A stretch of DNA of 64,000 bases from Mesorhizobium sp. 113-3-3 (GTDB lineage: Bacteria > Pseudomonadota > Alphaproteobacteria > Rhizobiales > Rhizobiaceae), in assembly GCF_016756495.1 (NCBI RefSeq), contig NZ_AP023243.1, positions 4,964,501-5,028,500 on the forward strand, given 5' to 3'. Numbering within the stretch: position 1 is the first letter of the stretch; each line of letters begins with the position of its first letter. The position numbers were made by a program, and so were the translations under genes. Under the pieces are notes generated by a model, which saw only the letters and a program-made list of their open reading frames with translations, did no database searches and was not told the DNA's origin. Below, one piece after another: positions 1 to 64,000 of the stretch.

Positions 1-859
1 CAGGTGCCCCTGACAGGGCCAGATTGCCGCCAAGCAGCGCCGCCAGATCGCCCGCGGAAGCATCGGCGCCGGCGCGCAGCCGGATGGCGAATTCAGCGAC
101 AGGCACATTTGGCAAGCCAAGCTCACGCGGCGCTTCGACAATGCCGGAATGAGCAAAGCGCGGCGTTCGCAAGGTCAGCGCGACGCCGGCATTCACCGCG
201 GTGCGCAAGCCCGCGAGGCTGGCACTGCCGGCGGCGATGCGGTAGCGGCGGCCGGCGGCATCGAGCGCCGCCAGTGCCGCTTCTCGAAAACCGCAATAAG
301 GATCGAGCAGCGCCAGCGGGAGTTCTTCCTGCCGGGAGGCCAGCCCTTTCTGGGAACACAGCCAGATCATCGGTTCGCGCAGAACGCCGACCTCGTCCGC
401 CGCCGCGGTCTGGCGCATGACGATCGCCAGATCGAGGCCGCCGGCCTGCAGCGCCTGCGCCAGTTCGGCCGAGCGGCCGACCCGCAATTCGATCCTGACG
501 CGCGGATGGCTGGTGGCGAAGGCGCGCAGCAGGTCCGGCAGACCGCTGTCGGCGAAATCCTGCGTCGTGCCGATCGCGACACGCCCGGCGGCCCGCGCCC
601 CCTTCAAAGCCAGCCACGCCTCGCGATGGACGGCAAGTATGCGCCTGGCATGACCGACGAGGTCCTCGCCGGCTGGCGTCAGCCCACGCCCCCTGCCCTG
701 CGGCGCCAGGAGCGGCTCGCCGACGATCTCCTCCAGCCGCTGCATCTGCGCGGTCACCGCTGACGGCGAACGGCCGACGCTCGACGCTGCCCGCGCCAGC
801 GAACCACTGTCGACGAAAGCGAGGAAGGTTTTGAGCAGATCCGGATCGAGCGTTTCCAT
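1..859 (-). CDS. LysR-family transcriptional regulator (C-terminus cut by window edge)
   Basis: Reading from the ATG at 859, an open frame of 286 codons runs off the left edge without a stop. The N-terminus (METLDPDLLKTFLAFVDSGS) followed by SLARAASSVGRSPSAVTAQM is the typical LysR winged helix-turn-helix, and the rest fits the periplasmic-binding-like effector domain. LysR proteins are usually about 290-310 residues, so only a few C-terminal residues are missing. It is divergent from the tautomerase at 972 with a perfect inverted repeat just upstream of its start, so it probably controls itself and that neighbour. The effector cannot be told from sequence. Confidence 0.85.
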   Translation of the reverse strand, partial: METLDPDLLKTFLAFVDSGSLARAASSVGRSPSAVTAQMQRLEEIVGEPLLAPQGRGRGLTPAGEDLVGHARRILAVHREAWLALKGARAAGRVAIGTTQDFADSGLPDLLRAFATSHPRVRIELRVGRSAELAQALQAGGLDLAIVMRQTAAADEVGVLREPMIWLCSQKGLASRQEELPLALLDPYCGFREAALAALDAAGRRYRIAAGSASLAGLRTAVNAGVALTLRTPRFAHSGIVEAPRELGLPNVPVAEFAIRLRAGADASAGDLAALLGGNLALSGAP

Positions 860-861
860 AG

Positions 862-876
862 TTCGATGTTATCGAA
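862..876. promoter_or_regulatory. Candidate LysR operator (inverted repeat)
   Basis: TTCGAT-gtt-ATCGAA is a perfect 6-bp inverted repeat with a 3-bp spacer. It contains a T-N11-A core and starts 3 bp upstream of the LysR start codon, within the region shared with the divergent tautomerase gene. Site and spacing match classical LysR autoregulatory boxes. Binding is inferred. Confidence 0.5.
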
Positions 877-971
877 TCTTCAGTTGAAAACAATTCGATT
901 TTTTTGATTCAAAGATGATGACATGGTCTGTCCAACGGCGATGAGACGCCGCTCAACCCAGGAGACGAAAA

Positions 972-1379
972 ATGCCCATCATCAACATCAGCGTCACCGG
1001 CAAGCCGAACGCCGCTTTGTCCGCCGAGATTGCCAGGGAAATCACCGAGATCACCGCCACGCAATTGCGCAAGGATCCGACGATCACCGCCGTCGCCGTA
1101 TCCTATATCGACCCGCAGCACTGGTTCGCCGGCGGCAAGTCCCTGGCCGAGCATGGCACCAACACGTTCTGGCTGGATATCAAGGTGGTTGACGGCACCA
1201 ACACCAAGCTCGAGCTGGAAGCCTATCTCAATGCCCTCTTCGAGGCCTTCGGCCGCCTGCTGGGCGGTGTGCACGAGGAAAGCTATGCCTTCGTCCATGA
1301 GGTGCCTGCGGCGGCCTATGGCTATGGCGGCAAGACGCAGGAATTCCGCTTCATCAGCGGGCGGTTGAAGGCGGCGTAA
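972..1379 (+). CDS. Tautomerase-family protein (4-oxalocrotonate tautomerase superfamily)
   Basis: A 135-residue protein starting MPIINISVTGKP, so Pro2, the catalytic N-terminal proline of this superfamily, is free after Met removal. It is about twice the length of the classic 62-residue subunit, as in the longer single-chain tautomerases. GGAGAC at about 960-965 gives a good ribosome-binding site 6 bp before the ATG. Such enzymes catalyse keto-enol isomerisation in aromatic catabolism or dehalogenation. The substrate is unknown. The divergent LysR gene is the likely regulator. Confidence 0.8.
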   Translation: MPIINISVTGKPNAALSAEIAREITEITATQLRKDPTITAVAVSYIDPQHWFAGGKSLAEHGTNTFWLDIKVVDGTNTKLELEAYLNALFEAFGRLLGGVHEESYAFVHEVPAAAYGYGGKTQEFRFISGRLKAA

Positions 1380-1385
1380 AGACGG

Positions 1386-1892
1386 CTACCTGGCAGGAGG
1401 ATGAAGCCTTGTATCAAGGGCGAAATCCTCCTGGAGGTGTAGCCTGTAGCGACTGGCCGCTTGGCCGGGGTCGAACACCAGGTTCCAGCTGTGCTGGGAT
1501 ACCGCGCTGGGAATTAGAACCAAGGGATGTTTTGCCAGCAGGCCGTCACCAAATTGCTGCTGTCCCGCGCTGGGAATGCCGGGGCGCAGCCAATTTGCAT
1601 TGGGAATGTCGTCAATTTCCACCACATGAATCTTCGACGGATCGGTGATGTCGAAGGCCGTCAGCACATGCGGAACCGTATCCAGCGTCCGAAACCCCTT
1701 GTGGACGGCCACCTCGAGAATGGCGGTCGAGGGGTCAATGGACGCATATACGGCCCTGACCCCTTTGCTGTTCCATCGTCCACCAAGTTTAAAGGCCCCC
1801 TCACCGCTGTCCCAACTTGCCTGGAAGCGTTTGTGATCAAGTCTCCAGCCGAGGACTTCTCCCGTCCCAAGAGAGCCCGGCAAAGGCGTCAC
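1386..1892 (-). CDS. RES-domain toxin of a RES/Xre toxin-antitoxin pair
   Basis: A 168-residue protein with the RES hallmarks: an early WRLDHKRF arginine, the GGRWNSKG block, VYAS, and AILEVAVH with the conserved glutamate. RES toxins have an ADP-ribosyltransferase-like fold. Characterised members consume NAD+ (MbcT-type) or ADP-ribosylate phosphoribosyl-pyrophosphate synthetase (ParT-type). Which of these applies cannot be read from sequence. Translation starts at a GTG inside a GTGA overlap with the antitoxin stop at 1889-1892, so the pair is translationally coupled in the usual antitoxin-first order. Confidence 0.88.
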   Translation of the reverse strand: MTPLPGSLGTGEVLGWRLDHKRFQASWDSGEGAFKLGGRWNSKGVRAVYASIDPSTAILEVAVHKGFRTLDTVPHVLTAFDITDPSKIHVVEIDDIPNANWLRPGIPSAGQQQFGDGLLAKHPLVLIPSAVSQHSWNLVFDPGQAASRYRLHLQEDFALDTRLHPPAR

Positions 1893-2374
1893 GCGTAGAC
1901 ACCATAGTCGAGCCGCTCGAGGAATTCCTGGACAAGGATGGTGCCCGCCGCCGTGGCCAAGAGATCAATCGGTCGTCGGTTGTCCAAGCCCATGGCGGGC
2001 TCAATCATCCATTTTTCAGCCGCTTCCTGGCTTCCCAGAACGGACGTGGCCTTGGTGAGGACTCTGGCAAAATTCCAGGTCCGTGAGCCTTGCTCCCGAT
2101 TGAGCGTCCTGGAGTGATCCGATTTGTGACGCTGAAATGTCCGCTCACTCATGCCGAATGCAGCCTCGAAGGCATCAGCGCCAATAACGGTCAGCTGCCT
2201 GACAAGGCTTTCCAAGGCTTGGCTTGGTATTCCATGCAAGATCATTTCATGGGCCTCAAGCGGGCTGGATACCGAGGATCCAAGAACCTTCTGCCCGCCG
2301 AACAGGTCGACCAGCCGTTCGAACTCCGGCTCCATGTGTGGTGCTTCGGCAAATCCCGTTGGGAAACTGGCCAT
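1889..2374 (-). CDS. Xre/MbcA/ParS-like antitoxin with DUF2384 toxin-binding domain
   Basis: A 161-residue protein. The middle region (ADAFEAAFGMSERTFQRHKS) is a helix-turn-helix of the type used by RES antitoxins. The C-terminus (RPIDLLATAAGTILVQEFLE, then LDYGVYA) is the DUF2384 domain that plugs the toxin active site. I chose the ATG at 2374; an in-frame GTG two codons earlier (2380) is possible. A short inverted repeat, CGACA-TC-TGTCG at 2407-2418, lies upstream and may be the autoregulatory operator. Confidence 0.87.
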   Translation of the reverse strand: MASFPTGFAEAPHMEPEFERLVDLFGGQKVLGSSVSSPLEAHEMILHGIPSQALESLVRQLTVIGADAFEAAFGMSERTFQRHKSDHSRTLNREQGSRTWNFARVLTKATSVLGSQEAAEKWMIEPAMGLDNRRPIDLLATAAGTILVQEFLERLDYGVYA

Positions 2375-2544
2375 GCTCACTTATCCGTCATGTGTCATTT
2401 TATTTACGACATCTGTCGCAGCCTTTCAAGTGGCGATCGAAGCACCGCATCAGTCCGCATTGACCTCGAGCGCACTTCCGCTACCCTCTGCTTCTGAAGC
2501 GGCCACAGAGCCGCGATGACAAAAATCGTTGGGAGAGACGCGGC

Positions 2545-4767
2545 ATGATCCTGACACTGGCCCTGCTTGCTGGTCTTGTCCTGGCCTGGCTGCTGATTGG
2601 CGTGGTGGAAAAATTCCGCCTCGGCCTGCGTTTCAGCCAGGCGATGCTCTATGTGCCGTTCAAGCTCGCCTACCGGATCAGCGACAAGCGCATCAGGATC
2701 GCGCGCAAGGCGCAGGCTCCCGTCATCTACGTCATCTCGCATCAGTCGCGCTTCGAACCGGCGCTGATGCTGTCACTGCTGCCGGACGACACGCTGCACA
2801 TCCTCGACGAGGTCTCGGCGCGTTCGCCCTGGCTCGAACCCTGGCGTGAGCTTGGCCGCACCATTGCCTTCAATGCCGAACATCTTTTCGTCAGCCGCCG
2901 GCTGGTGCGCGTGCTGAAGGGCAAGGGCCGGCTCGCCGTCTATCTGCCGGATGCGGTCGAGCCTGACGTCAAGACGTTTCGGCTGTTTCGCGCCGTCACC
3001 CGCATTGCCATGCAGGCCGACGCCCGCATCGTGCCGATCTTTGTCGCCGGCGCGCGCAGCCTGACAGTGTCGCTGACGCCGGCAGCCAGGGCGCCGCGGC
3101 ACTGGTTTCCGCAGCTCTCGATGAGCGTGCTGGAGCCAATGACCATCGCCGAACTGCTGGCGCGCAATCCGGATCAGGCCTCGAACACCAATGCGCTGTT
3201 CGACCGCGTCGCCGAGGCACGGCTTTTCGGCAACGATCTCGACCGTGGCCTGTTCCTGGCCATGCGCGATGCCGCAGCCAGGGTTGGCGCCTCGCACCCC
3301 ATAGTCGAAGATGTCATCTCCGGCGCGCTGAGCTACCGCAAGATGTTCATAGGCGCGCGCGTGCTGGGCCGGCGCTTCGAGGCCGTGACCGCGCCGGGCG
3401 AAGCGGTGGGGATAATGCTGCCCAACGCCAATGGCGTGGTGCTGTCGTTGGTCGGCCTTCTCTCGGCGGGCCGGGTGGCGGCGATGATCAACTACACGGC
3501 CGGGCCTGCGAGCGTCACGGCCGCCGTGCGCACCGCCGTCATCCGCACCGTCATCTCCTCGCGCGCCTTCGTCGAAAAGGCCGATCTTGCCGATATCGTC
3601 GCCGCTGTCGAAAAGGGCGGCGCCAGGCTGCTGTGGCTGGAAGATGTCCGGACCAGCGTCACCGCGCTGGACAAGCTGGCCGCCGCCTTGCTGTGGCGTT
3701 TCCCGCTGCAGCGACAGGATGCGGCCAAGCCGGGCGTGATCCTGTTCACCTCGGGCTCTGAGGGAACGCCGAAGGCGGTTGTCCTGTCGCAAAAGAACCT
3801 TCTCGCCAACGCCATGCAGGCTGAGGCGCGCATCACCATCTCGCCGGCCGATATCCTGCTCAACGTACTGCCGGTGTTCCATTCCTTCGGCCTGACGGGC
3901 GGCACCATCCTGCCGCTGGTCGCCGGGGTAAAGCTGTTCCTCTACCCCTCGCCGCTCCACTACAAGATCATCCCCGAGATTGCGCGCAAGGTGAAACCGA
4001 CGATCATGTTCGGCACCGACACCTTCCTCGCCAACTATGCGCGCACCGCCAAGGACGGCGACTTCTCCAGCCTGCGCTTCGTCGTCGCCGGCGCCGAGGC
4101 GGTGAAGCCGGAAACCCGCCGTGTCTATCGCGAGCGCTTCCAGGCCGAGATCATCGAAGGCTTCGGGCTGACCGAGGCCGCACCGGTGGTTGCCGTCAAC
4201 ACCGCGATCCATGGGCGCGACGGTACGGTCGGCCGGCTGTTGCCGGCAATGCGCATGAAGCTGGAGCCGGTCGAGGGCATTTCGGACGCCGGCCAGTTGT
4301 GGCTCGACGGACCCAATCTGATGATGGGCTACATGACCGCGCATCGTCCCGGTGAGCTGCAGCCGCTGAGCGGCTGGCACGACACCGGCGACATCGTCGC
4401 CGTCGACCGCGAAGGCTTCATCACCATACGCGGCCGCGCCAAGCGCTTCGCCAAGATCGCCGGCGAGATGGTGTCGCTGGGCGCGGTCGAGATGCTGGTG
4501 CAGTCGCTGTGGCCGGAAGAACGCCATGCGGCGGTGGCCGTACCGGACAAAAGGCGCGGCGAGCGCATCGTGCTGGTCACCACCGCCGACGATGCCAATC
4601 CCGAAGAGCTGCGCCAGTTCGGCAAGAAGGCTGGGGCGGCCGAACTGATGGTGCCCAACGACATCGTCAAGGTGGAGGAAATCCCGGTGCTGGGTTCCGG
4701 CAAGACCGATTATGTCTCGACCAGGAAGCTGGCGATCGACAGGCTGGGGCTGGGCGTGGCGGCCTGA
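2545..4767 (+). CDS. Fused acyltransferase / AMP-dependent acyl-ACP ligase (Aas-like)
   Basis: A 740-residue protein. Residues 1-215 form an N-terminal hydrophobic segment followed by a PlsC-like domain. Residues 245-740 are an adenylate-forming domain with the phosphate loop LFTSGSEGTPKAV near 400-412, EGFGLTE, HDTGD and the catalytic lysine of GSGKTDY at 720. This is the architecture of 2-acylglycerophosphoethanolamine acyltransferase, which re-acylates lysophosphatidylethanolamine at the inner membrane. The acyltransferase half is atypical: its HX4D box reads HQSRFE (H66, E71) and there is no FPEG block, so that activity is doubtful. It converges on pssA-psd, which make the matching phospholipid. 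Confidence 0.8.
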   Translation: MILTLALLAGLVLAWLLIGVVEKFRLGLRFSQAMLYVPFKLAYRISDKRIRIARKAQAPVIYVISHQSRFEPALMLSLLPDDTLHILDEVSARSPWLEPWRELGRTIAFNAEHLFVSRRLVRVLKGKGRLAVYLPDAVEPDVKTFRLFRAVTRIAMQADARIVPIFVAGARSLTVSLTPAARAPRHWFPQLSMSVLEPMTIAELLARNPDQASNTNALFDRVAEARLFGNDLDRGLFLAMRDAAARVGASHPIVEDVISGALSYRKMFIGARVLGRRFEAVTAPGEAVGIMLPNANGVVLSLVGLLSAGRVAAMINYTAGPASVTAAVRTAVIRTVISSRAFVEKADLADIVAAVEKGGARLLWLEDVRTSVTALDKLAAALLWRFPLQRQDAAKPGVILFTSGSEGTPKAVVLSQKNLLANAMQAEARITISPADILLNVLPVFHSFGLTGGTILPLVAGVKLFLYPSPLHYKIIPEIARKVKPTIMFGTDTFLANYARTAKDGDFSSLRFVVAGAEAVKPETRRVYRERFQAEIIEGFGLTEAAPVVAVNTAIHGRDGTVGRLLPAMRMKLEPVEGISDAGQLWLDGPNLMMGYMTAHRPGELQPLSGWHDTGDIVAVDREGFITIRGRAKRFAKIAGEMVSLGAVEMLVQSLWPEERHAAVAVPDKRRGERIVLVTTADDANPEELRQFGKKAGAAELMVPNDIVKVEEIPVLGSGKTDYVSTRKLAIDRLGLGVAA

Positions 4768-4794
4768 GTCGAATCAAGGACTTCGGCGAACCTT

Positions 4795-5613
4795 CTAGCC
4801 TATATCCGAAGGCGGCACCTTCTCGCCTTCGAGCTTGGCGCGCTTGGAGTAGGCACGCACGGAAAACGGCAGGAAGATCAGATAGCCCGCGACAGATGCC
4901 GTCAACGTGTACCAGGGATAGGTCATCAGCAAGAGGATGTAGAGCACCACGGCCAGGATGACCGGCAGGACCCTATCGCCCGGGATCTTGATGCTCTTGC
5001 CGGAATAGACCGGCAGCCGGCTGACCAGAAGGAAGGCGACCAGGATGGTGAAGCCGGTGGCGACGAAGGCGGCCGGGCGGCTTGGCTCCAGCCCGAGCCG
5101 CAGGAAAAACAGGTACATCGGAAGCATGACCAGCACGGCGCCCGCAGGCGCCGGCACGCCGACGAAATATTCCGACTGCCACAGCGGGCGCTCGGCTTTC
5201 TCGTCGTCGAGCACGTTGAAGCGGGCAAGCCTGAGCCCGCAGGCGATGGCGAACAGAAGGGCGGCGATCCAGCCCGGCGAGCCGGCGCGGTCGAGCAGGA
5301 AGGCATAAAGCACCAGGGCCGGCGCGACACCGAAATTGACGATGTCGGCCAGCGAATCCATCTGCGCGCCGAATTTGGAGGTCGCCTTCAGCATGCGCGC
5401 CAGGCGGCCATCGATGCCATCGAGAAAGGCGGCCAGCAGCACCATCACCACCGCCGTCTCGAAGCGGTCCTCGAAAGCAAAGCGGATGCCGGACAGGCCG
5501 GCGCAGATGGCAAGCACGGTGACGAGGTTGGGCAGCACCATGCGCATCGGGATCTCGCGGATGCGCGGACCACCGCTGGCATGGGCCTCGAACTTCTTGA
5601 AGGGGGCGCCCAA
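4795..5613 (-). CDS. pssA: CDP-diacylglycerol-serine O-phosphatidyltransferase
   Basis: A 272-residue integral membrane protein carrying the CDP-alcohol phosphatidyltransferase motif: D65-x2-DG-x2-AR, then G and two aspartates (D86, D90). It joins serine to CDP-diacylglycerol to make phosphatidylserine, the precursor of phosphatidylethanolamine. Its reading frame starts 3 bp after the psd stop, so the two are one transcript. The start used here is a TTG at 5613; ATG codons at 5547 and 5541 would remove an N-terminal stretch (MGAPFKKFEAHASGG) that I believe is conserved in rhizobial PssA. About eight hydrophobic segments are visible. Confidence 0.93.
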   Translation of the reverse strand: MGAPFKKFEAHASGGPRIREIPMRMVLPNLVTVLAICAGLSGIRFAFEDRFETAVVMVLLAAFLDGIDGRLARMLKATSKFGAQMDSLADIVNFGVAPALVLYAFLLDRAGSPGWIAALLFAIACGLRLARFNVLDDEKAERPLWQSEYFVGVPAPAGAVLVMLPMYLFFLRLGLEPSRPAAFVATGFTILVAFLLVSRLPVYSGKSIKIPGDRVLPVILAVVLYILLLMTYPWYTLTASVAGYLIFLPFSVRAYSKRAKLEGEKVPPSDIG

Positions 5614-5616
5614 GGC

Positions 5617-6315
5617 TCAGGAAATCCTGACCAGAGGAGTGCCGGCGACGACGCCGAATTCGGCGAGCACGGTTTCACCGCCGACCGCCGTCTGGCCAAC
5701 GGCAACGCGCGGGGTCGCGGCCAAAGGCAGGAAGACGTCGACGCGCGAGCCGAAGCGGATCAGGCCGAAACGTTCGCCGGTGCCGATCGAAGAGCCGGCC
5801 TCGGCCCAGCAGACGATACGCCGCGCCACCAGGCCGGCGATCTGGACGGCCGCCACCGTGCCGTTGGGGCTCTCGATGACCAGCCCGTTGCGTTCGTTTT
5901 CGGTGCTGGCCTTGTCGAGTTCGGCGTTGAGGAATTTTCCGGGCCGATGTTCGATCTTGGCGATGCGGCCGCGTACCGGCGAGCGATTCACATGGCAGGA
6001 AAAGACGTTCATGAACACCGAGATACGCGTCATCTCGACATTGCCGAGGCCGAGCTCGCGCGGCGGCACGGCCGGGCCGACCGCCGAGATGATGCCATCG
6101 GCCGGGCTCACCACCAGGCGGTCATCGACCGGCGTGACGCGTTCGGGGTCGCGGAAGAAATAGACGCACCAGGCCGTCAGGATCAGGCCGATCCAGAACA
6201 GGACCGAGGAGAAATAGCCAAGGAAAAGCGTCGCCGCGCCAAAGGCCGCGATGAAGGGATAGCCTTCGCGATGGATCGGTACGAACGCGTTCTTGACCGT
6301 GTCGACAAGGCTCAT
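5617..6315 (-). CDS. psd: Phosphatidylserine decarboxylase proenzyme
   Basis: A 232-residue short-form decarboxylase with an N-terminal membrane-spanning region (residues 20-50). The C-terminal self-cleavage site is FGSR, Gly189-Ser190. Serinolysis there produces the pyruvoyl cofactor on the alpha subunit. The enzyme converts phosphatidylserine to phosphatidylethanolamine. It is the first gene of a tight psd-pssA unit (3-bp gap). The length and the GS rather than GST site fit the archaeal-type Psd found in alphaproteobacteria. Confidence 0.93.
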
Positions 6316-6518
6316 GGAGTGGGAGCAGTCCCTGTTTCAGGTCCGGCCTCAATAACTGAAAGCCCCCTTCGCCGCAACGCGACAATCCGCGATGCGGGTG
6401 AACTGGCAAAACCCAGCGGGCGTCGGAGAGCCCGACACGCCGCATTTCGCGAAGTCGCGGCCGGCTTGCGCAGCCATGCCATTGCGGTCAAAATTCCGGC
6501 CCAGGCGGGAAAAACCTG

Positions 6519-7235
6519 ATGAAAAGCCGGGAATCCTCGATCCGCGTTCTTGCGCTGGTGTTAGCGGTGGTGCCGGCCGTTTGCGGCCCGGCATCGGCGC
6601 AGATCAAGCCTTCCTTCGACTGCGCCAAGGCTACGAGCGTGGCGGAAAAGGTCATCTGTACCGACCCTGCTTTGGCGCAGGCCGACGCCGACGTGGCGAA
6701 GAATTACGCTGCCTTGCTGAAGACGCTCGACCCTCGTGCCGGCAAGGCCTTGCGCGACGACCAGAGCGATTTCATCGCCTACCGCGACCAGATCGCCGGC
6801 TTCAACGAGAACACGCCCAAGGACCAGCAGACTTTCGACCTCGGCGAATTCCTGCGCGACCGCGCAACCTTCCTCGCCGGCATCCAGAAACCCGCGGATA
6901 CTGGTTTTATTGGCACATGGAGCAGCGCACGCGGCTCGGTCGAGATCAAGGCGGCGGGCGCGGGCAAGCTCGACGTGTCGGAAGAGGTCGCCAATCCGGT
7001 CACCGGCGGCGGAGAGTGCGACATCGACGGCACGGTCAAAGCCGGCAAGACTTTGCGGCTGGTCGACACCGATGACAATGACAAGCCGACGGGTTTTATC
7101 TTCACCTTCCGCCGCAGCGGCGATGCGCTTGTCGTCGAGCAAAGCGGCGCCGGCAAAGATGACCGATCGGAGCCGCCATCATGCGGCGCCAATGGCCATG
7201 TCGATGGAGCGTTTTTTCTGAGCGAAGAACGGTAG
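6519..7235 (+). CDS. Secreted LprI-like (DUF1311) protein
   Basis: A 238-residue protein with a signal peptide (basic start, hydrophobic core, likely cleavage after ASAQ near residue 28). The mature N-terminus SFDCAKATSVAEKVIC matches the cysteine-containing start of the LprI/DUF1311 domain, named after a lysozyme-inhibitor lipoprotein. Residues 130-238 look like a beta-rich domain with two further cysteines (GECDIDG and PPSCGANG). Location is probably periplasmic. Whether it inhibits lysozyme is unknown. It is a stand-alone gene between psd and an SMP-30 gene. Confidence 0.7.
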   Translation: MKSRESSIRVLALVLAVVPAVCGPASAQIKPSFDCAKATSVAEKVICTDPALAQADADVAKNYAALLKTLDPRAGKALRDDQSDFIAYRDQIAGFNENTPKDQQTFDLGEFLRDRATFLAGIQKPADTGFIGTWSSARGSVEIKAAGAGKLDVSEEVANPVTGGGECDIDGTVKAGKTLRLVDTDDNDKPTGFIFTFRRSGDALVVEQSGAGKDDRSEPPSCGANGHVDGAFFLSEER

Positions 7236-7325
7236 CCCACTGTCGGCAAACCGCTTTCTCACCCGTCCTTGGTGAGAAGGCACCTCATCGCGCCGCGATG
7301 ATGCGCGCAACGGAGGCTCCCGATC

Positions 7326-8192
7326 ATGCAGACATCATCCGGCACCAAAGCTCGTCTCGTCACGGAAGGCCTCGCCTTCGGGGAATCGCCGCGCTGGCAT
7401 GACGGACGCCTTTGGCTCTGCAACTGGGGCACCGGCGAGATCATCGCGGTCGATGCCGATGGCAACCGTGAAATCATGCTCAAAGTGCCGGCCGTCCTGC
7501 CCTACTGCATCGACTGGCTGCCGGATGGACGTCTGCTTGCCGTCTCAGGCCGTGAAGGCCTGCTGTTGCGGCAGGAAGCCGATGGCAGGCTCGTCACCCA
7601 TGCCGATCTGCGCGGCCTGTCGAAGAGCCCGTGGAACGAGATCGTCGTCGACGGGCGGGGCAACATCTATGTCAATGGCGGTGGGCCGGCGCCGGCTGCC
7701 GGTGCGTATTTCGGCCCGGGCACCATCGTGCTGATCACACCGGACGGCGCGGTACGGCAAGTGGCCGACAACATTGCCTTTGCCAATGGCATGGCGGTGA
7801 CCCCGGACAACAGGGCGCTGATCCTTGCCGAATCCCACGCCAACCAGCTGACCGCCTTCGATATCGCCGCCGACGGCAGCCTGTCCAACCGACGCGTCTG
7901 GGCCAAACTCGATGGCTACCCCGACGGCATCTGCCTCGATGCCGAAGGCGCGATATGGTATGCGGATGTTCCCAACAAGCACTGCGTGCGCGTGCGCGAA
8001 GGCGGCGAGGTGCTGCAGACTGTCACCGCCGATCGCGGCTGCTTTGCCTGCATGCTGGGCGGCGCGGACAGGCAAACGCTGTTCATCGTCGCCGCCGAGT
8101 GGCGCGGCTTCGAGCACATGGTCAGCGATATCAGAACCGGCCAGGTGCTCGGCGTCGAAACGCCTGCACCTGGCGTCGGCTGGCCCCGTTAA
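7326..8192 (+). CDS. SMP-30/gluconolactonase/LRE-family sugar lactonase
   Basis: A 288-residue six-bladed beta-propeller. Motifs fit the family's metal site: GESPRWHDGRLWLCN near the N-terminus (E18), SPWNEIVVDGRGNIYVNG, IAFANGMAVTPDN and YPDGICLDAEGAIW. The family hydrolyses lactones such as gluconolactone or related sugar-acid lactones with a divalent metal. The true substrate is not predictable. It is cytoplasmic, with no signal peptide. The message probably ends at the GC-rich terminator overlapping its stop codon. Confidence 0.85.
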   Translation: MQTSSGTKARLVTEGLAFGESPRWHDGRLWLCNWGTGEIIAVDADGNREIMLKVPAVLPYCIDWLPDGRLLAVSGREGLLLRQEADGRLVTHADLRGLSKSPWNEIVVDGRGNIYVNGGGPAPAAGAYFGPGTIVLITPDGAVRQVADNIAFANGMAVTPDNRALILAESHANQLTAFDIAADGSLSNRRVWAKLDGYPDGICLDAEGAIWYADVPNKHCVRVREGGEVLQTVTADRGCFACMLGGADRQTLFIVAAEWRGFEHMVSDIRTGQVLGVETPAPGVGWPR

Positions 8193-8216
8193 AGCGCGCC
8201 GCGTCGGCGCGCTTTT
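8192..8216 (+). terminator. Rho-independent terminator of the SMP-30 gene
   Basis: AAGCGCGCC (8192-8200), a 5-nt loop, then GGCGCGCTT (8206-8214) and a TTTT run form a strong GC-rich hairpin. It begins on the last base of the stop codon. Confidence 0.85.
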
Positions 8217-8220
8217 GTCC

Positions 8221-8265
8221 ATGTCGTCATCCCAAAACCGCTACCCGCCTTTGGGCGACGTGCAT
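8221..8265. repeat. Dispersed palindromic repeat, diverged copy
   Basis: An imperfect palindrome bounded by ATGTCGTC and GACGTGCAT, with an inner CCCAAA/TTTGGG stem. It matches the two copies at 63005 and 63063 except for a few substitutions. It fills the gap between two convergent genes and touches the stop codon of the monooxygenase at 8265. Confidence 0.7.
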
Positions 8266-8612
8266 CAAGCCTCGGGAATCCGCTGATAGTTGGCGATGTC
8301 GGCGCGGACGCCCAGGCGCGCGATCGTTTCCTGCGGGTTGAAGGCGACGCGCTCATGCGCGGCCTTGACGATCGGCACGACCTTGTCGACGGCAGCCTGG
8401 CTCTCCCATTCGACGATCGTCACCAGGTTGAATTCGCCCGGCCCTGAAAATTGCTCGAGCAGGAAATCCTGTACGAAGCCCTGCTGCTGGCGCAGCAATT
8501 CATGAGTCGTCCTGACCTTGACGAGGATCTCCTCGCGGGCGGCGGCCGGGACGACGAACTTGTCCACCCTGAACACGCTGCCGCCGTCAACAGTCTGATT
8601 TATGTCGTTCAT
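8265..8612 (-). CDS. Antibiotic biosynthesis monooxygenase (ABM)-fold protein
   Basis: A 115-residue ferredoxin-like ABM-domain protein. It shows the pattern VDKFVVPAAAREEILVKV, then EFNLVTIVEWESQAAVDKVV and a VAFNPQETIARLG tail. Family members range from quinol monooxygenases and heme-degrading enzymes to proteins of unknown role, and no catalytic signature picks one. The upstream 80 bp is AT-rich and includes the palindrome TCAACTTAAGTTGA at 8671-8684, which could be its operator. It is monocistronic. Confidence 0.7.
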   Translation of the reverse strand: MNDINQTVDGGSVFRVDKFVVPAAAREEILVKVRTTHELLRQQQGFVQDFLLEQFSGPGEFNLVTIVEWESQAAVDKVVPIVKAAHERVAFNPQETIARLGVRADIANYQRIPEA

Positions 8613-8699
8613 TTCGATTGTTCCGTTCCTGGATAATGGTGTTTTCGGGCTCCAGGAACGGCGTACAATCTCAACTTAAGTTGAGGTCAAGCAGAAAAA

Positions 8700-10583
8700 T
8701 CAATTTACCTCCGACGTCCGCCGGCGAACGATGACGCCAAGCTCGTCGCCCTCGCGGGCTAGGCGCAGGCGCTCCTCGGCTTCGGTCGCCTCGCGCTGGC
8801 GATCCCACATTGAGGCATAGAGGCCGTGCTTGCGCATCAGTTCGACATGGGTGCCGCGTTCGGCGATCTGACCGTCCTTCAGCACAATGATCTCATCGGC
8901 GGAAATCACCGTCGACAGACGGTGGGCAATCACGATGGTGGTGCGCCCCTTGCTGACCAGATCGAGCGCGGCCTGGATCTCCTGCTCGGTGTGACTGTCC
9001 AGCGCCGAGGTGGCTTCGTCGAGCATCAGGATCGGCGGCGCCTTCAGGATGGTGCGGGCAATCGCCACGCGCTGCTTCTCGCCGCCCGAGAGCTTCAGCC
9101 CGCGCTCGCCCACCATCGATTTGTAGCCGTCGGGCAACTTTTCGATGAACGGCCCGATCTGGGCGAGTTCGGCGGCCTTGCGGACTTCCTCCTCGCTCGC
9201 GCCGACGCGACCGTAGCGGATGTTGTAGGCGATGGTGTCGTTGAACAGCACAGTGTCCTGCGGCACCATGCCGAGAGCCGCGCGCAAACTGTCCTGGGTG
9301 ACATCCCGGATGTCCTGGCCGTCGATCAGCACCTGGCCGGCCTGCACGTCGTAGAAGCGGAACAGCAGCCGCGAAATGGTCGACTTGCCGGCGCCCGACG
9401 GCCCGACAATGGCGACCGTCTTACCGGCCGGCACCTCGAAGGAAACACCCTTCAGGATCTTGCGGTTCGGATCATAGGAGAAATGCACGTCGCGGAACTC
9501 GACCTTGCCAGCGCCGACGGTAAGCGGCCTGGCGTCGGGCTTGTCGACGATCTCCTGCGGCACGTCGAGCAGGTCGAACATGTGTTCGATGTCGGTGAGG
9601 CCCTGGCGGATTTCACGGTAAATGAAGCCGATGAAGTTGAGCGGCACGGAAAGCTGCACCAGCATGGCGTTGATGAAGACGAAATCGCCGACGGTCTGGG
9701 TGTGGGCCTGCACCTCCAGCGCCGACATGCACATGACGACGACCGTGCCGAGGCCGAAGATGACGCCTTGGCCAAAATTCAGCCAGCCGAGCGAGGTCCA
9801 GGTCTTGGTGGCGGCGACCTCGTAGCGGGCCATCGAGCGGTCGAAGCGCTCGGCCTCCATGCGCTCATTGGTGAAGTATTTGACCGTCTCGAAATTGAGC
9901 AGCGAGTCGATCGCCTTGGTGTTGGCGTCGGTGTCGCTGTCGTTCATGTCGCGGCGGATCGAGATGCGCCAGTCGCTCGCCTTGACCGTGAACCAGACGT
10001 AGAGCCAGACGGTGATCGCCACCACGGCCACATATTTCCAGCCATAGGTGAAACCGAATATGCCGGCGGTCAGCGCGAATTCGAGAATGGTCGGCGCGGT
10101 GTTGAGCATGATGAAGCGCACGATCGTCTCGATGCCCTTGGTGCCGCGCTCGATGATGCGCGAAAGGCCGCCGGTGCGGCGCTCCAGATGAAAGCGCAGC
10201 GACAGCTGGTGCATGTGAACGAAGGTGCGGAACGCAAGCTGGCGCACCGCATGCTGGCCGACGCGGGCGAACAGCGCATCGCGCAGCTGATTGAAACCGA
10301 GCTGGACGAGCCTGAGCACATTGTAGGCGATGACCAGCATGACAGGAGCAAGCAGGAAAGACGGCAGCGGCGGCGGCGTTTTTGAGCCACCCGCCAATGC
10401 ATCGGTTGCCCATTTAAAGAAATAGGGACCGGTAACCAGCGTCAGCTTGGCAACGACCAGCAGCAGTGTCGCCCAGGTGACTCGCGCTCTGAGATCGGCA
10501 CGGTCGGCTGGCCACATATAGGGCCAGAGGTTGCGCAATGTGGTGAGGGTTGAGGTGTCGGCGGAGACGGTTTTTTCGGCCAC
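8700..10583 (-). CDS. Atm1-like ABC exporter (fused membrane and ATPase domains)
   Basis: A 627-residue half-transporter. Six membrane segments lie in residues 30-330. The ATPase has Walker A GPSGAGKST near residue 395, signature LSGGEKQR and Walker B ILMLDEATSALD. The sequence (PYFFKWATDAL, FNFETVKYF-type loop) resembles the Atm1/heavy-metal-tolerance group, which exports glutathione or persulfide conjugates, links to iron-sulfur biogenesis, and protects against heavy metals. It starts at GTG, 25 bp after the ArsR repressor gene, and so forms an operon with it. That context favours a metal or thiol-stress role. Confidence 0.88.
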   Translation of the reverse strand: MAEKTVSADTSTLTTLRNLWPYMWPADRADLRARVTWATLLLVVAKLTLVTGPYFFKWATDALAGGSKTPPPLPSFLLAPVMLVIAYNVLRLVQLGFNQLRDALFARVGQHAVRQLAFRTFVHMHQLSLRFHLERRTGGLSRIIERGTKGIETIVRFIMLNTAPTILEFALTAGIFGFTYGWKYVAVVAITVWLYVWFTVKASDWRISIRRDMNDSDTDANTKAIDSLLNFETVKYFTNERMEAERFDRSMARYEVAATKTWTSLGWLNFGQGVIFGLGTVVVMCMSALEVQAHTQTVGDFVFINAMLVQLSVPLNFIGFIYREIRQGLTDIEHMFDLLDVPQEIVDKPDARPLTVGAGKVEFRDVHFSYDPNRKILKGVSFEVPAGKTVAIVGPSGAGKSTISRLLFRFYDVQAGQVLIDGQDIRDVTQDSLRAALGMVPQDTVLFNDTIAYNIRYGRVGASEEEVRKAAELAQIGPFIEKLPDGYKSMVGERGLKLSGGEKQRVAIARTILKAPPILMLDEATSALDSHTEQEIQAALDLVSKGRTTIVIAHRLSTVISADEIIVLKDGQIAERGTHVELMRKHGLYASMWDRQREATEAEERLRLAREGDELGVIVRRRTSEVN

Positions 10584-10608
10584 TTTTCTTGCCTTTTGGG
10601 TGAGAGGG

Positions 10609-10956
10609 TCAGCGGCCGGAGCAGCAGGAATTGACGAGGGCGTTCAGCGATGCCGATACATCGGCAAGGGCTGCGCGATCAACGGCATAGCGGGAGCGCT
10701 GGCGGTCGGGCTCGAAGCGGACCAGACCGGCCTCGACCAGTATTTTCAGATGCTGCGAGACGGTCGACTGCGCCAGATCGAAACGGTCGACGACCTCGCG
10801 GCAACAACAGGATTTGCTGGCCGAGAGGTGCTTCAGTATCTCGATGCGGGCGGGATGCGACAACGCGGCAAATCGCGCCGCGACATCACGACTGTCGGGG
10901 ATACAGTTGGGTAGAGCGCCGGTCGCGCGGTCTGGTTCGAGGGTGGATTCTGTCAT
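10609..10956 (-). CDS. ArsR/SmtB-family repressor with triple-cysteine sensor motif
   Basis: A 115-residue winged-helix protein: FAALSHPARIEILKHL, then SCCCREVVDRFDLAQSTVSQ, HLKILVEAGLVRFE and an R-rich wing. The cysteines sit where ArsR and CadC carry the alpha-3 metal or metalloid site (ELCVCDL in ArsR). The C-terminus adds another pair (NSCCSGR). It probably senses thiophilic metals, arsenite or sulfur stress and represses itself and the downstream Atm1-like exporter. The inducer is inferred, not shown. Confidence 0.87.
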   Translation of the reverse strand: MTESTLEPDRATGALPNCIPDSRDVAARFAALSHPARIEILKHLSASKSCCCREVVDRFDLAQSTVSQHLKILVEAGLVRFEPDRQRSRYAVDRAALADVSASLNALVNSCCSGR

Positions 10957-11041
10957 CGTTCATCGGCGATAGACGATGGACGGCACCGCCGCAAGCTACT
11001 CTTCCGGGCAGATCGGACGGCGGCTCGTGCTCAGGGAGCGA

Positions 11042-11956
11042 TCACTCGATCCCTGGAATAGCGGCAATCTGTTCCGCCAGAAACTCGACCAGCAGACGGA
11101 CCCTTGCGACGCCCGCACGCTCTGGGACGATCAACATGTTCAGCGGAACGGACGGCAGCGCATAATCCTCCAGGATCGTCTCGAGCAAGCCCGCCGCCAG
11201 AAGATCGTCCACCAGCCATCGATGCGCCGGCGCGATCCCGCGGGCGGCGACCATGGCCTGCCGCGCGGCAAGCCCATGATCGATACGCAGCCGCCCCGCG
11301 AAAGGCACCGTATGGCGTTCGCCGCTGGGCCCCTGCAAAGCAAGCGTTTCGCTGCCCGCCACGTTCGACATGCGGATGCCCTCATGCCGAGACAGATCGG
11401 AGGGGACGGCTGGTCGTCCCCGCGCCGCAAGATAATCCGGAGAGGCCACGAGGAGGCGCCGCGACTGGCCGAGGGCCCGCAGCTTCAACGAGCTGTCCGT
11501 GAGCGGCCCCAGCCGAAGCGCGATATCCACGCCCTCGCGGACGAGGTCCACCCGCTCATCCGTGAGGCTGAGGTCGACCCCAATGTCGGGATGACGGTCC
11601 TGGAAAGCGAAGATCAGCCGGCTGACGTGCAAGACACCGAAAGCCGCCGTGCAGCTTATCCGGATCGTGCCGGCGGGCGCGGCGCGCGTGCCCCGGGCCT
11701 CGTCGCTGGCCTGTTCGACGAGACGCAGGATCTGGACGCTGTTGGCATAATAGCGGCTGCCTTCGGCGGTCATCGTGACACGCCGGGTCGTCCGGCTGAG
11801 CAAGGGCACGCCGACCGCCTCCTCGAGCTCGCGCAGGTGCCGCGTGATCGTCGACTGCCCGACACCAAACTCCCGCGCGACCGCCGACAGGCTGCCCCGC
11901 TCGGCCACGCGAATGAAGGTGCGCATGCGCTCGAATGTAATGTCTGACTTATCCAT
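11042..11956 (-). CDS. LysR-family transcriptional regulator
   Basis: A 304-residue LysR protein. The helix-turn-helix covers residues 8-66 (RMRTFIRVAERGSLSAVARE, then GVGQSTITRHLRELE) and the effector domain lies at about 90-295. The RTTRRVTMTAEGSRYYA segment is typical of the CrgA/DmlR group. It is divergent from the quinone reductase at 12050, with a perfect 14-bp palindrome 6 bp upstream of its ATG, so control of that gene is likely. Confidence 0.9.
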   Translation of the reverse strand: MDKSDITFERMRTFIRVAERGSLSAVAREFGVGQSTITRHLRELEEAVGVPLLSRTTRRVTMTAEGSRYYANSVQILRLVEQASDEARGTRAAPAGTIRISCTAAFGVLHVSRLIFAFQDRHPDIGVDLSLTDERVDLVREGVDIALRLGPLTDSSLKLRALGQSRRLLVASPDYLAARGRPAVPSDLSRHEGIRMSNVAGSETLALQGPSGERHTVPFAGRLRIDHGLAARQAMVAARGIAPAHRWLVDDLLAAGLLETILEDYALPSVPLNMLIVPERAGVARVRLLVEFLAEQIAAIPGIE

Positions 11957-11962
11957 TATTCG

Positions 11963-11976
11963 GCATAATATTATGC
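11963..11976. promoter_or_regulatory. Perfect 14-bp palindrome, candidate LysR operator
   Basis: GCATAATATTATGC reads identically on both strands and lies just upstream of the LysR start (11956), in the 93-bp divergent promoter region shared with the oxidoreductase. Its AT-rich core also makes it a candidate promoter element. Confidence 0.5.
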
Positions 11977-12049
11977 ATTACCTGCACATAGTGGATTGAC
12001 CAGCCATTGGCTACCTTCCCGTCAGCTTCCTCAATATTGGATCTGCCCC

Positions 12050-12847
12050 ATGAAAGTCCTGCTTGTCTTCGCCCATCCTGAATCACGCTCGCTGAGCGGC
12101 GCTCTTCGCGACGTCGCCATAAGGGAACTCGAGGCTCAAGGGCATGAGGTGCGCGTATCGGACCTCTACGCCGATGGCTGGAAGTCCGAGGTCGATCGCG
12201 CCGACTTCCCATCACTGGAACCCGATGCGCGGCTCATCCCGGTCGCGGCTTCCAAGAAAGGGTTCGAGGCCAACACGCTGACCGCAGATGTCAAGGCCGA
12301 GATCGAGAAGCTGCTGTGGGCCGACACCTTGATCCTGCAATTCCCGCTCTGGTGGTTCGCTATGCCGGCGATCCTCAAGGGCTGGGTCGACCGTGTGTTC
12401 GCCTACGGGTTCGCCTATGGCGTTGGAGAGCATAGCGATCGGCGCTGGGGCGATCGCTATGGCGAGGGGACCCTGGTTGGGAAACGCGCGATGCTGATCG
12501 TCACCGCTGGGGGCTGGGAAGAGCACTATACGCCGCGCGGGATCAACGGGCCTATCGACGACCTGCTGTTCCCGATCAATCACGGGATCCTCTACTACCC
12601 CGGATACGACGTGCTTCCGCCGTTCGTGGTCTACAAGGTCGATCGTCTCGACGAGACCGGCTTCGAGCCCGTGGCTGCACAACTACGTGACAGGATGCGG
12701 ACATTGGCGACGACGCCGCCCATCCCATACCGTCGGCAAAATGGCGGAGACTATCTCATCCCGAGCATGAATCTCCGCCCTGAACTCGGCGATCCCGGTG
12801 CAAACGGTTTCGCGCTTCACTCCAACCAGGCAGGCGACGCCAGTTGA
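12050..12847 (+). CDS. NAD(P)H:quinone oxidoreductase, flavodoxin-like (KefF/MdaB type)
   Basis: A 265-residue protein. The start MKVLLVFAHPESRSLSGAL is the FMN/FAD phosphate-binding beginning of the DT-diaphorase-like fold. TLILQFPLWWFAMPAILKGW is the family core motif, and VTAGGWEEHYTPRG lines the flavin site. It reduces quinones or electrophiles by two electrons with NAD(P)H. I chose the ATG at 12050 because homology begins there; an in-frame start at 11996 would add unrelated residues. It is divergently paired with a LysR gene. Confidence 0.88.
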   Translation: MKVLLVFAHPESRSLSGALRDVAIRELEAQGHEVRVSDLYADGWKSEVDRADFPSLEPDARLIPVAASKKGFEANTLTADVKAEIEKLLWADTLILQFPLWWFAMPAILKGWVDRVFAYGFAYGVGEHSDRRWGDRYGEGTLVGKRAMLIVTAGGWEEHYTPRGINGPIDDLLFPINHGILYYPGYDVLPPFVVYKVDRLDETGFEPVAAQLRDRMRTLATTPPIPYRRQNGGDYLIPSMNLRPELGDPGANGFALHSNQAGDAS

Positions 12848-12860
12848 TCGATGTCGGCTT

Positions 12861-14411
12861 CTACTTCGTCTTGGCCGGCGCCGTCGTCGCCTGTTCGCCC
12901 ATTGCCTTGAGGTCGGCGGCTTCGCCTTCCTTGGACTTTTGCGGGACCTTGAACACCTGGCCGGGCCAGATGCGGTCGGGATCCCTGATCTGGTCCTGGT
13001 TGGCGAGGTAGATGGTGGAATAGCGCACGCCATGACCGTAGACGCGTCGCGAAATCCGCCACAGCGTGTCATTGCGACGGATGATGACGGCGCCGTCGGC
13101 ATGTTCGAGCTTGGGCGCCACGACCTCCGGCACGTCGCCTGGCGGCGTGGCCGCGGCGACGACGGCAGGAGCCTCGGTGGCGGGTGCGGCCGGCGTCGCC
13201 GGTGCCGTCCCGGCGGGTGCGGCGGCAACGGCCGGCGCCGGTGCGGCAGGGGCAGGTGCCGGAGCGACAGGCGCTTCGGCGGCCGCCGGTGCGGCCGGCT
13301 TGGTTTCTGCCGGCTTGGTCCCGCCGGGCGCCACGGCGGCGACCGCTTCGCCCGGCTCGCGCTCGAACGGCACGGCGGCGCGGGCCACAACCTTCACGCC
13401 GTCGGCATCGAGACCGTCGACACGGATGGTGTAGCTGCCGACGGGAATGTCGCGCTTCGCTTCGACGAGGAAATGACCGTCCGGCGATGTCTGCGCGTCA
13501 CCGAGCAGGATGTCATTGGCATAGGCGCGCACCTTGCGACCCGGATCGGCGAGGCCGGCGACGAAGATCTTGTTGCCGTCGATCTCGACCGCCTCGACGA
13601 CGATTTTTGGCTCGGCCACGACTGCGGCGGGCGGTGTTGCCGGCGCGGCGGGAGCCGGAGCAGCCTCGACGACGGCCGGGGCCGGTGCGGCGGGCGCCGG
13701 AGCTGCGGGCACTTCAGCCGCCGGAGCAGCCGGAGCGGCGGCCTGATCGCCGGTGGCAGGTGCCGCCGGTTTGGTCTCGGGCGCGGGCACCGTCAGCAGT
13801 TCGGCCGGCTTGCCCGGCTCCTCGACCATGGCCAGTACCTGGCCGGCGGCATTCTTGGGAACCGAAACTACGGCGGTCTGCACCGAGACGGTCACCACCG
13901 TGCCGACCGCCGAACGCAGGGCAATTGTGTAGTCGCCAGGCTTCAGCGGATCGTCGAGCACGATGACGAAAGCGCCATCGGGGCCAGCCACAGTCGAGCC
14001 AAGCACGGTCGAGCCGTTCAGGATCTCGACCTTTGAATTGGGCGTGGCATTTCCGGCAATGACGATCGAACCATTGCCCTCTACGCGCACGACATCGAAA
14101 GTCGGCGCGATCGGGCCGGCCGCCGCGGGTGCGGCCGGTGCAGGCGCTGCCGGAGCCTCTGTCGCGGGCGCGGCTGGAGCAGTCGCCTGCGGCGCAGCGG
14201 CGGGAGCAGCCGGTACCGCTGGCGCCGGCAGTCGCCCTTCCGTGCCGGGGTCGGCCGGTTTCGGCGCCTCGGGCGGCGTCAAGGCCGCGACCTTCGCCGG
14301 CGGCGTTGGATGAAGATACGGGTCGAGTGCGCCCGATATATAGGCGGTCCCCGCGGCCGCAACGGTCCCACCCGCCGCGAACAGGAACGCCTTCAATGGA
14401 TTAATTGCCAT
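12861..14411 (-). CDS. Ala/Pro-rich envelope protein with two Ig-like repeats and C-terminal LysM
   Basis: A 516-residue protein. The N-terminus (AFLFAAGGTVAAAGTAYISG) is an uncleaved signal anchor. Two related beta domains follow (about 103-165, GSIVIAGNATPNSKVEIL; about 268-330, NKIFVAGLADPGRKVRAY), each ending in an SPDG/GPDG turn plus PVGSYTI- or KPGDYTI-like strand. Long Ala/Pro linkers separate them. A LysM domain (RNDTLWRISRRVYGHG, with WPGQVFKVP) sits at about 440-491. LysM binds peptidoglycan, so this likely spans periplasm and wall. The role is unknown. It is divergent from the LOG gene. Confidence 0.85.
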   Translation of the reverse strand: MAINPLKAFLFAAGGTVAAAGTAYISGALDPYLHPTPPAKVAALTPPEAPKPADPGTEGRLPAPAVPAAPAAAPQATAPAAPATEAPAAPAPAAPAAAGPIAPTFDVVRVEGNGSIVIAGNATPNSKVEILNGSTVLGSTVAGPDGAFVIVLDDPLKPGDYTIALRSAVGTVVTVSVQTAVVSVPKNAAGQVLAMVEEPGKPAELLTVPAPETKPAAPATGDQAAAPAAPAAEVPAAPAPAAPAPAVVEAAPAPAAPATPPAAVVAEPKIVVEAVEIDGNKIFVAGLADPGRKVRAYANDILLGDAQTSPDGHFLVEAKRDIPVGSYTIRVDGLDADGVKVVARAAVPFEREPGEAVAAVAPGGTKPAETKPAAPAAAEAPVAPAPAPAAPAPAVAAAPAGTAPATPAAPATEAPAVVAAATPPGDVPEVVAPKLEHADGAVIIRRNDTLWRISRRVYGHGVRYSTIYLANQDQIRDPDRIWPGQVFKVPQKSKEGEAADLKAMGEQATTAPAKTK

Positions 14412-14526
14412 ATTTCCCTACCCCTTAGCCACCTAACGCCGGTCTAGCGTGTTTTGCCAAAGCCGACAAGAAAAAGCCCACCCCGGGGCTTGACCACGCT
14501 TTCAGACCCAATCACCAATCATCCGT

Positions 14527-15138
14527 ATGAACACGATTCGATCCGTCTGCGTCTATTGCGGCTCGTCTCCGGGCCGTAATGAAATCTATGCGAAGGCCGG
14601 GCACCTGCTCGGACGCTCGATTGCCAGAGCGGGCCTGCGGCTGGTCTATGGCGGCGGCACCAAAGGCATTATGGGCGCCGTCGCCGAAGGCGCGCTCAAA
14701 GCTGGCGGCAAGGTGACGGGCATCATTCCCCGCTTCCTGATCAACAGGGAAGCAACCGAAACCGCGCTCGACCGGCTCGATGAGTTGCTGATCACCGACA
14801 ACATGCACGAGCGCAAGCACAAGATGTTCGAGAAATCCGACGCCTTTGTGGCGCTGCCCGGCGGCATCGGCACCGTCGAGGAAATCGTCGAGATCATGAC
14901 CTGGGCACAACTCGGCCATCACCGCAAGCCGATCGTCTTCGGCAATATCAACGGATTCTGGGATCCGATGACGGCGTTGCTTGATCACATGACGGCAGAG
15001 GGCTTCATCCATACCGCGCAACGGGTCAAGCCGCTGGTCGTCAACGACCCGGAGGCCATCGTCGCCGCCATTATGGTGGCGGGCTCCTCCGTCGACGCCC
15101 CGACCGAGGGCGTGCAGTCGGTGATCGACAAGATGTAA
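14527..15138 (+). CDS. LOG-family nucleoside 5'-monophosphate phosphoribohydrolase (TIGR00730)
   Basis: A 203-residue Rossmann-like protein with every LOG hallmark: VYCGSSPGRNEIY, YGGGTKGIMG, MHERKHKM (MxxRK) and PGGIGTVEE (PGGxGTxxE). The family cleaves N6-modified AMP to release a free base. In plants and some bacteria this activates cytokinins. In other bacteria it may be housekeeping nucleotide turnover. Length is standard. Cytokinin production in a plant-associated host is possible but would need a prenyltransferase, and none is in this window. Confidence 0.9.
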   Translation: MNTIRSVCVYCGSSPGRNEIYAKAGHLLGRSIARAGLRLVYGGGTKGIMGAVAEGALKAGGKVTGIIPRFLINREATETALDRLDELLITDNMHERKHKMFEKSDAFVALPGGIGTVEEIVEIMTWAQLGHHRKPIVFGNINGFWDPMTALLDHMTAEGFIHTAQRVKPLVVNDPEAIVAAIMVAGSSVDAPTEGVQSVIDKM

Positions 15139-15183
15139 GGGAATAAGACAGTAGGGCAGTAAGGCGGTAGCGAAAGACAGCAC

Positions 15184-15239
15184 CTACTGCCCTACTGCCC
15201 TACTGCCCTACTGCCCTACTGCCCTACTGCCCTACTGCC
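15184..15239. repeat. Seven tandem copies of an 8-bp unit
   Basis: CTACTGCC is repeated seven times head to tail with no mismatch. Three degenerate copies in the opposite orientation (such as ggcagtaa and gggcagta) lie just upstream at about 15147-15171, so the transcript could fold back. The repeat sits between the LOG stop and the 3' end of the broken LysR gene, and supplies that gene's last codons and TAG. Confidence 0.9.
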
Positions 15240-16103
15240 TTCCGCAAATCCCCAATCACCGCACGCTTGTCCTGCCGGCGCCAGGCGAGATAGATCGCCA
15301 CGCTGCGCTTGAACCAAGGAAGGTCGCGGAAGACTACACCCGGCGGCGCGGCGCTTCGCAGGCTTTCCTGCACCGTTGCCAGGCCCAGCCCCGCGCTGAC
15401 GAGGCCAAGCGAGGTCAAGGGATCGGCTGTCTCATAGGCGATGTCGGGCACGAAGCCGGCCTCGATGCAGGCGGCCAGGAACTGGCCGCGGTTGGTGTCG
15501 GCGGGCTGGCGCACCACGGTGATCCAGGTGCGTCCGTCGAGATGATGCGGGCTGATGTCGGCGACAGCCGTGAGCGCATCACCCTCGGGTATCGCCAGCA
15601 CCAACGGCTCGCGGCGGACCAGCACCGAGGCAATTTCGGGATAGTCGGCCGGCGGCGGCGAATAGACCAGGCCGAGGTCGAGCGTGCGCTGACGCAGCCC
15701 TTCCAGCTGCGCGGCGGAGCGCAGGCTCATCAGGCTGAGATGCAATTGCGGCCGCTCTCGGCGGAATTGCCTGAGCATGCCGGCGACCAGCCCGGCATGC
15801 ACCGCGCCCTCGACATAGCCGATGGCGAGACGGCCGACCGCGCCGCTGGCGAGGTTGCGGCCGAATTCCTCCACGCGTTGCGCATTGGCGAGCAGCGCGC
15901 GGGCTTCGGTGAGGAAGGCGCGGCCCTCGGCGTTGAGATGAACCCGCTGCTTTGCCCTCTCGAACAGGGCAAAGTTGCTCCTCGAGTTGCATGATCTGTC
16001 GGCTGAGCGGCGACTGCGAAATATGCAGGATTTCGGCGGCACGGGCGACATTGCCGGTTTCGGCGACGGTGATGAAGTAGCGGAGCTGGCGCAGGTCGAA
16101 CAT
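15224..16103 (-). pseudogene. LysR-family regulator broken by a frameshift
   Basis: The N-terminal part, from ATG 16103, reads as a normal LysR helix-turn-helix ([20 protein letters not shown], then [18 protein letters not shown]). It then leaves frame. At about 15974 the rest of the protein resumes in another frame ([20 protein letters not shown] through to KAVGQ). In homologs MQLEEQLG is followed directly by FALFERA, so 2 or 5 bases appear lost. The remaining effector domain has no further stop, which suggests a recent mutation or a sequencing error. Its divergent neighbour at 16212 is the probable target. Confidence 0.85.
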
Positions 16104-16211
16104 TTTTATCCCAGGCTTTGCGTCCCTAAGGGTCTCAACTTTAGCCTAATCAGTCTTGGACAGTCTGACCAGCGACGGGGATAGTCGGCCATCCAACCAA
16201 AGGAGACCGAC

Positions 16212-16502
16212 ATGCAATTCTTTGCCCTTCTCGCCCGCAACACCGCGAAGTTCGGCGACGCCGACTTTGCGCCGCTTCTGCCCGGCGAGGCCGAACAGCG
16301 CCGCACCCTTTACGCCGAAGGCGCGGTGCGCCAGGTCTGGAACCGTGGCGACATCCCCGGCAGCGGCATGATGTTCGAGGCGGTCGACGACGCCGAAGTG
16401 CGCGGCCATCTCGCCACCTTGCCGCTGGTCAAGGCCGGTATGATGGACATCGCCGCCATCGTGCCGCTAAACCCCTACCCCGGATTTGGGCCGAAGCGCT
16501 GA
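16212..16502 (+). CDS. Muconolactone isomerase-fold small protein
   Basis: A 96-residue protein (MQFFALLARNTAKF, ending LNPYPGFGPKR) resembling the muconolactone delta-isomerase-like superfamily, a ferredoxin-like dimeric alpha/beta-barrel fold. A strong AAAGGAGA ribosome-binding site lies 6 bp before the ATG. It is divergent from the frameshifted LysR gene, an arrangement common for small catabolic enzymes. The C-terminal PYPGF block is also seen in uncharacterised proteins of this group. The substrate is unknown. Confidence 0.6.
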   Translation: MQFFALLARNTAKFGDADFAPLLPGEAEQRRTLYAEGAVRQVWNRGDIPGSGMMFEAVDDAEVRGHLATLPLVKAGMMDIAAIVPLNPYPGFGPKR

Positions 16503-16626
16503 ACCGCATCGGACGGCGTGGCCGGCGGCGCTCTGGGCCGGCCGCCGGTCGAGCGGCGGTTCGGGGCCTTGGGGACGCTCCGGCGATTTCCATTTGCGAC
16601 GAGTTTCCTGATTGGTTATCGGGGAG

Positions 16627-17736
16627 ATGGGCAAAGGGGAGTTGACGGTGGCGGACAGAAGAGGCGGCGATGCGGAGCGCGTTCCACGCGCATCCGTCGT
16701 CATGACCGTCTATACGGACCAGCGCTTTCTCAATGCCGCGGTCAACAGCATCCTGACCCAGGAATTCGACGATCTCGAGCTCATCATCGTTGATGACGGG
16801 ACCGGCGAGGACGCGGTCTTCCAGGCGCTGGCGCGTCGCGATCGGCGCATCCGGCTGGTCATCAATCCGACCAATCTCGGCACCGCCGCTGCCGCAAACC
16901 GGGGGATCGAGGCGGCCCGGGGCGAGATCATCCTGCGCCTTGACGCGGACGATATCGCCGAGCCCGCGCATGTCGGGCGACTGGTCGCGGCGCTGGACGA
17001 GAACAGCGAACTTGGCCTCGTCGGACACGCGGTGACGCTGATCGACGAGACCGACCGCGTCGTCGGTGCGCAGCACATGCCGGAGACGGATCTGGAGATC
17101 CGGTGGACGATCCTCTTCCACAACCCCTTCTATCATTCCACGATTGCCTACCGCCGCGGCTGCTTCGAGGCCGCCGGGCGCTACAGGATCGATGAGCTGG
17201 TCTCGCAGGACCATTATCTCTGGTTCGACATGCTGCCTTTGTGCCGGGCGCGAAATCTTGCCGAGCCGTTGACGCGCTACCGACTGAACACACTCGGGCT
17301 GACCGCGACAAATGCAACGAATGCCCGCAATCGCACGCATCCGATCCGCCAGGCATCATGGGCACGCCTCGGCCTGACCTATGACCTTTATGACGACGCT
17401 TTGGCCCAGGACCTGACCCGATTTATCCGCGGGCACGTCATCGCCGTCGACCGACGCGCTGTCGCCTACGGCAAGTTGCTTGGCGTGCTCAAGGCCTTTC
17501 TCGCAGCGTCACGGCCCTTCGCGCGCACGGAGGATGCGGTTGCGGCAAGGCAGCTGGCCCATGGTATTGTCGCGCGCATGCTCGCCAACCCGCCGGCAGG
17601 TCCCAAGGAGATGCTGCTGATCTGCCGTCTGTGCTGGCCGCTCGACTGGCGCGGCGTAACCGGTGCGGTGACAAGATGGCTGGCGATTGAGCTCAAGGCG
17701 TGGTTGTCCAAACTCAACCGGTCCCGGACCAATTGA
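16627..17736 (+). CDS. Family 2 glycosyltransferase
   Basis: A 369-residue GT-A enzyme. SVVMTVYTDQRFLNAAVNSI, LELIIVDDGTGEDAV, RLVINPTNLGTAAAANRGI and the metal-binding LRLDADDIA motif (DxDD) are classic GT2. ELVSQDHYLWFDML is the acceptor/base region. The start is uncertain: ATG 16627 is used, but GTG 16648 has a better-spaced AGGGGA site and TTG 16612 is possible. It lies 57 bp before the large multidomain gene at 17794 on the same strand, so both likely act on one surface glycan. Confidence 0.88.
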   Translation: MGKGELTVADRRGGDAERVPRASVVMTVYTDQRFLNAAVNSILTQEFDDLELIIVDDGTGEDAVFQALARRDRRIRLVINPTNLGTAAAANRGIEAARGEIILRLDADDIAEPAHVGRLVAALDENSELGLVGHAVTLIDETDRVVGAQHMPETDLEIRWTILFHNPFYHSTIAYRRGCFEAAGRYRIDELVSQDHYLWFDMLPLCRARNLAEPLTRYRLNTLGLTATNATNARNRTHPIRQASWARLGLTYDLYDDALAQDLTRFIRGHVIAVDRRAVAYGKLLGVLKAFLAASRPFARTEDAVAARQLAHGIVARMLANPPAGPKEMLLICRLCWPLDWRGVTGAVTRWLAIELKAWLSKLNRSRTN

Positions 17737-17793
17737 CGAGGAGCAGGATCCTGAAAACCGAAGGCGCCGTCCCTGCCGCAAAGAGTGAGAATC

Positions 17794-20499
17794 ATGGATC
17801 CTGACTATTCCGCGTGGTTTGCCGGCAAGAGCCTTTCGACCGATTGGACTTCGCGCTTCTTTTCCCTCTGGGCTACACTGTTCCAGCCGCGACGCGACGA
17901 AGCCCTCGACATTCTGGAAATCGGCTCCTGGGAAGGCCGGTCGGCGATCTTCTTTCTCAACTATTTCAGCAAATGCCGGCTGACGTGCATCGATACGTTC
18001 GCCGGCAGTCCCGAACATGCCCTGCGCTACAAATGGAGCGCCCAGCTTGCACATGTCGAGCAGCGCTTCGACAGCAATCTCGCCACGTTCGGCAAACGGT
18101 TCGAGAAGATCAAAAGTCCCTCGTCCCAGGCGTTGGCCCGCCTGATCACCGACGAGCGGCGTTTCGACCTCGTCTATGTCGACGGCAGCCATCACAGTGG
18201 CGACGTCCAGTCGGATGCCGTGTTCTCCTGGCCGATGGTGCGGGACGGCGTGATCGTCATTTTCGACGACTACGAATGGACGTTCTTTGCCGACGAAGTC
18301 GCGCGTCCAAAACTCGGTATCGACAGTTTCCTCTCGGTGCATGCCGGCCAGTACCGCGAGCTGTACCGAGGAGAGCAAATCATCATCCAGAAGATCGGCG
18401 TCGCCAGAAGTGAGCGCCCGGCAATTCCTCCTCGACCACCTTCTGTCCCGCGCGAGGAACCCGTCAACAGACCCCAGGCTGAAAGCGAAGTCGAGTTTGT
18501 GCTCGTTGCCGAAGCGGGCATTCTCGAAGCACAGGCCCTGCTGCTTTGCGAGAGCATCAGGTGTTTCGCCGGCTCTTATTCACGGTCCCAGATAACGGCG
18601 GTTTCGCCCAGAAGCAGCCATCGTCCCTCGCCGTCGACGATAGACCGGTTCGAGCAGTTGGGCGTGGAGTATCTGGCCATCGAGATCGACAGCTGCTGTC
18701 CGCAATATGGTCCATCGTACCGGATACATTCCCTGGCTCATGCCGAAAAACGGCCCGGGCCGCCGGTCATCATCCAGCTTGACAGCGATGCGGTCTTCAT
18801 CGCCGAGCCCGATTTTTCGTTGGGCACATGTTCCGCCGCCGCCCGCCCGGTGGACAGCAAGGGAATGTGCACGACAGGCCCTGATGATCCATTCGATCCG
18901 TACTGGAGGCAGCTATGCGCCCTAGCCGGTGTCGACTACGAGCACCTGCCCATCGTGCGCACGAGCGACAACGGCCTGGCTGTGCGTGCCAGCTACAATG
19001 GCGGGCTCATCGCCGCCAGAAGGGCGAGCGGCCTCTTCCAGCGCACCGAGGATATCTTCAGGAAGCTGGTTTCCGCCAATATGAAGCCATGGGCCGGCGC
19101 GGAACCGACCTACAACACCGGGACCGGCATTCTGCAGGGAGAGGCCACCGCCTTCTGGGGCACGAGCCAGGCTGCCTTCTCGCTGGCGGCCGTTGCCGGC
19201 AACCACTCCGTGCGGCTTTTGCCGGCAACCCATAATTTTCCGCTTCACAACTTCAACCCGGCCACGGCGCCAGACCCGGCCCGGCTGGCTCATATTCATT
19301 ACCATGGACTGTTTAGCGAGGATTCAGCCACCCCGAACCCGATCCTGGACGGAACTTTGGCGCTGCCTGCGGGAATAAGCGACTGGCTCGAAGCGCGGTT
19401 GCCGTTGCGCGACAGCCCGCCGCCTGTAACGCCGATACCGGGCCGCGAGCACCATTCCCGCAGAAAAGCGATCCTCGTGCTTGGAATGCACCGTAGCGGG
19501 ACCTCGATGCTTGCCGGCACACTGGCCGCATTGGGGTCGGCCCATCCCAAAAAGCCACTGCGCGCCGACGACAACAATCCCAAGGGGTACTGGGAAAGCA
19601 CCCCGCTCAATTTCGCCAACGATGAGTTGCTCGCGGGGGCCGCCTCTTCGTGGCATGACTGGCGGCCACTCGATCCGCAATGGCTGCAATCGCCGGCGGC
19701 GGAGCGGCACCGCCACAAGATCAAGGCGATCCTTGCAAGCGAGTTCGGCGACGAACCGCTGTTTTTCATCAAGGATCCCCGGATCTGCCGGTTCGTTCCA
19801 TTCCTGTCGTCGATCCTTGCCGAGATGGCGGTCGACCCGGTAGCACTGCTTCCGCTGCGCAATCCCCTCGAGGTCGCCTACTCGCTGCAACGGCGGGATG
19901 GATTGCCGCTGGCGAAATCGCTTTTGCTCTGGCTCAGGCACGTGCTCGAGGCGGAATTTCATTCGCGACACATGCCGCGTTGTTTCATTCGCCACGAACG
20001 TTTCCTGATCGACTGGCGACATCATGTCGAGCGCGCGGCAGAGAAGACCGGCATTGCCTGGCCGACACGCTCCGACGCGGCGGAAACCGAGATAGAACTT
20101 TTCCTGACAGCGGACCTGCATCGCGAACGGGCAACGGCCGGGGACTTGCAGAGCCATCCGGATGTGACACCGCTGATCCGCACCGCCTACGACATTCTAT
20201 GCGCCATGGCGGACGACGGCGACAGCCAGAAATTGCGCTCCGAGCTGGACCTGATGCGGGCAAGATTCGATGACGCATGCACTGTCGCGGGCGCCGCGGC
20301 GGCCGCCGAAGCCGAACATTTGCGCGGCGAGCGCGATGCAATCAGCGGCGCCTACCACGAGCTCGACCTCGAACGAAACGCATTGGTGCATGATCGGGAC
20401 AATCTCATTGCCGAACGCACGGCGCTGCTGGCGTCGTCCAGCTGGCGATTGACAGCCCCGTTGCGGTGGCTGCAGCGCCCGTTCATGCGCCGAAAATGA
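17794..20499 (+). CDS. Three-domain methyltransferase / glycosyltransferase-like / sulfotransferase fusion
   Basis: A 901-residue protein. About 1-200 is a class I SAM-dependent methyltransferase (ILEIGSWEGRSAIFFLN, DLVYVDGSHHSGD, VIVIFDDYEW), as in cephalosporin-hydroxylase-like Methyltransf_24 enzymes. About 230-540 resembles a nucleotide-sugar transferase, with VIIQLDSDAVF (DSD near 330) and YNTGTGILQGE. About 558-790 is a sulfotransferase with a P-loop-like 5'-PSB motif LGMHRSGTSMLAGTL near 563 and FFIKDPRICRF. A coiled coil ends in SSSWRLTAPLRWLQRP, a tail often found in glycan-modifying enzymes. It probably decorates a surface polysaccharide. ATG 17794 was chosen over an upstream GTG. 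Confidence 0.8.
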   Translation: MDPDYSAWFAGKSLSTDWTSRFFSLWATLFQPRRDEALDILEIGSWEGRSAIFFLNYFSKCRLTCIDTFAGSPEHALRYKWSAQLAHVEQRFDSNLATFGKRFEKIKSPSSQALARLITDERRFDLVYVDGSHHSGDVQSDAVFSWPMVRDGVIVIFDDYEWTFFADEVARPKLGIDSFLSVHAGQYRELYRGEQIIIQKIGVARSERPAIPPRPPSVPREEPVNRPQAESEVEFVLVAEAGILEAQALLLCESIRCFAGSYSRSQITAVSPRSSHRPSPSTIDRFEQLGVEYLAIEIDSCCPQYGPSYRIHSLAHAEKRPGPPVIIQLDSDAVFIAEPDFSLGTCSAAARPVDSKGMCTTGPDDPFDPYWRQLCALAGVDYEHLPIVRTSDNGLAVRASYNGGLIAARRASGLFQRTEDIFRKLVSANMKPWAGAEPTYNTGTGILQGEATAFWGTSQAAFSLAAVAGNHSVRLLPATHNFPLHNFNPATAPDPARLAHIHYHGLFSEDSATPNPILDGTLALPAGISDWLEARLPLRDSPPPVTPIPGREHHSRRKAILVLGMHRSGTSMLAGTLAALGSAHPKKPLRADDNNPKGYWESTPLNFANDELLAGAASSWHDWRPLDPQWLQSPAAERHRHKIKAILASEFGDEPLFFIKDPRICRFVPFLSSILAEMAVDPVALLPLRNPLEVAYSLQRRDGLPLAKSLLLWLRHVLEAEFHSRHMPRCFIRHERFLIDWRHHVERAAEKTGIAWPTRSDAAETEIELFLTADLHRERATAGDLQSHPDVTPLIRTAYDILCAMADDGDSQKLRSELDLMRARFDDACTVAGAAAAAEAEHLRGERDAISGAYHELDLERNALVHDRDNLIAERTALLASSSWRLTAPLRWLQRPFMRRK

Positions 20500-20650
20500 C
20501 GTCAACTGCGCTTCGAGGCCTCCCCCTGCTCGACAGACTGTGATCGGCTGTCAAGAAACCGTCACACGGAACCGGGTTCGCGCGTGCTAGAAATTTCGGT
20601 CAGGCGCCGCCGTGCGGCGCTGCGTCCGAAACCCGCATCTGGCATTGCCC

Positions 20651-21646
20651 ATGGATACCGCCCTCGCCCCGGAAGGCACCGACCTGTCGCCTTATCTTCC
20701 CGATGAGCACGGGCTGTTCTTCACCTATCATTTCACCACCGAGGGCCTGCGGACCAAGGACGCCGGCGCCGCGCACTGGACATGGCGCAGCTACCAGATC
20801 ACCGATCTGCATGCCCGCCAGGAAATTGCCGCCGAGAAGGCTCTGCCGGCCCCAGCGCGCGATGCTTTCCTCGCCCCCAGCCATGGCTGCCACATCGACT
20901 ACGAGGATGACTGGCTCTTTGGCGACCTGCCGGACCTCAGGCACGATTTTTCAGAGGCGCGCGGACTCGTCCATTTCCGCTTCGCCTTCAACGACACGAT
21001 GCTGATCGGCGCCCGCAAGCAGCCTCTGGAATCGGTCGATGCGGTCCGCAAGGCGGTGGAGAATGGATCGCGGAAATTCCGCTCGCCGGCGGACCTGATC
21101 GAGGCGGTCATTGGTCAGTCGCTCGACGGCATGGCGGGCGAACTCAGCAAGCTCGGCGACACGCTCGACGGCATCGAGGATCGCGTCGTGCGCGATGCGT
21201 GGCACAATGAACGCCAATCGCTGGTCGAGGCGCGCCGGCAACTGGTGGTGATCCACAGGCAGATGGCGACGCTGACCAATCTGTTCCGGCATCTCGACCA
21301 TTCGCATCGCGACGAGTTGCCTGAACCGATCAATGACATGGCGGCCAGACTCTCGCATCGGGCACTCACCCTCTACAATGACGGCGAGCAGTTGCAGGCA
21401 CGCACGAGGTTGTTGCAGGACGAACTGATGGCGAAACTGACGATGCAGTCGAACCAGCTTCTCTATGTTCTCTCCGTCATGACGGCGGTGTTGTTGCCGA
21501 TGACCATCATCTCGGGCCTGTTCGGCATGAATGTCGGCGGGCTGCCCTTGGTCGACACGCCGATGGGCTTCTGGGTGGTGACGGCGGTTTCGCTGCTGAT
21601 CGCCGGAATGACCTACCTGTTCGTCAGGCGGCTCGGACGGATGTAG
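20651..21646 (+). CDS. zntB: CorA/ZntB-type divalent metal transporter
   Basis: A 331-residue protein with a long cytoplasmic N-domain, a helical stalk, and two C-terminal membrane segments, the first ending in GMNVGG. This is the YGMNF-like pore signature of the CorA superfamily; the shorter length and GMNVGG form fit ZntB zinc transporters. The start is ATG 20651. The last 23 bp overlap the end of the convergent rarD gene. Zinc specificity is by family only. Confidence 0.85.
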   Translation: MDTALAPEGTDLSPYLPDEHGLFFTYHFTTEGLRTKDAGAAHWTWRSYQITDLHARQEIAAEKALPAPARDAFLAPSHGCHIDYEDDWLFGDLPDLRHDFSEARGLVHFRFAFNDTMLIGARKQPLESVDAVRKAVENGSRKFRSPADLIEAVIGQSLDGMAGELSKLGDTLDGIEDRVVRDAWHNERQSLVEARRQLVVIHRQMATLTNLFRHLDHSHRDELPEPINDMAARLSHRALTLYNDGEQLQARTRLLQDELMAKLTMQSNQLLYVLSVMTAVLLPMTIISGLFGMNVGGLPLVDTPMGFWVVTAVSLLIAGMTYLFVRRLGRM

Positions 21647-22556
21647 CGGCCGCCCGGCGGGCGGTGACCAGCATCGACCAGGAATACATCGCCAGCGCCG
21701 TCCAGATCAGGGCAAATGCGATGGCCTGTGCCGTGCCGAACGGCTCGTCGAAGATCAGAACCGCAATCAGGAACACCATGGTCGGCGCGATGTACTGCAT
21801 GATGCCGATGGTGGAGAGGCGCAAAAGCTTGGCGCCGAACGCGAACAAAAGCAGCGGCACCGACGTGACCGGGCCGCAGCCGATCAGCAACGCCGTATCG
21901 ATGCCGGTGCTGGACACGATGTGGTCCTGTCCCGTCCCGATCAGGTAGACGATATAGCCAAGGGCCGGCACGGACAGCAAAAGCACTTCGAGCAGAAAGC
22001 CCTGGCTTGGGCCGATCGGCAGCGTCTTGCGGAAGAAGCCGTAGGCGGCGAAGGAAAACGCCAGCGCCAGCGACACCCAGGGCAGCTTGCCGCCCTCGAT
22101 TGTCAGCACCGTGACGGCGACCGTGGCCAGCACCACCGCCGCGATCTGCAGACGGTCAAGCCGCTCGCCAAGCAGCAGCGCGCCGACAACGACGCTGACC
22201 AGCGGGTTGATGTAATAGCCGAGCGCGGTCTCGACGGTGCGGTCGACGGCGATCGCCCAGACATAGATGCCCCAGTTGACCGAGATCAGCGCCGCCGTCA
22301 GCGCCGCCATGGCAATGGTGCGAGGCGACCGGATTGCAGCCTTGAAGTCCGCCGTGCGACCGGCCCAGACCAGAACCGCGGCGGCGATCGGCACGGACCA
22401 GACGATGCGGTGCGCGATCACCTCGGCAAGCGGCAGATGCGCCACCGCCTTCATGTAGAAAGGCAGCAACCCCCACAAGAGATAGGCGCCCAGCGCCAGC
22501 AGGAAGCCGCGACGGGCCTTTGACTCTGCGTCCAGGGTAATTGCTTCGGTGACCAT
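21624..22556 (-). CDS. rarD: EamA-family transporter RarD
   Basis: A 310-residue membrane protein with ten predicted helices in two EamA repeats. GFLLALGAYLLWGLLPFYMK is the characteristic RarD start, and LPLAEVIAHRIVWSVP follows. RarD proteins are drug/metabolite transporters of unknown substrate, first named from chloramphenicol sensitivity. It is convergent with zntB and the 3' ends overlap by 23 bp, so antisense interplay between the messages is possible. Confidence 0.9.
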   Translation of the reverse strand: MVTEAITLDAESKARRGFLLALGAYLLWGLLPFYMKAVAHLPLAEVIAHRIVWSVPIAAAVLVWAGRTADFKAAIRSPRTIAMAALTAALISVNWGIYVWAIAVDRTVETALGYYINPLVSVVVGALLLGERLDRLQIAAVVLATVAVTVLTIEGGKLPWVSLALAFSFAAYGFFRKTLPIGPSQGFLLEVLLLSVPALGYIVYLIGTGQDHIVSSTGIDTALLIGCGPVTSVPLLLFAFGAKLLRLSTIGIMQYIAPTMVFLIAVLIFDEPFGTAQAIAFALIWTALAMYSWSMLVTARRAAATSVRAA

Positions 22557-22639
22557 GGCCCAACGCTATGGCCCAGTAATCTTGGCAAGACCATCGCAAA
22601 GTTCTGATGGATCAATGGACTTCCGCTGATGGTTCAACC

Positions 22640-25693
<3,054 letters not shown>

Positions 25694-25697
<4 letters not shown>

Positions 25698-26188
25698 GGT
25701 CTTTCCTCCGGCGGCCATTGGTCTGTGTCGTGATCGGGATGCTGGTAGGAGACAAGCTCCGCGAGATAGGGAGCCGAACCCATATCCGCCATTGTGTCCT
25801 CGCCCGGCAGTTGCGGAATGGTGTCAACATAAGGCAGTTTTGCCTCCGTGCCCCACTGGATGGTCGGCGCAATACCGGCCGGATCGTCGAAGGCCGCAAT
25901 CGCCAGCGCCATGCCGTCCGGGGCCTCGAAGGTCAGCGGCGTGCCGCATTCGGCGCAGAAGCCGCGCCAGGCGGCGTTGGAGGAACGGAAACGCTTGGGC
26001 TCGCCGCGTGTCCAGTCAACCTTGGCGCCACGCACCGAGACCAGCGGCAAGTAGAAATTGCCGCTCGCCTTCTGGCACATGCGGCAGTGGCAGATCGAGG
26101 CGTCGCCAAGCGTGCCCTCGACGCGAAAGCGCACCGCGCCGCACTGGCAGCCGCCTGTGTAGACCGGCCGATTGTCGAGGCTCATCAT
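25694..26188 (-). CDS. GFA-family zinc protein, copy 1
   Basis: A 164-residue paralogue of the next gene downstream: TGGCQCGAVRFRVEGT, ICHCRMCQKASGNFYLPLV, FCAECGTPLTF. It shares the C-terminal pattern PYLAELVSYQHPDHDTDQWP with copy 2 ([16 protein letters not shown]). This common tail supports a tandem duplication followed by divergence. Ribosome-binding site GGAGTGA lies just upstream. The start is a double ATG (26188/26185). The operon position between VOC and GFA genes hints at aldehyde or glutathione-adduct handling, which is inference. Confidence 0.88.
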
Positions 26189-26191
26189 GTC

Positions 26192-26578
26192 TCACTCCGG
26201 ATCATGGCAGACGGCCTCGACATTGTTGCCGTCGGGATCGAAGACGAAGGCCCCGTAGTAGTTCGGGTGATAGTGCGGGCGCAGGCCCGGCGCGCCATTG
26301 TCCCTGCCGCCGGCGGCAAGGGCCGCGGCATGGAAGGCATCGACCTCGGCGCGGCTGCGCGCGGTGAAGGCGACATGCTGATGATCCCTTGGCTTGTCCT
26401 TGCCGGCACTCAACCAAAACACCGGCCGGTCTCGACCATAGCCGCCAACCTTGGCGCCGACGGTGTATTCGGCGGGCACCATATACAGCAGAGAGGCGCC
26501 CAGCGGCGCCATCGCCTTGTCGTAGAAAGCCTTCGAAGCCTCGAAATCGGTAACGGTTATGCCGAGATGGTCGATCAT
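26192..26578 (-). CDS. VOC-family (glyoxalase/bleomycin-resistance fold) protein
   Basis: A 128-residue single-chain VOC protein: [58 protein letters not shown]. The first His and the late Glu match VOC metal-ligand positions. These proteins bind or isomerise small electrophiles, antibiotics or glutathione adducts; the specific role is unknown. The ATG overlaps the cysS stop (26575-26578), so it is coupled to cysteinyl-tRNA synthetase. Confidence 0.87.
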
Positions 26579-28008
26579 CTTTTTACCTCCCAGGTGGTGA
26601 TACGCTCGCCGGTCACCGGATCCTTGCCGTCCTTCAGCTGCACACCCTGCGCCAGAAGCTCATCCCGAACCCGGTCGGCCTCGGCCCAGTTCTTGGCCGC
26701 GATCAGCGCCAGGCGGTTGGCGATAGCCGTGGCGACCGCTGCCTCGTTCACCTTGGCGGCGCCGACATCGAACCCGAGGAACAGCAGCGACGCCTTCAGC
26801 GCGGCGGCGGCTTCGTTGCCTTCCGCGGCCTCGCCGGCCAACTGCGTCAGCACCTGGAAGGCGGCATAGGTGGCGAGATCGTCCGACAAGGCATTGATGA
26901 CCTCCACCGGCAGCTGCCCTGCCTCGGGCGCCAGATCCGCCGCGCGTTTCCACTTGCGCAGCGTGTTGTCCGCCTCCTCCAGCTTGCGCACGGAAAAGTC
27001 GATCGGCTCGCGATAGTGCGTCATCAGCATCGCCAGCCGCAGAACATCGCCCGGCCAGTTGCGGCCGCCGAAGGTCTCGGTCTCCAGCAGTTCGTGGATC
27101 GAGTAGAAATTGCCGAGGCTCTTCGACATCTTCTGCCCCTCGACCTGCAGGAAGCCGTTGTGCATCCAGACATTGGCCATGACTGACGTGCCGTGGGCGC
27201 AGCGCGACTGGGCGATCTCGTTCTCATGATGCGGGAAGATGAGGTCGAGGCCGCCGCCGTGGATGTCGAAAACCTCGCCGAGATAGGCCGCCGACATCGC
27301 CGAGCATTCGATGTGCCAGCCCGGCCGACCCCTGCCCCACGGGCTTTGCCAGCCCGGCTCTTCCGGCGATGACAGTTTCCACAGCACGAAATCTTGCGGG
27401 TTCTTCTTGTGCGCATCGACGGCGATGCGGGCGCCGGCCTGCTGCTCGTCGAGATTGCGCTTCGACAATTGGCCGTAGTCCGGCATCGACGCCGTATCGA
27501 ACAGAACTTCGCCTGCCGCGACATAGGCATGACCGCGTTTGATCAGGCTTTGAATCAAGGTGATCATGTTGGCCTTGCCGTCGGCGCGTGGCTCGACGAA
27601 TTCGGTGGCGCGCGGTTCGACCGTCGGCTCCAGGCAGCCAAGCGTGGCGACATCCCTGTGGAACTGGTCGGCGGTCTTTTCGGTCACTCGCCGGATCGCT
27701 TCGTTGAGCGACAGTTTCCCAGCTGATATCTCGCCACCGAAATCGCGCAGCGCACGCGCGTTGATCTTGTCGTCGACGTCGGTGATGTTGCGCACATAGA
27801 TGACATGCGTCTCGCCGTAGAGATGGCGCAGCAGGCGAAACAGCACGTCGAAGACGATGACCGGCCTGGCATTGCCGATGTGGGCGAAGTCATAGACGGT
27901 CGGGCCGCAGACATACATGCGCACATTGAGCGCATCGATCGGAACGAAGTTTTCTTTCGTGCGCGTCAGCGTGTTGTAGAGGCGCAGGCCCTGCGATGCG
28001 TCGGACAT
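26575..28008 (-). CDS. cysS: Cysteinyl-tRNA synthetase
   Basis: A 477-residue class I aminoacyl-tRNA synthetase. [20 protein letters not shown] holds HIGN, CGPTVYD has the first zinc-ligand cysteine, WHIECSAMS and [14 protein letters not shown] the others, and KMSKSLGNF is the second ATP-binding motif. It charges tRNA-Cys. It is the first gene of a six-gene run with VOC, two GFA, pip and cimA, most joined by 4-nt overlaps. The promoter must lie in the 417-bp gap upstream. Confidence 0.97.
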
Positions 28009-28425
28009 TCCATGCCTTCCCGGTTCAGAACTTCTTATGTGGATGAAGCCAGCCCTGCGCCGAGGCGCAAATCAGGCTCCAGCCTGCTGGCCGGGGCGTT
28101 TGTCCACTCTGGGGAAAGATGAGGCGAAAACGTCCGGACCAGCGCGAGGCTAGCCAATAATGCAAATGCCACAAATGGCGAAAGACGTTTTCATGGGCGG
28201 CTTTATCGCCTTGGCCAGTGTTGCCGTCAAGTCGCTGCTTCGGAGAAAAACGCCGTAAAGATTGGCAAACGCGTCGCTCGGTCACGCGGAATCAGGCAGT
28301 GAAACATTTTATTAAACATGTCGGCACAGTCATGAAACATTCGCCGGCTAGATCACCACGCGTCACGATTTGGTCGGAATCAACGGTCAAACGCGAACAC
28401 GAAAACGTTACCTGGGAAGAGAAAC
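28009..28425. other. 417-bp intergenic region between cysS and a small basic gene
   Basis: This gap separates divergent genes and must hold both promoters. The half near cysS is GC-rich. The half near 28300-28400 is AT-richer, with two similar GAAACATT-containing segments (28301-28308 and 28332-28339). No credible coding frame, tRNA or terminator is visible, and no T-box or other leader hairpin stands out upstream of cysS. Confidence 0.6.
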
Positions 28426-28581
28426 ATGCCTCGAAGCAAGCAGGAAGCCACCCGCGCCAAGCAACCGGCGCTGACCAACCACTATCGCGCCATCGGCCCG
28501 GCCGCGATCGTCGCCGCTCTTCTTCACACCGCGAAGAAGAAGAAGCCGGCACCGAAGATCGTATCGCCGCGCGCTGCCTGA
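28426..28581 (+). CDS. Small basic protein, 51 residues, unknown function
   Basis: ATG 28426 opens a 51-codon frame preceded by GGGAAGAG about 7-13 bp upstream. The protein starts MPRSKQEATRAKQPALTN, then has a short hydrophobic stretch (AIGPAAIVAALLH) and a very basic tail (TAKKKKPAPKIVSPRAA). The third-position GC is high, as in neighbouring genes. I do not recognise the family. Size and charge suggest nucleic-acid or membrane association. A GC hairpin follows 12 bp after the stop, which supports it as a real transcription unit. Confidence 0.55.
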   Translation: MPRSKQEATRAKQPALTNHYRAIGPAAIVAALLHTAKKKKPAPKIVSPRAA

Positions 28582-28593
28582 GGCAGTGCGCCG

Positions 28594-28612
28594 CCGGTGC
28601 CAATGGCACCGG
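28594..28612. terminator. Perfect hairpin after the 51-residue gene
   Basis: CCGGTGCC-AAT-GGCACCGG forms an 8-bp perfect stem with a 3-nt loop, between the small gene and the convergent YedK gene. There is no T run on either side, so it is at best an atypical terminator or message-stabilising hairpin. Confidence 0.45.
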
Positions 28613-28644
28613 AATGAGGCGCTCATACGTGCCTCGAAAAACCT

Positions 28645-29406
28645 CTAAAACAGCGTCATCTGACTCTCGTCCGCGCCGGGCTTCTGGCGCCGGGCCTTCT
28701 CGGGATCCGGCCCGATCTCTCCCCTCTGCTGAATCTCCGGGCCGGTATTGGCGACCTTGTTGACGAGGTCAGAGACGGGGATAGCCTCGAAGAAATCGAG
28801 CTGCGCCGGCCGCAGCAGGTCGGCGACGTCGCGCGGCTCCAGCGTGCGGCAATCCAGCCAGCGGGCGAAATCCCTGGGATCGATCACCACCGGCATGCGG
28901 TCGTGGATATGGGCGATGTCGGCATTGGCGTTGACCGTCAGGATGGCACCGGTGTCCATTTCCGAACCGCCAGGCTCGGCATAGGTCTCGATCAGGCCGG
29001 CGAAGGCGACCAGGCCGCCATGCCTGGGCCGGACCCAGTAAGGCTGCCCCTTCTTGCCCCCGCTCTGCCGCCATTCGTAGAAGCCAGATGCCGGCACCAA
29101 CGCGCGGCGATGGCGCATGGCGGCCTTGAACGAGGCCTTTTCGATTGCGCCTTCCGAGCGCGCGTTGAACAGCAGCGGAAATTCCCTGGTGTCCTTGACC
29201 CAGGCGGGAATGAGCCCCCAGCGCACCAGCATCGGCTGACGGTCCGGCAAATTGGAGCCCGGCGCGCGCGGCACACCGGCGGTCGCCATCAGCACCGGCT
29301 GCGTCGGCGCGATGTTGTAGCGCGCCGGGAAATCCTCCAGCTCCGCCAGGCCGAGAAAGGCGGCGGTCTGACCCGGTGTGGCCGTCAAGGCAAAACGTCC
29401 GCACAT
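28645..29406 (-). CDS. SOS-response-associated peptidase (YedK/HMCES) acting on abasic sites
   Basis: A 253-residue SRAP protein. MCGRFALTATPGQ gives the catalytic Cys2 after Met removal. NARSEGAIEKASF, RRALVPASGFYEW (catalytic Glu) and IHDRMPVVIDP (catalytic His) complete the site. SRAP proteins form a DNA-protein crosslink through Cys2 with abasic sites in single-stranded DNA. I chose ATG 29406 because Cys2 must be N-terminal. It is divergent from a NUDIX gene. I did not find a clear LexA box in the 126-bp gap. Confidence 0.93.
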   Translation of the reverse strand: MCGRFALTATPGQTAAFLGLAELEDFPARYNIAPTQPVLMATAGVPRAPGSNLPDRQPMLVRWGLIPAWVKDTREFPLLFNARSEGAIEKASFKAAMRHRRALVPASGFYEWRQSGGKKGQPYWVRPRHGGLVAFAGLIETYAEPGGSEMDTGAILTVNANADIAHIHDRMPVVIDPRDFARWLDCRTLEPRDVADLLRPAQLDFFEAIPVSDLVNKVANTGPEIQQRGEIGPDPEKARRQKPGADESQMTLF

Positions 29407-29532
29407 GATCGATTGCTCCGCCTTCGAATGGTTCCGCCAGAAAGTGGCGATGGAACAGCGGCACTGCAACCGCTAAAGCTGTCCGGCAACGGCCGTCCAC
29501 AGCGGGCTGCGGCGATCGAACGGTTGGGGGCC

Positions 29533-29967
29533 ATGGGCGATACACGAAAGATACTGCCGGCGGTCTCGGTGGCCGTGGTGCGTGGCGACACCGTGCTGTT
29601 GGTCAAGCGGGCGCGGCAACCTTCACAGGGTCTCTATGCCTTTCCCGGCGGCAAGGTCGAGGCCGGCGAGACTCTGGAGGATGCCGCCAGGCGCGAACTG
29701 CTGGAAGAGACTGGTCTGCGTGCCACCGGTTTCCGCCCGCTTCGCGAAATCCATATCGACGGCAGGGACGATTCCCACCCGGTCGATTACCGCCTCACGG
29801 TCTTCGGCGCCGCCTATACAGGCGGCGAGGCCGTGGCCAGCGACGATGCCGAGACAGCCGCCTTCTACACGCTCCGCGAAATGGCGGCGCTGCCGCTTGC
29901 CGGCTCGGTGTTCGCGGTGGCGGAAGATCTGCTTGGCCGACTTGCTGGTTCTCCTGAAAGCCGCTGA
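29533..29967 (+). CDS. NUDIX hydrolase
   Basis: A 144-residue protein with a complete Nudix box: GKVEAGETLEDAARRELLEE followed by TGL, matching Gx5Ex7REUxEExGU. The substrate lead-in LVKRARQPSQGLYAFPGGK is typical of the MutT/ADP-ribose group. It hydrolyses a nucleoside diphosphate linked to another moiety; the substrate cannot be assigned. ATG 29533 matches the start of homology (ILPAVSVAVVRGDTVLL). The gene before it, YedK, acts in DNA repair, which fits loosely with nucleotide-pool cleaning. Confidence 0.88.
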   Translation: MGDTRKILPAVSVAVVRGDTVLLVKRARQPSQGLYAFPGGKVEAGETLEDAARRELLEETGLRATGFRPLREIHIDGRDDSHPVDYRLTVFGAAYTGGEAVASDDAETAAFYTLREMAALPLAGSVFAVAEDLLGRLAGSPESR

Positions 29968-30029
29968 AATCCCCAACCGCCTCGCCGGAAACGCCTTGCA
30001 GGCGACAAATTGTTTGGCCACATAGACTC

Positions 30030-30407
30030 ATGAGCCGCGCTCCTCTTCTTGTCGCTTTGTGCCTTGCTGTGACTACGGCCGTGGCCGTGCCGCCCGCATT
30101 CAGCGCCGAGTCGCCGTTCGAACCGGGGTTGATGCGACTCGCGGAGGTGCTGGGGTCGCTGCATTTCCTGCGCAACCTGTGCGGCGAGAAGGGCGACCAG
30201 TGGCGTGGCGAGATGGAAAAACTGCTCGATTCGGAAAATCCGGATCCGGAGCGTCGCGCCCGCTTCATCGCCAGCTTCAATCGCGGCTATCGTTCCTTCG
30301 GCGGTACCTATACGCAGTGCACCGCTTCAGCCGCGGAAGCCATCAGCCGCTACATGAAGGAAGGCGAGACGCTGTCGCGCGATATCGCCTCGCGCTACGG
30401 CAACTAG
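30030..30407 (+). CDS. TIGR02301-family secreted protein
   Basis: A 125-residue protein with a signal peptide (LLVALCLAVTTAVAVPPAFS, cleavage likely near residue 26). Mature sequence: LMRLAEVLGSLHFLRNLCG, a central RRARFIASFNRGYRSFGGTY and TQCTASAAEAISRYM. Two cysteines (in RNLCG and TQCTA) may form a disulfide. This matches an alphaproteobacterial family of unknown function (TIGR02301), probably periplasmic. It follows the NUDIX gene by 62 bp on the same strand and may be co-transcribed. Confidence 0.78.
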   Translation: MSRAPLLVALCLAVTTAVAVPPAFSAESPFEPGLMRLAEVLGSLHFLRNLCGEKGDQWRGEMEKLLDSENPDPERRARFIASFNRGYRSFGGTYTQCTASAAEAISRYMKEGETLSRDIASRYGN

Positions 30408-30492
30408 GCGTCCATCAACAGATATCCGAGCCGTCGCTGGGCATGTCGGACAAATCTGGCTTGTAGCGGCCTGTGTCTTGATGCAATTCTGA

Positions 30493-30510
30493 TGTTGCAC
30501 TTCTGCAACA
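30493..30510. promoter_or_regulatory. Perfect inverted repeat in a 355-bp intergenic region
   Basis: TGTTGCA-cttc-TGCAACA is a perfect 7-bp inverted repeat in the gap 30408-30762, upstream of the 85-residue gene. It could be a repressor operator or a small hairpin. The rest of the gap is AT-richer than the surroundings and contains no convincing gene. Confidence 0.45.
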
Positions 30511-30513
30511 ACG

Positions 30514-30528
30514 TTAATCAAACGTTAC
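30514..30528. promoter_or_regulatory. CtrA-like site
   Basis: TTAA-N7-TTAC differs by one base from the CtrA consensus TTAA-N7-TTAA of alphaproteobacteria. Another TTAA lies at 30544-30547. If real, it would put the downstream gene under cell-cycle control. A single near-match in an AT-rich gap is weak evidence. Confidence 0.3.
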
Positions 30529-30762
30529 CGCAAGAATGCGAAATTAACTCAAACTGAAGGTTTTCACCCCGCAGGCCGGCCTAATCGGCTAAGTTTGATC
30601 CGGGTTGAAACGCAGCTTCGCCAGACACAGCCGTCTACTGTAAAAGACGATCAAAAAAATGTCGTATTTACAGATACTTACTTAGGGCTGCGTGTAAACG
30701 GAACAGATCAAGCTTGATCCGCGCTATTGATGGATTGCTGCTTGAAAGGGTGGACATCGCTT

Positions 30763-31020
30763 ATGGAACATGGTGTCAACGACATCGACGCGCTGGTCAG
30801 GGAAGAAAAGCGCCTGACGGCGGTGGAAAGCCACAGCGAAGCCTGGGCCGAAGGGCTTTCGGCCGGCATCGAGCCCGAGATCATTGCCGAAGCCGCGCTC
30901 GAGACCGCATTCGGTGAAATGCTGCGCGCCAACGGCGAGACATCGGCCCTTGCCCTGCTCGACCGCATGCGTGAAAAGGTGATCGCTGGCGCCTTCGAAC
31001 CCGAACGGCTGCGGCACTGA
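30763..31020 (+). CDS. Uncharacterised small acidic protein, 85 residues
   Basis: From ATG 30763 the product reads MEHGVNDIDALVREEKRLTA, then GLSAGIEPEIIAEAALETAF, LALLDRMREKVIAGAFEP. It is acidic and probably all helix, with no signal peptide. I do not recognise the family. An in-frame ATG at 30727 would add an unconserved-looking cysteine-rich start. Codon use is like neighbouring genes. It is followed after 71 bp by a secreted-protein gene on the same strand. Confidence 0.65.
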   Translation: MEHGVNDIDALVREEKRLTAVESHSEAWAEGLSAGIEPEIIAEAALETAFGEMLRANGETSALALLDRMREKVIAGAFEPERLRH

Positions 31021-31091
31021 ACCGACATCCGGTTCTTTGACGATCGAGTGCCGTTTGGGCATCATGCCCGGGAGCCAAGGAGATACGGGCA

Positions 31092-31883
31092 GTGAATTTT
31101 CCGATGTCAGGCCGGCCGAAGGGCCTGGTCCTCTACATCCGCCTCGCTACTTGCTGTGCCGCGATTGCCTTCGTGACGTGCCTGGCCAGCAGCCCGGCCC
31201 ATGCGCTGAGTGAAATTCAGCGCGAAGAGCTTCCCTCCCCGATCACACCGTCAACGAACGACGACGTTTCGCCGCCCGGCGGCGCGATTCCCATGCCCGA
31301 CCCGGTGGGCACACCGCCTTCGACCGGCCAGCAGCCGGCCGCTCCGGACGCTGCGGAGCCCGACAGTCCACCGGATGGAGGCACCAACAGGCCGCGTGTC
31401 GATCCCGAGGCGCCCTTGCCTGAGGTGGTCTACGACCTAGGCAAGCTGCCCGAGCCCGTCCGGCGCATGCATGATCTGATCATCGAAGCCTGCAAGGGCG
31501 GCGATATCGAAAAGCTCCGGCCCTTGATCGGCCAGGGCGACAGCATGACCCAGCTGTCGCTGGCCGACATCGACGGCGACGCCATCGCCTTCCTCAAAGG
31601 CCTGTCCGGCGACCCTGACGGCCAGGAGATCCTGGCCATACTGGAGGAGGTGCTCAGCGCCGGCTATGTCCATGTCGACGCCGGAACGCCGCAGGAACTC
31701 TATGTCTGGCCGTATTTCTTCGCGCTGCCGCTGGACAAGCTCGACGCCAAGCAGCGGGTCGAGCTGTTCAAGATCGTCACCGCCGGCGATTTCGACGACA
31801 TGAAACAGTTCGGCGCCTATATCTTCTATCGCGTCGGCATCACGCCCGCCGGGCAGTGGACATTTTTTGTCGCCGGGGACTGA
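31092..31883 (+). CDS. Uncharacterised secreted protein with Pro-rich linker
   Basis: A 263-residue protein starting at GTG 31092, supported by an AAGGAG site 9 bp upstream. The signal peptide is hydrophobic at residues 12-33 with a cleavable ASSPAHA site. Residues 45-115 are Pro/Ser/Gly-rich and probably disordered. Residues 120-263 form a compact domain (VRRMHDLIIEACKGGDIEKL, GDAIAFLKGLSGDPDGQEIL, QELYVWPYFFALPLDKLDAK, GITPAGQWTFFVAGD). It is conserved-looking but of no family I know. Location is periplasmic or cell surface. Confidence 0.7.
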   Translation: MNFPMSGRPKGLVLYIRLATCCAAIAFVTCLASSPAHALSEIQREELPSPITPSTNDDVSPPGGAIPMPDPVGTPPSTGQQPAAPDAAEPDSPPDGGTNRPRVDPEAPLPEVVYDLGKLPEPVRRMHDLIIEACKGGDIEKLRPLIGQGDSMTQLSLADIDGDAIAFLKGLSGDPDGQEILAILEEVLSAGYVHVDAGTPQELYVWPYFFALPLDKLDAKQRVELFKIVTAGDFDDMKQFGAYIFYRVGITPAGQWTFFVAGD

Positions 31884-31892
31884 GCCCTTTAC

Positions 31893-31911
31893 CCTCCCCA
31901 CAAGGGGGAGG
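31893..31911. repeat. Short inverted repeat between convergent genes
   Basis: CCTCCCC-acaag-GGGGAGG forms a 7-bp hairpin between two convergent stop codons. This exact type of short GC palindrome is common between convergent genes in rhizobial genomes (established knowledge, from memory). It may end transcription in both directions, although there is no T run. Confidence 0.55.
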
Positions 31912-31917
31912 TAGAGG

Positions 31918-33249
31918 CTACCCCGGCAACGCCTCGGAAAACTCCACCGCCCTGCCCTGGCCCGGTGTGACGATCTCGCCTTCCCACATGACGCGCCGGC
32001 CGCGAATGACGGTGCCGACCGGCCAGCCGGTCACTTCCTTGCCGTCATAAGGCGTCCAGCCTGCCTTCGAGCCGGCCTGCGCATTGGTGATGGTCTCACG
32101 CCGCTTCATATCCACAACCGTGAAGTCGGCGTCGTAGCCGGCGGCGATGCGGCCTTTTCTGGCCATGCCGAAAATGCGCTGCGGGCCGTGGCTGGAGAGA
32201 TCGACGAAGCGCTGCAAGGTCAGCCGTCCGGCGTTGACGTGGTCGAGCATGATCGGCACCAGCGTTTGCACACCGGTCATGCCCGAGGGCGAGGCTGGAT
32301 AGGGTTTTGCCTTTTCCGCCAGCGTGTGCGGTGCGTGATCGGAGCCGAGCACATCTACGATGCCTTGCGCGATGCCGTGCCAGACGCCGTCGCGGTGGCG
32401 AGAGGCGCGCACCGGCGGGTTCATCTGGATCAGCGTGCCGAGCCTGAGATAGTCGTCGGCGCTCAGCGTCAGATGGTGCGGCGTCGCCTCGCAGGTCGCG
32501 ACGTCCTTGTGCTGTTCAAGGAACAGGATCTCCTCGGCGGTCGAGATGTGCAGGACGTGGATGCGGGCGCGAGCGTCGCGCGCTATGCGCACCAGCCGTT
32601 CAGTGCAGCGCAAGGCGGCGAGCTCGTCTCGCCAGACCGGATGCGATGACGGATCGCCCTCGATGCGTTCGCCAAGCCGCTCACGCAGCCGGAACTCGTC
32701 CTCCGAATGAAAGGCGGCACGTCGGCGGGTGTTCCGCAGGATCGAGGCAACACCCTCGTCATCCTCGACCAGCAGGTCGCCGGTGGACGATCCCATGAAG
32801 ACCTTTATTCCTGCAGCGCCGGGCAACCGCTCGAGTTCTCCGACATCCCCGGCGTTGTCGCGGGTGCCGCCGACCCAGAACGCGAAATCGCAATGCATGC
32901 GGCCGCTGCCGCGCCGGACCTTGTCGGCAAGCGTTGCCTCGCTGGTGGTCAGCGGGTTGGTGTTGGGCATCTCGAACACGGCGGTGACACCGCCGAGCAC
33001 CGCCGCCCGCGAGCCCGTTTCCAGATCTTCCTTGTGCTCCAGCCCCGGTTCGCGAAAATGCACCTGACTGTCGACGACACCGGGCAGGATGTGCAGGCCG
33101 CGGCAGTCGATGGTCTCGCCGGCCGAGGCCTGGCGGAGATCGCCTATCGCCGCGATGCGCCCATTCTTCACGCCGATGTCACGTGCCCCCTCGCCATCAT
33201 GGTTGACCACTGTGCCGCCTGTCAGGATGAGGTCGTAGGTCATGGCCAT
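31918..33249 (-). CDS. Dihydroorotase-family amidohydrolase (PyrC-like class I)
   Basis: A 443-residue cyclic amidohydrolase. Metal and active-site pieces are present: PGVVDSQVHFREPG, the candidate carboxylated lysine in AAGIKVFMGSSTG, FHSEDEF, IHVLHIST and GSDHAPH. Class I dihydroorotase closes carbamoyl-aspartate to dihydroorotate in pyrimidine synthesis. Rhizobia usually have more than one homolog, and hydantoinase or allantoinase relatives look alike, so the pathway is not certain. ATG 33249 was chosen; ATG 33243 is two codons later. It is divergent from ygfZ. Confidence 0.85.
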   Translation of the reverse strand: MAMTYDLILTGGTVVNHDGEGARDIGVKNGRIAAIGDLRQASAGETIDCRGLHILPGVVDSQVHFREPGLEHKEDLETGSRAAVLGGVTAVFEMPNTNPLTTSEATLADKVRRGSGRMHCDFAFWVGGTRDNAGDVGELERLPGAAGIKVFMGSSTGDLLVEDDEGVASILRNTRRRAAFHSEDEFRLRERLGERIEGDPSSHPVWRDELAALRCTERLVRIARDARARIHVLHISTAEEILFLEQHKDVATCEATPHHLTLSADDYLRLGTLIQMNPPVRASRHRDGVWHGIAQGIVDVLGSDHAPHTLAEKAKPYPASPSGMTGVQTLVPIMLDHVNAGRLTLQRFVDLSSHGPQRIFGMARKGRIAAGYDADFTVVDMKRRETITNAQAGSKAGWTPYDGKEVTGWPVGTVIRGRRVMWEGEIVTPGQGRAVEFSEALPG

Positions 33250-33324
33250 GCTCTCTTGCGGGGGGAGTGTCAGCGGCTTACGTAATGACCAACCGTTTTG
33301 CAAGATCAGGCTTTTATCCTCCCC

Positions 33325-34185
33325 ATGCCCTTTGCCCTGCTGAAAGACCGCGCGCTCATCTCCGTCTCCGGCCCTGATGCCGAGCACTTTCTGCAAAATA
33401 TCCTGACCACCGATCTCGATACACTCGGCACCAGCGAAGCCAAGCCCGGCGCGTTGTTGACGCCACAAGGCAAGATCCTGTTCGACTTCCTGATCTCGCG
33501 CGCCGGCGAAAACGCCTTCCGGTTGGAATGCCGGGCCGATATTTCGGATGATTTCATTCGCCGGCTGACGCTCTACAAGCTTCGCGCTAGGGTCGAGATT
33601 GCCAAGTCGGAACAGGCGCTTGTCGCTGTTGCGTGGGGAAAAGAGTCAATCGCCTCACAAAATGATTCAACCGCGGTTGCCGACAGGCGCTTTCCCGACG
33701 AAAGCGTCACACGCACCTATGCCGGCGTTGCCGACGCCGGCGACATCGCCGCGTGGCAGGCCTTCCGCATAGCGTACGGCATCGCCGAAAGCGGCGCCGA
33801 TTATGCATTGGGCGACGCCTTCCCGCATGACGTGCTGCTCGACGAGACCGGCGGCGTCGGCTTCAGGAAAGGCTGCTATGTCGGCCAGGAGGTCGTCTCG
33901 CGCATGCAGCATCGCGGCACGGCAAGGCGACGCGTGCTGATCGTCCAGGCCGGGCTTGCCTTGCCCGCTTCCGGCTCCGAACTCACCGTCGAAGGACGGC
34001 CTGTCGGCACGCTCGGTTCGAGCGCCGGCGATATCGGGCTTGCCATTGCCCGCATCGACAGGGTCAAGGTGGCGCTCGACGCCGGCCAGTCGATCCTGGC
34101 TGGCGATGTGCCGGTGACGGTGACCATTCCCGCCTGGGCCAAATTCAGTTTTCCGCAGGAAACAGTCAGCGCGGAGGAAGCCTGA
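33325..34185 (+). CDS. ygfZ: Folate-binding YgfZ/GcvT-like protein for iron-sulfur enzyme maintenance
   Basis: A 286-residue protein with the diagnostic KGCYVGQEVVSRMQHRG motif near residue 185 and an aminomethyltransferase-like N-domain (SVSGPDAEHFLQNILTTDL). YgfZ binds folate and supports assembly or repair of certain Fe-S enzymes such as MiaB. ATG 33325 fits the start of homology. The stop overlaps the ATG of the HD gene by one base (TGATG), so the two genes are coupled. Confidence 0.92.
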   Translation: MPFALLKDRALISVSGPDAEHFLQNILTTDLDTLGTSEAKPGALLTPQGKILFDFLISRAGENAFRLECRADISDDFIRRLTLYKLRARVEIAKSEQALVAVAWGKESIASQNDSTAVADRRFPDESVTRTYAGVADAGDIAAWQAFRIAYGIAESGADYALGDAFPHDVLLDETGGVGFRKGCYVGQEVVSRMQHRGTARRRVLIVQAGLALPASGSELTVEGRPVGTLGSSAGDIGLAIARIDRVKVALDAGQSILAGDVPVTVTIPAWAKFSFPQETVSAEEA

Positions 34186-34820
34186 TGGCAGCGGACCGCA
34201 CCGGCGCGCCGCCGCGCGCCTGGCAGCGCATGCTGTCGGGCCGCCGGCTTGACCTGCTCGACCCCTCCCCGCTCGACATCGAGATTTCGGACATTGCCCA
34301 CGGGCTTGCCCGCGTCGCGCGATGGAACGGCCAGACCAGGGGCGAGCATGCGTTTTCGGTCGCTCAGCACTCGCTGCTGGTCGAGGCCCTGTTCAGCGAT
34401 CTGGTGCCGCAGGCTTCGGCCACCGACCAGCTCGCGGCGCTTCTGCACGATGCGCCTGAATATGTCATCGGCGACATGATCTCACCGTTCAAGTCGGTGA
34501 TGGGCGGCAGCTACAAGGACTGCGAATTGCGCCTGCAGCGCGCCATCCATCTGCGCTTTTCGCTGCCTCCCGAACCGGCCGCGGCGCTGCGCAGGGACAT
34601 CAAGCGCGCCGACCAGATCGCCGCCTATTTCGAGGCAACGCTGCTTGCCGGCTTCTCGACCGCCGAGGCGACCGAATTCTTCGGCCGCCCGCGCGGTTTC
34701 TCCGCCGAGCGCTTCGATTTCACACCACGCTCGGTAACCTGGGCGCAGGATGCGTTCCTGAAGCGGTTTTCGGCGCTTGAGAAGTCGCGACACCCGGTTG
34801 CGACTTCGGCGTTAGGGTAG
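34185..34820 (+). CDS. HD-domain hydrolase, YfbR-like
   Basis: A 211-residue HD protein. Metal ligands are visible as RGEHAFSVAQHSLL, LLHDAPEYVIGD (HD) and DIKRADQIAAYFE (distal Asp). The family includes 5'-deoxynucleotidases (YfbR) and phosphohydrolases; the N-terminal SGRRLDLLDPSPLDIEISDI block is usual in alphaproteobacterial members. It is coupled to ygfZ. The substrate is likely a nucleotide, but this is inferred. Confidence 0.83.
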   Translation: MAADRTGAPPRAWQRMLSGRRLDLLDPSPLDIEISDIAHGLARVARWNGQTRGEHAFSVAQHSLLVEALFSDLVPQASATDQLAALLHDAPEYVIGDMISPFKSVMGGSYKDCELRLQRAIHLRFSLPPEPAAALRRDIKRADQIAAYFEATLLAGFSTAEATEFFGRPRGFSAERFDFTPRSVTWAQDAFLKRFSALEKSRHPVATSALG

Positions 34821-34852
34821 AGAACGCTAAATTAACCGGAAACGGCAACAGT

Positions 34853-37027
34853 GTGGTGTTCGATCACGCACCGCAGGCGCGCCTCATGCCCGTCGTGGAT
34901 GTCAAGGATGGTTCGATCGTCCCGGAGCGGGTGGCCGAAGGCGTGGAGCGCTCTCGTCGCATGGAAAATGAGCTGCGCGAACAGAACGAACGCTTTTCAG
35001 CCGCTGTCGAGAACATGTCGCATGGGCTGTGCATGTTCGACGCCGACGAACGCATGATCATCTGCAACGGCAACTACATCAAACTCTTCTGCCTCGACGC
35101 CAAGCTGGTACGACCGGGCATCCACTTCATCGACATCCTGCGCCACAGCGTCGACATCGGCATCGCCTCGCAAAGCGCCGACGAGCTCTATGCCATCCGC
35201 AAACCCTATATCGACCAGGCGAAACCCTCGACTTACGAAGAGACGCTGTCGGATGGTCGCATTATCAACATCTCACACCGGCCGCTGGCCGTGGGCGGCT
35301 GGGTCTCGATCTACGAGGACATCACCGAACAGCGGCGCGCCGAGCAGGACCTCAAGGAGCAGCATCGCCGTTTCGACGCAGCGCTCGCCAACATGTCGCA
35401 AGGCCTGCTGATGTACGACGCCGACGGCAAGATGATCGTACGCAACCGGCGTTTTCTGGAGCTCTACAAGGTCACCGCGGCGGACTTTCCGCTCGGAACG
35501 ACGCATCGCGACGCACTCGAAAAACTGCTGGAACTCGGCATCTATCAGCAGATCGACGTCGACAGCGAAGTTGCCAAGACCGAAGCCTGCCTGGTGGCGG
35601 CGAAAATGCATTCGGCCTATCGCTATCTTACCGACGGCAGGACGGTTCTGGTCACACGCCAGCCGATGAGCGGCGGCGGCTGGGTGGTGACCTTCGATGA
35701 TGTCACCGAACGTCGACGCACCGAAGAGCGCATGATCCATCTTGCGCATCACGACACGCTGACCGGACTGCCCAACCGCTCGATGTTTCGCGAACGGCTC
35801 GACCTGGCGCTGGAAGATGCGGCGGCACCGCCTCTGGCGATCTTCTCGCTCGACCTCGACCGCTTCAAGGCCGTCAACGACACCTGGGGACATCCCGCCG
35901 GCGACTGGCTCCTGAAAAGCGTGGCCGAGCGGCTGCAGCGCTGCCTGAGTAATGAGACAGATGTCGTCGCCCGCTTCGGCGGCGACGAGTTCGTCGTCAT
36001 GCAGTTCAACTCCAGGGGCATCGCCGATGCTGAAAAACTGGCGAAGCGCATCGTCGAGGCCATCGCAAGACCGTTTCGCGACAAGAGCCGGGATATGCAT
36101 ATCGGCATCAGCCTGGGCATTGCCGTATTCCCTGAAGACGGCAAGGACGCCGATACGCTGCTGAAAAACGCCGATACGGCGCTCTATCGGGCGAAGAGCG
36201 AAGGGAGAAACCTCTATCGCTTCTTCGAGCCCGCGATGGACGCCATCGTGCAGGCCCGGCGGGCGCTCGAAGTCGACCTCGACGCGGCGCTGCCGCGCCA
36301 GGAGTTCGATCTCGATTTCCAGCCCATCATGAACATCGCCTCCGGTGAGATCATCGGCGCCGAGGCCTTGATGCGCTGGCATTCGCCGGCGCGCGGCACC
36401 GTCGCGCCTGACACGTTCATTCCGGTCGCCGAAGAAACCGGGCTGATCGTGCCGCTCGGCGAATGGGCGCTGAGAAAGGCCTGCGCAGCGGCAGCCAGCT
36501 GGCCTCCCGGTTTGCGCATCGCGGTCAATGTCTCGGCCGTGCAGCTCAAAAACGGCGGGTTTGCCCGCAGCGTCATATCGGCCCTGGCCTTTTCAGGTGT
36601 GCCGGCCGCACAGCTGGAACTGGAAATCACCGAAACCGTGTTGATGGACGAGAGCAAGGCCGTGCTGAAGACGCTGCGGCAGTTGCGCGATCTCGGCATC
36701 CGCATCGCGCTGGATGATTTCGGCACCGGCTATTCCTCGCTCGGCTATCTCAGGAGTTTCCCGGTCGACAAGATCAAGATCGATCGCTCCTTCATCCATG
36801 ACATGGGCAATCGCGACACGGCGGCGATCGTGCGCACCATCATCGGGCTCGGCAACGAGCTTGGCGTTGTCGTCACCGCCGAGGGCGTCGAGACCGAGGT
36901 GCAACTCGACATGCTGCGCGACAATGGCTGTGCCGAGGCGCAGGGCTATCTGATCGGCGTGCCGTCGAAGGCGGCGGACATCCAGCGCCTGCTGAAGTCG
37001 CGCGCCCTGCACAGCCAAACTGGCTGA
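34853..37027 (+). CDS. PAS-PAS-GGDEF-EAL cyclic-di-GMP signalling protein
   Basis: A 724-residue soluble protein. A short coiled coil (residues 20-50) leads to two PAS domains, each with an NMSHGLCMFDADE- or NMSQGLLMYDADG-like core (about 50-165 and 175-290). GGDEF lies at 376-380 (RFGGDEFVV) and EAL at 504-506 (GAEALMRW), with EITETVLMDE, DDFGTGYSSLGYL and VDKIKIDRSF further on, so both halves look catalytic. The product-inhibition RxxD site reads N367-x-x-D370 and is probably lost. The start is GTG 34853 or ATG 34886. No membrane segments are visible. Confidence 0.92.
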   Translation: MVFDHAPQARLMPVVDVKDGSIVPERVAEGVERSRRMENELREQNERFSAAVENMSHGLCMFDADERMIICNGNYIKLFCLDAKLVRPGIHFIDILRHSVDIGIASQSADELYAIRKPYIDQAKPSTYEETLSDGRIINISHRPLAVGGWVSIYEDITEQRRAEQDLKEQHRRFDAALANMSQGLLMYDADGKMIVRNRRFLELYKVTAADFPLGTTHRDALEKLLELGIYQQIDVDSEVAKTEACLVAAKMHSAYRYLTDGRTVLVTRQPMSGGGWVVTFDDVTERRRTEERMIHLAHHDTLTGLPNRSMFRERLDLALEDAAAPPLAIFSLDLDRFKAVNDTWGHPAGDWLLKSVAERLQRCLSNETDVVARFGGDEFVVMQFNSRGIADAEKLAKRIVEAIARPFRDKSRDMHIGISLGIAVFPEDGKDADTLLKNADTALYRAKSEGRNLYRFFEPAMDAIVQARRALEVDLDAALPRQEFDLDFQPIMNIASGEIIGAEALMRWHSPARGTVAPDTFIPVAEETGLIVPLGEWALRKACAAAASWPPGLRIAVNVSAVQLKNGGFARSVISALAFSGVPAAQLELEITETVLMDESKAVLKTLRQLRDLGIRIALDDFGTGYSSLGYLRSFPVDKIKIDRSFIHDMGNRDTAAIVRTIIGLGNELGVVVTAEGVETEVQLDMLRDNGCAEAQGYLIGVPSKAADIQRLLKSRALHSQTG

Positions 37028-37039
37028 TGGCATCGGCGG

Positions 37040-37930
37040 TCAGTTCAGCGTTGCCAGATATTTCTCGTGGAAGCTGACATAGCCGGGCTCGACCACCTTC
37101 AGGTGCCGTTCGATCAGCGCGTGAAACTGCGGCAGCTGATGGAACGGCACGCCGGGATAGGCATGATGCTCGGCATGGAACGGCATGTTCCAGGCCAGCT
37201 TGCGCACCAGCCAATTGGTCAGCGTGGTTCTTGTATTCTCCAGCATATTGGCCACGAACGGACAGCGGCCGTGCTCGGCCAGCAGATAGAGGCGCAAAAA
37301 GGGCTGACCGAGCAGAGCCGGAATGATCCAGACATAGACAAGCACAGTGAGCCGGAAATAGACGGCGAGCAGAATGACGACGGCATAGAAGGCGATCATG
37401 GCGCGCGCTTCGGCCCGCACCTTGGGTCGGCCTTTCGGCGGCACATAGCTTTCCTGGCCGCCGCCAACTGCATTGGCGTAGAGCGTCTTGAGATGGCCCC
37501 ACCACAGCGGGATGCCGGACACATGCACGAGATATTGCCGCAGCGTTTCCGGTTTGGGAAAGGCCAGTTCCGGATCGTTCTCGGGATCCTGGGTGAAGCG
37601 GTGATGGGCGAAATGGAAATAGCGGAACCAGTCGGCCGGCAGCGCGAGCGCCAGGCTGCATACCCGCGCCACGACGTCATTCAACCACTGTGTCTCGAAG
37701 GCCGTGCGATGAACCGTCTCGTGCAGCAGCGTGAACAGGAAGACGATCAGGATACCTTGGGGCAGCATCAGCAGCGGCCAGAATGGCACCCTGGCCGCAA
37801 TCAGCGATCCGATGATCGCAATCGCACCCCAATGGGCGCCGAGCTGAGCGAGACCCGCAACGTCGGATTTGGCGGTCAGGCGATTGCGCTCTTCCGGGGT
37901 CAGTGACGCGATTATATCGCGATGGTCCAT
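37040..37930 (-). CDS. Membrane fatty-acid desaturase
   Basis: A 296-residue protein with three histidine boxes for a di-iron centre: HETVH near 70, HFAHH near 106 and HAEHH near 252. Four or five hydrophobic segments lie between them. The family introduces double bonds or hydroxyls into acyl chains, carotenoids or sterol-like substrates; the short length and HAEHHAYP box fit the fatty-acid desaturase/beta-carotene ketolase group. The ATG at 37930 is preferred to an upstream GTG. It is divergent from a LysR gene with a palindrome between. Confidence 0.85.
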   Translation of the reverse strand: MDHRDIIASLTPEERNRLTAKSDVAGLAQLGAHWGAIAIIGSLIAARVPFWPLLMLPQGILIVFLFTLLHETVHRTAFETQWLNDVVARVCSLALALPADWFRYFHFAHHRFTQDPENDPELAFPKPETLRQYLVHVSGIPLWWGHLKTLYANAVGGGQESYVPPKGRPKVRAEARAMIAFYAVVILLAVYFRLTVLVYVWIIPALLGQPFLRLYLLAEHGRCPFVANMLENTRTTLTNWLVRKLAWNMPFHAEHHAYPGVPFHQLPQFHALIERHLKVVEPGYVSFHEKYLATLN

Positions 37931-38013
37931 CGGCTTCGATCCAGGCTGGCGATTTGGCGAGCCCACTCTAGTCGATGAAAAAGCTTTCCAAAAACGACGA
38001 TTCCTGCAATTTG

Positions 38014-38030
38014 GATAAGTTCATCTTATC
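38014..38030. promoter_or_regulatory. Candidate LysR operator between desaturase and LysR genes
   Basis: GATAAG-ttcat-CTTATC is a perfect 6-bp inverted repeat with a T-N11-A core, 12 bp before the LysR start and about 85 bp upstream of the desaturase ATG. It fits LysR-type control of the divergent pair. Confidence 0.5.
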
Positions 38031-38042
38031 TATCTGGCGACT

Positions 38043-38960
38043 ATGGTCACATCTCCATCGCTGAAAGGACTTCAGGCCTTCGAGGCTGCGGCGCGCACGG
38101 GCAGCTTTGCCGCGGCGGCGGAAGAGCTTTCGGTCTCGGCGGCGGCTGTCAGCCAGCTTATCCGCACCGTCGAGGAACAGATGGGGCGCAAGCTGTTCCA
38201 CCGGGTCAACCGCAAGGTTGTCCTCACCGAGGCCGGCGTGGAAATGCTGCCACGGTTGACCATGGCCTTCCAGGAAATCGGCAGCGTCTCGCGCGAATTG
38301 GGCGGCGATGCCTTCCGCCCGCGCCTGGTGGTATCGGTGCCACCTTCGATGGCGATGGGCTGGCTTTCGCAGCGCCTCGCCGGCTTCGTCGCAAGCCACG
38401 GCGCCGCAGACATATCGCTGCGCGGCGATGACGACCCGGTGCCGTTCGACCGTGAGCTGATCGATATCAGGCTCTCCTACGGTCCGCATTATCGCGAGCA
38501 CCCGACCGAGGACATCGCCCGGGACGCCGTCTATCCCGTCTGCGCGCCAAAACTTGCCAGCAGGATCAAGGCTGACGGCGGTCCACTCGCAGGGCTGCCG
38601 CTGATCCACACCGATTGGGGACCGACCGGCGCCTCGTTTCCGTCCTGGCGAAACTGGCTCGAGGCGGAAGGCGTCCAGCCCGGCCGGGCGGCGCAGCGCG
38701 GCCTGTCGGCCAACTCGTCGCGCGCCGCCCTCGACCTCGCCATTTCGGGGCTGGGCGTGGCGCTGGCGCAAGGGGTCTATTGTGCCGAAGCGGTGGAGGA
38801 CGGCAGGCTGGTCCGGCCCGCTGCCAGGGCGATCGCGCTGCGCCAGCCCTATTGCCTGACCATTCCCGAACGCAGCGCCAGGCGCGATGTCGTGGCGGCG
38901 TTCCGCGATTGGATGACCGAGGAATGCCGGCGCGCCGTGGGCGCGCCGGCGCTGACCTGA
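38043..38960 (+). CDS. LysR-family regulator, GcvA/AmpR-like subgroup
   Basis: A 305-residue regulator. LKGLQAFEAAARTGSFAAAA, then SAAAVSQLIRTVEEQMG and KLFHRVNRKVVLTEAG form the winged helix-turn-helix typical of GcvA/AmpR relatives. The effector domain is at about 92-295. It is divergent from the desaturase, with a palindrome in the shared promoter, so it likely controls membrane-lipid modification. The effector is unknown. Confidence 0.9.
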   Translation: MVTSPSLKGLQAFEAAARTGSFAAAAEELSVSAAAVSQLIRTVEEQMGRKLFHRVNRKVVLTEAGVEMLPRLTMAFQEIGSVSRELGGDAFRPRLVVSVPPSMAMGWLSQRLAGFVASHGAADISLRGDDDPVPFDRELIDIRLSYGPHYREHPTEDIARDAVYPVCAPKLASRIKADGGPLAGLPLIHTDWGPTGASFPSWRNWLEAEGVQPGRAAQRGLSANSSRAALDLAISGLGVALAQGVYCAEAVEDGRLVRPAARAIALRQPYCLTIPERSARRDVVAAFRDWMTEECRRAVGAPALT

Positions 38961-38972
38961 CGATGGCGATGG

Positions 38973-39245
38973 TCAGAGGTGCCCGCTCAAGGCCGCCACC
39001 ATGTCCTTGCTCGTCGCCACCGGAACAATCTCGAACTCGACCAGATCAGCCCATTCGATCACCCAGCGCTGCAGGAGCGTGACGTCGTCCGTCTCCACCA
39101 GCAGGAAGCAGCGGCTCATATCCGCGGCGATCCAGCTGTGGTGCACGACCAGCTCATCCGGCTTCAGGCGGCCCCGATCGCGGAAGCGACGGTAGATATC
39201 CTTGCGGTCGCAGCCGGTGAAATCCTCGATCACGATGAACTGCAT
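38973..39245 (-). CDS. DUF3303-family small protein
   Basis: A 90-residue protein: MQFIVIEDFTGCDRKDIYRR, LVVHHSWIAADMSRCFLLVE, LLQRWVIEWADLVEFEIVPV. This is the compact alpha/beta pattern of DUF3303, whose function is unknown. It lies 18 bp downstream of the RLAN-RimK gene on the same strand and probably shares its message. Its stop is 12 bp from the end of the convergent LysR gene. Confidence 0.75.
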   Translation of the reverse strand: MQFIVIEDFTGCDRKDIYRRFRDRGRLKPDELVVHHSWIAADMSRCFLLVETDDVTLLQRWVIEWADLVEFEIVPVATSKDMVAALSGHL

Positions 39246-39263
39246 GTTTTCCCCTTGGCTGAA

Positions 39264-40730
39264 CTACTGTCGCCCCGGCCGGTCGAGCCGCTCCAGGAAC
39301 CACTGCGTCAGCCGCACCCAGACCTCGTCCTTCTCGCCGGAGTCCTCCCAGCCGTGGTCGAGATTCGGGTTGTCGTTGACCTCGATGACGAAGACGCCGT
39401 CCTTGGTCTCCTTGAGGTCGACGCCGTAAAGGCCGTCGCCGATGCAGCGTGCCGCCTTGACCGCGGTCTCGACGACATGCGGCGGCGTCTCCTTCAGCGT
39501 GAAGGTCTTGATGCCGCCCTGGTCGGGCTTGCCATTGGCCTTGTGGTTGACGATCTGCCAGTGCTTCTTGGCCATCAGATAGTGCACGGCAAACAGCGGC
39601 TGGCCGCCGAGCACGCCGACGCGCCAGTCATATTCGGTCGGAATGAATTTCTGCGCGATGAGGAGGTCGGAATCTTCCAGCCACTCGGTCGCAAGCCGTG
39701 TCAGTTCCTCGAGATTCTCGCATTTCTTGACGCCGCGCGAGAAGGACGAATCCGGGATCTTCAGCACCAGCGGGAAACCCAGTGTCTGCGCGGCCAGTTC
39801 GAAATCGGAGGTGCCGGCGATCATCACGGTCGGCGGCACCGGCACCTTGTTGTAGGCCATCAGCTCGTTGAGATAGACCTTGTTGGTGCAACGGATCATC
39901 GACAGCGGATCGTCGATGACGGGCATGCCTTCCTGCTGGGCGCGGCGGGCGAAACGATAGGTGTGGTTGGAGATCGAGGTGGTCTCGCGAATGAACAGCG
40001 CATCGTAGTTGGCGAGCTTGGCGAGATCCTTTTTGGTGATGGGCTCGATTTCGACCCCCATCTTTTCGGCGATCTTGGCCCAGTAGCGCAGCGACGAGAT
40101 TTCCGACGGCGGCAGTTCCTCATGCGGATCGACCAGCGTGGCGAAGGTGTAGCGCGCCGGCGTGCGCCCCTTGGTGTCGCGCCACTCGCGGTTGGTGTAG
40201 GTCTCCAGGCACTGGATGAAGTTTTTTTCCTCATCCTCGGTCATGCGCGCCAGCGGATGGAAGCCGATCTTGCGGATCGAAGCCCATTCGGCGCTGTCCT
40301 TGATATGGACCTCGAGCGCCGGCGCCCGGAACCAGTCGAACAACAGCTTGGCGAAGCGGTCCCACACCTTGGAGGGGCCGATGCCGAAGAAGATGCAGAC
40401 CTTGGCCGGAAAGGCGCCGCCGAGGTCCTTGCGGCATTTGTTGAGCGCCAGTTCCAGTTCCGGCAGCGCATGCTCGTAGAGCTTGCGTTCCGACAGGTCG
40501 ATCATCGTCTCGACGGTCGGGATGACCTTGTGGCCGCGCGAGCTCGCCAGCAGCGAGGCGTAGTAGCCGCGGCTCTGGTAGCCGTAATTGTTCGACAGGT
40601 TGATGACCTTCGGCCGCTGGCCACGAAACAGCGAAGGATGCGCGAGATAGTCGCGGTTGGTGATGATCTTATGCGGTGTCGCCACCTGGTCGAGATCGCT
40701 CTGCCGGCCGGTAAGGATGACCCAGGTCAT
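39264..40730 (-). CDS. RLAN-domain RimK-like ATP-grasp ligase
   Basis: A 488-residue protein. The N-terminal half (LSNNYGYQSRGYYASLLA, PAKVCIFFGIGPSKV) matches the RimK-like ATP-grasp N-terminal (RLAN) domain. The C-terminal half, about 270-475, is an ATP-grasp: IRCTNKVYLNELM, FPLVLKIPDSSFSRGVKK, DWRVGVLGG and VFVIEVNDNPNLDHGWED with Mg-binding Glu/Asn. Such enzymes join an amine to a carboxylate through an acyl phosphate, as in RimK glutamylation. The substrate is unknown. The start overlaps the stop of the GNAT-C39 gene (40727-40730). Confidence 0.87.
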   Translation of the reverse strand: MTWVILTGRQSDLDQVATPHKIITNRDYLAHPSLFRGQRPKVINLSNNYGYQSRGYYASLLASSRGHKVIPTVETMIDLSERKLYEHALPELELALNKCRKDLGGAFPAKVCIFFGIGPSKVWDRFAKLLFDWFRAPALEVHIKDSAEWASIRKIGFHPLARMTEDEEKNFIQCLETYTNREWRDTKGRTPARYTFATLVDPHEELPPSEISSLRYWAKIAEKMGVEIEPITKKDLAKLANYDALFIRETTSISNHTYRFARRAQQEGMPVIDDPLSMIRCTNKVYLNELMAYNKVPVPPTVMIAGTSDFELAAQTLGFPLVLKIPDSSFSRGVKKCENLEELTRLATEWLEDSDLLIAQKFIPTEYDWRVGVLGGQPLFAVHYLMAKKHWQIVNHKANGKPDQGGIKTFTLKETPPHVVETAVKAARCIGDGLYGVDLKETKDGVFVIEVNDNPNLDHGWEDSGEKDEVWVRLTQWFLERLDRPGRQ

Positions 40731-41833
40731 TTTGTGTCGCGCTTCCCCAGAGTGATGGCGGCACGCAGTCCGTCGCGGCCGAACTGCGCCATGTTCATGA
40801 AGATGCCGTAGGGCACGGGAATGTTGGCGGCATCAAGGATGGTTTCCTGCCTCTCGTCCTCGACCCAGGGATCGTGGATCAGAATATGATCGCCGTCATC
40901 GCCGATGGCCAGCACCCAATGCGGCACCTTCTTGCCGAACATCAGGAAGCCGCTGATCAGCACCAGCACCAGTTTTCCCGCGGCGATGGCGGTTTTGATG
41001 TCGTCGATGGTGAACGGGCGATAATTCACCGGGATGCCATATTGTTCCGCGCGGCGGCGAAAGTCGACCTGGGCCAGTTCCATCACCCGGCGCTTGTCCT
41101 CGCTGCGCACCGACTGCAGGAACAGTGCGCCGTAGAAGGAAACGAAGATCTCCGCCGCGAGGCCGCTTTCATACCCGGAAACAGCCAGGCCGAATGGTTC
41201 GCAGCCGCCCGGCCCCGACATCATGAAGACGGTCGTCGCCTCGCGCCAGAGGCGAATTTCCATCACCGGATCGGGCACGAAATCCCGGTCGAAATTCGCC
41301 ATGGCCATCATCAGGCAGCACGGGCCGCAGGTGAATTCGCAGGTCTGCTGGTAGAACGGCACTCTTGTGGCCACCGGAAGGTCGCCGCGCAGGGTTTTCT
41401 CATAACGAAGCGCGGTCGCACCGTCCTCGTAATAGCCCGGCTCGCGGCCAATCTTGCGGTAGCCGGCCTGCTCGTAGATGCGGATGGCCCGGCCGTTGTC
41501 CTCGCGCACTTCCAGACGCAGCATCATGCGGTCGTGCTCGAAGGCCGCCTCCTCAGCCGCCGTCAAAAGCTGGCGCCCGATGCCGAGCGCGCCGAAAAAA
41601 GGACCGACGGCTATGGAGTAGAGCCGCGCCACGCCACTGCCCTTGCGAAACAGCACGATCGCGTAGCCGGCGACGCGGCCATCGACTTCGGCGACCAGCG
41701 TCTCGGCGGTCTCGCGCTCGATGAACAGGCGAAAGGAGCGACGGGAGATGCGATCGCTCGAGAAAACGGCTTTCTCGATGGCGGCGAGATCATCGACGTC
41801 AGACGCGCGGGCCGTACGGATCTCGGCAGGCAT
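40727..41833 (-). CDS. GNAT acetyltransferase / C39-like cysteine peptidase fusion
   Basis: A 368-residue two-domain protein. Residues 1-150 are a GNAT domain (IRTARASDVDDLAAIEKAVF, GALGIGRQLLTAAEEAAF, RIYEQAGYRKIGR). Residues 155-340 are a papain-like C39 peptidase: Q162-Q163-T-C-E-F-T-C169-G-P, with His305 (VPHWVLAIG) and Asp321 (IHDPW) forming a plausible triad. Coupling by a 4-nt overlap to an RLAN-RimK ligase gives a peptide-synthesis, processing and capping set that has been predicted from genomics but, to my knowledge, not functionally solved. Confidence 0.85.
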   Translation of the reverse strand: MPAEIRTARASDVDDLAAIEKAVFSSDRISRRSFRLFIERETAETLVAEVDGRVAGYAIVLFRKGSGVARLYSIAVGPFFGALGIGRQLLTAAEEAAFEHDRMMLRLEVREDNGRAIRIYEQAGYRKIGREPGYYEDGATALRYEKTLRGDLPVATRVPFYQQTCEFTCGPCCLMMAMANFDRDFVPDPVMEIRLWREATTVFMMSGPGGCEPFGLAVSGYESGLAAEIFVSFYGALFLQSVRSEDKRRVMELAQVDFRRRAEQYGIPVNYRPFTIDDIKTAIAAGKLVLVLISGFLMFGKKVPHWVLAIGDDGDHILIHDPWVEDERQETILDAANIPVPYGIFMNMAQFGRDGLRAAITLGKRDTK

Positions 41834-42017
41834 GCGACTTGAGAAAACCTCGATTGCGTTGCGGAAACGGCCCGGTCAAAAGCGTCGCAAACACCGGCCG
41901 AAGCGCCGGTATTCATCAAGCGCTATCGCTCCTTGATTAGGGCCGAATTGTGACAGTTTCCGCGGCGGCAAGGAAGCCCGCGAGCTTTGAACAGGATCGC
42001 TGTTTTGACGGACCACC

Positions 42018-42037
42018 GGCCGCGAATAATCGCGGCC
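42018..42037 (-). terminator. Hairpin after the anti-sigma gene
   Basis: GGCCGCG-AATAAT-CGCGGCC forms a 7-bp GC stem immediately downstream of the anti-sigma stop. There is no adjacent T run, so termination is only suggested. The remainder of the 41834-42039 gap shows nothing else. Confidence 0.45.
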
Positions 42038-42039
42038 GC

Positions 42040-42831
42040 TCAGCTTGCGAGGCCAGCCAGAAGCTGGCCATAGGCACTCTTGGCCACGGCCGCCAATTGC
42101 TCGCGCGGCAGCGAGCCGACGACGGCGCAGCCATAGCCCTTGTCCAGCCAGTAGACCGCCTGCGGACCGTCCTGCGCCGAAGCATAGATGCCCTTGGCGT
42201 TCTCCGTTGATTCCGCGGTGACGAAGAGCGATACGCGCTCACCCTTGTCGTCCTCGTAGAGCAGCATCGCGGCCTTGCTGTCGCCGGCGGGCAGCAACCG
42301 GCCGCCAATCAGTTGGAAGCCGTTCGCGGTCAGGTCCGGCGCCACCAGCTTCAGCCCGACTCTATTGGACAGCCAGGTCTGCAAATGATCCTTGTCGCTG
42401 GCCGGCACTTCCACAGCATGCCGCTTCTCGGCGGCGTAGATGACATGGGCGGCAATCGCCTGTTCGGCAAGCCGATCCTCCGCCGGATCCTCCTGTGCGG
42501 TGCCGTCGATGCCGGCAAAATAACCGCCAAAACCGCCCGTGGCCAAAAGCACGGCCGCTGCGGCGGCAAGCCACCAGCGCGAGCGCGGCGCCGCAGCCTT
42601 AACGGGCGCCTCGCCGAGCACCACCTTGCGCAAGCGCGCGGGAACAGGCTCATCCGGCACGCCGGCAAAGGCCGAGCGCAATGCCTCCCGGTCGGCTGTG
42701 AAGCGGGCGCTCCTGGCCCTCATCTCGGGGTTGGCGTCGAGCCAGGCATCATAGGCGGCACGCTCGTCGGCCGGCAGTTCGCCGTCGAGCGCCATGTGGA
42801 TGTCACGTTCTGAAAAATCGCGGCGGATCAT
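42040..42831 (-). CDS. Transmembrane anti-sigma factor
   Basis: A 263-residue protein with a short cytoplasmic N-domain (IHMALDGELPADERAAYDAW) that fits an anti-sigma fold without an HxxxCxxC zinc motif. One membrane segment follows near 86-108 (WWLAAAAAVLLATGGFGGYF), then a periplasmic domain (FQLIGGRLLPAGDSKAAMLL). It would hold the ECF sigma factor at the membrane until a signal arrives. It overlaps the sigma gene by 4 nt (42828-42831), the usual order. Confidence 0.88.
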   Translation of the reverse strand: MIRRDFSERDIHMALDGELPADERAAYDAWLDANPEMRARSARFTADREALRSAFAGVPDEPVPARLRKVVLGEAPVKAAAPRSRWWLAAAAAVLLATGGFGGYFAGIDGTAQEDPAEDRLAEQAIAAHVIYAAEKRHAVEVPASDKDHLQTWLSNRVGLKLVAPDLTANGFQLIGGRLLPAGDSKAAMLLYEDDKGERVSLFVTAESTENAKGIYASAQDGPQAVYWLDKGYGCAVVGSLPREQLAAVAKSAYGQLLAGLAS

Positions 42832-43346
42832 TTCTCGACGATCCTTATGGCGCGGCGGCGCGCCGTGTCATCCAGCAAGCCGCGCAGTTCCTCACGTCCG
42901 CGTGCGATGCGCGACATCAGCGTGCCGGCGGGCACGCCCAGCATGTTGGCGGCCTCGGCATAGGAGAAGCCTTCGATGGCGACCAGGACAAGGGCCGCGC
43001 GGCGATCGGGGCTGATCGCATGCAGCGCGTCGATGATCTCACGCGAGGCGATGCCCTCCAGCTGCTCGGCTGGCTGGGCAACCGCCTCGCCTGCTTCCAG
43101 GGGCAGCATCGCCGCTTCGCCGCGACGGTTCACCTTGCGCATCTGGTCGATGAACAAATGATGCATGATCGTAAACAGCCACCTCCTGGGGCTTTCTCCC
43201 GTCTGCCAGTTGTCGAGCCGCATCAGTGCGCGCTCGAGGCAGTCCTGAACGAGGTCGTCGGCAGAATCGCGGTCGCGCAACAGCGAGCGTGCGTAGCGGC
43301 GCAGGCGCGGTATTTCGCCGAGGATTGCTGCCTTCTTTTCGTCCAT
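42828..43346 (-). CDS. ECF-type RNA polymerase sigma factor
   Basis: A 172-residue sigma-70 family protein. Region 2 is RDRDSADDLVQDCLERAL with PRRWLFTIMHHLFIDQMRK. Region 4 is LVAIEGFSYAEAANMLGVPA with GTLMSRIARGRE. It has no region 1 or 3. ATG 43346 matches the family start. It is co-encoded with a transmembrane anti-sigma factor, so it likely responds to envelope or oxidative stress. The regulon is unknown and I could not identify a self-recognised promoter upstream. Confidence 0.92.
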   Translation of the reverse strand: MDEKKAAILGEIPRLRRYARSLLRDRDSADDLVQDCLERALMRLDNWQTGESPRRWLFTIMHHLFIDQMRKVNRRGEAAMLPLEAGEAVAQPAEQLEGIASREIIDALHAISPDRRAALVLVAIEGFSYAEAANMLGVPAGTLMSRIARGREELRGLLDDTARRRAIRIVEK

Positions 43347-43520
43347 GACCGCTGGTTCTGAAATCGCCCTTATTGAACCCGATTCAACGCGCCTTCCGAG
43401 CGCGACGCAAGCGGCCAGCGCGAAGCGGTCCGCCGCCCCGGTCACCCAAGCAATGAGATAACGAGAGGATTGGTCAAATTATTCCCGACCAGACTGAAAT
43501 CTTGTTGTTCTTGCTTGCCT

Positions 43521-46256
43521 TTATCCGTTTTCCCTCGCCGCCCTCGTCAAAAGCCGCTGGTAGAACAGCCCGATGCCGATCAGCACCGCACCGAGGCCGA
43601 TGAATGACAGCGCCCTGAGCACGCCTTCCAGCTCCGACATGTCGAAGAGGAAGACCTTCAGCACGGCGATCGCTATCAACGCGGCCGAGGCAATGCGCAG
43701 CACCTGCGACTTCAGCCAGACGCCGGCGGTGAGCAGCGCCACGCCGATCACCAGCCAGAGCGCCGAATAGGAGTAGGTCTCCAACTGGCCAAGCCCGCTC
43801 CACAGGCCGATGAACTCGCCCTTGAACAGGCGCCTGACCGACAGAGTGGCATAGGCAAAGGCAAGCAGCGCCGCGACCAGTGCCAGCATTGCCGAATACC
43901 ATTTTGGCCGCTTGCCTCTGACATAGAGCGCCAGTCCGCCGGCGGCGATGGCCGGCAGGAGATAGGCAAGGAACAACAGGTTGAAGACCGGGATTCGGCC
44001 GGTCGATTCGTCCGTAAACAGCGGATTGAGCACCACGAAATGCCGGATGACGATCAAGGCGACCGAAACCACGCCCACCGCCATCGAACCATAGCGCAGC
44101 ACCGAACTTGGCGAGCGCATGTCGATGGCGACAAGGATGGCGCCGGCACCGATGGCGATCAGCGTGTAGATCGCCTGCTCGGCGAGCGTCATCGGACCAG
44201 TGTCGATGACGCCGCCATGCATGGCGTGGCGCACCAGCATGGCAAGTGTCAGCAGCGCAAACAGCGCCGCCGCCGCTTCCATGACGAGGCGCGGCCGGCC
44301 ATTGGTGGTGCGGGCGAGCTGCCAGGCGGCGAAGCCGAAGGCGAGCGCCGGAACGCCATAGCCCGGGAGGAGCCAGTTGAACAACGGTGTCGTCGACAGG
44401 AACTCGGCGCCGACGATGGTCGGATCGAAGGCGACACGGCCAAGCACGGCGATCACGGCACCAACCGAAATCCAGCCAAGCACGGGATAAGAGCGCCAGC
44501 GCGTGGCCAGCGCCGGCACGATGACTGCCGCACCGAGCAGAATGGTGGTCCAGCCGGAGTTGAAAGCCATGTGCAGCATCAAAAGGCCGGCGAGCGCCGC
44601 ACCGCTGAGGGCAAACGACACGGCCACCCCGCCCTTGAGCGGCGGCTCTTCGGCGCGCGCGATCCACTCGCCGCCGGCGGCGAAAACCATGACCAGCAGC
44701 GCGGCGACGGCGGCATAGACAAAGTCGCGGTCGAGATTGCCGAAGGTGAACCAGAGCGCCAGCAGGATGACCAGCGGCACGGCGACACCCCATGCCGCCC
44801 AAGAGGCGGATCGCGGCCGGGACGACGCCGCGAACTTGCGGGCGCCCCACAGGCCCGCGCCGATGAAGACGAGGCCGAGTGCGATGCCGATGCGCAAGGT
44901 CAAGGCATTGGACGTGGCCACGGGCAAGCCATCGACACCGAGAGCACCGGCCGAAAAGTCGGACGCGATCGAAGCTGGCGGGATGATGCCGAGATAGATC
45001 ATGACCGTCGCCAGTCCGGCGGCATAAAGCAGCGGCAGCGCCAGCGGGCGATAGAGCGCGACGGCCACCATTACGGCCAGGATCGCGGCGCCATGCAAGG
45101 CGTAGCCGGCCGTGGCGAAGGCCGGGTCGACCGACAGGCCCAGCGCCGAGAAGGCAACGAACAGGCCAGGCACGATGGACGGCCAGTCGAAGACCCTGGC
45201 GGTTTCGTCGCGATGGCCGCCGAGCCAGACCAAAGCGAGCGCAGCCAGGGTGACGGCGTCGATGAACAAGATGGCAGACAGGTTCGCGCCCGGCGCGTCG
45301 CTCATGTAGAGGATTGTCCAGATGCCGGTGCCGAAAAAGGCCGCCGCCATCAGCGCCTTCCAGTCGCGCATGCGAGCGATGACGCCGGTGGCGGCGAGCA
45401 CGATGGCGAGATAGCCGAACAGCGCCCAGGGGTTGGGCGCCTGCGAGGCGATCAGCACCGGCGTCACCATGGCGCCAACCAGACCGATGCCGGCCAGCGC
45501 CTGGCCATGGACCAGGGCGGCCGCGATCGTCGCCACGCCGATGGCACCGAGCAACGTGAAGGCAAGCGCCGCGCCGATGAAGCCGTAAATTCCATGCGCG
45601 GCATAGACGGTGCCGAACAGGATGAAGGCACCAGCCGCCGTCAGGATCGCCGGAATATAGGCACCGGCAACGCCTTGCACGGGCACCTTGAACCCGGTGC
45701 GGCGAATGAACTCGCCGCCGGCGACCAGCACCAGCCCGAGTACCGCCGCCATGGTAAGCCGCACGCCGGGGCCGAAAATGCCCGCCTCGATGGTGTAGCG
45801 GATCAGGAACAGGCCACCCAGCGCCAGCGCGATACCGCCGACCCAGACCGCCCAGCGGGTGCCGAGCGCAGTTTCGATGTCCGGCTTGCCGGGAGTCTTG
45901 GGGGCCGCAACCGGCTCGGCAGGTTCTGCTGCCTTGGGAGCCTCGACCGCGGACCAGGGGCCGGACACAGCCTCGCCGGCCGGAGCTTCCGTTTCTGTAG
46001 CCGGCGCCTGCGCGACCGGTTCGCTCACCGTTGGCGAGGCGATATCGGCCGCTGCCGCAGCGAAAGGCGCCGCTTCCGCCTTGCCATCGGCCGCCATCTG
46101 TTCTGCCGGCTTGGCTGCCGGCGGCACCGCGCCTGAAAGGACGAGACTGCGCAGCGCGCCAAGCTCACGCTCGACAAGGCCGATGCGGCTCTGCTGACGC
46201 GAAATGATGACGAACAAGGCGATGATGGCGACAAGGCCGATCAGGCTTTCAAACAT
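43521..46256 (-). CDS. DUF2339 large polytopic membrane protein
   Basis: A 911-residue protein. It has an N-terminal anchor and short coiled coil (LIGLVAIIALFVIISRQQSR, then GLVERELGALR), an Ala/Pro/Glu-rich linker (residues 40-125), then more than 20 hydrophobic helices to the C-terminus (WAVWVGGIALALGGLFLIRY begins the array). This matches DUF2339. No function is established. It stands alone. Its ATG is 192 bp from the recO end. It is one of the longest genes in the window. Confidence 0.88.
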   Translation of the reverse strand: MFESLIGLVAIIALFVIISRQQSRIGLVERELGALRSLVLSGAVPPAAKPAEQMAADGKAEAAPFAAAAADIASPTVSEPVAQAPATETEAPAGEAVSGPWSAVEAPKAAEPAEPVAAPKTPGKPDIETALGTRWAVWVGGIALALGGLFLIRYTIEAGIFGPGVRLTMAAVLGLVLVAGGEFIRRTGFKVPVQGVAGAYIPAILTAAGAFILFGTVYAAHGIYGFIGAALAFTLLGAIGVATIAAALVHGQALAGIGLVGAMVTPVLIASQAPNPWALFGYLAIVLAATGVIARMRDWKALMAAAFFGTGIWTILYMSDAPGANLSAILFIDAVTLAALALVWLGGHRDETARVFDWPSIVPGLFVAFSALGLSVDPAFATAGYALHGAAILAVMVAVALYRPLALPLLYAAGLATVMIYLGIIPPASIASDFSAGALGVDGLPVATSNALTLRIGIALGLVFIGAGLWGARKFAASSRPRSASWAAWGVAVPLVILLALWFTFGNLDRDFVYAAVAALLVMVFAAGGEWIARAEEPPLKGGVAVSFALSGAALAGLLMLHMAFNSGWTTILLGAAVIVPALATRWRSYPVLGWISVGAVIAVLGRVAFDPTIVGAEFLSTTPLFNWLLPGYGVPALAFGFAAWQLARTTNGRPRLVMEAAAALFALLTLAMLVRHAMHGGVIDTGPMTLAEQAIYTLIAIGAGAILVAIDMRSPSSVLRYGSMAVGVVSVALIVIRHFVVLNPLFTDESTGRIPVFNLLFLAYLLPAIAAGGLALYVRGKRPKWYSAMLALVAALLAFAYATLSVRRLFKGEFIGLWSGLGQLETYSYSALWLVIGVALLTAGVWLKSQVLRIASAALIAIAVLKVFLFDMSELEGVLRALSFIGLGAVLIGIGLFYQRLLTRAARENG

Positions 46257-46448
46257 GGCGGTTCCCCCAAACCAGGCCAGTTTTCACTGACGTTTTATCT
46301 CACTGACATCCAAATACGGCGGCTAAACGGCTGAAAAACTCGGCGTGCCGCCAGACTGGCGGCTGGAAATATCGAACATGTCTTGGCACCGAAAGCCAAG
46401 TGCTTGGCTCCAAACGACGAACCCAGCGTGAATAAGGTTCGACCTCTC

Positions 46449-47210
46449 TCATGCGGCATTGTCTCCGGCAATGGCCTTGCGCGTCGCGTGATGCTTGCGC
46501 AAGGCGGCGAGGAAGCCGGCGCGAGCATCGGGCTGTTCGATGGCACGCGGCTCGTAGACGTGGCGGGTAAAGAAGAAACCGGTGAGCCGGAAGGCATCCT
46601 CGATCGCGGCCGGATCTCCGCGCAGGCCGGAGCCGCGCTGCAAAAAGGCCGGCAGCGCCAGCATCTTGTCGCGCCATGGCAAGCCTGCTTCGCGCGACAC
46701 CGCGCGGCCCGACTTCGGCGAGACATAGGCCAGATCCTGCCTCGTGCCGGTGGCGGCGCATTGGCTGAGATCGAGGCCGAAACCGAGTTCATCGAGGATC
46801 AGGAGCTCGAAGCGCGCCACCAGTTCGCCGGCGGCATCGGCATCGTCGAGATGGATGATCATCACGGAAAGTGCCTCGTAGAGGCCGCCATGGGCGTCAC
46901 GCTCTGGCAAGAGGCGCAAATGCGCGGCCATGGTCTGCAGGCCGTAGACGGCGACGGCGCTGTCCATCAGCCTGGCGGCATTCATTTCGATCGCCTCGGC
47001 CTGGAACGTGCCGAGATGCTCGTCAAGCCGGGCCCGCCACAACAGGTCGACGCGATTGCCGGGTTGGAGAACGGGCTGCTGCTTGCGCGAGCGACCGCCG
47101 CGCACGAGACCGAGATGGCGGCCATGCGCGCGGGTCATCACCTCGAGGATGGCGCTGGTTTCGCCATGCTTGCGGGTGCCGAGAATGATTCCCTCGTCGC
47201 GCCATTCCAT
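46449..47210 (-). CDS. recO: DNA repair protein RecO
   Basis: A 253-residue protein: [20 protein letters not shown] with the OB-fold N-domain, [20 protein letters not shown], and a helical C-domain ([20 protein letters not shown]). It mediates RecA loading on SSB-coated single strands in the RecFOR pathway. The zinc-finger CxxC pairs of some homologs are absent, as is frequent in alphaproteobacteria. In many relatives it directly follows era; here a porin and a protease gene lie between them. Confidence 0.93.
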
Positions 47211-47288
47211 GCCTTGAGCTTTTCACCGATCGGGTGGCGAAATCAAGGTATGGGCCTGGCGCCTGGGCCGGCCCTCGCACCAACGCAC

Positions 47289-47323
47289 AAAAAAAACCGC
47301 CCGCAGCAATATGCTGCGGGCGG
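47289..47323 (-). terminator. Strong Rho-independent terminator of the porin gene
   Basis: CCGCCCGCAGCA/TGCTGCGGGCGG is a perfect 12-bp stem with a 3-nt loop (47297-47323). On the minus strand it is followed by eight T residues (47296-47289). It lies 24 bp after the porin stop and is the best terminator in the window. Confidence 0.95.
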
Positions 47324-47346
47324 CCTGGTAAGGGTCAGTCGATCGA

Positions 47347-48498
47347 TTAGAAGTTGCGCTGGAAGCGGACGATGCCGCCGACGCTGTCCTTCTTGTTGGC
47401 CTTGCTCCAGTTGCCGTAGAGGGACGGGTTGCCGTAGTTGCCGTAGTGATCCCAGTCGACTTCGGTCGTGATCGTGAAGCCGGGGACGATGGTATAAGCG
47501 ACGTTCGCAGCCAGGGCGTAGTTCTTGTCGTCGTCAGCAGATGCCTGGACGTTGAACGCCGTCTTGTCGTTGAACTTGTAGGTGCCGCCGCCCCAGACGG
47601 CCCAATTGCCGCCCCAAGGCTTGTACTGGCCACGGCCTTTGGAGAAGTCGCGGAGATTATCGTCAGTGCCATAGCCGCCCATGACGAAAAGGGTCAGTTC
47701 CTTGGTGACGTTGACATCCAAGCGAACCTTGCCGGCCACTTCCTCATAGTTGCTGTCATAGGCAACAACACCGGTGATCGCACCCCAGTCACCCTTGTAC
47801 TTCAAGCCACCGACGACATGCGGAACGTAGCTGTCGATCGTATCGCTGATGCCCGAAGCATCGGTGCCTTCTTCGAGCGAGACGACGCCCGAGAAGCCGC
47901 TGCCGGCGTCAAAATAGTAGCTGATAAGGTTTGTGTCCTTGATACCATACGGGATGATGGTGTCCTGGATGACATTGCCGGCGTAGCCGATGAACGAGTC
48001 ATACGTCGTCTCGTCCTTACCGACGCGCAGACCACCGAGCTGGATCCAGGCGAAGTTCAGCGTTACCGCCTTGTTGACAGCCTGCCAGTCAGTGGCGCCG
48101 CCGGTATAGTCACCAGACTTGTTGCCGAACTGGAAGCGGGTCTCGGTGAAGGTCTTCAACGTGCCGAGCTCGGTTTCCTGACCGGTGTAAGTCCTCAGCG
48201 CGAAGCGCATGTTCTTGTAGTAGGTGTCGTGTCTACCGTCGCCCATGTGATCGGCAACGTTGTTGACGCCATCCAGCGTGCCGGCATCGCCGACGCCAAT
48301 GTCATAGCGGAGATAGCCGCCGATGCGCAGGCAGGTCTCGGTGCCCGGGATGTAGAAGTAGCCGGCGCCGTAGACGTCGCAGATCTTGACGTATTCGGCC
48401 GGTTCCGGTTCGGCGACGACGACAGCGTCCGCGGCGCGAGCGCCGGACACCGCGATCATTGCCGCGGCTGAGCCGAGAAGGAGGCTCTTGATGTTCAT
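47347..48498 (-). CDS. Outer-membrane porin (Porin_2 superfamily)
   Basis: A 383-residue protein. The signal peptide is MNIKSLLLGSAAAMIAVSGA with cleavage after ARA-AD. The mature start (PAEYVKICDVYGAGYFYIPG, TCLRIGGYLRYDIG) is the hallmark of rhizobial porins. A beta-barrel pattern follows and the last residue is Phe (FQRNF), the BAM recognition signal. It forms a general diffusion channel. ATG 48498 has GAGAGGTCAGAAA upstream. Codon choice looks like a highly expressed gene and the terminator is strong. Confidence 0.93.
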   Translation of the reverse strand: MNIKSLLLGSAAAMIAVSGARAADAVVVAEPEPAEYVKICDVYGAGYFYIPGTETCLRIGGYLRYDIGVGDAGTLDGVNNVADHMGDGRHDTYYKNMRFALRTYTGQETELGTLKTFTETRFQFGNKSGDYTGGATDWQAVNKAVTLNFAWIQLGGLRVGKDETTYDSFIGYAGNVIQDTIIPYGIKDTNLISYYFDAGSGFSGVVSLEEGTDASGISDTIDSYVPHVVGGLKYKGDWGAITGVVAYDSNYEEVAGKVRLDVNVTKELTLFVMGGYGTDDNLRDFSKGRGQYKPWGGNWAVWGGGTYKFNDKTAFNVQASADDDKNYALAANVAYTIVPGFTITTEVDWDHYGNYGNPSLYGNWSKANKKDSVGGIVRFQRNF

Positions 48499-49210
48499 TT
48501 TCTGACCTCTCCAGTCATAGTTTAAAATGGCTTCGGATTTGTGGCTGGCGGCTATTTTTTGCTGCCTCAACTCACACGAAAAGGCGCGCACCGCGTCCCC
48601 TTTTCGCGGCGAACATACCCATCAAGCTTCCGCCTTCAATGACAGTTTTAGAAATAACGGCGATTCTGCGAACAGTTTTATGCTGTGTTGCACAAATAAC
48701 ACTGGAATTGGCACAATCGGCACAACGTCATAAAATAAATATATATGCCGAAAATTTCTCGGCTAACTATATTTTCAAGGCATGAAATTTCGCCATAGCC
48801 ATTCAAAAAGTCACTATATTCTCTACTCTTCAAAGATATCCTTATTATTTTTGGCGGAAAAGGCCATGGCAATTCATCGTCTGTTGCGGGCGCATCGGCG
48901 CTGCGAGGATGCCCGCAGCCGATCGGCTTTGCCGGGGCAAGCCAAAAACCGCATGGAATGTTGCCGCATCGATGATTGGGTGACGGAGCCGACCGGGCAC
49001 GACGCAAAACAGAATCGGCCCACCATAAAATCGGAAATCCTTCAGAAAGCGCTCGGGATTCTTGGCTGAAAAGGCGCCAAAAATGGCGGGTCGGCCGAAT
49101 TGGTCGACACGGCCTGCTGAACAATTCGGCTGGCTCGTTTCCAGAGGCAAATCGACCGATCGGGCAGTCCGGCGACCTCTCATAAATCCTGCCCGCTGAA
49201 AGGACCTGAG
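48499..49210. other. 712-bp AT-rich intergenic region
   Basis: The part next to the porin must carry its promoter. A markedly AT-rich stretch spans about 48650-48860, including an ATAAATATATAT run and a small inverted repeat GCCGA/TCGGC at 48746-48762. A 67-codon frame at 48866-49069 exists but lacks good evidence of coding. No tRNA or mobile-element end is visible. The base composition differs clearly from the rest of the window. Confidence 0.6.
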
Positions 49211-50002
49211 ATGACTTCCCTGTTGAGCCTGGTGCGAAGGCACCAGCTGACCGCCTTCTTTTCCTTGACGATTGGCCTGACCTGGCTGGCCTTCATTCCA
49301 TTCTATTTGTCGAATGGTGACAGCATTCCCTGGTTCACCTTCGGTCCGATGGTTTCCGGCTTTGTCGTCGCGGCTGTCTCCGGCGGCTGGAGTTCGGTCA
49401 AGGCCATCCTCAATGCAATGGTGAGGTGGCGGGTTCGTCCGATATGGTACGTGGTGGCGTTCGGCCTGCCGTTCGCAACGCAGTTGGCCTCCATCCTGAT
49501 CAATCCGCTGTTTGGCGCCGGGGCACCGGCCTGGAGCAACATCCCGGCTCTCTCCGAGATGCTGCCGATCATCGCGCTCTATGCCGTCTTCAGCGGCCCG
49601 CTCGGCGAAGAGCCGGGGTGGCGCGGTTTTGCGACGCCACGTCTGCTTGCCAGTCAGCCGGCACTCACCGGCAGCCTGATTCTCGGCGTGATCTGGGCCA
49701 TCTGGCATTTTCCGCTCGGCCTTGTCGGCGACCTCAGCTTGTACAGCACCATCAACGTCGTACTGGCGGGCGTCGTGTTCACCTGGCTCTATCAGAACAC
49801 CGGCAGCGTGCTTCTCGCCATCATCATGCACGTCACGCACCAGAACAGCGTCCGCTTCCTGGGCAAGGTGTTCACCGGCGGTGACTATGTGCAGCAGCAG
49901 TGGATCGCCGTGGCGATCTGGGCAATCATCGCGGTCGCCATCGTCGTCTATTACGGAGCGGAGAGCTTCGCCCGGCGGCGGATGGCTGCGCTCGCCGCCT
50001 GA
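49211..50002 (+). CDS. CPBP-family intramembrane protease
   Basis: A 263-residue membrane protein with seven or eight helices. Catalytic motifs of the CAAX-protease/bacteriocin-processing (CPBP, Abi) family are present: GEEPGWRGFATPRL (EExxxR), WAIWHFPLGL (FxxxH-like) and MHVTHQNS (HxxxN). A good AAAGGACCTGAG leader precedes the ATG. Functions of the family range from prenyl-protein processing to bacteriocin immunity; none is assigned. It sits between the porin and era on the opposite strand. Confidence 0.88.
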   Translation: MTSLLSLVRRHQLTAFFSLTIGLTWLAFIPFYLSNGDSIPWFTFGPMVSGFVVAAVSGGWSSVKAILNAMVRWRVRPIWYVVAFGLPFATQLASILINPLFGAGAPAWSNIPALSEMLPIIALYAVFSGPLGEEPGWRGFATPRLLASQPALTGSLILGVIWAIWHFPLGLVGDLSLYSTINVVLAGVVFTWLYQNTGSVLLAIIMHVTHQNSVRFLGKVFTGGDYVQQQWIAVAIWAIIAVAIVVYYGAESFARRRMAALAA

Positions 50003-50018
50003 GCCATGTGCTGGATTC

Positions 50019-50049
50019 GCCGATCACGCCCGATGCTTGTGATCGGCGA
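50019..50049. terminator. Bidirectional terminator candidate between CPBP gene and era
   Basis: CGCCGATCAC (50019-50028) and GTGATCGGCG (50040-50049) form a perfect 10-bp stem with an 11-nt loop, located between two convergent stop codons. No long T run is present, but symmetry and place suit a shared terminator. Confidence 0.6.
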
Positions 50050-50070
50050 GCACCAAAACGGTGAACTATC

Positions 50071-50991
50071 CTAGTGGGGAAACTCCAGCCCCATCTCGCG
50101 ATAGCGCTCGGGATCGTCGCCCCAGTTCTCGCGCACCTTGACGAACAGGAACAGGTGCACCTTCTGCTCGAGGATGCCCGCGATCTCCATGCGCGCCGCC
50201 TGGCCGATGGCGCGGATGGTTTCGCCCTTGTGGCCGAGCACGATCTTCTTCTGGCTGTCGCGCTCGACATAGATGGTCTGGTCGATGCGTACCGAGCCAT
50301 CCGGCTTCTCTTCCCATTTCTCGGTTTCGATATGCGAGGAATAGGGCAGTTCCTGATGCAGCCGCAGATAGAGTTTTTCGCGGGTGATCTCGGCCGCCAG
50401 TTGGCGCATCGGCAGGTCGGAAATCTGGTCTTCCGGATAGTACCAGGGGCCGGCCGGCAGCGCCTGCGCCAGATATTCGAGCAGGTCCTTGCAGCCGGAA
50501 CCGGTCAGTGCGGAAACCATGAAGGTGCGCTTGAACGGCACTCTTTCATTGGCTGCCGCGGACAGGGCCAGAAGCGTCTCGTGCTTGACCCGATCGACCT
50601 TGTTGAGGATCAGCGCCATCGGCTGGCGCACATCCTTCAGCCGTTCGAGGATGGCGTCGGCGTCGCCCCTGATGCCACGCTCGGCATCGATCAGCAGCAG
50701 CACGATATCGGCATCCTTGGCGCCGCCCCAGGCGGTGGTCACCATCGCGGTGTCGAGGCGCCGCTTGGGCTTGAAGATGCCGGGCGTGTCGACGAAGACG
50801 ATCTGCGCATTGTCATGCGTGGCGATGCCGCGCACGATGGCACGGGTCGTCTGCACCTTATGGGTGACGATCGACACCTTGGCGCCGACCAATTGGTTGA
50901 CCAGCGTCGACTTGCCGGCGTTCGGCGCACCAATCAGCGCGACGAAGCCGGAATGCGTGGCGGGGGTTTCTGCAGTTTCAATATCGGTCAT
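50071..50991 (-). CDS. era: GTPase Era, ribosome assembly
   Basis: A 306-residue protein. GTPase motifs G1 GAPNAGKST, G3 DTPG, G4 NKVD and G5 SAL occur in order. The C-terminal KH domain (KKIVLGHKGETIRAIGQAAR) binds the 3' end of 16S rRNA. Era is essential for 30S maturation. ATG 50991 overlaps the rnc stop (ATGA), so translation is coupled to RNase III. An alternative ATG lies at 51003. Confidence 0.96.
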   Translation of the reverse strand: MTDIETAETPATHSGFVALIGAPNAGKSTLVNQLVGAKVSIVTHKVQTTRAIVRGIATHDNAQIVFVDTPGIFKPKRRLDTAMVTTAWGGAKDADIVLLLIDAERGIRGDADAILERLKDVRQPMALILNKVDRVKHETLLALSAAANERVPFKRTFMVSALTGSGCKDLLEYLAQALPAGPWYYPEDQISDLPMRQLAAEITREKLYLRLHQELPYSSHIETEKWEEKPDGSVRIDQTIYVERDSQKKIVLGHKGETIRAIGQAARMEIAGILEQKVHLFLFVKVRENWGDDPERYREMGLEFPH

Positions 50992-51701
50992 GCCGCGTTC
51001 CATACACCTTCGCGCAGCAGAAGGGCAGCCGCGGCTGCCTGCTCCGCTTCACGTTTGGAACGGCCGCTGCCGGTCGCCGGCTGAAATGCGCCAACCTTGA
51101 CGCTGACGGTGAACAACGGATCGTGGTCCGGCCCCTCGCGGCTGTCGATCTGGTAGGCCGGAACGGCACTCGCCGCCTGATGCGCCCATTCCTGCAATTC
51201 GGTCTTGGCGTCGCGGCGCGCCGCGCCGGAAGCCTGCGAACGCGGCTGCCAATATTTGTGGATGAAGGCGCGCGCCGCCTCCAGCCCGCCGTCGAGATAG
51301 AGCACGGCGATCAGCGATTCCAACGCGTCGGCGCGCAGATTGACGCGCTTGCGCCCCTCGAGCCCGCGCACATCCGATCCGGCGCGGATCAGGTCCGGCA
51401 GCCCGATATGTTCGGCGATCTCGGAAAGCGCCTCGGCATTGACCAGCGCATTGAGCCGCAGCGACAACTCGCCTTCGGCCGCATCGGGAAACGCGGCCAG
51501 CAACATGTCGGCAACGACCAGGCCGAGAACCCGGTCGCCGAGAAATTCAAAACGCTCGTAGTCGGTGCCGGCATTGGCGCCGCGGGCGCTGGCATGGGTG
51601 AGCGCACGCTGCAGGCGCTGGCGGTCGGCAAAGGCATGGCCCGTGCGTTCCACAAGCGCTTCGGCGAGCGCATCGGCGGTCAGCCGCTTCGCCGCTGCCA
51701 T
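50988..51701 (-). CDS. rnc: Ribonuclease III
   Basis: A 237-residue protein. The nuclease signature is ERFEFLGDRVLGLVVAD and the second acidic cluster is NLRADALESLIAVLYLDGG. A double-stranded RNA-binding domain at the C-terminus ends in GRSKREAEQAAAAALL. It cleaves rRNA precursors and structured messages. ATG 51701 lies 2 bp after the lepB stop. It is coupled to era downstream by a 4-nt overlap. Confidence 0.96.
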   Translation of the reverse strand: MAAAKRLTADALAEALVERTGHAFADRQRLQRALTHASARGANAGTDYERFEFLGDRVLGLVVADMLLAAFPDAAEGELSLRLNALVNAEALSEIAEHIGLPDLIRAGSDVRGLEGRKRVNLRADALESLIAVLYLDGGLEAARAFIHKYWQPRSQASGAARRDAKTELQEWAHQAASAVPAYQIDSREGPDHDPLFTVSVKVGAFQPATGSGRSKREAEQAAAAALLLREGVWNAA

Positions 51702-51703
51702 CC

Positions 51704-52453
51704 CTAGTTGACGAAATGGAACAGGCGCGAAACGCGCATCAGCGACGGCCATTTCCAGATTTCGAGGGGGCTTGCCTTGCCGGCGATCGAGAAGAAGACA
51801 AGGTTGGCGCGGCCAACCAGGTTCTCTGCGGGAACATAGCCGACGGTGAACCGGCTGTCGGCGGAATTGTCCCGGTTGTCGCCCATCATGAAATAATGGC
51901 CTGGCGGCACGTCGAATTCACGCGTGTTGTCGCCGATCGAATTTGGATTGAGGTCGAGCGTGTCGTAGCTGACGCCGTTGGGCAGCGTTTCGCGATAGAC
52001 GTCGATCGGCTGAGGCATTTCGGTGATGTCGGGATTGTCGATCTGGCCGGTCTTGACGCGCGGCACGCCGACGCCGTTGATGAAGAGCTGGCCGTTCTTC
52101 ATCTGGATCTTGTCGCCGGGAAGGCCGACCACGCGCTTGATGTAGTCAACGGACGGATCCGGCGGGAACTTGAACACCACGACGTCGCCGCGCTTGGGCT
52201 CGGAGCCCCAGATGCGGCCCGAGAAGAGGTCAGGTCCGAAAGGCAGCGAATAGCGCGAATAGCCGTAGGACCATTTGGTGACGAACAGATAGTCGCCTTC
52301 CAGAAGCGTCGGCCGCATCGATCCCGACGGGATCGAAAAGGGCTGGAACAACAGCGTGCGGATGACCAGGGCGAGCAAAAGCGCCTGGACGATGACGCTG
52401 ACGGTTTCGCCAAGCCCGCCGGATTTCTTCTGGGATTTTTCAGCCACGCTCAT
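51704..52453 (-). CDS. lepB: Signal peptidase I
   Basis: A 249-residue inner-membrane protease. One N-terminal membrane helix (VSVIVQALLLALVIRTLLFQ) leads to IPSGSMRPTLLEGD with the catalytic serine, VDYIKRVVGLPGD with the catalytic lysine, and GHYFMMGDNRDNSADSR (box E). It removes signal peptides from exported proteins such as the porin and the secreted proteins in this window. ATG 52453 is the family start. It is part of acpS-lepB-rnc-era. Confidence 0.96.
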   Translation of the reverse strand: MSVAEKSQKKSGGLGETVSVIVQALLLALVIRTLLFQPFSIPSGSMRPTLLEGDYLFVTKWSYGYSRYSLPFGPDLFSGRIWGSEPKRGDVVVFKFPPDPSVDYIKRVVGLPGDKIQMKNGQLFINGVGVPRVKTGQIDNPDITEMPQPIDVYRETLPNGVSYDTLDLNPNSIGDNTREFDVPPGHYFMMGDNRDNSADSRFTVGYVPAENLVGRANLVFFSIAGKASPLEIWKWPSLMRVSRLFHFVN

Positions 52454-52531
52454 GTCGTCCTCGATTGTGCGTTGGATGGTATAGAGTCTCGGCGCGCGCT
52501 GGGCAACGTCAATGCCGGTCGTCAGATGCAA

Positions 52532-52945
52532 TCAATGTGGCGCTTCTTCGACGGGTAACGCCTCGATGATCACAAAGGCTTGAGCAAGCGGAAAATCATC
52601 CGTGATAGTGAGGTGGATCGCCGCCCGATGCCCTGGGGGCAGGATATTTTGCAGTCTAATCAGCGCACCGCCGGTCAGCGCCATGGTCGGCGCGCCGCTG
52701 GGTAAGTTGACGACGCCCATGTCGCGCCAGAAGACACCTTGCGCCAGACCGGTGCCCAGCGCCTTGGCGCAGGCCTCCTTGGCGGCGAAGCGCTTGGCGT
52801 AGGAAGCGGCGCGGGCACGGCGGTTCTCCGAACGCGCCTGTTCGAGCTCGGTGTAGATTCTCTCAACGAAACGCCGGCCATGACGCTCCAACGATTTCTC
52901 GATGCGCCTGATGTCGATCAGATCGCTGCCGATGCCGATGATCAT
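52532..52945 (-). CDS. acpS: Holo-[acyl-carrier-protein] synthase
   Basis: A 137-residue phosphopantetheinyl transferase: [20 protein letters not shown] (metal-binding Asp) and [15 protein letters not shown] (Glu and Lys of the signature). It moves 4'-phosphopantetheine from CoA to acyl-carrier protein. The ATG at 52945 overlaps the stop of the DUF2062 gene by 4 nt, coupling the two. Length is normal. Confidence 0.95.
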
Positions 52946-53541
52946 CGTGCGGCGGAACCGATGCTTGGACCCGGATGGGCCGACTTCTCGCGACGGCTTG
53001 CGCGCTCGGCCAGCCGCTTGCGCCTCTGCTCGCGGAAAACATTCATGCCCCAGCGCGTGATACCGTAGAACACTAGACCGAACACCAGCCCGAGCGGCAC
53101 CGCGCCGATCAGCATGGGCTCCAACACCGGATGCCAAAGTTTCGCGAAGGAAAGCGTGTGCAGCATCTCGCCCAGATGCGCCGGCGGACCATGTGCCGGC
53201 AGGCGATCGTGCAGGATGAGCTTGCCGGTTTCCCAGGATGCGCCCCACAGAATGGGAAAGGTCAGCGGATTGCCGAAGAAAACAGCGCCCAGTGCCGCCG
53301 CCACCAGATTGCCGGCGATCACCCAGCACAGAACGGCGGCGATGATGAAATGGAAGCCAACGGGAAAGAACGAAGCGAAGACACCAGCCGCGACCCCGGC
53401 GGCCACCGCATGCGGCGTGGCCTTCAGACGCAGGATGCGTTTCGAGAAATACTGAAGCGAGCGCGAAAACGAACGGCGCGGCCACAGATAGGTGCGCACC
53501 CGTTCGAAAAGGCCATCAGGCTTGCGACGTCGAAAAAGCAC
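52942..53541 (-). CDS. DUF2062 membrane protein
   Basis: A 199-residue protein. The GTG start at 53541 gives the usual beginning ([20 protein letters not shown]). The core [20 protein letters not shown], then [20 protein letters not shown] and [16 protein letters not shown] are DUF2062 hallmarks, with three or four membrane helices. The position before acpS is conserved in rhizobia. Function is unknown. A longer frame upstream of 53541 has non-family sequence. Confidence 0.85.
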
Positions 53542-53802
53542 TCTGTTCCCGTTCCACGGCTCTCGCGCCGGCAATATCTGCCGAATGTGAGATGTATCAT
53601 CTTGCGCTAAACGATCGCCCAATGGCAATCGCAACGTTGATATAGCGACGCACTTCCGGAAGAACAACCGAACACCGTCTGTGCGGCGCCTACATGTTTC
53701 CGTCCTTTCGGCATAGGCAGTCCTCGGTTCGAACATTGGACAATCGCGGCGAATTTATGGAGCCGGCAGTTGCTTCGCCGAAGGGCACGGCCTTGCTGAC
53801 GG

Positions 53803-54183
53803 CTAAGACCGGTATTCGCTGACCTCGACCAAATTGTCGTCCGGGTCGCGGAAATAGACAGACATCATTAGGCCCCGCGCCCCAATGCGTTCGACCGGTC
53901 CCAGCTCGAGCACAACGCCATTGGCGTCGAGACGGGCACGGATTTCGTCGAGCGGCCGTTCGGTGATCAAGCAGAAATCACCTGACCCTGGCGTCGGCAC
54001 CTTCGCCTTCGGCTCAAAAGTGCGGCGGACTTCGTGGACATTGATCTTCTGGTTGCCAAAAGCCAGCGCCGTCGGTCGGCCCGGCGTATCGATGCGCTCA
54101 AAGCCCAGCACGCGCTGGTAAAAGGCGCAGGTCGCTTCGAGCGACGCCACCGTCAGCACGAAATGATCGATACCGACGATCAT
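53803..54183 (-). CDS. VOC-family protein
   Basis: A 126-residue vicinal-oxygen-chelate protein: GIDHFVLTVASLEATCAFYQ, GNQKINVHEVRRTFEPKA, MMSVYFRDPDDNLVEVSEYR. The His near the start and Glu near the end match metal positions; the KINVHE block resembles biphenyl-dioxygenase-like glyoxalases. ATG 54183 is preferred. It lies 13 bp after pyrE and is co-transcribed with it. Substrate unknown. It is distinct from the VOC gene at 26192. Confidence 0.85.
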   Translation of the reverse strand: MIVGIDHFVLTVASLEATCAFYQRVLGFERIDTPGRPTALAFGNQKINVHEVRRTFEPKAKVPTPGSGDFCLITERPLDEIRARLDANGVVLELGPVERIGARGLMMSVYFRDPDDNLVEVSEYRS

Positions 54184-54196
54184 CTCGCCCTCCTCG

Positions 54197-54775
54197 CTAG
54201 ATATTGCGACTGCCGGGCTTGATCGCCGGTATCGCGGCAAGCTCCGGCGGCAGCCGATCCGGCGGATAGGCCGGAACCTCGTATTCGGCGAGCGCGATCA
54301 GCGGTACGCCGACATGGGTCTTGCCGGCTGAGCGATCGATGATGCAGGCGGCCGCCACCACCTCGGCGCCAAGCTCGCGCAGGCATTCAATGGTTTCGCG
54401 GATCGACAGGCCGGTGGTGACTATGTCCTCGACGATAACGACGCGCGCGCCCCTGGCGATCTCGAAGCGGCGCAGGCGGAACTCGCCCCCTTCCCGCTCG
54501 ACCCAGATCGCCGGCACGCCGAGATGGCGCGAGGTCTCGTAAGCCGGGATCAGGCCGCCGATCGCCGGGCCGACGACATAGTCGATCTTTCCCGGCACCG
54601 CGGCGCGGATCTTCTCGGCCAGCGCCTTGCACAGGCGTTCGGTCTTGTCGGCATGCATGAACACCCGTGCCTTCTGCAGGAAGACCGGGCTGCGCAGGCC
54701 GGACGTCAGGATGAAATGCCCCTCCAGAACAGCACCCGCCTCGCGGAAAATGCCCAGCACTTCATCGGTCTTCAT
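54197..54775 (-). CDS. pyrE: Orotate phosphoribosyltransferase
   Basis: A 192-residue type I phosphoribosyltransferase with the PRPP-binding signature [15 protein letters not shown], plus [20 protein letters not shown] and [14 protein letters not shown]. It adds ribose 5-phosphate to orotate in pyrimidine synthesis. ATG 54775 fits the family start. A dispersed palindrome sits between it and rsh, so the two may be separately transcribed or processed. Confidence 0.95.
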
Positions 54776-54794
54776 CTGCGTCCCTTTTTTGATT

Positions 54795-54843
54795 GACCAT
54801 GATCTTGTCCGAAAACCGGTTCCCACTTTTCGGGATCATGGTC
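54795..54843. repeat. Rhizobial palindromic repeat between rsh and pyrE
   Basis: GACCATGATC and GATCATGGTC form the outer stem, CCGAAAA and TTTTCGG the inner stem, with an 11-nt ccggttcccac loop. Its last base is the first base of the rsh TAG on the minus strand. The same loop and stem plan appears at 63005 and 63063. This element is widely scattered in Rhizobiales genomes (established knowledge, from memory). Confidence 0.85.
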
Positions 54844-57071
54844 TAGCCATTGACGCGCCGTGCGTCGCTGACGCTCGAATTGTCCTTGAGCTGCGACAGC
54901 AGCCGGTTGAGATGCTTCAGATCCCAGACTTCGAGATCGATCAGCATTTCGGTGAAGTCGGGCGCCGTGCGCACCATCGACAGCGTATGGATGTTGGCGT
55001 CGTTGGACGCTACGACCTGGGCAATGTCGGCGAGCGACCCCGGCGCGTTGATGGCGGTAACCGAGACACGCGCCGGAAAGCGCTCCTTGGTGCGCTCGTC
55101 AATGTCCCAGCGCACGTCGATCCAGCGCTCGGGCTGGTCGTCGAAGGCCTGCAGCGCCGGCGACTGGATCGGATAGATGGTGATGCCGGTGCCCGGCTGG
55201 ACGATGCCGACGATGCGGTCGCCAGGCACAGCACCTTCCGGCGCGAAGCGCACCGGCAGGTCGCCGCGCACGCCGCGGATCGGCACGGCGCCGTCGCGCG
55301 GCTCGTCCTTGTCCTTGCGCGCGGCACGTCCTGGAATCTGGAACAGCATGCCGGCGGCATTGCGGATCTTCGACCAGCCTTCCTCGCGCTGCTTGGGCGC
55401 TGCCGGCGTGACACGCTCGTCCTTGTAGTCGGGGAAGACCGCCTTCATGACGTCGGTGGAGGCCAGTTCGCCACGGCCGACCGACGCCAGCACGTCCTCT
55501 ATGTCCTTGCGCGCCAGCCGGTGCAGCACCGGTTTCAGGCTTTCCTTGGTGAAGGTCTTGCCGGCCCGTTCGAAGGCGCGTTCGAGAATACGTGCGCCGA
55601 GACCCGAATACTGCTTGCGGATGGCGTTCTTGGTGGCACGGCGGATGGCGGCGCGCGCCTTGCCGGTGACGACGACCGATTCCCACGCCGCCGGCGGCAC
55701 TTGCGCCTTGGAGCGGATGATCTCGACCTCATCGCCATTCTTCAACTCCGTCATCAGCGGCATGATGCGGCCATTGACCTTGGCGCCGACGCAGGTGTCG
55801 CCGACATCGGTGTGCACCGCATAGGCGAAATCGATGGGCGTGGCGCCGCGCGGCAAGGCAATCAGCATGCCTTTCGGCGTGAAGCAGAATACCTGGTCCT
55901 GGAACAGTTCAAGCTTGGTGTTTTCGAGGAAATCCTCAGGATTGTCACCTTCGGCGAGCTGCTCGATGGTACGCCGCAGCCAGGCATAGGCATTGGTCTC
56001 CTTCGAGATCGCATGGGCCGCGCCATTCGTCTTGCCGCCCGTGTCCTTGTAGATCGAGTGGGCCGCGACGCCGTATTCGGCGATCTTGTTCATCTCGCGG
56101 GTGCGGATCTGCAGCTCGACGCGCTGGCGCGAGGGGCCGACGATGGTGGTGTGGATCGAGCGGTAGTCGTTCTGCTTCGGCGTCGAGATGTAGTCCTTGA
56201 AACGGCCGGGCACCATCGACCATGTGGTGTGGATGGCGCCGAGCGCGCGATAGCAGTCCTCGACCGTATCGACGACGACGCGGAAGCCGAAAATGTCGGA
56301 CAGTTGCTCGAATGACAGCGCCTTGGCCTCCATCTTACGGAACACCGACCAGGGCTTCTTCTGGCGGCTTTTGACGCCGGCGTTGATGGCATGCTTTTCA
56401 AACAGCGCCGATAGCGCCTTTTCAATGTCGGTCAGCACGCCCTTGTTGCGCTCGAATATCTCGGCAAGCCGCGCGGTGACGGCGCGGTACGCTTCCGGAT
56501 TGATGTAGCGGAAGGCGATTTCCTCCAGCTCCTCGCGCATGCCTTGCATGCCCATGCGCCCGGCCAGCGGCGCATAGATGTCCATCGTCTCCTCGGCGAT
56601 GCGCAGGCGCTTGGCCTCCGGCATGTGGTCGAGGGTGCGCATGTTGTGCAGGCGGTCGGCGAGCTTGACCAGCAGCACGCGAACATCTTCCGAGATCGCC
56701 AGCAGCAGCTTGCGCAGGTTTTCCGCCTGCTCGGCCTTCTTGGAGACGAGATCGAGCTTCTTCAGCTTGGTCAGGCCCTCGACCAGCTTGCCCATTTCTG
56801 GGCCGAACAAATCATCGATCTCGGCCCGCGTCGCCGTGGTGTCCTCGATGGTGTCGTGCAGCAAAGCGACAGCGATCGTCGCCTCGTCCATATGCATTTC
56901 GGTGAGGATGGCGGCGACTTCGAGCGGATGCGAGAAATAGGGATCGCCGGAAGCGCGCTTCTGGTGGCCATGCTTCTGCATGGCATAGACATAGGCTTTG
57001 TTGAGCAACGCCTCGTTGACGTCAGGCTTGTAGCGCTGGACGCGCTCGACAAGCTCATACTGACGCATCAT
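54843..57071 (-). CDS. rsh: Bifunctional (p)ppGpp synthetase/hydrolase (Rsh)
   Basis: A 742-residue RelA/SpoT homolog. The hydrolase HD domain is at 30-200 (HD at 72-73 in ALLHDTIEDT). The synthetase is at about 240-350 (FGFRVVVDTVEDCYRALGAI, RFKDYISTPKQNDYRSIHTT). TGS is at about 395-455 (VFCFTPKGMLIALPRGATPI) and ACT at the C-terminus. It makes and degrades the stringent-response alarmone. The intact HD motif means hydrolysis is likely retained. It lies 128 bp downstream of rpoZ, as usual. Confidence 0.95.
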   Translation of the reverse strand: MMRQYELVERVQRYKPDVNEALLNKAYVYAMQKHGHQKRASGDPYFSHPLEVAAILTEMHMDEATIAVALLHDTIEDTTATRAEIDDLFGPEMGKLVEGLTKLKKLDLVSKKAEQAENLRKLLLAISEDVRVLLVKLADRLHNMRTLDHMPEAKRLRIAEETMDIYAPLAGRMGMQGMREELEEIAFRYINPEAYRAVTARLAEIFERNKGVLTDIEKALSALFEKHAINAGVKSRQKKPWSVFRKMEAKALSFEQLSDIFGFRVVVDTVEDCYRALGAIHTTWSMVPGRFKDYISTPKQNDYRSIHTTIVGPSRQRVELQIRTREMNKIAEYGVAAHSIYKDTGGKTNGAAHAISKETNAYAWLRRTIEQLAEGDNPEDFLENTKLELFQDQVFCFTPKGMLIALPRGATPIDFAYAVHTDVGDTCVGAKVNGRIMPLMTELKNGDEVEIIRSKAQVPPAAWESVVVTGKARAAIRRATKNAIRKQYSGLGARILERAFERAGKTFTKESLKPVLHRLARKDIEDVLASVGRGELASTDVMKAVFPDYKDERVTPAAPKQREEGWSKIRNAAGMLFQIPGRAARKDKDEPRDGAVPIRGVRGDLPVRFAPEGAVPGDRIVGIVQPGTGITIYPIQSPALQAFDDQPERWIDVRWDIDERTKERFPARVSVTAINAPGSLADIAQVVASNDANIHTLSMVRTAPDFTEMLIDLEVWDLKHLNRLLSQLKDNSSVSDARRVNG

Positions 57072-57199
57072 GGGCGGAATCTCTCAGCGATGAAATGAAT
57101 CATGCGCCGCACTGCTGTACGGCGCATGTCATAGATAGCCACGAAACTGCCGGGACGGAAGTGCCGGAAACGTGTTCCAGGCAGGTCCAGAAAACTCTC

Positions 57200-57601
57200 T
57201 TAGTAGTCGTCGCTCTTTTCCGGCGGCACCAGACCTTCGATGCCGGCCAGAAGATCTTCCTCGGTCATGCGATCGAAGGTGATGTTGTCCTCGGCATCGT
57301 CGGTTTCGGCGGCCGCGACAGCGCCACCGGTCTGATCGGCGATCACCTCGCCATCGGCCTCGGGCTCGTCAACCTCGACATGCTTCTGCAGCGAATGGAT
57401 CAGATCTTCCTTGAGGTCGTCGGGCGACAGCGTCTCGTCGGCGATCTCGCGCAGTGCGATGACCGGGTTCTTGTCATTGTCGCGAGGAACGGTGATCTGC
57501 GCGCCCTGGCTGATCTGGCGAGCACGGTGGCCGGCCAAAAGCACCAGCTCGAAGCGGTTGTCGACCTTGTCGATGCAATCTTCAACGGTTACGCGGGCCA
57601 T
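57200..57601 (-). CDS. rpoZ: RNA polymerase omega subunit
   Basis: A 133-residue protein: [34 protein letters not shown] and [14 protein letters not shown] are the conserved omega core. The acidic C-terminal tail ([17 protein letters not shown]) is typical of rhizobia. It helps assemble RNA polymerase and forms part of a (p)ppGpp site in proteobacteria, which fits its position before rsh. Confidence 0.95.
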
Positions 57602-57916
57602 GGACTGCCCCTTTCATGCCTGGATTTGATGGAAAACAGGCGCGGTCCATAACCCGAACGCCGCCAAAATACAAGCATCATGCCAAAGTCGGCACTGCAG
57701 GACACGCAATCCTGCGGTCGAACGCCCGATTGAAGCAAACGCCGTCGCGTCCTATGCCGCGATCACAATTGCTTGCATTGCTCCATCACGCCTTGGATTG
57801 CCACCAAACTGGCGCTATCTCGGATGGACAGGTCAGCCGGTTTATTATGAGCCTGACCGATAGTCGCTACCGCATTTCGTTTAGACGGCCGCATTTTTCG
57901 AAAAGGAATATTTTCC
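57602..57916. other. 315-bp intergenic region between rpoZ and the NYN gene
   Basis: This divergent gap holds the promoters of rpoZ and the NYN gene. The side near the NYN start is AT-richer (TTTTTCGAAAAGGAATATTTTCC before the ATG, with an AAGGA site). I see no gene, RNA or clear operator in it. Confidence 0.55.
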
Positions 57917-58498
57917 ATGTTCGACCCTCGTGAAAAAATCGCCCTGTTCATCGACGGCGCCAATCTCTACGCCACCTCGCGCGCGCTTGGCTTCGACATC
58001 GACTATCGCAAGCTCTTGTCGAGTTTCCAGAAGCGCGGCTATCTCCTGCGCGCCTATTATTACACGGCGCTGGTCGAGGATCAGGAATACTCCTCGATCC
58101 GCCCGCTGATCGACTGGCTCGACTACAACGGCTTCAAGGTGGTGACCAAGCCCGCCAAGGAGTTCACCGACTCGACCGGCCGCCGCAAGATCAAGGGCAA
58201 TATGGACATCGAACTGACGGTCGATGCGCTGGAACTCGCCGATGTCGTCGACCACTATGTCATCTTTTCCGGCGACGGCGACTTCCGCACCCTGGTCGAG
58301 GCGCTGCAGCGGCGCGGCCGCAAGGTGTCGATCGTCTCGACCATGGCCTCGCAGCCGCCGATGATCTCGGACGATCTGCGCCGCCAAGCCGATCATTTCA
58401 TCGACCTGACGACGCTGAAGAACGAAGTCGGCCGCGATCCGTCGGAGCGGCCCGTGCGCCGGCCCGAACCGGCTGAAGTCGACGAGGACGACTACTGA
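57917..58498 (+). CDS. NYN-domain ribonuclease (LabA/DUF88 family)
   Basis: A 193-residue PIN-like protein. IALFIDGANLYATSRALGFD has the first catalytic Asp, KGNMDIELTVDALEL the middle acidic residues, and VIFSGDGDFRTLVEALQRRG the last. LabA proteins are predicted Mg-dependent RNases. The C-terminal EDDY tail is acidic. The next gene starts 11 bp after its stop, so a DNA glycosylase is on the same transcript. Confidence 0.92.
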   Translation: MFDPREKIALFIDGANLYATSRALGFDIDYRKLLSSFQKRGYLLRAYYYTALVEDQEYSSIRPLIDWLDYNGFKVVTKPAKEFTDSTGRRKIKGNMDIELTVDALELADVVDHYVIFSGDGDFRTLVEALQRRGRKVSIVSTMASQPPMISDDLRRQADHFIDLTTLKNEVGRDPSERPVRRPEPAEVDEDDY

Positions 58499-58509
58499 GG
58501 CCGGTAACC

Positions 58510-59166
58510 TTGACCGCCCTCCCCACTTCCGAACCAAGCCGCAACTGCCCGCTCTGCCCGCGGCTGCATGATTTTATTGCTGAGTGGCGGCAGCGCGAAC
58601 CGTCCTGGTTCAACGCGCCGGTGCCGACCTTCCTGCCGCCGCAGGGCGAGGACGCCGTCCAGCTTCTGATCGTCGGGCTGGCGCCCGGACTGCGTGGCGC
58701 CAACCGCACCGGCCGCCCCTTCACCGGCGACTATGCCGGCGACCTGCTCTACTCGACGCTGATCGCGCACGGCTTCGCGCGCGGTGAGTTCAAGGCGCGG
58801 CCCGATGACGGGCTGGAGCTTGTCGGCACCGCGATCACCAACGCGGTGCGCTGCGTGCCACCGGAGAACAAGCCCGTCGGCGCCGAAATCTCGACCTGCC
58901 GGACATTCCTGGTGCCGACGATCGCCCGCTTCCCAAACCTGCGCGCCGTGCTGGCACTGGGGTCGATCGCCCACCAGTCGACGGTGCGCGCGCTCGGCGG
59001 GCGCGTCGCCGCCTATCCGTTCAAGCATGGCGGGCAACTGCCGGCCGGCGGCATCACGCTGTTTTCCAGCTATCACTGCTCGCGCTACAACACCAACACC
59101 GGTGTCTTGACGGAAGAAATGTTCGTCAACGTGTTCGGCGAGATCGCGGCGTTCCTGCGGAAATAA
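58510..59166 (+). CDS. Uracil-DNA glycosylase, family 5 (UdgB-like)
   Basis: A 218-residue Fe-S UDG. Motif A is GLAPGLRGANRTGRPFTGD, matching family 5. Four cysteines (two in RNCPLCPRL, then AVRCVPP and STCRTFL) can bind the cluster, and SSYHCSRYNTNTG is the motif B region. It removes uracil and other deaminated bases. The start is TTG 58510 with GAGG 10 bp upstream. It is closely linked to the NYN gene. Confidence 0.87.
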   Translation: MTALPTSEPSRNCPLCPRLHDFIAEWRQREPSWFNAPVPTFLPPQGEDAVQLLIVGLAPGLRGANRTGRPFTGDYAGDLLYSTLIAHGFARGEFKARPDDGLELVGTAITNAVRCVPPENKPVGAEISTCRTFLVPTIARFPNLRAVLALGSIAHQSTVRALGGRVAAYPFKHGGQLPAGGITLFSSYHCSRYNTNTGVLTEEMFVNVFGEIAAFLRK

Positions 59167-59172
59167 CGCCAG

Positions 59173-60186
59173 TCAGAACCCTTCCAGCACGATCTTGCCC
59201 TTGGCCTTGCCGGTCTCGATCAGCGCATGGGCGCGCTTCAGATTGGCGGCATTGATCCGACCGAAGGTTTCGCCCAACGTGGTGCGGATGGTGCCGGCGT
59301 CGACAAGGCGCGACAACTCGTTCAGATACTCGCCCTGTGCGGCCATGTCCTGCGTCTCGAACAGCGAGCGGGTGAACATCAGCTCCCAATGGACCGAAAC
59401 GCTCTTGCGCTTGAAAGGATTGATGTCGAGCGTCTGGGGATCGTCGATCAAGCCGAACCGGCCTTGCGGTGCGATCAATTCAGCGATCTCGGCCAGATGC
59501 TTGTCAGTGTTGGTTGTCGAGAAGACGAAGGCTGGCGCGCCGATGCCGAGTGCCGTGACCTCGCTGCTGAGCGGCTTGGAATGATCGATGACATGATGGG
59601 CGCCAAGCCCAACCACCCAGTCGCGTGTTTCCGGCCTCGATGCGGTGGCAATCACCGTCAGATCGGTCAGTTGGCGCGCAAGCTGGACCGCGATCGAGCC
59701 GACGCCCCCGGCGCCGCCGATGATAAGGATGGCATTCGCGGCACCCGTGACAGGCTTCCTCGCGTCAAGACGGTCGAACAGCGCCTCAAAGGCGGTGATC
59801 GCCGTCAGCGGCAACGCGGCTGCCTGCGCATAGTCGAGCGAGCCGGGCTTGCGGCCGACGAGGCGCTCATCGACGAGGTGAAACTCGGCATTGGTGCCTT
59901 GCGGCGCGAGCGCTCCGGAATAGAAGACGTCGTCCCCAGCCTTGAACAGGCGGGCATCCGGCCCCGCTGCAGCGACCCGGCCGGCTGCGTCCCAACCAAG
60001 CACCCGCCAGCTCCCGGCTTCGGGTTTGGCACTTCGCCTTATCTTGGTGTCAACCGGATTGACCGAGATCGCCTTTATCTCGACCAGCAGTTGACGGCCT
60101 TTCGGCTCCGGCTTGGGCAGGTCGATGTCGACGAGGGAGGCCTCATCGGTGATGGGAGCTGGGATTTGATAGCCGACGGCGCGCAT
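59173..60186 (-). CDS. MDR-superfamily zinc-type alcohol dehydrogenase-like oxidoreductase
   Basis: A 337-residue NADPH-dependent enzyme of the quinone-oxidoreductase branch (TIGR02817-like). ISVNPVDTKIR, GWDAAGRVAAAGPDARLFKA, ALPLTAITAFEALFDRL and ILIIGGAGGVGSIAVQLARQ (nucleotide binding) are visible. The usual structural zinc cysteines are absent. It probably reduces quinones or enones. ATG 60186 is divergent from an HxlR regulator at 60297, its likely controller. Confidence 0.88.
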   Translation of the reverse strand: MRAVGYQIPAPITDEASLVDIDLPKPEPKGRQLLVEIKAISVNPVDTKIRRSAKPEAGSWRVLGWDAAGRVAAAGPDARLFKAGDDVFYSGALAPQGTNAEFHLVDERLVGRKPGSLDYAQAAALPLTAITAFEALFDRLDARKPVTGAANAILIIGGAGGVGSIAVQLARQLTDLTVIATASRPETRDWVVGLGAHHVIDHSKPLSSEVTALGIGAPAFVFSTTNTDKHLAEIAELIAPQGRFGLIDDPQTLDINPFKRKSVSVHWELMFTRSLFETQDMAAQGEYLNELSRLVDAGTIRTTLGETFGRINAANLKRAHALIETGKAKGKIVLEGF

Positions 60187-60296
60187 CTCGATCTCCGCGA
60201 TTGCTGTTGAGCTTTGTCTGGGGCAGAGATGCGGATTATGTGCGCGAAGCGCAAGAATGCACATATAAAGCACATAGTGTCGAAAAGGATACCGTC

Positions 60297-60659
60297 ATGC
60301 CGCGCATTCGCCATGAACGATTCGATTGCAGCCCCGGCTGCACCGTGGAGGGAACGCTGCGCTATATCGACGGAAAGTGGAAAGGCGTCGTGCTCTACCA
60401 TCTGTTCGAGGGGACGTTGCGCTTCAACGAGATCCGCCGGCGCATTCCGAACTGCACGCAGCGCATGCTGACCAACCAGCTGCGCGAACTGGAAGCCGAT
60501 GGGCTGATCGCCCGCAAAATCTATCCGGAAGTGCCGCCGAAGGTGGAATACAGCCTGACACCGCGCGGCAGGAGCCTGGAACCAGTGATCACAGCGTTGA
60601 AGGCGTGGGGCGATGCGAATGTGACGCTTGTACCAGAGGTGTCCCAGGCCGCTGCTTGA
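60297..60659 (+). CDS. HxlR-family transcriptional regulator
   Basis: A 120-residue winged-helix protein: CSPGCTVEGTLRYIDGKWKG, LRFNEIRRRIPNCTQRMLTN, QLRELEADGLIARKIYPEVP, KVEYSLTPRGRSL are textbook HxlR. The redox-relevant cysteines (CSPGC) near residue 11-15 are present. It is divergent from the MDR oxidoreductase (110-bp gap) and probably senses electrophiles or quinones. ATG 60297 was chosen. Confidence 0.92.
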   Translation: MPRIRHERFDCSPGCTVEGTLRYIDGKWKGVVLYHLFEGTLRFNEIRRRIPNCTQRMLTNQLRELEADGLIARKIYPEVPPKVEYSLTPRGRSLEPVITALKAWGDANVTLVPEVSQAAA

Positions 60660-60795
60660 AGCGGTGGCAAGACACGCGGCCAGGGCAGTTTGGCGAGACG
60701 GCCAACAGCCGGATCATCAATATCTGCAACGGCATAGCCCGATTTGTGAAGAAACCGATTCGGACGTGTGGCCAGATCGCTTCGGCCGGAAGACC

Positions 60796-61506
60796 TCAAT
60801 GCGCTGATGCAAGCAGCGCCGCCAATTTCTCCGGCCCGCCCTGCAAAACGTTCAAGTCGACGTCACCCACAATGCCGTCCACACGCCCCCTGTTGTGATA
60901 TTGCCAATAGACCCAGTCCTGGCGGTCCGGTTCCATCAGCAGCGAGCGGAGCCAGAGCGGGCGAGTAGCGATCCGCCCGGCATAGGCGGTCTCTGCCTCA
61001 TCGGTCAGGTAGACGATCGCCGTCTTGCCGAACGCCGCTTCGACGGGTCCGAGGAAAGCTTGGAGCTCGGCATTCAACTGTTCGGGCGACGGACGCTGCG
61101 GACAGTTGCCGCCGAACTCGACATCGACGACCGGCGGCAGCAGGGGCTGATCGTGCGGGACGACCGAGATGAAATTCTTCGCCTGGTCGGCGCCGGGCCG
61201 GCAGAAGGTGAAGAAATGATAGGCGCCGACGGCGATGCCGGCCGCGCGGGCCTCACGCAGATTGGCGGCAAAGGCTTTGTCGACATGATCGCCGCCTTCG
61301 GTCGCCTTGATGACGGCGAAGGCGACATCGTCAGCGGCAACGCGCCGCCAGTCGATCTGGCCCTGATGATGGGAAACGTCGATGCCTCTGACCGGATATT
61401 TGCCACGGTCGGGAGAATAGGTGTGGAAGTAGAAGAAGCCACCGGCCACGACCAGCGCTGCAAAAACCAGGCAGACCGATCCCCACAGGATGATCCGGTT
61501 TTTCAA
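60796..61506 (-). CDS. Membrane-anchored GH25 lysozyme
   Basis: A 236-residue protein. An N-terminal membrane anchor (IILWGSVCLVFAALVVAGGF) precedes a GH25 domain: RGIDVSHHQGQIDW, IKATEGGDHVDKAFAANLRE, VGAYHFFTFC, PPVVDVEFGG and the late QYHNRGRVDGI segment. The acidic DxE pair fits N-acetylmuramidase activity. TTG 61506 follows AGAGGGGACCACC and is preferred over TTG 61557. The periplasmic orientation suggests cell-wall remodelling. Confidence 0.87.
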   Translation of the reverse strand: MKNRIILWGSVCLVFAALVVAGGFFYFHTYSPDRGKYPVRGIDVSHHQGQIDWRRVAADDVAFAVIKATEGGDHVDKAFAANLREARAAGIAVGAYHFFTFCRPGADQAKNFISVVPHDQPLLPPVVDVEFGGNCPQRPSPEQLNAELQAFLGPVEAAFGKTAIVYLTDEAETAYAGRIATRPLWLRSLLMEPDRQDWVYWQYHNRGRVDGIVGDVDLNVLQGGPEKLAALLASAH

Positions 61507-61587
61507 GGTGGTCCCCTCTGGTATTTGCAGGCTCGGCTGTACGAAACCTGAAGCCAACAGCAGGCTTTTCTAGGGCGATCGCCCTTC

Positions 61588-62067
61588 TCAGCCGCGTTCC
61601 TTCAACAGCCGGCCCTTCTCACGCGACCAATCGCGCTGCTTCTCGGTCTCGCGTTTGTCGTGCAGCTTCTTGCCGCGGCCGACGGCGAGCAAGAGCTTGG
61701 CGCGGCCCTGGTCGTTGAAATAGATTTTCAGCGGCACCAGGGTCATGCCTTCGCGGTCGACGCTCTGCGACAGCTTGGCCATCTCGCGCTTGTTGAGCAG
61801 GAGTTTGCGGCGCCGCCTGGGTTCGTGGTTGAAGCGGTTGGCCTGCAGATATTCGGGCAGATAGGAATTGATCAGCCAGATCTCGCCGCCTTCGACCGAG
61901 GCATAGCTGTCCTGGATATTGGCCTGGCCCTGGCGCAGCGACTTGACCTCGGTGCCGGTCAGCACCAGGCCGGCCTCGATCGTGTCGAGCACCTCATAGG
62001 AAAACCGCGCCTTGCGGTTTTCCGCAACGGTCTTGTTGTTGGGATCGGCTTTTCTGACTTGATTCAT
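61588..62067 (-). CDS. smpB: SsrA (tmRNA)-binding protein
   Basis: A 159-residue protein: [59 protein letters not shown] and the basic C-terminus ([20 protein letters not shown]) are diagnostic. SmpB guides tmRNA to stalled ribosomes. It lies 25 bp after dapA on the same strand. The ssrA RNA gene is not in this window. Confidence 0.96.
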
Positions 62068-62092
62068 GATGTGGAGAGGTGGCGCCTCATCC

Positions 62093-62974
62093 TCAATTAA
62101 TCAAGCCGGCGTGCTTCATGGCCGCATCGATCTTCGCCGCGGTCGCTTCCTCGACCGTGACAAGCGGCGACCGCAGCACGTTCTCGACCTTGCCCAGCTT
62201 CGACAGCGCGTATTTGGCGCCGGACACGCCAGGTTCGAGGAAGATCGCCTTGTGCAAGGGCAAGAGACGGTCTTGCAACTCAAGCGCCTTGGCGCTGTCG
62301 CCGGACAGCGTCGCCTCCTGGAATTCGGCGCACAGCCGCGGCGCGACATTCGAGGTCACCGAAATGCAGCCAACACCGCCATGGGCGTTGAAGCCGAGCG
62401 CCGAGGCATCCTCGCCGGAAAGCTGGATGAAATCCTTGCCGCAGGTCATGCGCTGCTCGGACACACGCTCGACCTTGCCGGTTGCGTCCTTGACGCCGAC
62501 GATGTTCTTGAAGTCGTGCGCCAGCCGGCCCATCGTCTCCGGCATCATGTCGATCACCGAGCGCGGCGGGATGTTGTAGATGATGATCGGCAGCTTCGTC
62601 GCCCTGGCGACGGCGGCGAAATGCTCGTAGAGGCCGCGCTGCGTCGGCTTATTGTAATAGGGCGTGACGACCAGGGCGGCATCGGCGCCGGCCTTTTCGG
62701 CATATTGCACGAGGCCGACGGCTTCGGCAGTGTTGTTGGAGCCGGCACCGGCGACGACCGGAGCGCGGCCCTTGGCCACCTCGATGCAGACCTTGACGAC
62801 ATGGCGATGCTCATCATGCGACAGGGTCGGCGACTCGCCGGTCGTGCCCACCGGAACCAGGCCCGTCGTGCCTTCCGCGAGTTGCCATTCGACGAATGCG
62901 CGAAAGGCTTTCTCGTCGAAACGCCCGCTCTTTTCGAACGGTGTCACGAGCGCAGTAAGCGAGCCTCTCAGCAT
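62093..62974 (-). CDS. dapA: 4-hydroxy-tetrahydrodipicolinate synthase
   Basis: A 293-residue TIM-barrel aldolase: [69 protein letters not shown] and [13 protein letters not shown] with the Schiff-base Lys. It condenses pyruvate and aspartate semialdehyde in lysine and diaminopimelate synthesis. ATG 62974 has AAGGAG upstream. The 349-bp gap to the next gene contains two palindromic repeats. Confidence 0.96.
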
Positions 62975-63004
62975 GTCGTCCAACTCCTTGGGACTTCCTT
63001 GTTT

Positions 63005-63053
63005 ATGCATGCCGTCATCCCAAAACCGGTATCCACTTTTGGGCGACATGCAT
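63005..63053. repeat. Dispersed palindromic repeat, copy A
   Basis: ATGCAT outer arms (63005-63010, 63048-63053), GTC/GAC, and a CCCAAAA/TTTTGGG inner stem flank a ccggtatccac loop. It lies in the dapA leader region, 9 bp from copy B. Confidence 0.88.
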
Positions 63054-63062
63054 CTTTGGTCT

Positions 63063-63111
63063 ATGCATGCCGTTGTCCCAAAACCGGTATCCACTTTTGG
63101 GCGACATGCAT
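63063..63111. repeat. Dispersed palindromic repeat, copy B
   Basis: A direct repeat of copy A with two differences in the left arm (cgttgt for cgtcat). Same stem, same loop, same orientation. Both copies fill the 349-bp gap between dapA and the lytic transglycosylase gene; nothing else is recognisable in that gap. Confidence 0.88.
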
Positions 63112-63323
63112 TGGTGTTTTGTCGTGCGCGCCTTCTAACCGAAAGCGAAGCGGCGCACCATAGTCTCGACATGGTTGCGCGGCAAGCATTGCCATGGTGC
63201 CAGCGAGCGCAATTCGAACGGCCTCGATAACTCTTTGTTTACGAGCCGTTCACGACCTAAGTTTAGGCTTCGAGGCATCTTCGCCTGCTGGTAGAATGCT
63301 GGACTAGGGAAAGACACGAGATC

Positions 63324-64000
63324 ATGCCGACCCGTCGGCCCCACCTCTTCGCGCTGCTTGGAGCCGTCGCCGCGCTGATGCCCGGCGTGGCGATCAGCGG
63401 CAGCGTGGATGCGCGGGTCACCTCGGCGATCCCAATCCAGAGCCCGCAGGATAGTGGGCAGCAGGCCCCCTCACCCAGCGTCGCGCTGTTGAAAACGGGG
63501 CTCGACTCACTGGCCGCCGGCGATATTCCCGGGGCCCGTGGCGTGCGCGATGCGCTTCCCGCTCAATCGCTCGACCAGCACATACTGGCTTGGGCGATCG
63601 CGCTTTACGGTGGCGACAAGGTTCCGAGCGGCGACATCGCCGCTGCCGCGAAGATGCTGCCCAACTGGCCGGGCACAATTGCCTTGCGCAAGAACAGCGA
63701 GCGGGCGCTCTACCGGGAGAACCCCGCTCCCGACATCGTCATTGCGGCATTCGACGGCAGCCAGCCGCAGACATTCGAAGGCGTCATGGTTCTCGCCCGC
63801 GCCTATGTGGCGACGGGCAACGTCAAGGCGGCGCGCTCGGTGCTGTCGCCGTTCTGGCGCACCACCATCCTGGAAGCCAAGGACGAGACGGCGCTGATCA
63901 AGGAATTCGGCAGTCTGATCCCTGCCGCCGACCACCGTTTTCGCCTGGACCGCATGTTCTATGCCGACCGGGTGAATTCCGCGCTGCGCATTGCCGGCCT
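63324..64000 (+). CDS. Lytic murein transglycosylase-like protein (N-terminal part only)
   Basis: ATG 63324 opens a frame that runs 225 codons off the right edge. A signal peptide (LFALLGAVAALMPGVAISGS) is followed by helical repeats (KTGLDSLAAGDIPGARGVRD, HILAWAIALYGGDKVPSGDI, GVMVLARAYVATGNVKAARS) like the superhelical domain of soluble lytic transglycosylases. The catalytic SLT domain would lie beyond the window. I recall slt beside dapA in rhizobia, which supports the call. Confidence 0.7.
   Translation, partial: MPTRRPHLFALLGAVAALMPGVAISGSVDARVTSAIPIQSPQDSGQQAPSPSVALLKTGLDSLAAGDIPGARGVRDALPAQSLDQHILAWAIALYGGDKVPSGDIAAAAKMLPNWPGTIALRKNSERALYRENPAPDIVIAAFDGSQPQTFEGVMVLARAYVATGNVKAARSVLSPFWRTTILEAKDETALIKEFGSLIPAADHRFRLDRMFYADRVNSALRIAG

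Follow-up and report, generated by a model that had tools for sequence, protein, structure and literature searches.

A conserved acetyltransferase and RLAN ligase pair with an optional papain-like peptidase domain at a Mesorhizobium locus

Three genes for an RLAN-RimK-type ligase, an acetyltransferase fused to a papain-like peptidase and a small DUF3303 protein lie together in the window (i.e., the whole stretch of 64,000 nucleotides of Mesorhizobium sp. 113-3-3 that was analysed), and the question they raise is which of these parts form a conserved unit and what that unit may make. The first-pass annotation had described three packed, co-directional genes with these domains, and its domains and coordinates were confirmed by ORF calls and Pfam. 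All three genes are on the minus strand and are transcribed in the order GNAT-peptidase, RLAN ligase, DUF3303, with a 4-nt overlap between the GNAT-DUF3335 and ligase genes and a gap of 18 bp from the ligase to DUF3303. The features are as follows:

40727..41833, minus strand: GNAT-DUF3335 protein of 368 aa, a fusion of acetyltransferase and papain-like peptidase (ORF, Pfam)
41384..41833, minus strand: GNAT domain of this protein, residues 1-150, RimI/Ard1-like (Pfam, NCBIfam, structure comparison)
40748..41362, minus strand: papain-like DUF3335 domain, residues 158-362, with Q163, C169, H305 and D321 (Pfam, alignment)
39264..40730, minus strand: RLAN-RimK-type ATP-grasp ligase of 488 aa (ORF, Pfam)
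40215..40655, minus strand: RLAN domain of the ligase, residues 26-172 (Pfam)
39354..39884, minus strand: RimK-type ATP-grasp domain of the ligase, residues 283-459, with K324, D438, E450 and N452 (Pfam, structure comparison, alignment)
38973..39245, minus strand: DUF3303 protein of 90 aa, a lineage-specific neighbour (ORF, Pfam)
41926..41955, minus strand: 30-nt element upstream of the GNAT gene, candidate promoter or operator (upstream alignment, genome search)

In Pfam, the fusion protein matches PF00583 at 60.3 bits and PF11814 (DUF3335) at 256 bits against a gathering score of 25 bits, with the Cys/His/Asp triad present; the ligase matches PF14401 (RLAN) at 129.1 bits, where the gathering score is also 25 bits, and PF08443 (RimK) at 41.7 bits; and the small protein matches PF11746 at 95.7 bits. 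The AlphaFold2 models of the GNAT-DUF3335 protein and of the ligase both have a mean pLDDT of 88.1. Among the matches listed, named Mesorhizobium records reach 98% identity to the window ligase. None of the three proteins matched a PADLOC family (E ≤ 0.001), and no Rfam regulatory RNA reached its gathering score in 38900-42100. Upstream of the GNAT gene, the 30-nt element has no second copy in the genome when up to 2 mismatches are allowed, and the window holds one match to its 21-nt core versus 0.03 expected. The exact core occurs in 21 of 223 loci, several of which are overlapping copies of one place. Judged by eye in the visible part of the alignment, the element stands ahead of the GNAT gene in a large share of the Mesorhizobium group and becomes weaker in more distant members, and it can be regarded as a candidate promoter or operator. 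A short ORF near 41890 was considered as a leader peptide and rejected, its start not being kept among relatives in the part of the alignment inspected by eye.

The conservation of the genes was followed in 142 RLAN-ligase loci, namely the window, 61 loci from sampled genomes and a further 80 that are the best of 575 in named records (these may duplicate other sampled genomes and include Mesorhizobium, Azospirillum and Pseudomonas). The genome samples comprised 150 genomes of the order and 249 of the phylum; the phylum sample held 52 RLAN places, of which 4 duplicated ones in the order sample; from the remaining 48, 32 were taken, mostly avoiding repeats of one genus. Clustering at 70% ligase identity gave 55 ligase groups, and gene calls at the relatives' loci were made by script and are approximate. 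RLAN was found in 30 of the 150 order genomes and in 49 of the 249 phylum genomes, that is to say, roughly one sampled genome in five has the ligase at either level.

In 141 of the 142 loci the ligase has a GNAT domain within about 1 kb or fused to it; among called genes farther than 1.5 kb away, the same GNAT profile matches 3 of 1007, and the link is therefore not due to chance. Every member carries the GNAT in 54 of the 55 groups; the sole locus without one nearby, L099 in genome G327, is accompanied by a GNAT-DUF3335 gene on another contig (L127). The partnership is kept while its arrangement varies (co-directional in 120 loci, divergent in 16, fused in 4 and downstream in 1), and among 54 group representatives the GNAT and ligase distances are correlated (r 0.42, which 0 of 1000 permutations reached). 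Partners with a GNAT only were scanned for 21 of 30 cases, and all 21 gave matches (E ≤ 0.001) to GNAT families of Pfam and to the RimI model. With the whole GNAT-peptidase protein as query, the peptidase had come up as a candidate constant partner; this was rejected, since domain-split queries show that it is the GNAT which is constant. DUF3335 is in 86 of the 142 loci and missing from 56, and DUF3303 adjoins the ligase in 16, all inside the window's own ligase group. From these three counts it follows that the conserved core is GNAT plus ligase, the peptidase being an optional extra. The expectation that all three genes stay together was thus borne out for GNAT and ligase but not for the other two parts: a three-gene system was rejected on the DUF3303 count, DUF3303 is probably not part of the core, and the term was not found in the literature searched. 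With a core of GNAT and ligase, the problem shrinks to a two-enzyme assay.

The presence of DUF3335 switches at least 25 times on the FastTree ligase tree; at least one member carries it in 34 of the 55 groups, and 6 groups are mixed. Seven of the 38 loci in the window's own group have the GNAT only (L146, L152, L153, L155, L157, L161 and L199). By genome, DUF3335 occurs in 15 of 150 of the order and 40 of 249 of the phylum, and RLAN is present in 15 of those 15 and 39 of those 40; in the phylum sample, 37 of 43 DUF3335 places lie within 3 kb of RLAN and 6 have no ligase nearby. Natural strains that have the peptidase, such as M. ciceri (L134), and others with the GNAT only, such as Mesorhizobium soli (L199), offer a route to its role.

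Where the domain is present, its active site is intact. The triad C169/H305/D321 had been placed correctly in the first reading of the sequence: C169, H305 and the oxyanion-type Q163 are each conserved in 92 of 92 DUF3335 domains, and position 321 has D in 85 domains and E in the other 7. The "C39" label given to the domain holds in part, in that PF11814 is described as Peptidase_C39 like and PF13529 (Peptidase_C39_2) matches at 26.5 bits (cut-off 24 bits), but the peptidase family found in bacteriocin exporters, PF03412, gave no match at E ≤ 0.001. In the Pfam scan, no ABC-transporter family was found among nine proteins around the locus.

These results bear on whether the module matures a ribosomally made peptide, with DUF3335 cutting a leader, the ligase cross-linking or extending the product and the GNAT capping its N-terminus. 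ATP-grasp ligases and papain-like peptidases do occur in ribosomal-peptide pathways. However, small-ORF families (18 aa, E 1e-4, within 1 kb of the module) reach no more than 2 of the 55 ligase groups, in agreement with the earlier statement that no precursor is adjacent, although divergent or distant precursors would escape such a search; neighbour families other than GNAT and DUF3335, transporters included (BLASTP E 1e-8, ORFs of 50 aa, within 6 kb), are limited to at most 6 of 55; and not every locus has the peptidase. This reading is very improbable, and bacteriocin-type maturation was rejected on the lack of a PF03412 match and of any recurrent precursor or other neighbour. Some neighbour families do reach 3 to 6 of the 55 ligase groups.

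As for the ligase, K324, D438, E450 and N452 of the ATP-grasp domain and N44, Y56, L60, R65 and P71 of RLAN are aligned and identical in 142 of 142 ligases. Loss of the triad or of the ATP-grasp ligands in an alignment had been named beforehand as fatal to the proposal, and these residues are kept. Residues 194-484 of the predicted model have the same fold as LysX/ArgX/RimK in structure comparison, i.e., the RimK-type ATP-grasp fold and its ATP/metal residues were both found. Structure alignments covered 43 ligases (the window and 42 of the 80 named loci, with L159, L171 and L174 left out and the range of L165 shortened) and 32 GNAT-peptidases (the window and 31 of 49), and the structure-search matches came from the ATP-grasp and GNAT halves of the two models. 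All NCBIfam matches listed, 15 for the ligase and 10 for the GNAT-DUF3335 protein, fall under the curated cut-offs: the best for the ligase is LysX_arch at 88.5 bits, the RimK family TIGR00768 scores 86.0 against 143.4 bits, and the S6 ligase NF007764 scores 28.2 against 331 bits. Judged by its sequence, the protein is probably an amide-forming amino-acid ligase. A LysW carrier system was rejected, as LysW was found in none of the 32 genomes searched, with the control of this search giving a match in 4 of 14.

In the acetyltransferase, E108 and Y135 are conserved in 141 of 141. The best match of the window GNAT is RimI (TIGR01575, 78.2 against 86.4 bits, under the cut-off), a separate RimI is encoded in the same genome, and the predicted model has a fold like that of RimI/Ard1 in structure comparison. 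RimI and Ard1 acetylate peptide N-termini.

Putting these results together, the reading we prefer, with a probability of about 0.5, is that GNAT and ligase make an N-acetylated short peptide or amino-acid conjugate, and that the papain-like domain hydrolyses or remodels the product. From the predicted activities, such a product is the simplest joint one of the two enzymes. We infer the following chemistry and order of steps. The RimI/Ard1-like GNAT would transfer an acetyl group from acetyl-CoA to an alpha-amine, although the donor could be another acyl-CoA; the RLAN ATP-grasp ligase, in the manner of LysX/ArgX/RimK, would activate a carboxylate with ATP and couple it to an amino-acid amine; and if acetylation came first, the amine would be protected, as in NAAG and NAGGN synthesis. 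RLAN may bind the acceptor or recruit the GNAT. In loci that have DUF3335, this domain would act on the product of the two enzymes by hydrolysis or transfer, and such a role would account for its being fused to the GNAT as well as for the recurrent gain or loss of the domain. For DUF3335 fused to GNAT, the best reading is thus that of an optional hydrolase or transferase acting on the module's product. One genome, G154, agrees with a role of this domain in acetyl-peptide turnover, though a single case proves nothing: its GNAT-DUF3335 gene (L128) stands with DUF2817 and DUF155 genes about 1.7 kb past the M42 peptidase gene that follows a NAGGN synthetase gene, and the RLAN ligase (L117) has a GNAT partner without DUF3335. 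The earlier proposal that the genes synthesise, trim and cap a tag or peptide is upheld as far as a ligase and an acetyltransferase with intact residues and probable amide chemistry are concerned, but a fixed line of this kind is not conserved, because the peptidase is absent from so many loci and toggles repeatedly. Peptide tagging fits the data no better than a capped small peptide or conjugate does.

The likeness of the GNAT, in sequence and predicted fold, to enzymes acting on protein N-termini and not on free amino acids counts against the preferred reading, as do the scores of both proteins under the curated NCBIfam cut-offs, the L099 locus with its lack of a nearby GNAT and the 6 DUF3335 places that have no ligase nearby. 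The main rival is reversible protein tagging, in which the ligase would extend a protein C-terminus, the GNAT would acetylate the N-terminus of the protein or tag, and the papain-like domain would remove the tag. RimK adds amino acids to the C-terminus of S6, and it is because modifiers of ribosomal proteins, namely RimK and RimI, are among the closest solved relatives of the two enzymes that a protein tag is kept in play as possible, if doubtful. In 6 loci, belonging to two ligase groups, a DUF2817 gene, presumably for an M14-carboxypeptidase-like protein, is also found no more than 1.5 kb from the ligase. Deubiquitinases and comparable tag-removing enzymes have the papain fold (PMC10318531, available part), and RimABK provides a protease that regulates a RimK ligase (PMC11957791, available part). 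Against a tag stand the low recurrence of neighbour and small-ORF families, which leaves no recurrent target gene, the absence of the putative eraser from 56 loci, and the GNAT as constant partner, an acetyltransferase that a tag system would not have to retain in almost all loci. A bolder form, in which the module is a dedicated reversible tag of Pseudomonadota, an independent counterpart of tubulin tyrosination/glutamylation whose ligase writes on one protein end, whose GNAT caps and whose optional papain-like domain erases, is unlikely.

Another possibility is detoxification or salvage, that is, the pair would conjugate and acetylate a toxic amine or amino acid, the papain-like domain would release it, and the linkage would reflect a shared substrate. 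The patchy spread of the ligase and the lack of fixed pathway neighbours suit it, as do weak matches (E ≤ 0.001) of the GNAT-only partners to NCBIfam models of streptothricin, arsinothricin and aminoglycoside acetyltransferases. The window protein, however, is far under the streptothricin and arsinothricin cut-offs, with RimI as its best match; moreover, an acetyltransferase alone is usually enough for this purpose, yet a costly ligase is nearly always alongside. We regard this explanation as quite improbable, and an acetylated small peptide or conjugate remains the preferred product.

Iyer et al. (2009) are reportedly the cited source for GNAT-DUF3335 fusions. It has been stated, in the available part of PMC10318531, that DUF3335 is often fused to GNAT, with a suggested role in peptide ligation or acetylation, and in that of PMC4431377 that other ATP-grasp families have GNAT neighbours, with acyl capping suggested. 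The available part of PMC2922099 does not mention RimK, and PMC9756463 contains "RimK family protein" once. Since the fusions are in print with suggested roles, this kind of system is known as a prediction; no experiments on the module, its substrate or its product were found in the titles and abstract openings of the literature searched, which placed most subscription journals outside its scope. The present analysis adds the measured GNAT-ligase core, the finding that the peptidase is optional, and the resemblance between the GNAT and RimI.

Among known systems, RimABK likewise joins a RimK ligase to a protease, RimB, but that protease is retropepsin-like, the one in the window is papain-like, and the window ligase is under the RimK cut-offs (PMC11957791 and PMC4741518, available parts). 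NAGGN synthetase links two glutamines, one of which it acetylates (PMC8070244, available part). It resembles the module in being a GNAT plus ATP-grasp unit, fused there and in 4 of the 142 loci here, and differs in that its ATP-grasp half is cyanophycin-synthetase-like and without RLAN, that the window GNAT scores 22.7 against 569 bits (TIGR03103), and that the window genes are separate. RLAN occurs in 6 of 23 NAGGN genomes versus 49 of 249 overall (Fisher p 0.41), so that the two distributions look independent and replacement of the NAGGN pathway, which would show as avoidance, was rejected. In the brain, N-acetylaspartate is made by NAT8L, a GNAT. RIMKLA and RIMKLB then join glutamate to it (PMC3872778, available part); this NAAG synthesis likewise combines an acetylated amino acid with a RimK-like ligase, but is eukaryotic and comparable with the module in logic only. 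RimI/Ard1 share the predicted GNAT fold, but the window GNAT is under the RimI cut-off in a genome with a RimI of its own. Finally, LysX/ArgX/RimK share with the window ligase the predicted fold and the conserved ATP/metal residues, whereas the window ligase has an N-terminal RLAN domain, a near-constant GNAT partner and scores far under their cut-offs of 275.6, 143.4 and 331 bits.

The replacement of the triad residue Asp321 by Glu was found in 7 of the 92 DUF3335 (papain-like peptidase) domains compared, namely those from loci L105, L118, L119, L120, L121, L123 and L128, and these coincide exactly with the seven loci having a DUF2817 gene. In six of them (L105, L118, L119, L120, L121 and L123), which represent two ligase groups at 70% identity, the DUF2817 gene lies downstream of the RLAN ligase and no more than 1.5 kb from it, and four of the six also encode a relative of the DUF155 protein close by. 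The coincidence of Glu321 with DUF2817 may be explained by shared ancestry.

DUF3335 proteins also exist away from the ligase or in duplicate. The own genome encodes a second one, for which neither a GNAT match nor a nearby ligase was found, and its position 320 is occupied by a residue other than His:

L124 7300-8370 (C1:983749-984360), second DUF3335 protein of the own genome

In genome G331, about 8 kb separates two DUF3335 paralogues; on either side lies a 143-aa gene whose first 60 residues are identical, and this stretch (L125) is suggested to be duplicated or mobile. In addition, genome G202 carries two RLAN ligases (L097 and L098), one divergent from GNAT-DUF3335 and the other divergent from GNAT alone.

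Upstream of the GNAT gene, the window contains the following features:

41926-41955, minus strand, conserved 30-nt element
42040-43445, minus strand, gene for an ECF sigma factor and an anti-sigma-like gene that overlaps it, at a distance of about 200 bp

The 30-nt element occurs only once in the genome, with up to 2 mismatches allowed. At loci L049-L051 and L129-L132, the position of the sigma/anti-sigma-like pair is held by genes matching it in size and spacing.

As for the N-acetylglutaminylglutamine (NAGGN) system, the GNAT-DUF3335, DUF2817 and DUF155 genes of L128 (genome G154) are located about 1.7 kb past an M42 peptidase gene, which itself follows a NAGGN synthetase gene.
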